16,608 nt of DNA from Thiotrichaceae bacterium. GTDB lineage: Bacteria > Pseudomonadota > Gammaproteobacteria > Thiotrichales > Thiotrichaceae. The position numbers were made by a program, and so were the translations under genes. Below are positions 1-16,608 of this stretch, piece by piece. How positions within the stretch are numbered: position 1 is the first letter of the stretch; the number at the start of each line of letters is the position of its first letter. The stretch lies in the NCBI GenBank assembly GCA_027008885.1, contig JALVDQ010000031.1, positions 1 to 16,608 on the forward strand, read 5' to 3'. A model generated the notes under the pieces. The model ran no database searches and was not told the origin of the DNA. It saw nothing but the letters and a program-made list of their open reading frames with translations.

Positions 1-1974
1 TTGAAACTGTTGCCAGATAGTATTAACAACGGCTTCAAAATCACCGTTGGTTTGTTGGTGTATCCAGTTGGCAAAGTCGGCTGTATCTATGTTTTGCTGG
101 TCTAGCTGCAAATTATTACGCCACAGGGGGGTGTTATTAAAAAAGTCTTTGATTTCGTTGCTTTCCAATGCACCAAGTGGGCGTGATAAACGCAGGTATT
201 CTTTGTCGCAATGCTGGTTGTTTTTTTGTGTTTCGCCGAGTATTTTATTGGCTTGCTTTTGGGCGTTATGCACTTGCTCCTGTGTTTCAAGTTGCAAACA
301 AAGTGAATGCAATAACAGTGCCTTTTCAGGCACTTGCCCATCAAATTCTGCACACAATACCTGATTCCAGAGTTCAATCCATTCAGAGAGCTTTTCTTGC
401 CTGTTTCCTTGCATATCTTTGGGAACACGAAAATACCAGTTTAGGGCAATACAACAGTCTTGTTGCAATCCACGTCGTTCCATTTCTTTGTGGAAGATGT
501 CTTTTATGGTCTTTATTCCTGACGGCAAACTCTGACTCATGGTATTGTCGATACTGTCTTCCATGTCATTAAGCGCAGGATTGGGGGCAATTTGAATATT
601 AAAATAATGCGAGATAAAAGGCAGCGGTTGGCGGCTAGAAAACTGCATGTGATGCCTTATTTGAGCAGGTACATCAAAGGGGCAAGCGGCGGCTGTACCA
701 CTGATGGCATAAACCAGCATATCTACGTTATCTAGTGAACGATTTATACCGCCTGATATTCTGTCTTTTAATTCTTCCCGCCCAAGTACGACTTTTAGTA
801 TGGCGACTCGAAATTGACGTTTCAGCTTTTGTTCGCCTTGTGCTATTTCCAGCTTTGGGGTTTGCTGGTTATTCCAGACAATGCTTTGCAAGCGGCGTTG
901 TTGCGGGCTTTGCTGTTTTATCGTAGCGGTAATATCGGTGTTTGTTGCGAATTTTTCCAGCGTATTGAAGAGTTGATCTTCAAGGGCATGAATTTTGTTG
1001 TCGTGAGTGGCGTTTAACATCCACAGCAGACTGGTATTTTTGATAAGCTTGATGGGGTAATCAGTGACAGCATCATCAGACAAGAGGCTAATAATAACAA
1101 GGGGGTGGATACTGTTTTGCTCTAAACATTGTGCTAATTCATCAAGTGTAATGATATTGTTACCTGTGTTGTCGGCATCCAGTATGATCTGCCCCTGTTT
1201 ATAACGGGCATAGAGGTAGATAAAATCAGGTTTTATCACTTTTATTTCATTAAATAGCAGTTTAGGCGTATTTACGCGAGGGATAAAACCTTGTACGTTC
1301 AGCTCACTTTCTAAATGACTTTGTACCAGAGAGTAGTGTTTGTCGGCGGTTAGCTCGTGTTGATGTCCGGTTGGTATCACGATCAATGGGTTATCAATAT
1401 TTTTATGGCTGTAACCTGCGTAGCTTTCTGGTGAACAGGGGCTGACTTCGATCATCCACTTGTTATCAATCAGTTTTTCATCTGGTTTGTTAAAGTCAGG
1501 CAAGCAATGCCACGGTAATCGCCCCAGTGCTTTATCATCGGTCATTATGCGCAGGTGGACTGTCTCACCGCTGGCAGAGGCTTGTTTAATATCGTCAAAT
1601 TCAAACAGTGTTTCTGCAATAGCTTGCCAGATTGACGGCGCATCTGGATGACTGTCTTCAGGAAGCTGTTTAACAAGAAGAGTTTGCCGCCTGTTTTCAC
1701 TTTGGGAGAAAGTAATGCTTTCTCCTTCTTGATAACTTGCGGTGATATTTAACCAGTTTTTTTGTTTAATGGGTGAGGGATGGGACGGGCGCGGCTTGTC
1801 GATTGGCTTGCTGTTATTGTTTTTTTCTTTATTTTTTTTGTGACGTTCGATTATTGATCCCAATGCATCAATGCCCTGAATAATGCCTGCGAATGTTGCT
1901 ATGCCTAATATCACTTTCCATACAAACTCTAAAGAATCTAAAGAATTAATAAGCTCTGTAAAAAACTCAACCAT
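1..1974 (-). CDS. Membrane-anchored protein with degenerate CHAT-like and possible inactive STAND-like domains (3' end outside window)
   Basis: This reading frame has no stop from the ATG at 1974 down to base 1, giving 658 visible residues with the C-terminus beyond the left edge. The start has a G-rich stretch (GGGGGT) about ten bases upstream, and an in-frame stop lies further up at 2053-2055. Residues about 17-35 are hydrophobic and are followed by a basic stretch (RHKKNKEK), which suggests one membrane anchor with the rest cytoplasmic. Residues about 105-330 resemble the CHAT caspase-like fold: LGRLPWHCLPD near 150-160, then PDFIYLYARYKQG at 249-261, then PLVIISLLSDD at 291-301. Active CHAT proteases carry His in the second block and Cys in the third; here neither is present, so it looks inactive. 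From about 390 the pattern (VVLGREELKD, then ISGTAAACPFD at 424-434 without a GK[ST] loop) suggests an inactivated STAND-type domain. That second assignment is tentative. The existence of the gene is much surer than its function. Confidence 0.8.
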   Translation of the reverse strand, partial: MVEFFTELINSLDSLEFVWKVILGIATFAGIIQGIDALGSIIERHKKNKEKNNNSKPIDKPRPSHPSPIKQKNWLNITASYQEGESITFSQSENRRQTLLVKQLPEDSHPDAPSIWQAIAETLFEFDDIKQASASGETVHLRIMTDDKALGRLPWHCLPDFNKPDEKLIDNKWMIEVSPCSPESYAGYSHKNIDNPLIVIPTGHQHELTADKHYSLVQSHLESELNVQGFIPRVNTPKLLFNEIKVIKPDFIYLYARYKQGQIILDADNTGNNIITLDELAQCLEQNSIHPLVIISLLSDDAVTDYPIKLIKNTSLLWMLNATHDNKIHALEDQLFNTLEKFATNTDITATIKQQSPQQRRLQSIVWNNQQTPKLEIAQGEQKLKRQFRVAILKVVLGREELKDRISGGINRSLDNVDMLVYAISGTAAACPFDVPAQIRHHMQFSSRQPLPFISHYFNIQIAPNPALNDMEDSIDNTMSQSLPSGIKTIKDIFHKEMERRGLQQDCCIALNWYFRVPKDMQGNRQEKLSEWIELWNQVLCAEFDGQVPEKALLLHSLCLQLETQEQVHNAQKQANKILGETQKNNQHCDKEYLRLSRPLGALESNEIKDFFNNTPLWRNNLQLDQQNIDTADFANWIHQQTNGDFEAVVNTIWQQFQ

Positions 1975-2050
1975 ATTGTAACTACCCCCGCTGATATATG
2001 GTTCTGCATGGTAGCTTATATCAATGGCTTCAACAATTAGGGAGAACTGT

Positions 2051-2090
2051 TTTTAACAAAATTATCCTTTGGACACAGGATTAACAAGAA
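2051..2090 (+). repeat. Left copy of an imperfect direct repeat flanking the toxin-antitoxin region
   Basis: The core at 2061-2087 (starting ATTATCCTTT and ending ATTAACAA) matches 3012-3038 at 24 of 27 positions. The match extends weakly on both sides (TTTTAACAA against TTTTAATAA upstream, and an AGTGGAGC/AGTGAGC end). The two copies lie about 950 bp apart in the same orientation and enclose the toxin-antitoxin operon and two gene remnants. Confidence 0.6.
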
Positions 2091-2186
2091 GTGGAGCAAA
2101 ATGAAGCTGATAGTGCAGCAGCAAGAGCTGCAACAGCCTTTCATCAAAGGGCTATTGATGAAGCGGAAGCATTGATGAAATCATAA
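2091..2186 (+). pseudogene. Short open frame, probably the 3' remnant of a lost gene
   Basis: Read from the GTG at 2091, 31 codons end at TAA 2184-2186. The predicted peptide is Ala/Glu-rich and helix-forming (EADSAAARAATAFHQRAIDE in its middle), unlike random translation. An in-frame stop just upstream at 2082-2084 means that nothing longer survives. There is no good ribosome site. An overlapping frame from the ATG at 2101 gives only 24 residues. I do not recognise the family; it could equally be a chance frame. Confidence 0.25.
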
Positions 2187-2243
2187 TACATGATTGTATG
2201 CCGACTCTTGAGAGTTTGCTTTTAGGTAAGCACGGGAACGGTT

Positions 2244-2546
2244 TTAATCTGCTCTTTTTAAAGTTCCCTCAGCGTAACGATGAACAATAGAGGAAATCAA
2301 TGTTTGATAGCCTATACCGTCTCGATTAGCTAAACGCTTTATTTTTTGAATATCTCGCTCATATAGTCGTATATTTAGAGCCTTCTTTTTTAATGAATTT
2401 TTAGCGGCTTGTTCAAGTTCTAGCTTCCGTTCTTCAAAATCGGGACTTCTTTTAAGTTCGCCACGCTCTACCGCTTCGGCTAACTCTCTTTCTTCGTCGT
2501 TAAGATAAGAAAGATCAATGTTTTGTTCTGATTTTTTCATAGTCAT
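2244..2546 (-). CDS. Ribbon-helix-helix antitoxin, BrnA/CopG-like
   Basis: A 100-residue protein, acidic in its N-terminal half and basic further on. Residues about 56-95 (ALNIRLYERDIQKIKRLA followed by GIGYQTLISSIVHRYAEG) match the ribbon-helix-helix pattern: a short beta strand, then two helices with the GYQTL turn typical of BrnA-type antitoxins. RHH antitoxins dimerise, bind the operator of their own operon and neutralise the partner toxin through the other end of the protein. The gene starts 3 nt after the stop of the toxin gene, so translation is probably coupled. A second ATG at residue 3 is an alternative start. The toxin-before-antitoxin order fits BrnTA-like modules. The role is inferred from family pattern and context. 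Confidence 0.75.
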   Translation of the reverse strand: MTMKKSEQNIDLSYLNDEERELAEAVERGELKRSPDFEERKLELEQAAKNSLKKKALNIRLYERDIQKIKRLANRDGIGYQTLISSIVHRYAEGTLKRAD

Positions 2547-2549
2547 AGT

Positions 2550-2825
2550 CTATTTAGATAAGTACATTTTTTGATATTTTCTGCTAGGGTAAAGTGTTTT
2601 TAAGAAAAAACCTCCCTTTTTTTGTTTCACATACGGCACACAATAAGCATAACCATCAACTTCAACAACCATAATTCTTTGGTGTCCGTATTTTTCAATA
2701 TTTGGATGTTGAATATCATCAAGTAAACAACCAGAAGCAATAGAAAATTCTATATCTTCAAAAGATACCCCCGTTTTTTCTGTAACAAGTTCGTTTTTTT
2801 TGTTACTCCAATTTAAAGTTATCAT
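2550..2825 (-). CDS. BrnT-like toxin of a type II toxin-antitoxin pair
   Basis: A 91-residue protein. The N-terminal half follows the BrnT pattern (NWSNKKNELVTEKTGVSFED at 5-24: W near the start, then K-x-GVSFED). The middle strand QRIMVVEVDGYAYCVPYV corresponds to the region where BrnT carries its RelE-fold core strands, and the C-terminus LYPSRKYQKMY corresponds to the ISARRA-x-ERRLY end of the family. BrnT toxins are RelE-fold ribonucleases that inhibit translation; this assignment is by pattern only. It is the first gene of a two-gene leftward operon, with a promoter and operator at 2853-2880 and a very short leader. No clear Shine-Dalgarno sequence precedes the ATG. The pair is visibly more A+T-rich than the leu genes and is flanked by repeats and gene fragments, consistent with acquisition by transfer. 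Confidence 0.7.
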   Translation of the reverse strand: MITLNWSNKKNELVTEKTGVSFEDIEFSIASGCLLDDIQHPNIEKYGHQRIMVVEVDGYAYCVPYVKQKKGGFFLKTLYPSRKYQKMYLSK

Positions 2826-2852
2826 ATCATGTCAAATGTATTGTATACCTAA

Positions 2853-2880
2853 ATGATACCGATTAAGGTATCTCTGTCAA
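2853..2880 (-). promoter_or_regulatory. Promoter of the toxin-antitoxin operon
   Basis: On the minus strand, a perfect -35 box TTGACA (2875-2880) and a -10 box TATCAT (2853-2858, 5 of 6 consensus) are separated by 16 nt. The predicted start is about 20 nt upstream of the toxin ATG. This is one of the clearest sigma-70 type promoters in the window. Confidence 0.7.
2855..2872. promoter_or_regulatory. Palindromic operator overlapping the TA promoter
   Basis: GATACC-6-GGTATC is a perfect inverted repeat that fills the promoter spacer and overlaps the -10 box. The half-site is echoed by GGTATAC at about 2843-2849. A palindrome placed here is what an autoregulatory RHH antitoxin needs. The regulator is inferred. 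Confidence 0.6.
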
Positions 2881-2893
2881 ATAAAAAAGTACC

Positions 2894-2983
2894 TTAATGT
2901 AAGCGTTCGCCGTAAAGATCGAGGGCGTTCTCAATAGTTTCCGCACAAAACTTCTGAAAGTATTTAACCGTCTGCTTTATGAC
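2894..2983 (-). pseudogene. C-terminal fragment of an unidentified gene
   Basis: The minus-strand frame ending at TAA 2894-2896 encodes 29 plausible residues (core YFQKFCAETIENALDLYGER) with no start codon. It continues only into the truncated GTAGCCCG-type repeat at 2984 and then meets a stop. It therefore looks like the 3' end of a gene cut by the repeat. The family is not recognised. Confidence 0.35.
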
Positions 2984-3002
2984 AGCCCGTATGAAGCCTT
3001 GC
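2984..3002 (+). repeat. Truncated copy of the GTAGCCCGTATGAAGC repeat
   Basis: These 19 bases are identical to the outer part of the inverted repeat arm at 12336-12354 (reverse complement) and close to 12202-12220 and 13874-13892. The copy stops where the direct repeat at 3003 begins, so 3002/3003 is a recombination junction. Confidence 0.6.
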
Positions 3003-3040
3003 TTTTAATAAATTATCCTTTCGATACAGAATTAACAAAG
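3003..3040 (+). repeat. Right copy of the imperfect direct repeat
   Basis: Partner of 2051-2090. It begins exactly where the truncated repeat ends. From here to the leuC start, about 160 bases hold no recognisable gene. Confidence 0.6.
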
Positions 3041-3126
3041 TGAGCTTGCACAGAAGTTTTTATATTCCTATTGGTTATCAAAAACATGAAAATAAACGAT
3101 TATAGTTATATGCAATAAGCGTGTAA

Positions 3127-3143
3127 ACTGTTTGAAAAACAGT
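3127..3143. other. Small perfect hairpin in the leuC leader
   Basis: ACTGTTT-GAA-AAACAGT has two 7-base arms and a 3-base loop, about 60 bases before the leuC start. It has no T-run directly after it and no leucine-rich leader peptide nearby, so I would not call it an attenuator. It could be a binding site or a fortuitous palindrome. Confidence 0.3.
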
Positions 3144-3202
3144 CAATGGCTGTTTTCGCAAATGCAGTAGGGCTTCATATAGGGCTTATAGAGGAAAATA
3201 AT

Positions 3203-4669
3203 ATGGCAGAAAAAATGGCAGGAAAAACACTTTACGATAAATTATGGGATGCACATGTGGTGCGTGAAGAGGATGATGGCACGGCATTGTTGTATATCGA
3301 CCGTCATCTGGTGCATGAGGTGACATCACCGCAGGCGTTTGAAGGGCTGCGCATGGCGAATCGCAGTTTGTGGCGGGTGGAGTCGATTGTGGCTGTTCCT
3401 GATCATAATGTGCCAACCACGACGGCTGATCGCGGCAATGGCACGGCGGGTATTTCTGATCCGGTGGCTAAAATTCAGGTTGAGACTTTGGATAAAAATT
3501 GTCAGGAATTTAAAATCAATGAATTTCACATGGATGATATTCGCCAGGGCATTGTGCATGTGATTGGACCAGAGCAGGGCGCGACTTTGCCGGGCATGAC
3601 GGTGGTTTGTGGTGATTCGCATACGTCTACGCATGGTGCTTTTGGTGCGCTGGCGCATGGTATCGGCACGTCAGAAGTTGAGCATGTGATGGCGACGGGT
3701 TGTTTGATTCAGAAGAAAATGAAAAACATGCTGATTAGTGTCGATGGCAAAGTTGGCGAAGGTGTCACCGCCAAAGATATTGTGCTTGCGATTATTGGCG
3801 AGATTGGTACGGCAGGCGGCACGGGCTATGCGATTGAATTTGCGGGTGAAGCAATTCAGGATTTGTCGATGGAAGGGCGCATGACGGTGTGCAATATGGC
3901 AATCGAAGCGGGCGCGCGCGCTGGCATGATTGCGGTGGATGATACAACCATTGAGTATGTGAAAGGTCGTCCTTACTCGCCCTCGGGTGAGGTTTGGGAG
4001 AAAGCGGTTGCAGCATGGCAAGATTTAAAGTCAGATGATGATGCCGAGTTTGATGAAATTGTGCGAATCCATGCGGGCAGCATTGAGCCTCAAGTGACCT
4101 GGGGGACATCGCCAGAAATGGTATTGCCAATTAATGCCAATGTGCCTGACCCTGCGGATGAAGCTGATCCTGTTAAAAGCAAGGCTATTGCGGATGCGCT
4201 GGCTTATATGGGGCTGGAAGCTGGGCAAGCGATTAATGAAATCAAAATAGACAAGGCTTTTATCGGCTCTTGTACCAATTCCCGAATTGAAGACATGCGC
4301 GAGGCTGCGGCTGTGGTCAAGGGAAAAAAAGTGGCTGATAATGTCAAACTGGCGATGGTCGTGCCTGGCTCTGGTCTGGTGAAGAAACAGGCGGAAGAAG
4401 AAGGTCTGCACAAGATTTTTATTGAGGCAGGTTTTGAGTGGCGTGAACCCGGTTGTTCGATGTGTTTGGCGATGAATGCTGACAGACTGGAGCCTCAAGA
4501 GCGTTGTGCTTCAACATCAAACCGCAACTTTGAAGGTCGTCAGGGGCAGGGTGGTCGTACTCATCTGGTTAGCCCGGCGATGGCGGCAGCGGCTGCGATT
4601 TATGGTCATTTTGTTGATGTAAGAAATGTGGATGCTGGTGTAAATGCAAAAAGCGGAGGAGAAGCATAA
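3203..4669 (+). CDS. leuC: 3-isopropylmalate dehydratase large subunit
   Basis: LeuC pairs with LeuD to isomerise 2-isopropylmalate to 3-isopropylmalate in leucine synthesis, using a [4Fe-4S] cluster in the cytoplasm. The 488-residue protein opens with the family hallmark ([13 protein letters not shown], then [20 protein letters not shown]). It has the substrate-binding [20 protein letters not shown] block and the three cluster cysteines, Cys357 in GSCTNSR and Cys418 and Cys421 in PGCSMC. The length is slightly above the usual 465-475. I chose the ATG at 3203 because it has GAGGA 8 bases upstream and gives a family-like N-terminus. The frame stays open back to an ATG at 3146, but that one has no ribosome site. 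Its stop overlaps the leuD start by one base (TAATG), so the two subunits are translationally coupled. Confidence 0.97.
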
Positions 4670-5307
4670 TGGAAAAGTTTACAGTACATAAAGGTATCGT
4701 TGCGCCACTGGATCGCTCCAATGTGGATACTGATGCGATTATTCCCAAGCAATATTTAAAGTCGATTAGCCGTACAGGGTTTGGTCCGACTCTGTTTGAC
4801 GACTGGCGCTATGTGAAAGCGGGTGAGCCGGGCATGGATCATTCCAAACGTGAAAAAAACGCGGATTTTGTCTTGAACCAGCCACGTTATGAAAATAGCT
4901 CAATCTTGCTGGCGCGTGAAAATTTTGGCTGTGGGTCATCGCGTGAACACGCGGTCTGGGCACTGGAAGACTTTGGTTTTCGGGCTGTAATCGCGCCAAG
5001 TTTTGCCGATATTTTCTTTAATAATAGTTTTAAAAACGGTCTCCTGCCGATTGTTTTAAAAGATCAGGAAGTGGATGAGTTGTTCAAGTTGGTTGAAGCG
5101 AATGAAGGCTATGAGTTAACAATTGATCTTGAAAAACAGAAAGTAGTAACGCCGGATGGCAAGGAATATTCTTTTGAGGTAGATGAATTTAGAAAATATT
5201 GTTTGCTAAATGGACTTGACGATATTGGTCTGACACTGCAACATGCGGACGATATTCGGGCGTATGAAAAGCGCAGGAAAGAAGAAGCGCCCTGGTTATT
5301 TGCATAG
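4669..5307 (+). CDS. leuD: 3-isopropylmalate dehydratase small subunit
   Basis: LeuD is the swivelling small subunit of isopropylmalate isomerase and works as a heterodimer with LeuC. The 212-residue protein has the family start ([20 protein letters not shown], then [13 protein letters not shown]). It also has the conserved [15 protein letters not shown] segment at about residues 86-100, the active-site loop that contacts substrate, and [20 protein letters not shown] after it. The length is normal for proteobacterial LeuD (about 200-215). GGAGGAG upstream of the overlapping ATG, inside leuC, acts as the ribosome site. The last base of its TAG stop is also the first base of the 91-bp inverted-repeat element that follows, so that element sits right against the end of the gene. 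Confidence 0.97.
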
Positions 5308-5397
5308 GAGCCTGTCCGAAAATAGTGAGCCTACTGCGATAAAGCTGAATTTGGCTAGATTTTCCCTCGCTACGACTCATATTCTCGGACAGGCTCC
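5307..5397. mobile_element. 91-bp MITE-like element with 13-bp terminal inverted repeats
   Basis: The ends are perfect inverted copies of GGAGCCTGTCCGA (5307-5319 and 5385-5397), and the match continues imperfectly for about 15 more bases inward. It has no coding capacity. A related half copy, GGAGTCTGTCCGA, follows at 5400-5412. Such ends are typical of short non-autonomous derivatives of insertion sequences. The parent element is not visible here. Confidence 0.6.
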
Positions 5398-5399
5398 CA

Positions 5400-5412
5400 G
5401 GAGTCTGTCCGA
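5400..5412 (+). repeat. Lone third copy of the GGAGYCTGTCCGA terminal repeat
   Basis: It differs from the 5307-5319 terminus at one base and lies 2 bases beyond the right end of the 91-bp element. It may be the edge of a second, decayed element. Confidence 0.5.
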
Positions 5413-5430
5413 TAACGCTAATATTAATTA

Positions 5431-5597
5431 ATACCCATCCCCCCCTGTTTTTACACTTTTTTATTTGTTGGAAATGTCGGGTTACGCTATCGCTAACCTG
5501 ACCTACAATATTCTTATAAGCATTCGTAGCTTGGATTAGCGATAGCGTAATCCAACACAAATGTTAGAAATATATAAAAAACAGGGGGGATGGGTAT
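5431..5597. mobile_element. 167-bp palindromic element bounded by TACCCATCCCCCC / GGGGGGATGGGTA
   Basis: The left end (ATACCCATCCC...CTGTTTTT) is the inverted match of the right end (AAAAACAGGGGGGATGGGTAT), differing by one C/G in the homopolymer run. Inside, 5475-5506 and 5526-5557 form a second inverted repeat (26 of 32 matching) built on TTACGCTATCGCTAA, a motif that resembles known dispersed intergenic repeats. The whole unit could fold into a long hairpin. It lies between leuD and leuB and encodes nothing. The terminal TA on each side would fit a TA-targeting transposase, but that is inference. Confidence 0.65.
5475..5557. repeat. Inner inverted repeat with TTACGCTATCGCTAA core
   Basis: Two 32-base arms (5475-5506 and 5526-5557) are inverted copies with six mismatches, separated by 19 bases. 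Several mismatches would still pair as G-T in RNA. If transcribed, this would form a stable hairpin between leuD and leuB. Confidence 0.6.
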
Positions 5598-5617
5598 AAC
5601 AAAAAAGGTCATTAAAA

Positions 5618-6706
5618 ATGAAACAAAAAATTCTGATTCTCCCCGGTGATGGCATCGGCAAGGAAATTGTCGCTGAAGCGGTCAAGGTGATTAATGTACT
5701 CAAGACTGATTTCGGTCTGGATGTTGAGTTGCTGTATGGTGATATTGGTGGTGCTGCCTATGATGCAGACGGACACCCTTATCCACCAGCAACGCAGGCA
5801 TTAGCCAAAGAAGCCGATGCAATTTTACTTGGTGCAGTGGGTGGTTATGAATACGATGATTTGCCACGGGATGTACGCCCTGAGCGTGGTTTATTAGGGA
5901 TTCGTGCGGATCTCGAACTGTTTTCAAATCTGCGTCCTGCGATATTAAATGAAGTCTTGGCTGATGCCTCATCCTTAAAGGCAGAGGTGGTCGCGGGTCT
6001 GGATATTATGATTGTGCGCGAACTCACCGGCGGTATTTATTTTGGTGAGCCTCGCGGTATTCGTGAGCTGGAAAACGGTGAAAAGCAAGGCTATAACACC
6101 CTGATTTATAAAGAATCAGAGATTGAACGCATTGCGCATTCAGCTTTCCAGATTGCGATGAAGCGTGACAAGCGTTTGTGCTCGGTGGACAAGTCAAATG
6201 TGCTGGAAGTGATGGAGCTTTGGCACGATGTGGTTGAGCGCGTCGGCAAGGAGTACCCCGAGGTCGAGCTGAGTCACATGTATGTCGATAATGCCGCGAT
6301 GCAACTGGTAAAAGCACCCAAGCAGTTTGATGTGATGGTTACCGGCAATATGTTTGGTGATATTTTATCCGATGCGGCTGCCATGCTCACGGGTTCAATC
6401 GGCATGTTGCCATCGGCTTCTTTAGATAAAAACGGCAAGGGCATGTATGAGCCAATCCATGGGTCAGCGCCGGATATTGCAGGTCAAAATATTGCCAATC
6501 CGCTGGCGACGATTATGTCGGTTAGCATGATGCTGCTGTACTCTTTATATCGTGAAGATATGGCAGAGCGCATTGATGCGGCGGTAGAACGTGTGCTGCA
6601 ACAGGGTTATCGTACCGCAGATATTTATGTTGAAGGTGTCGAAGGCACCAAACTGGTCGGAACCAGCGAGATGGGCGATGCGGTTGTTGCAGCGCTTGGA
6701 AGTTAA
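5618..6706 (+). CDS. leuB: 3-isopropylmalate dehydrogenase
   Basis: LeuB oxidatively decarboxylates 3-isopropylmalate to 2-oxoisocaproate with NAD+ and a divalent metal, the step after LeuCD. The 362 residues match the usual length. Visible motifs are [10 protein letters not shown] (7-16), the substrate arginines in [13 protein letters not shown] (Arg96, Arg106) and in [14 protein letters not shown] (Arg134), and the catalytic lysine in DKSNV (Lys192). Metal-binding aspartates are in YVDNAAMQ (Asp224) and GDILSDAAA (Asp248, Asp252), and the NAD loop is [13 protein letters not shown] (277-289). The ATG at 5618 has AAGG about 8 bases upstream. It is separated from leuD by 310 bases of repeats, so it may not be cotranscribed efficiently with leuCD. 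Confidence 0.97.
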
Positions 6707-6737
6707 CAAAGAAATTTTAAGAAAAAGGTTTAAGGAA

Positions 6738-7760
6738 ATGTCAAAAACATACGATGTTGCAGTAGTTGGTGCAACCGGAGCAGTAGGTGAAGTAATGCTG
6801 GAGATACTTGCGCAACGCAAGTTTCCGGTGGGTAAGGTATATGCGCTGGCAAGCGAGCGCTCAGAAGGTAAAAAGGTTCAGTTTGGTAGTAAAACCCTCA
6901 CGGTTGAAAATTTAGCGACTTTTGATTTTTCAAAGGTGCAGATTGGCTTGTTTTCCCCTGGTGGTGCAATTTCAAGAGAGTACGCGCCGATTGCGGCATC
7001 GCAAGGCTGTGTGGTGATTGATAATACCTCTGAGTTTCGCTATGACGATGATGTTCCACTGGTTGTGCCCGAAGTTAATCCTCATGCGGTTGCGGACTAT
7101 ACCAATCGGGGCATTATCGCCAATCCAAACTGTTCTACGATTCAAATGCTGGTGGCACTAAAGCCTTTGCATGATGCTGCCAAAATAACCCGTTTGAATG
7201 TCTGTACTTATCAGGCGGTATCGGGTTCGGGCAAACCGGCAATTGAAGAACTGGCGAATCAAACTGCCCAGTTATTAAACGGAAAAGAGGCTGAGGTTAA
7301 AGTTTACCCAAAGCAAATCGCCTTTAACGTCATTCCTCAAATTGATGTTTTTCAGGATAATGGCTATACTAAGGAAGAAATGAAAATGGTCTGGGAAACC
7401 AACAAGATAATGGAAGATCCAGATATCCTGGTTAACCCGACTGCGGTACGAGTCCCTGTTTTTTTTGGTCATTCCGAAGCTGTGCATATTGAAACACGCG
7501 ACAAGCTAACTGCGGAACAGGCAACTGAATTGCTAAACAACGCACCAGGTGTGGTGGTGATTGATGAGCGGGTTGATGGTGGTTATCCTACAGCTGTGTC
7601 AGATGCTGCCAACCATGATGCGACCTATGTGGGTCGGATTCGTGAAGATATTTCCCACGAAAGTGGGCTGAATCTCTGGATTGTTGCAGATAATGTGCGC
7701 AAGGGTGCAGCGCTAAACAGCATTCAAATTGCTGAGGTTTTGATTAGAGATTATTTGTAG
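6738..7760 (+). CDS. asd: Aspartate-semialdehyde dehydrogenase
   Basis: Asd reduces aspartyl phosphate to aspartate semialdehyde with NADPH, the branch point to lysine, diaminopimelate, threonine and methionine. The 340-residue protein begins with the nucleotide-binding loop VAVVGATGAVGE. The catalytic cysteine is Cys132 in NPNCSTIQM, and the acid/base histidine is probably His245 in FGHSEAVH. DNTSEFRYDDDVPLVVPEVN precedes the cysteine as in the family. The 340-residue type is shorter than the roughly 367-residue enterobacterial form. I chose the ATG at 6738, which has AAAGG 9 bases upstream and a family-like start; the frame is open further up, inside leuB, but that part is not Asd-like. It follows leuB by 31 bases, so the two are likely cotranscribed. 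Confidence 0.97.
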   Translation: MSKTYDVAVVGATGAVGEVMLEILAQRKFPVGKVYALASERSEGKKVQFGSKTLTVENLATFDFSKVQIGLFSPGGAISREYAPIAASQGCVVIDNTSEFRYDDDVPLVVPEVNPHAVADYTNRGIIANPNCSTIQMLVALKPLHDAAKITRLNVCTYQAVSGSGKPAIEELANQTAQLLNGKEAEVKVYPKQIAFNVIPQIDVFQDNGYTKEEMKMVWETNKIMEDPDILVNPTAVRVPVFFGHSEAVHIETRDKLTAEQATELLNNAPGVVVIDERVDGGYPTAVSDAANHDATYVGRIREDISHESGLNLWIVADNVRKGAALNSIQIAEVLIRDYL

Positions 7761-7771
7761 TCCTGTAAGTC

Positions 7772-7803
7772 GAATCATGCTATTCAAGCGAACAGCATGA
7801 TTC
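7772..7803. other. Hairpin directly after asd
   Basis: GAATCATGCT and AGCATGATTC form a perfect 10-bp stem with a 12-base loop, starting 11 bases after the asd stop and just before the terminator. It has no T-run. It may protect the 3' end of the mRNA or act with the terminator. Confidence 0.5.
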
Positions 7804-7811
7804 AGGAGTAT

Positions 7812-7861
7812 AAAACCCGAAATTGCTGGATGGTCAAAATCTGACAATTTTGGGTTTTTTT
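7812..7861 (+). terminator. Rho-independent terminator of the leuB-asd transcript
   Basis: The arms AAAACCCGAAATTG (7812-7825) and CAATTTTGGGTTTT (7845-7858) pair over 14 bp with one G-T wobble, and seven Ts run to 7861. The rest of the gap to 8083 holds only the candidate fimV promoter. Confidence 0.75.
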
Positions 7862-7949
7862 CGTTACTTTATGACAGCTAAAAAGGTCTATTCAGTTTTG
7901 ATTCATCGCTTGTTTGATATAAATGTAATCTAGGCTTGTAGAATAAGCC

Positions 7950-7978
7950 TTGACAATATTTTAACTAATTCGGTTAAT
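7950..7978 (+). promoter_or_regulatory. Candidate fimV promoter
   Basis: A consensus TTGACA at 7950-7955 is followed after 17 bases by GTTAAT (4 of 6 matches to TATAAT). It lies about 105 bases upstream of the fimV start and after the terminator, where a new promoter is needed. The -10 box is only fair. Confidence 0.4.
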
Positions 7979-8083
7979 GATTGAATAACCATCTTGGATT
8001 TGAATCACAGGAAGACCTTCAAATACCACGATATTGAGGTAAAGAATGGATTTTATCATTGCTAAAAAACAGGGGAATAATAA

Positions 8084-10972
8084 GTGAATAAGAAAGCCTT
8101 GAGTCTAGCCGTATGTTTAGCTATGGCTTTGCCGACAGCATCCAGGGCCTTAAGTCTTGGTGATATTGAATCAGATTCAAGTCTGAATCAGCCCTTTCGT
8201 GGCACAATCAAGCTGCTCTCGACAAGTCTTGCCGAAGCAAGTTCTCTGCGGGTGCGCGTGGCTCCTCCAGCCGTTTTTAATCGCGTAGGAATAGACAGAC
8301 CCGCTTTTCTCAACAACATCCGCTTCAGAACGACGGTTAAAGATGGCAAGCCTGTTATTCTGGTAACATCCAGTCAGCCAATTAAAGAACCATTCTTAAA
8401 CTTTTTGCTGGAAGTTAGCTGGCCAAATGGACAGCTCCTTAAAGAATATACGGTATTACTTGACCCTCCTGTTTTAATCCAGCCTGATACCGCAATTGCA
8501 AGCAATACAGTAGGGGTTCGTGAAGAACCGGGAAACCAGGTTTATAGTCCTGCTATCACCCCTGTGCAAGCTCAAAGACAACAACCCAAACGTGTTGTAC
8601 GAAATGTTGCATCACAATCAGGATTGCGCAGACCAGGTCCTCCGCGACGTGCTTCGGCATCTGCATCCAGAGTACGAACCTATCGCGTAAGAAGTGGCGA
8701 TACTCTTTATAAAGTTGCCCGCAAGCTAGGCTATAAGGGAGTTCGTAACGAGCAGATGGTAATGGCTCTTTACAATAAGAATAAACATGCTTTCAGCCGG
8801 CGCAATATGAATCTTCTGAAAGCGGGTGCCCGCCTGGCGCGTCCTTCCTATCAGGAAGCCAGATCAATCAGTTCACGAAAAGCGAAAGCACAAATCCTTG
8901 CCCAGGCGAGAGAGTGGAAACAATGGCGTGCAGGCGCTGTTGCAAAATCCGCGGCAAAACGCAAACATCAAGTTGCTGCAAACACAGCCAGGAAGCCCGC
9001 TCATGTTGAGGTCATGGGCAGCAATCAATCTGTAGATGCGATTAAAACTCCTGGTAGTGGAGGCTCTTCTGCTACAGTCAGAGAGCTGAAAAAGCAACTT
9101 GCCCAGACTAGAGAAGCATTAACTGCCAGGGAAAAAGAGAACGAAGATTTAAAGTCTCGTATTTCTGAGCTGGAATCACTACTGCGCAAGAAAAACAAGT
9201 TAATTACCCTGAAAAGTGAACAATTAGCCCGCTTGCAGGAAAAAATGGGCAAGGCGGGAGTTGCCGGGTCAACTGCGTCCGAAATAGATGCGCTTGGCGA
9301 TAATTCAGAGAACGGAGTGGCTACAGAGCCTGTTGCTTCCACCAGTATTGATGATGAAGGCACGGATATTAACCGCCAGGTTGCTGATGAACAATCAAAG
9401 CATCGTGGTGAAATTCTGCGTAATGAGCAGGATCAGCAGGCGATTGTAAGCGATACTGCAACAGCCTCCCAGGATGTTAGCGATAATGAACCTAGCCCGT
9501 TTAAGCAAGACAATGTAGATGAAGGTGACTCGCTTGATATTATGGGTCTGTTAGGTTCACCTGCTGCCATGGGCATTGGTGGCGGTACCTTGTTAGCCCT
9601 GTTGGGTGGGCTCTGGTTTATGCGCCGTCGCAAGCAAGGCGAGGATGGTTATCAGGAGCCGATTGATTTTGATCTGGACGATCATAGCAGTGACGTGACT
9701 TTTGACGATTCTTCAGTAGAGACAGGTTTGGACTCGGAATCCACACCTTTTGATGACCATGAATTTGATGATTCTGATACCATCATCAACAAAGAGTCTC
9801 ACCCTCATAAAGAGGACATCACCAAAGGCAATGAGCAAGAAGATATTTTACAGGAAGCTGATGTCTACATTGTCTATGGTCTGCATGATCAGGCAGAATC
9901 CGAGCTAAAACGCGCAATTGACAATGACCCTAAAAATCTGGCTTATCGTGCAAAACTGCTTGAAAACTATAAAGCAGCTGGAAACAAGGAAGCATTTGAA
10001 GCCGAAGCAAAAGCCTTCATGGATCTGGATGTTGATGGTAAAGACGCCTATCTGGATGATATAACAGAATGGGGAAAAGCACTCTTGCCTGAAAGCAAAC
10101 TGTTTGGCAGCGAAGGCTTAAAAGCAGCGGGTGCGGCTGGTGTAGCCATGGTAGCAGGTACAGCATTGGCAAATTCTGGTGACGATGCTACCGAGAATAA
10201 AGGTCAGATAAGCCAGGATGGAGCAGACTTGTCAGAAGTGGATGTGGATGATAGCAGCCTGGAAGACCTGAATATTGATGATCTCCTCTCGGAAGATACA
10301 GATGACATTGATGATCTTGCCAGTTTGAATGACGATCTGGATATAGATATAAAAGACCTGGAAGAGCTGGATGATCTCGATGATGAAGTAGACCTCGATG
10401 ATCTGGACGATCTTGATCTGGATATCGCGGATGAATTTAACTTTGATCTCAATGAAGATAATAAAGATAAAAAATCTGCTGAAGCTAAAGAGCCTGAGAG
10501 CTCCAGTGAAGAACTTGATCTTGAAATGGCATCAACAGAAAAATTGCTTGAATCCGCAAAAAAAGAAAATGCAGATAATATTAACTTCCTTGATCTGGAT
10601 GAAGCTGAAGAGTCTGATTCAGAAAAGCCTGATGAGGCAAATCTTGACTTGGCAAATCTCAATCTAAACCTGGATTCTGAAGATTTTGAAAAAATCATGC
10701 CAAAGGATAATGCCTATAAAAAGCAGGAAGTAGAAAATCCTGAAGAAGACAATCTACTCGCGGATTTTGACGATAATATATCCTTCCTTGATCTGGATAA
10801 TGATTCAGAAGTAATCGAAGAAACCCAGATAGATACCAAACTGGATCTTGCCAGAGCCTATATTGACATGGGCGATATTGAAGGCGCCAGAAGCACGCTT
10901 GAAGAAGTATTGCAGGAAGGTAGCGACGAGCAAAAGCGCGAGGCAGAAAACCTGCTTCATCAAACAGGGTAA
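8084..10972 (+). CDS. fimV: FimV/HubP-type pole-organising protein
   Basis: FimV proteins sit in the inner membrane at cell poles, bind peptidoglycan and support type IV pilus assembly, twitching and polar protein placement. The 962 residues show the full family layout. A signal peptide (MNKKALSLAVCLAMALPTAS, cleavage near residue 22) precedes the FimV N-terminal domain (LSLGDIESDSSLNQPFRGTI). A LysM domain occupies about 199-255 (TYRVRSGDTLYKVARKLGY), a coiled coil about 332-388, and a transmembrane helix about 489-513 followed by RRRK. A TPR-like unit lies at about 593-645 (YIVYGLHDQAESELKRAI), a very acidic Asp/Leu-rich stretch at about 714-790, and the conserved C-terminal FimV unit at about 920-962 (KLDLARAYIDMGDIEGARS). 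The start is GTG, with AGGGGA 7 bases upstream. The gene is flanked by terminators, so it is probably monocistronic. The asd-fimV-truA order matches other gammaproteobacteria. Confidence 0.93.
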   Translation: MNKKALSLAVCLAMALPTASRALSLGDIESDSSLNQPFRGTIKLLSTSLAEASSLRVRVAPPAVFNRVGIDRPAFLNNIRFRTTVKDGKPVILVTSSQPIKEPFLNFLLEVSWPNGQLLKEYTVLLDPPVLIQPDTAIASNTVGVREEPGNQVYSPAITPVQAQRQQPKRVVRNVASQSGLRRPGPPRRASASASRVRTYRVRSGDTLYKVARKLGYKGVRNEQMVMALYNKNKHAFSRRNMNLLKAGARLARPSYQEARSISSRKAKAQILAQAREWKQWRAGAVAKSAAKRKHQVAANTARKPAHVEVMGSNQSVDAIKTPGSGGSSATVRELKKQLAQTREALTAREKENEDLKSRISELESLLRKKNKLITLKSEQLARLQEKMGKAGVAGSTASEIDALGDNSENGVATEPVASTSIDDEGTDINRQVADEQSKHRGEILRNEQDQQAIVSDTATASQDVSDNEPSPFKQDNVDEGDSLDIMGLLGSPAAMGIGGGTLLALLGGLWFMRRRKQGEDGYQEPIDFDLDDHSSDVTFDDSSVETGLDSESTPFDDHEFDDSDTIINKESHPHKEDITKGNEQEDILQEADVYIVYGLHDQAESELKRAIDNDPKNLAYRAKLLENYKAAGNKEAFEAEAKAFMDLDVDGKDAYLDDITEWGKALLPESKLFGSEGLKAAGAAGVAMVAGTALANSGDDATENKGQISQDGADLSEVDVDDSSLEDLNIDDLLSEDTDDIDDLASLNDDLDIDIKDLEELDDLDDEVDLDDLDDLDLDIADEFNFDLNEDNKDKKSAEAKEPESSSEELDLEMASTEKLLESAKKENADNINFLDLDEAEESDSEKPDEANLDLANLNLNLDSEDFEKIMPKDNAYKKQEVENPEEDNLLADFDDNISFLDLDNDSEVIEETQIDTKLDLARAYIDMGDIEGARSTLEEVLQEGSDEQKREAENLLHQTG

Positions 10973-10996
10973 AATCTGTTTGCTTTAAACTGACCT

Positions 10997-11023
10997 AAAA
11001 AGCCAGCGTTTGCTGGCTTTTTT
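10997..11023 (+). terminator. Rho-independent terminator of fimV
   Basis: AAAAAGCCAGC and GCTGGCTTTTT form an 11-bp perfect stem with a GTTT loop, ending in a run of Ts, 24 bases after the fimV stop. Confidence 0.88.
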
Positions 11024-11138
11024 ATATGGCGAAGTAAATTTTCTGATGTAAGGGATTATCGGTAGTAGCTCTTTACAAAAACAACGCGCTCTATCTAATT
11101 GTGGGATTCTTAAGCGTGAAAAGTATATACTGGCAACT

Positions 11139-11921
11139 ATGACAAAATATGCTGCCTGTATTGAATATAATGGAACCGCCTATTGTGGCTGGCAACGCCT
11201 TGCTCATGCTGCCTCCGTGCAGGAAGAAGTCGAAAAGGCGCTGTCATTTGTTGCCAATCAGACAATCAACCTGAGCTGTGCGGGCAGAACGGACAGTGGC
11301 GTACATGCCATCGGTCAGGTTGCCCATTTTGAATCAAGCGCGAACAGAAGCACAACAGCCTGGCGCATGGGCTGCAATGCCAATCTTCCCGATGATATTG
11401 TATTGCGCTGGATACAGCCCGTAAACGACAGTTTTCATGCGCGCTTTTCAGCAATCTCACGTCGTTATCGCTATATTATATTAAACCATCAAACAAGACC
11501 CGCCATACTCAACAATCGGGTTTGCTGGTTCCGTGATTCACTGGATGAGAAGCTAATGGATTCCGCAGCAAAACGCTTATTAGGTGAAAATGATTTTTCA
11601 AGTTTCAGAGCTTCTGCCTGCCAGGCAAAACACGCGATGCGCGAATTACAGGAAATCAATGTAAGCAGGGAAGGGAAATATATATACATCGACGTAGTAG
11701 CAAACGCCTTTTTGCACCACATGGTACGAAATATTGTTGGAAGCCTGTTTGAAATAGGGATAGGAAACAAGCCAGTTACATGGTTTGATGAATTATTGTC
11801 AATAAAGGACAGAACACAGGCAGGCATTACCGCCCCCGCCTGTGGTCTCTATTTTGTGAGTGTCAGGTATCCAGATGAATATCAACTTGCCGAAGCAGAA
11901 GCTCCTTTTTTTGGGCTTTAA
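11139..11921 (+). CDS. truA: tRNA pseudouridine(38-40) synthase
   Basis: TruA isomerises uridines 38, 39 and 40 in the anticodon arm of many tRNAs. The 260 residues match the usual length. The catalytic aspartate is Asp52 in CAGRTDSGVHAIGQVAHF. Other family blocks are IEYNGTAYCGWQR near the start (Cys where His is more common), FHARFSAISRRYRYIILN in the middle, FRASACQAKHAMR, and FLHHMVRNIVGSLFEIG near the C-terminus. No good Shine-Dalgarno sequence precedes the ATG, but the N-terminus fits the family exactly. TATACT lies about 13 bases upstream, so the mRNA could have a very short leader; I could not find a matching -35 box. It follows the fimV terminator, so it needs its own promoter or read-through. 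No trpF follows, unlike in Pseudomonas. Confidence 0.96.
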   Translation: MTKYAACIEYNGTAYCGWQRLAHAASVQEEVEKALSFVANQTINLSCAGRTDSGVHAIGQVAHFESSANRSTTAWRMGCNANLPDDIVLRWIQPVNDSFHARFSAISRRYRYIILNHQTRPAILNNRVCWFRDSLDEKLMDSAAKRLLGENDFSSFRASACQAKHAMRELQEINVSREGKYIYIDVVANAFLHHMVRNIVGSLFEIGIGNKPVTWFDELLSIKDRTQAGITAPACGLYFVSVRYPDEYQLAEAEAPFFGL

Positions 11922-11961
11922 ACTGATTTAATCCAGTAAGGACATGATGAAACAGTTGAAC

Positions 11962-12202
11962 TACCCACCCCCCCTGTTTTTTATATATTTTTCCGCGATC
12001 GTACAAACCACAGAGAACATATGCGTATCGCAGCCTGCACATTAATAATATCTGGTCGCATTAATATTAGTGTCATGGACTTACGCAGTTTCTAGTAAAT
12101 TGCTATAGCTTTTATCAAGAGACAAGAATATGCAAAAGTAAGACCTGACCCGTTATCTCCAGAGTGCAGAGGAAAAAATAGGTAAAAACAGGGGGGATGG
12201 GT
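11962..12202. mobile_element. 241-bp element bounded by inverted TACCCA(T)CCCCCC ends
   Basis: The left end (11962-11987) reads TACCCACCCCCCCTG then T/A-rich. The right end (12183-12202) is its inverted match ending GGGGGGATGGGTA. These are the same ends as in the 5431-5597 element, but the interior is unrelated and carries no gene. It lies between the convergent truA and radA genes. The right end runs directly into the GTAGCCCG repeat, sharing GTA. Confidence 0.6.
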
Positions 12203-12356
12203 AGCCCGTATGAAGCCCCGCGGAATACGGGGAATATGTGCAACATATTCCAGGTGGGCAGGCACATTGTTATTTAGAGATGGCGGTTACCTATTGATAC
12301 CAAGGCGTGTAATTGACCCTTGTCCCCCGTATTCCGCAAGGCTTCATACGGGCTAC
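12200..12356. repeat. Large inverted repeat with GTAGCCCGTATGAAGC arms
   Basis: The outer arms GTAGCCCGTATGAAGCC... (12201-12232) and its inverted match (12324-12356, ending GGCTTCATACGGGCTAC) pair over about 32 bases with a few differences and enclose about 90 bases with no gene. This motif (agcccgtatgaagc...gcggaatacggg) resembles a common dispersed intergenic repeat of proteobacteria. It could form a long cruciform or RNA hairpin between truA and radA and may serve as a bidirectional terminator, although it has no T-run. Confidence 0.65.
12231..12251. repeat. Perfect palindrome inside the inverted repeat
   Basis: GGAATATGT and ACATATTCC are perfect 9-base arms around GCA. The left arm begins where the outer arm ends. 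Confidence 0.5.
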
Positions 12357-12411
12357 CTTGCTGGAGCATCTGACATTTTGCCCAAAGAACTGAGGGGTTG
12401 AGGGTGAAAGC

Positions 12412-13782
12412 TTAGTCCAGAAACTCCAGTGCTTCTTCGAGGCGACGCGCTGTCATAATTTTCATGCCTTTAATAGCTTGTTGCGGCTTGTTTCCTTGTG
12501 GGATTATGGCGCGTTTAAAGCCATGCTTGGCGGCTTCCTTGAGGCGTTCTTCACCATTCGGAACAGGGCGGATTTCACCTGCCAGACCAATCTCGCCAAA
12601 AACTACCAGATCCGCAGGGTGGGGGTGATTTCTAAAACTTGAAAGTGCTGCCAGAACCAGAGGCAGGTCAGCAGCGGTTTCAGTGATTTTCATGCCGCCG
12701 ACGACATTAATAAAGACATCCTGATCAAACATTGAGATACCGCCATGACGGTGCAATACCGCCAGCAACATGGCAATGCGGTTTTGCTCCAGCCCCAGCA
12801 CGACGCGCCGTGCCTGCTGCCCGTGGCTTTCATCAACCAGCGCCTGTACCTCAACCAGAAGCGGACGAGTGCCTTCGCGCGTCACCATAATAACGCTACC
12901 CGGCACAGGTGTTTCGTGACGTGAGAGGAAGATCGCAGAGGGATTACTCACGCCGATTAAACCCCGCTCGGTCATGGCAAACACACCTAGCTCATTGACC
13001 GCGCCAAAGCGGTTTTTTACCGCGCGTAAAATGCGATAACGCCCACCGGGGTCGCCTTCAAAATAAAGCACGGTGTCAACCATGTGCTCCAGCACCCTTG
13101 GTCCGGCGAGTGTGCCTTCCTTGGTAACGTGTCCGGCAATGAACAGTGAGGTATTGGTTTGTTTGGCAAAACGTGTCAGCCTGGCGGTGGCTTCGCGTAC
13201 CTGACTCACCGAACCCGGAGCAGAGGTAAGTTCTTCGGTATGAATCGTCTGAATCGAATCAATCACCATGACATCGGGTTTTTCCAGCGAGGCGTGTTCA
13301 ATAATGCGCTCGACACAGGTTTCGGTGAGCAGACGTAGCGGTTCAGGGTTTAATTGCAGCCGTTTGGCGCGCATTGATACCTGCTGCAAGGATTCTTCAC
13401 CAGTAACATACAAAGAACGCAAACTGCCAAGGCTCGCCATGGTCTGAATCAAAATGGTGGATTTGCCAATGCCGGGGTCACCACCAATCAGAGTGACCGA
13501 GCCTTGCACCAGCCCGCCACCCAAAACACGATCCAGTTCGGATATGCCCGTGGTAGCGCGTGGAATCTGTTTTAGATCAATCTCGTGGATGGATTTAATC
13601 TGGCTAACATCGCCTGAATAACTTTGAAAACGGCTGCTTTTTGGTGTAGCAGAGGTACTGCTTGATTGGACAACACTTTCTTCCAGCGTATTCCATGCCT
13701 GACAATCATTGCACTGACCATTCCATTTGGAGTGAATCGCACCGCAGTTTTTGCAGACAAACTGTGTTCTGATTTTAGCCAT
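12412..13782 (-). CDS. radA: DNA repair protein RadA (Sms)
   Basis: RadA is a RecA-like, DnaB-like ATPase that promotes branch migration of recombination intermediates. All parts are visible in the 456 residues. A four-cysteine zinc finger (Cys10, Cys13, Cys24, Cys27 in CKNC and CNDC) opens the protein. Walker A is GDPGIGKST at 101-109 and Walker B is VMVIDS at 171-176. The RadA signature KNRFG is at 256-260, and the C-terminal Lon-like domain contains FINVVGGMKITETAADLPLV and FGEIGLAGEIRPV. The length is standard. The only ribosome site is weak (TTAAG shortly before the ATG). The sequence immediately upstream is repeat DNA, so its promoter must lie in or beyond the repeats. It is convergent with truA. 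Confidence 0.97.
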   Translation of the reverse strand: MAKIRTQFVCKNCGAIHSKWNGQCNDCQAWNTLEESVVQSSSTSATPKSSRFQSYSGDVSQIKSIHEIDLKQIPRATTGISELDRVLGGGLVQGSVTLIGGDPGIGKSTILIQTMASLGSLRSLYVTGEESLQQVSMRAKRLQLNPEPLRLLTETCVERIIEHASLEKPDVMVIDSIQTIHTEELTSAPGSVSQVREATARLTRFAKQTNTSLFIAGHVTKEGTLAGPRVLEHMVDTVLYFEGDPGGRYRILRAVKNRFGAVNELGVFAMTERGLIGVSNPSAIFLSRHETPVPGSVIMVTREGTRPLLVEVQALVDESHGQQARRVVLGLEQNRIAMLLAVLHRHGGISMFDQDVFINVVGGMKITETAADLPLVLAALSSFRNHPHPADLVVFGEIGLAGEIRPVPNGEERLKEAAKHGFKRAIIPQGNKPQQAIKGMKIMTARRLEEALEFLD

Positions 13783-13808
13783 GGCTTAATTGAGCAGAAA
13801 AAAAGTAT

Positions 13809-13829
13809 GAAAAACAGGGGGGATGGGTA
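13809..13829 (+). repeat. CAGGGGGGATGGGTA repeat, copy 5
   Basis: GAAAAACAGGGGGGATGGGTA lies about 27 bases upstream of the radA start and is followed at once by the heptamer array. No inverted partner is adjacent. Confidence 0.7.
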
Positions 13830-13833
13830 TCTG

Positions 13834-13868
13834 AGGACAGAGGACAGAAGACAGAGGACAGAAGACAG
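13834..13868 (+). repeat. Tandem heptamer array, 5 units
   Basis: Five 7-base units alternate between AGGACAG (units 1, 2, 4) and AAGACAG (units 3, 5), without interruption. Confidence 0.85.
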
Positions 13869-13872
13869 TACC

Positions 13873-13903
13873 GTAGCCCGTATGAAGCTTTGCAGAATAC
13901 GGG
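13873..13903 (+). repeat. Single arm of the GTAGCCCGTATGAAGC repeat
   Basis: It matches the left arm at 12201-12232 with a few differences (GAAGCTTTGCAGAATACGGG end). No full inverted partner follows; only GCGGGCTAT at 13908-13916 echoes the other end. Confidence 0.6.
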
Positions 13904-13932
13904 AAATGCGGGCTATATGGGTTGTTGTTCAC

Positions 13933-13964
13933 TGCTCCCGTGTTTTGTTTCTCAACACAGGATA
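13933..13964 (+). repeat. Direct repeat TGCTCCCGTGTTTTGTT..., copy 1
   Basis: It matches 14039-14070 at 26 of 32 positions. The two copies flank copy 6 of the CAGGGGGGATGGGTA repeat and its heptamers. Confidence 0.5.
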
Positions 13965-13965
13965 C

Positions 13966-13997
13966 CCAAAAATATATAAAAACAGGGGGGATGGGTA
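13966..13997 (+). repeat. CAGGGGGGATGGGTA repeat, copy 6
   Basis: The 31 bases 13966-13996 are identical to the reverse complement of 16060-16090, including an AATATATAAAAA stretch before the G-run. A short heptamer run follows it. Confidence 0.8.
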
Positions 13998-14001
13998 GTA
14001 G

Positions 14002-14015
14002 AAGACAGAGGACAG
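14002..14015 (+). repeat. Two heptamer units (AAGACAG, AGGACAG)
   Basis: The same two units as at 13834-13868, four bases after copy 6 of the G-run repeat. Confidence 0.65.
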
Positions 14016-14038
14016 AGGGGTTACACATGGTTAATGAG

Positions 14039-14070
14039 TGCTCCTGTGTTTTGTTCCTTGATACAGGCTA
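14039..14070 (+). repeat. Direct repeat TGCTCCTGTGTTTTGTT..., copy 2
   Basis: Partner of 13933-13964, ending six bases before the 3' end of the Uma2-family gene. CCTGT and ACAGG could form a weak hairpin within it. Confidence 0.5.
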
Positions 14071-14076
14071 TCATTA

Positions 14077-14643
14077 TCATGCGGTTTGAAAATTAACGCG
14101 GCGATAAATATCACTGACCTTAAATGTCATGTCCACAGATTCAAGATGAAAACTGTGTTCAATAGAATATTCTTCACAGCGCCATTCCTGGCTGCGCCGA
14201 AAAATTTCAATCCTGGGAGTGTTCTGGGCGATTAATACATACTCCTGCAACTCGGGGATTTTCTGGTAACGCGCGCGCTTTTCGCTACGGTCAAGACGTT
14301 CGGTAGAATCCGACAAGACTTCAACAATTAAAAGCGGTTTTTCACGGTAATAGGGCGCATTGTCAGATTCATCACAGCAAACCAGAATATCGGGATAATA
14401 AAAACACTGTTCGTTGTCTCTTTCATAGCGAAGTTTCATGTCTGACATAAAAACATCACAGCCTTCCTCTAGCAGCGCATGAATCCCTGCAAACAAATTT
14501 CCCGCAATTATTCCATGACGAGCACTCGCTCCGCCCATGGCATATACATCGCCATTCACAAACTCATGTTTGACGGGCGTATGTTTTTCACCTTCGAGAT
14601 AATCGCTGGCTGAAAGTTTTTGTTTTAGTGCGAGGTTAGACAT
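14077..14643 (-). CDS. Uma2 family (DUF820) putative restriction-fold endonuclease
   Basis: A 188-residue Uma2-type protein. The family has a PD-(D/E)XK nuclease fold; its cellular role is unproven, and it is abundant in cyanobacteria and scattered in other phyla. Visible features are the N-terminal SASDYLEGEK and HEFVNGDVYAMGGASARHG segments, then the catalytic set: Asp85 in YPDILVCCDE, Glu108 in LLIVEVLSDST and a lysine in RSEKRARYQKI, followed by PELQEYVLI. All expected active-site residues are present, so it is probably intact. I chose the ATG at 14643 because GGAGAA lies 6 bases upstream and it gives a family-like start; the frame is open a further 22 codons without family match. It lies 95 bases downstream of the corB-like gene in the same direction and ends in repeat DNA. 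Confidence 0.85.
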   Translation of the reverse strand: MSNLALKQKLSASDYLEGEKHTPVKHEFVNGDVYAMGGASARHGIIAGNLFAGIHALLEEGCDVFMSDMKLRYERDNEQCFYYPDILVCCDESDNAPYYREKPLLIVEVLSDSTERLDRSEKRARYQKIPELQEYVLIAQNTPRIEIFRRSQEWRCEEYSIEHSFHLESVDMTFKVSDIYRRVNFQTA

Positions 14644-14738
14644 GGATTCTCCGGATATTAAAGCATTTATTTGGTGCTCTACCGAGCAAACTTGTTGGAG
14701 TAATAACAATATTTTAGCATATCTTCAATCAGGGAAAA

Positions 14739-16004
14739 TCACTGTTTAAGTTTTGGATAAATAATCAGGGTCTTGACGACATTATTCTGGGTTTTACGAA
14801 TTTCCATCGGGTAGCCGTTAATCAATATGCTCACACCGGGTACAGGAATCTGCCCTAAATATTCGGTCACCAGCCCGTTAATCGTTTTGGATCGGCTCGT
14901 AGGCAGTTTCATATTAAAGCGGCGGTTGAGTTCACGAATGTGCATGGCGCCATCGACCCAGATACTGCCATCGCTGTGGATACGTGCTTCGTAATCAAAG
15001 TTGGCAGGCGAGGTAGAAAACTCACCAACGATTTCTTCCAGTATATCCTCAAGAGTAACCAGCCCCTGCACATCGCCGTATTCATCAACAACCAGTGCCA
15101 TGCGCCGCTTGGCTTCCTGAAAATTAATCAGTTGTTGCGTGAGTGGCACGCCTTCGGGGGTGAAATAAGCGGGCACAATGGCATTTTCAAAATGTTTGCG
15201 TTCCATTTTGTCATCATGGAACAGCGGCAGCAGGCTACGCAGATGCAGAAAGCCCTGCACGTCATTGATCCCGCCCCGATAAACAATCATGCGGGTAAAA
15301 TTGCTACGCAGAATTTGCTCTTCGATGTCATTCCAGTCATCGTTAAGGTCAATACCGCTGATTTCAGGGCGCGGAATCATAATATCATCGACGGTGGTTG
15401 ATTCCATGTCGAGTACACGCAGGAGCATCTCCTGATGATTTTTGGGGATTAGACCGCCAGCTTCATTGACAACTGATTTCAGCTCTTCATGGCTGAGTGA
15501 CTGCAGTTCGTTATTGTGCGGATCAATCCCGACCAGACGCACAATGCTGTTTGCAAGCAGATTAATCAGCCACACCAGCGGGTAGGCGATTTTGAGCAAA
15601 TGTATATAAATATACGAAGCGGGCAAGGCTATTTTTTCGGCTTTCAGGGCAGCGATGGTTTTTGGCGTCACTTCAGCAAACACCAGTAACATCAGCGTCA
15701 GCGCGCCGGTGGCAATGGCAACACCGGTATTACCACCAAGACGCAGACCAATCAGGGTGGCAAGCTGGGTGATGAGGATATTCACCAGATTATTGCCAAT
15801 CAGAATCACACCGATGAGCCTGTCGGGTTTCTCCAGTAACTGCATGGCAAGTTTCGCCCCCCGGTTCTTTCTTGCCAGATGCTTGAGTTTATAGCGGTTA
15901 AGCGCCATCAAGGCGGTTTCCGTGCCAGAGAAAAAAGCTGACATAAAAAATAACATCAGCAGAACAAAAAATAGCCAGCCAATTGGGATATTAGTGATAC
16001 TCAT
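14739..16004 (-). CDS. corB: CNNM/CorC family membrane protein, CorB (YfjD) type
   Basis: A 421-residue inner-membrane protein of the DUF21-CBS-CorC_HlyC family, linked to magnesium or cobalt efflux. Hydrophobic segments lie at about 8-27, 62-86, 94-112 and 130-155. They include the conserved motifs FFSGTETALMALNRYKL (24-40), GNNLVNIL (70-77) and FAEVTPKTIAAL (109-120). Two CBS domains follow at about 205-262 and 272-328 (VDEYGDVQGLVTLEDILEE), and the CorC_HlyC domain lies at about 339-417 (DGSIWVDG, then TINGLVTEYLG). The DUF21 domain, and a length and order like E. coli YfjD, separate it from soluble CorC. The ribosome site is weak. The start is 56 bases from the inverted copy 7 of the G-run repeat, so its promoter must be close to or inside the repeat. 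Confidence 0.9.
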   Translation of the reverse strand: MSITNIPIGWLFFVLLMLFFMSAFFSGTETALMALNRYKLKHLARKNRGAKLAMQLLEKPDRLIGVILIGNNLVNILITQLATLIGLRLGGNTGVAIATGALTLMLLVFAEVTPKTIAALKAEKIALPASYIYIHLLKIAYPLVWLINLLANSIVRLVGIDPHNNELQSLSHEELKSVVNEAGGLIPKNHQEMLLRVLDMESTTVDDIMIPRPEISGIDLNDDWNDIEEQILRSNFTRMIVYRGGINDVQGFLHLRSLLPLFHDDKMERKHFENAIVPAYFTPEGVPLTQQLINFQEAKRRMALVVDEYGDVQGLVTLEDILEEIVGEFSTSPANFDYEARIHSDGSIWVDGAMHIRELNRRFNMKLPTSRSKTINGLVTEYLGQIPVPGVSILINGYPMEIRKTQNNVVKTLIIYPKLKQ

Positions 16005-16027
16005 ATTGGATTATCTTTAAGTTGATT

Positions 16028-16055
16028 GTCCTCTGTCCCTCTGCCCTCTGTCTTC
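16028..16055 (-). repeat. Degenerate heptamer run upstream of corB
   Basis: On the minus strand it reads GAAGACAG, AGGGCAG, AGGGACAG, AGGAC, the same heptamer family as at 13834 and 14002, with one inserted base. It lies a few bases from the ATGGGT end of copy 7, the same side as at 13834 and 14002. Confidence 0.65.
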
Positions 16056-16059
16056 AGCA

Positions 16060-16090
16060 ACCCATCCCCCCTGTTTTTATATATTTTTGG
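16060..16090 (-). repeat. CAGGGGGGATGGGT repeat, copy 7
   Basis: An exact 31-base inverted match to 13966-13996. It lies between the msrA 3' end and the corB start. Confidence 0.8.
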
Positions 16091-16123
16091 TTTCACTATG
16101 GTTATTTCCAGAGTAATCCATAA

Positions 16124-16608
16124 TTACCCAGATTCCGGCAGCACCCAGTCTGGTCGGGGATAATGGCAGGTATAACCATTGGGGATACGCTGCAAATAAT
16201 CCTGGTGCTCGGGTTCTGCCTCCCAGAAGGCGCCAACCGCAGAGACTTTGGTAACAACGGGGGCAGGCCACAAACCAGAGGCGTTTACATCGTCAATCGT
16301 TTTAAGCGCGATTTTTCTTTGTTCATCGGTGCAATAAAAAATCTCGGAACGATAGGAGCTGCCGCGATCATTGCCCTGGCGGTCAAGCGTGGTGGGATCA
16401 TGTATTTGAAAAAAGTAGCTGAGCAGTTTGCGGTAGCTGAGCACCTCATTATCAAATTCTATTTCAAGTGCTTCGGCATGATTTCCGTGATTGCGATAAG
16501 TCGCATTTGGAAGTGTTTCATCTCCAGTGTATCCCACCCGTGTCGTCACCACCCCGGGCATTTTGCGGATTAAATCCTGCATTCCCCAGAAACATCCACC
16601 AGCCAGAA
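16124..16608 (-). CDS. msrA: Peptide methionine sulfoxide reductase A (5' end outside window)
   Basis: MsrA reduces methionine-S-sulfoxide in proteins with thioredoxin. The visible 161 residues begin in the middle of the family start: the catalytic cysteine is in [11 protein letters not shown] (Cys codon at 16592-16594), so the ATG at 16582 is internal and the true start is beyond the right edge. Further family blocks are [20 protein letters not shown] (with TYRN where TYEQVC-like residues often occur), [28 protein letters not shown] and SSYRSEIFY. The C-terminal [13 protein letters not shown] carries a likely resolving cysteine. The gene is on the same strand as corB, 119 bases upstream of it, and separated from it by the repeat cluster at 16028-16090. 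Confidence 0.95.

Follow-up and report, generated by a model that had tools for sequence, protein, structure and literature searches.

Organization of the locus

The window, which comprises the entire 16,608-base contig C31 of its source genome (G000; 494 contigs, 2.97 Mb), begins with a gene that occupies positions 1 to 1974 of the minus strand and encodes an N-terminal membrane helix, a pseudo-CHAT domain, and an inactive STAND/AAA+ domain. We refer to this gene and its product as component 1. Base 1 is the contig end, where the gene loses its C terminus, leaving 658 of 667 codons; the full-length database copy (P0001, 667 amino acids) lies on a 7.3-kb contig. The first-pass annotation had reported an uninterrupted frame of 658 codons, which we recovered and assigned to the minus strand together with all three sequence blocks cited there. 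A chance open frame can be rejected, since the 658 codons contain no stop, compared with 26 to 58 stops in each of the other five frames, and database relatives exist. The frame is thus a real gene, with at least 14 relatives besides P0001 at 32 to 82% identity.

The remaining genes, named by eye as leuC, leuD, leuB, asd, fimV, truA, radA, a CorC-like protein gene, and msrA, are what we take to be housekeeping genes, and Rfam gave no match at the gathering threshold anywhere in the window. In the spaces separating the larger genes, a MITE- or REP-like repeat of about 31 nucleotides (core AAAAACAGGGGGGATGGGTA) is present in seven copies, some of them forming inverted pairs (5431 to 5462, 5567 to 5597, 11961 to 11994, 12174 to 12204, 13800 to 13830, 13968 to 13998, and 16057 to 16090). 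At 2244 to 2825, a toxin-antitoxin pair matches the BrnT, BrnA, and CopG models, in each case below the curated cutoff; it is flanked by a 36-nucleotide direct repeat (83%; 2052 to 2087 and 3003 to 3038), and its sequence context looks as if it had been inserted between component 1 and leuC. This pair had been read as support for an accessory defense region, a role that we do not retain, given the subthreshold matches and its absence from the operon order of relatives as read by eye.

Pseudo-CHAT and inactive STAND domains

Residues 61 to 378 (841 to 1794, minus strand) are predicted to adopt a CHAT/separase-like caspase fold. Intact CHAT domains have a catalytic His in their GHG motif, and Arg257 (1204 to 1206, minus strand) occupies the aligned position; this column contains R, Q, K, C, P, T, or S and lacks His in all 21 relatives. 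Leu298 (1081 to 1083, minus strand) marks the approximate site of the catalytic Cys, a column that holds L, I, T, R, or V and no Cys in any relative, and that was positioned by eye on the strand because hhalign left a gap there; the hhalign comparison used three intact CHAT domains as the reference and reached a probability of only 34%. No aligned relative has His at residues 254 to 258 or Cys at 296 to 299 (0/21 each), and the nearest misses in the core are a His at 253 in locus L005 and a Cys at 295 in L024. An active CHAT domain under a better alignment was therefore rejected: the replacement of both residues, first noticed in the single sequence, extends to the whole family, and the 21-member alignment restored neither.

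The inactive STAND/AAA+ domain (1 to 837, minus strand) covers residues 380 to 658, reaching 667 in the full-length copy, and is predicted to have a STAND/AAA+ fold with eroded Walker motifs, as in iSTAND. Its degenerate P-loop, SGTAAACPFDVPAQ (residues 425 to 438; 661 to 702, minus strand), lacks the Lys-Ser/Thr pair, and a GxxxxGK[ST] motif is absent from all 21 relatives when searched over the whole proteins, in agreement with the earlier reading of this site. The AlphaFold2 model of the domain alone has a pLDDT of 86.6 and a pTM of 0.84, and in its comparison with known structures by VIA, 50 of the 50 matches listed are AAA+ or STAND proteins by title. Foldseek TM-scores were low for both models (0.12 to 0.23 of the query for one, 0.18 to 0.39 for the STAND/AAA+ model), so the fold assignments lean on VIA-align. 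When the family profiles were searched against PDB sequences, each gave a single match, at an E value of 1.5. None of the 21 members matches Pfam iSTAND (PF19995) in hmmscan at E values up to 10 with the HMMER filters on, and VMAP, presumably represented in Pfam, is not among their Pfam matches. An iSTAND reference sought within the phylum was set aside: matches occurred in 2 of 398 genomes, of which a single one (G432) passed the cutoff, and there the match lies, by sequence reading, inside a McrB-like GTPase.

The degenerate P-loop ranks among the best conserved parts of the core, which has 40 invariant columns in the 21-row alignment, the initiator Met counted. Residues G426, C431, P436, and Q438 of the P-loop are the same in all 21 relatives, as are C507, W513, and C559; the domain thus keeps the same three cysteines (431, 507, and 559) throughout the family. 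Such conservation of a dead site would fit a retained switch or docking site, not decay. The proposal of CHAT-like and STAND-like folds, both devoid of catalytic residues, is supported by structure prediction, alignment, and motif counts alike.

Exchangeable N termini on a common core

The membrane helix spans residues 17 to 35 (1870 to 1926, minus strand), with a mean hydropathy of 1.77, acidic residues before it, and basic residues after it. Nine of nine members of this clade have an N-terminal hydropathy peak of 1.77 to 2.74, compared with at most 0.74 in the other 12. The hydrophobic anchor pointed out earlier is therefore present, but it is just one of four exchangeable modules, as the N termini of the 21 proteins comprise a membrane helix (9), TIR (8), CHAT (3), or SEFIR (1). 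Known effector domains thus occupy 12 of the 21 N termini; TIR, SEFIR, and intact CHAT domains are typical immune and cell-death effectors. The N-terminal CHAT domains (P0010, L007, and L024) retain GHG and a Cys, unlike the core.

The core tree implies four changes of N-terminal label overall, where three is the minimum possible, and the CHAT rows require three changes; the membrane-helix rows, including the window protein, form one side of a branch supported at 97/96. All 21 rows were kept, with P0009 represented in the alignment by the L005 reading of its gene, which has the longer frame, and because L007, L006, P0013, L021, and L024 have long branches, the order of the effector exchanges is unsure. 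Judged from these sequences, the N-terminal modules have likely been exchanged on one core.

Distribution of the family

At least 15 relatives, including the window's own copy, were found in 5.8 billion proteins when the 7,996 candidates sharing most words were scored, and a profile search of proteins added no relatives to those already known. With the source genome counted, the core was detected in 4 of 39 near-relative genomes by a single-protein search and, by alignment searches, in 7 of 63 genomes from the order and 1 of 369 sampled from the class. A first scan of genome contigs with the single protein gave no match; five core-bearing contigs belong to two Thiotrichaceae MAGs, one Thiothrix MAG, and one gammaproteobacterial MAG, the last with two contigs. 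Searches of plasmids, phages, and viral contigs yielded no core relatives.

Operon partners

In relatives, component 1 is followed by a MoxR-type AAA+ ATPase gene and then by a gene for a membrane protein, which we call component 3. The MoxR-type gene is next downstream in all seven loci with sequence there (L005, L006, L007, L021, L022, L023, and L024, from six genomes), where it overlaps component 1 or starts at most 138 bases away. Four of the seven ATPases were scanned against Pfam, and all four matched AAA_5 above and bpMoxR below the cutoff; the remaining three were identified by reading the sequence (GEPGTGKT). L005 is the sole membrane-helix locus with a readable MoxR gene, inside which its contig stops. 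Component 3 is third in six of six loci, measures 638 to 1,310 amino acids (L007 is cut by the contig at 1,069), and has three hydrophobic segments in every case. Its C terminus is an FGE-sulfatase domain at four loci (L007 contig-cut), GH19 at one, and neither at one. The first 70 or so residues resemble the CoxE helical domain (P = 5.5e-5, compared with 0.14 to 0.72 for unrelated pairs), a value that is optimistic, as three of seven CoxE-family frames (eight loci given) were chosen after the helical N terminus had been seen. For the vWA part, comparison with CoxE vWA gave a P of 0.096, while an unrelated pair reached 0.037, and no Pfam vWA match was found in the component 3 proteins scanned. 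The N-terminal region of component 3 occurs in at least 17 database proteins, query counted, among the best 7,992 candidates; by precomputed Pfam assignments, 12 of these carry FGE, one carries GH19, and four carry neither.

A second, short FGE gene lies close by in L006, L022, L023, and L024. In L024, component 3 (8947 to 12879) ends in two GH19 chitinase-like stretches in place of FGE, making it a possible sensor of cell wall or chitin. The same operon is flanked by CHAT/STAND-like and caspase-like proteins (378 to 4876 and 14678 to 18001), recognized by reading their sequences, which suggests a defense island. Short in-frame inserts (VGASPAGD, ESPAWQAPT, or close variants) occur in the operon genes of L021, L022, L023, and L024, and repeated stretches of about 34 bases mark the insert sites in L023; these are perhaps a protein-inserted repeat, similar to Rickettsia palindromic elements.

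These downstream partners in relatives support the conflict-system setting proposed in the first-pass annotation. It had also placed partners to the left of base 1; MoxR and component 3 do lie downstream in relatives, yet neither was found in G000, where the MoxR search, run without a positive control, gave no match, where FGE domains elsewhere in the genome were all that was seen of component 3, its N terminus not being found, and where C31 has no overlapping contig at its end. For the window copy, the partner genes are thus presumed from relatives, one membrane-helix locus (L005) included. Contig C128 of G000 (L011, 1 to 3892) carries two FGE genes separated by a transposase-like fragment and close to a PIN-like toxin pair, both recognized by eye; the two genes are 73% alike over 690 columns and were rejected as a repeat pair of a diversity-generating retroelement (DGR).

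DGR signature

L023 contains three copies of a 133-base repeat, two forming the 3' ends of the FGE genes and a third lying between them, outside either gene. Relative to this third copy, taken as the template, one FGE-gene copy differs at 18 positions, all of them adenines, and the other at 16, of which 15 are adenines; adenines account for 29 of the 133 template bases. A bAvd gene (E = 9.4e-20) and a 118-residue reverse transcriptase (RT) fragment (RVT_1, E = 0.0094, below the cutoff) are found at the same locus, the former beside the repeats. The adenine-specific template/variable pair at the 3' end of the target was recognized at L023 alone, and no template copy appeared in the inspected parts of L006, L022, and L024. 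Relatives of the L023 RT fragment are present in five of the seven core-bearing genomes and lacking in G000 and G013. These are the two membrane-helix genomes; bAvd or RT was found in neither, and the DGR link may be absent from this clade. bAvd was detected at an E value of 1e-3 in 4 of 7 core-bearing genomes versus 6 of 56 others (P = 0.0095), and at the curated cutoff in 2 of 7 versus 5 of 56 (P = 0.17); that it is commoner in core-bearing genomes is suggestive only.

Proposed mechanism

We consider the window protein to be, with good probability, the first-gene product of a three-gene, MoxR-centered conflict operon of Thiotrichaceae, in which it would have an effector-bearing output role more than that of the regulatory or adaptor half originally suggested. 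Component 1 would present an exchangeable N-terminal effector (TIR, CHAT, SEFIR, or here a membrane helix) on a fixed pseudo-CHAT and inactive STAND core, and the three products would act as a complex. With three membrane passes, the FGE end of component 3 would be outside the cell if the CoxE-like end is inside, and this lectin-like C-terminal end would bind a foreign ligand. The ATP-driven MoxR ring would then remodel the core of component 1, whose nucleotide-free STAND and pseudo-CHAT domains would serve as latch and scaffold; release or oligomerization of these domains would gather the N-terminal effectors, activating TIR, SEFIR, or CHAT, with cell death as the putative outcome. In the window's clade, clustered membrane helices would instead damage the membrane, a step that we hold with less assurance than the output role itself.

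The direction of the signal could be reversed within the same operon, component 1 being the sensor whose core binds nucleic acid or protein of the invader, and MoxR with the CoxE-like/FGE protein being the output. We regard this as unlikely, although it is the arrangement proposed for iSTAND and iSTAND2 in the sections compared (PMC7159879, PMC8195603), as well as for VMAP systems, and the core is indeed the constant part of the family, with its 40 invariant columns in 21 members. Against it, DGR variation, at the one locus where it was found, sits on the FGE end of component 3, the core motifs, including the former P-loop, are invariant, and known effectors head 12 of 21 proteins. Kaur et al. 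proposed, in the parts of their accounts consulted, that the third component of MoxR ternary systems senses and the vWA partner carries the effectors (PMC7159879, PMC8195603); Dore et al., in the corresponding part of theirs, proposed the DGR target as the sensor and the N terminus of the third component as the actor (PMC10907252). With a DGR-varied end on component 3 and known effectors on component 1, the latter direction fits better.

It is improbable that the window gene lacks working partners in this genome, whether as an orphan or as what is left of such an operon. The gene does sit at a contig end, next to the weak toxin-antitoxin pair, and its partners were not found in G000; the frame is nevertheless intact over 658 codons and full length on the 7.3-kb contig, full-length relatives share 82, 66, and 59% identity with it, and repeats such as a DGR pair would often break assemblies. 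Slightly less probable again is a nonimmune role, in which a MoxR chaperone module would serve kin recognition, adhesion, or the assembly of a complex at the cell surface. The assembly roles of MoxR-CoxE pairs (in the part of PMC7159879 compared), kin recognition as an alternative raised in PMC10907252 (likewise in part), and the GH19 chitinase-like domains of one component 3 can be adduced for it, but it accords poorly with the presence of TIR, SEFIR, and intact CHAT domains on this one core.

With the output role preferred here, the window family could provide the output piece of DGR-linked MoxR systems. In Thiotrichaceae, Thiothrix among them, a single conserved core joins TIR, SEFIR, CHAT, and membrane modules, with the same MoxR gene in seven of seven readable loci, and which component senses and which kills becomes directly testable through effector swaps on that one core. 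More tentatively, the family may be a further ternary third component beside VMAP, iSTAND, FtsH, beta-propeller, iSTAND2, and TERNS3, descended from a caspase/CHAT-STAND fusion in which both enzymes died and which became fixed as a MoxR-operated release switch, with effectors repeatedly grafted onto it. The single membrane helix of the window's clade would then be a bacterial counterpart of resistosome pores, and the trigger in sister clades a hypermutated antigen receptor outside the inner membrane.

Relation to known systems

The system had been thought undescribed; in the portions of the reports compared, both the MoxR ternary kind (PMC7159879, PMC8195603) and its DGR-linked form (PMC10907252) are already on record. 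A description of the pseudo-CHAT and inactive-STAND core was not found in the main texts of the open-licence literature, as far as the portions searched extend; inactive STAND domains themselves are described in BREX (in the part of PMC12839542 consulted). SAVED-CHAT, TPR-CHAT/Csx29, separase, and caspases differ from the window core, which lacks the His-Cys dyad and has other partners. VMAP systems, in the part of PMC7159879 compared, share the three-component grammar, the exchangeable N-terminal module, and the FGS/DGR link, whereas the window core is predicted to be CHAT-like plus STAND-like. TERNS3 is likewise the 5' gene of a MoxR system and mostly TIR fused, but is described as a novel alpha+beta domain in the part of PMC8195603 at hand, and was compared with the window core by description only.

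Dore et al. report, in the parts compared, MoxR genes and long-extension targets with varying neighbor genes (PMC10907252). For the loci of DGR clade 5A that combine MoxR with long-extension CLec targets, the effector-gene core is not described in those parts; the RT pieces at L006 and L023 are C-terminal fragments. Among the closest known systems are the iSTAND/iSTAND2 MoxR-vWA systems of Proteobacteria, which, in the sections of PMC7159879 and PMC8195603 compared, combine a MoxR ATPase, a third component in which TIR, caspase-like, or other modules precede an inactive STAND domain at the N terminus, and a vWA partner with a CoxE-type helical N terminus, FGS domains, and, in some examples, membrane segments. 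Unlike iSTAND, the window family has no PF19995 match (0/21), carries a fixed pseudo-CHAT domain ahead of STAND, and has a component 3 with no recognizable vWA motif. The family thus resembles iSTAND by fold and grammar, not by profile, and the fixed pseudo-CHAT domain is its distinguishing part.
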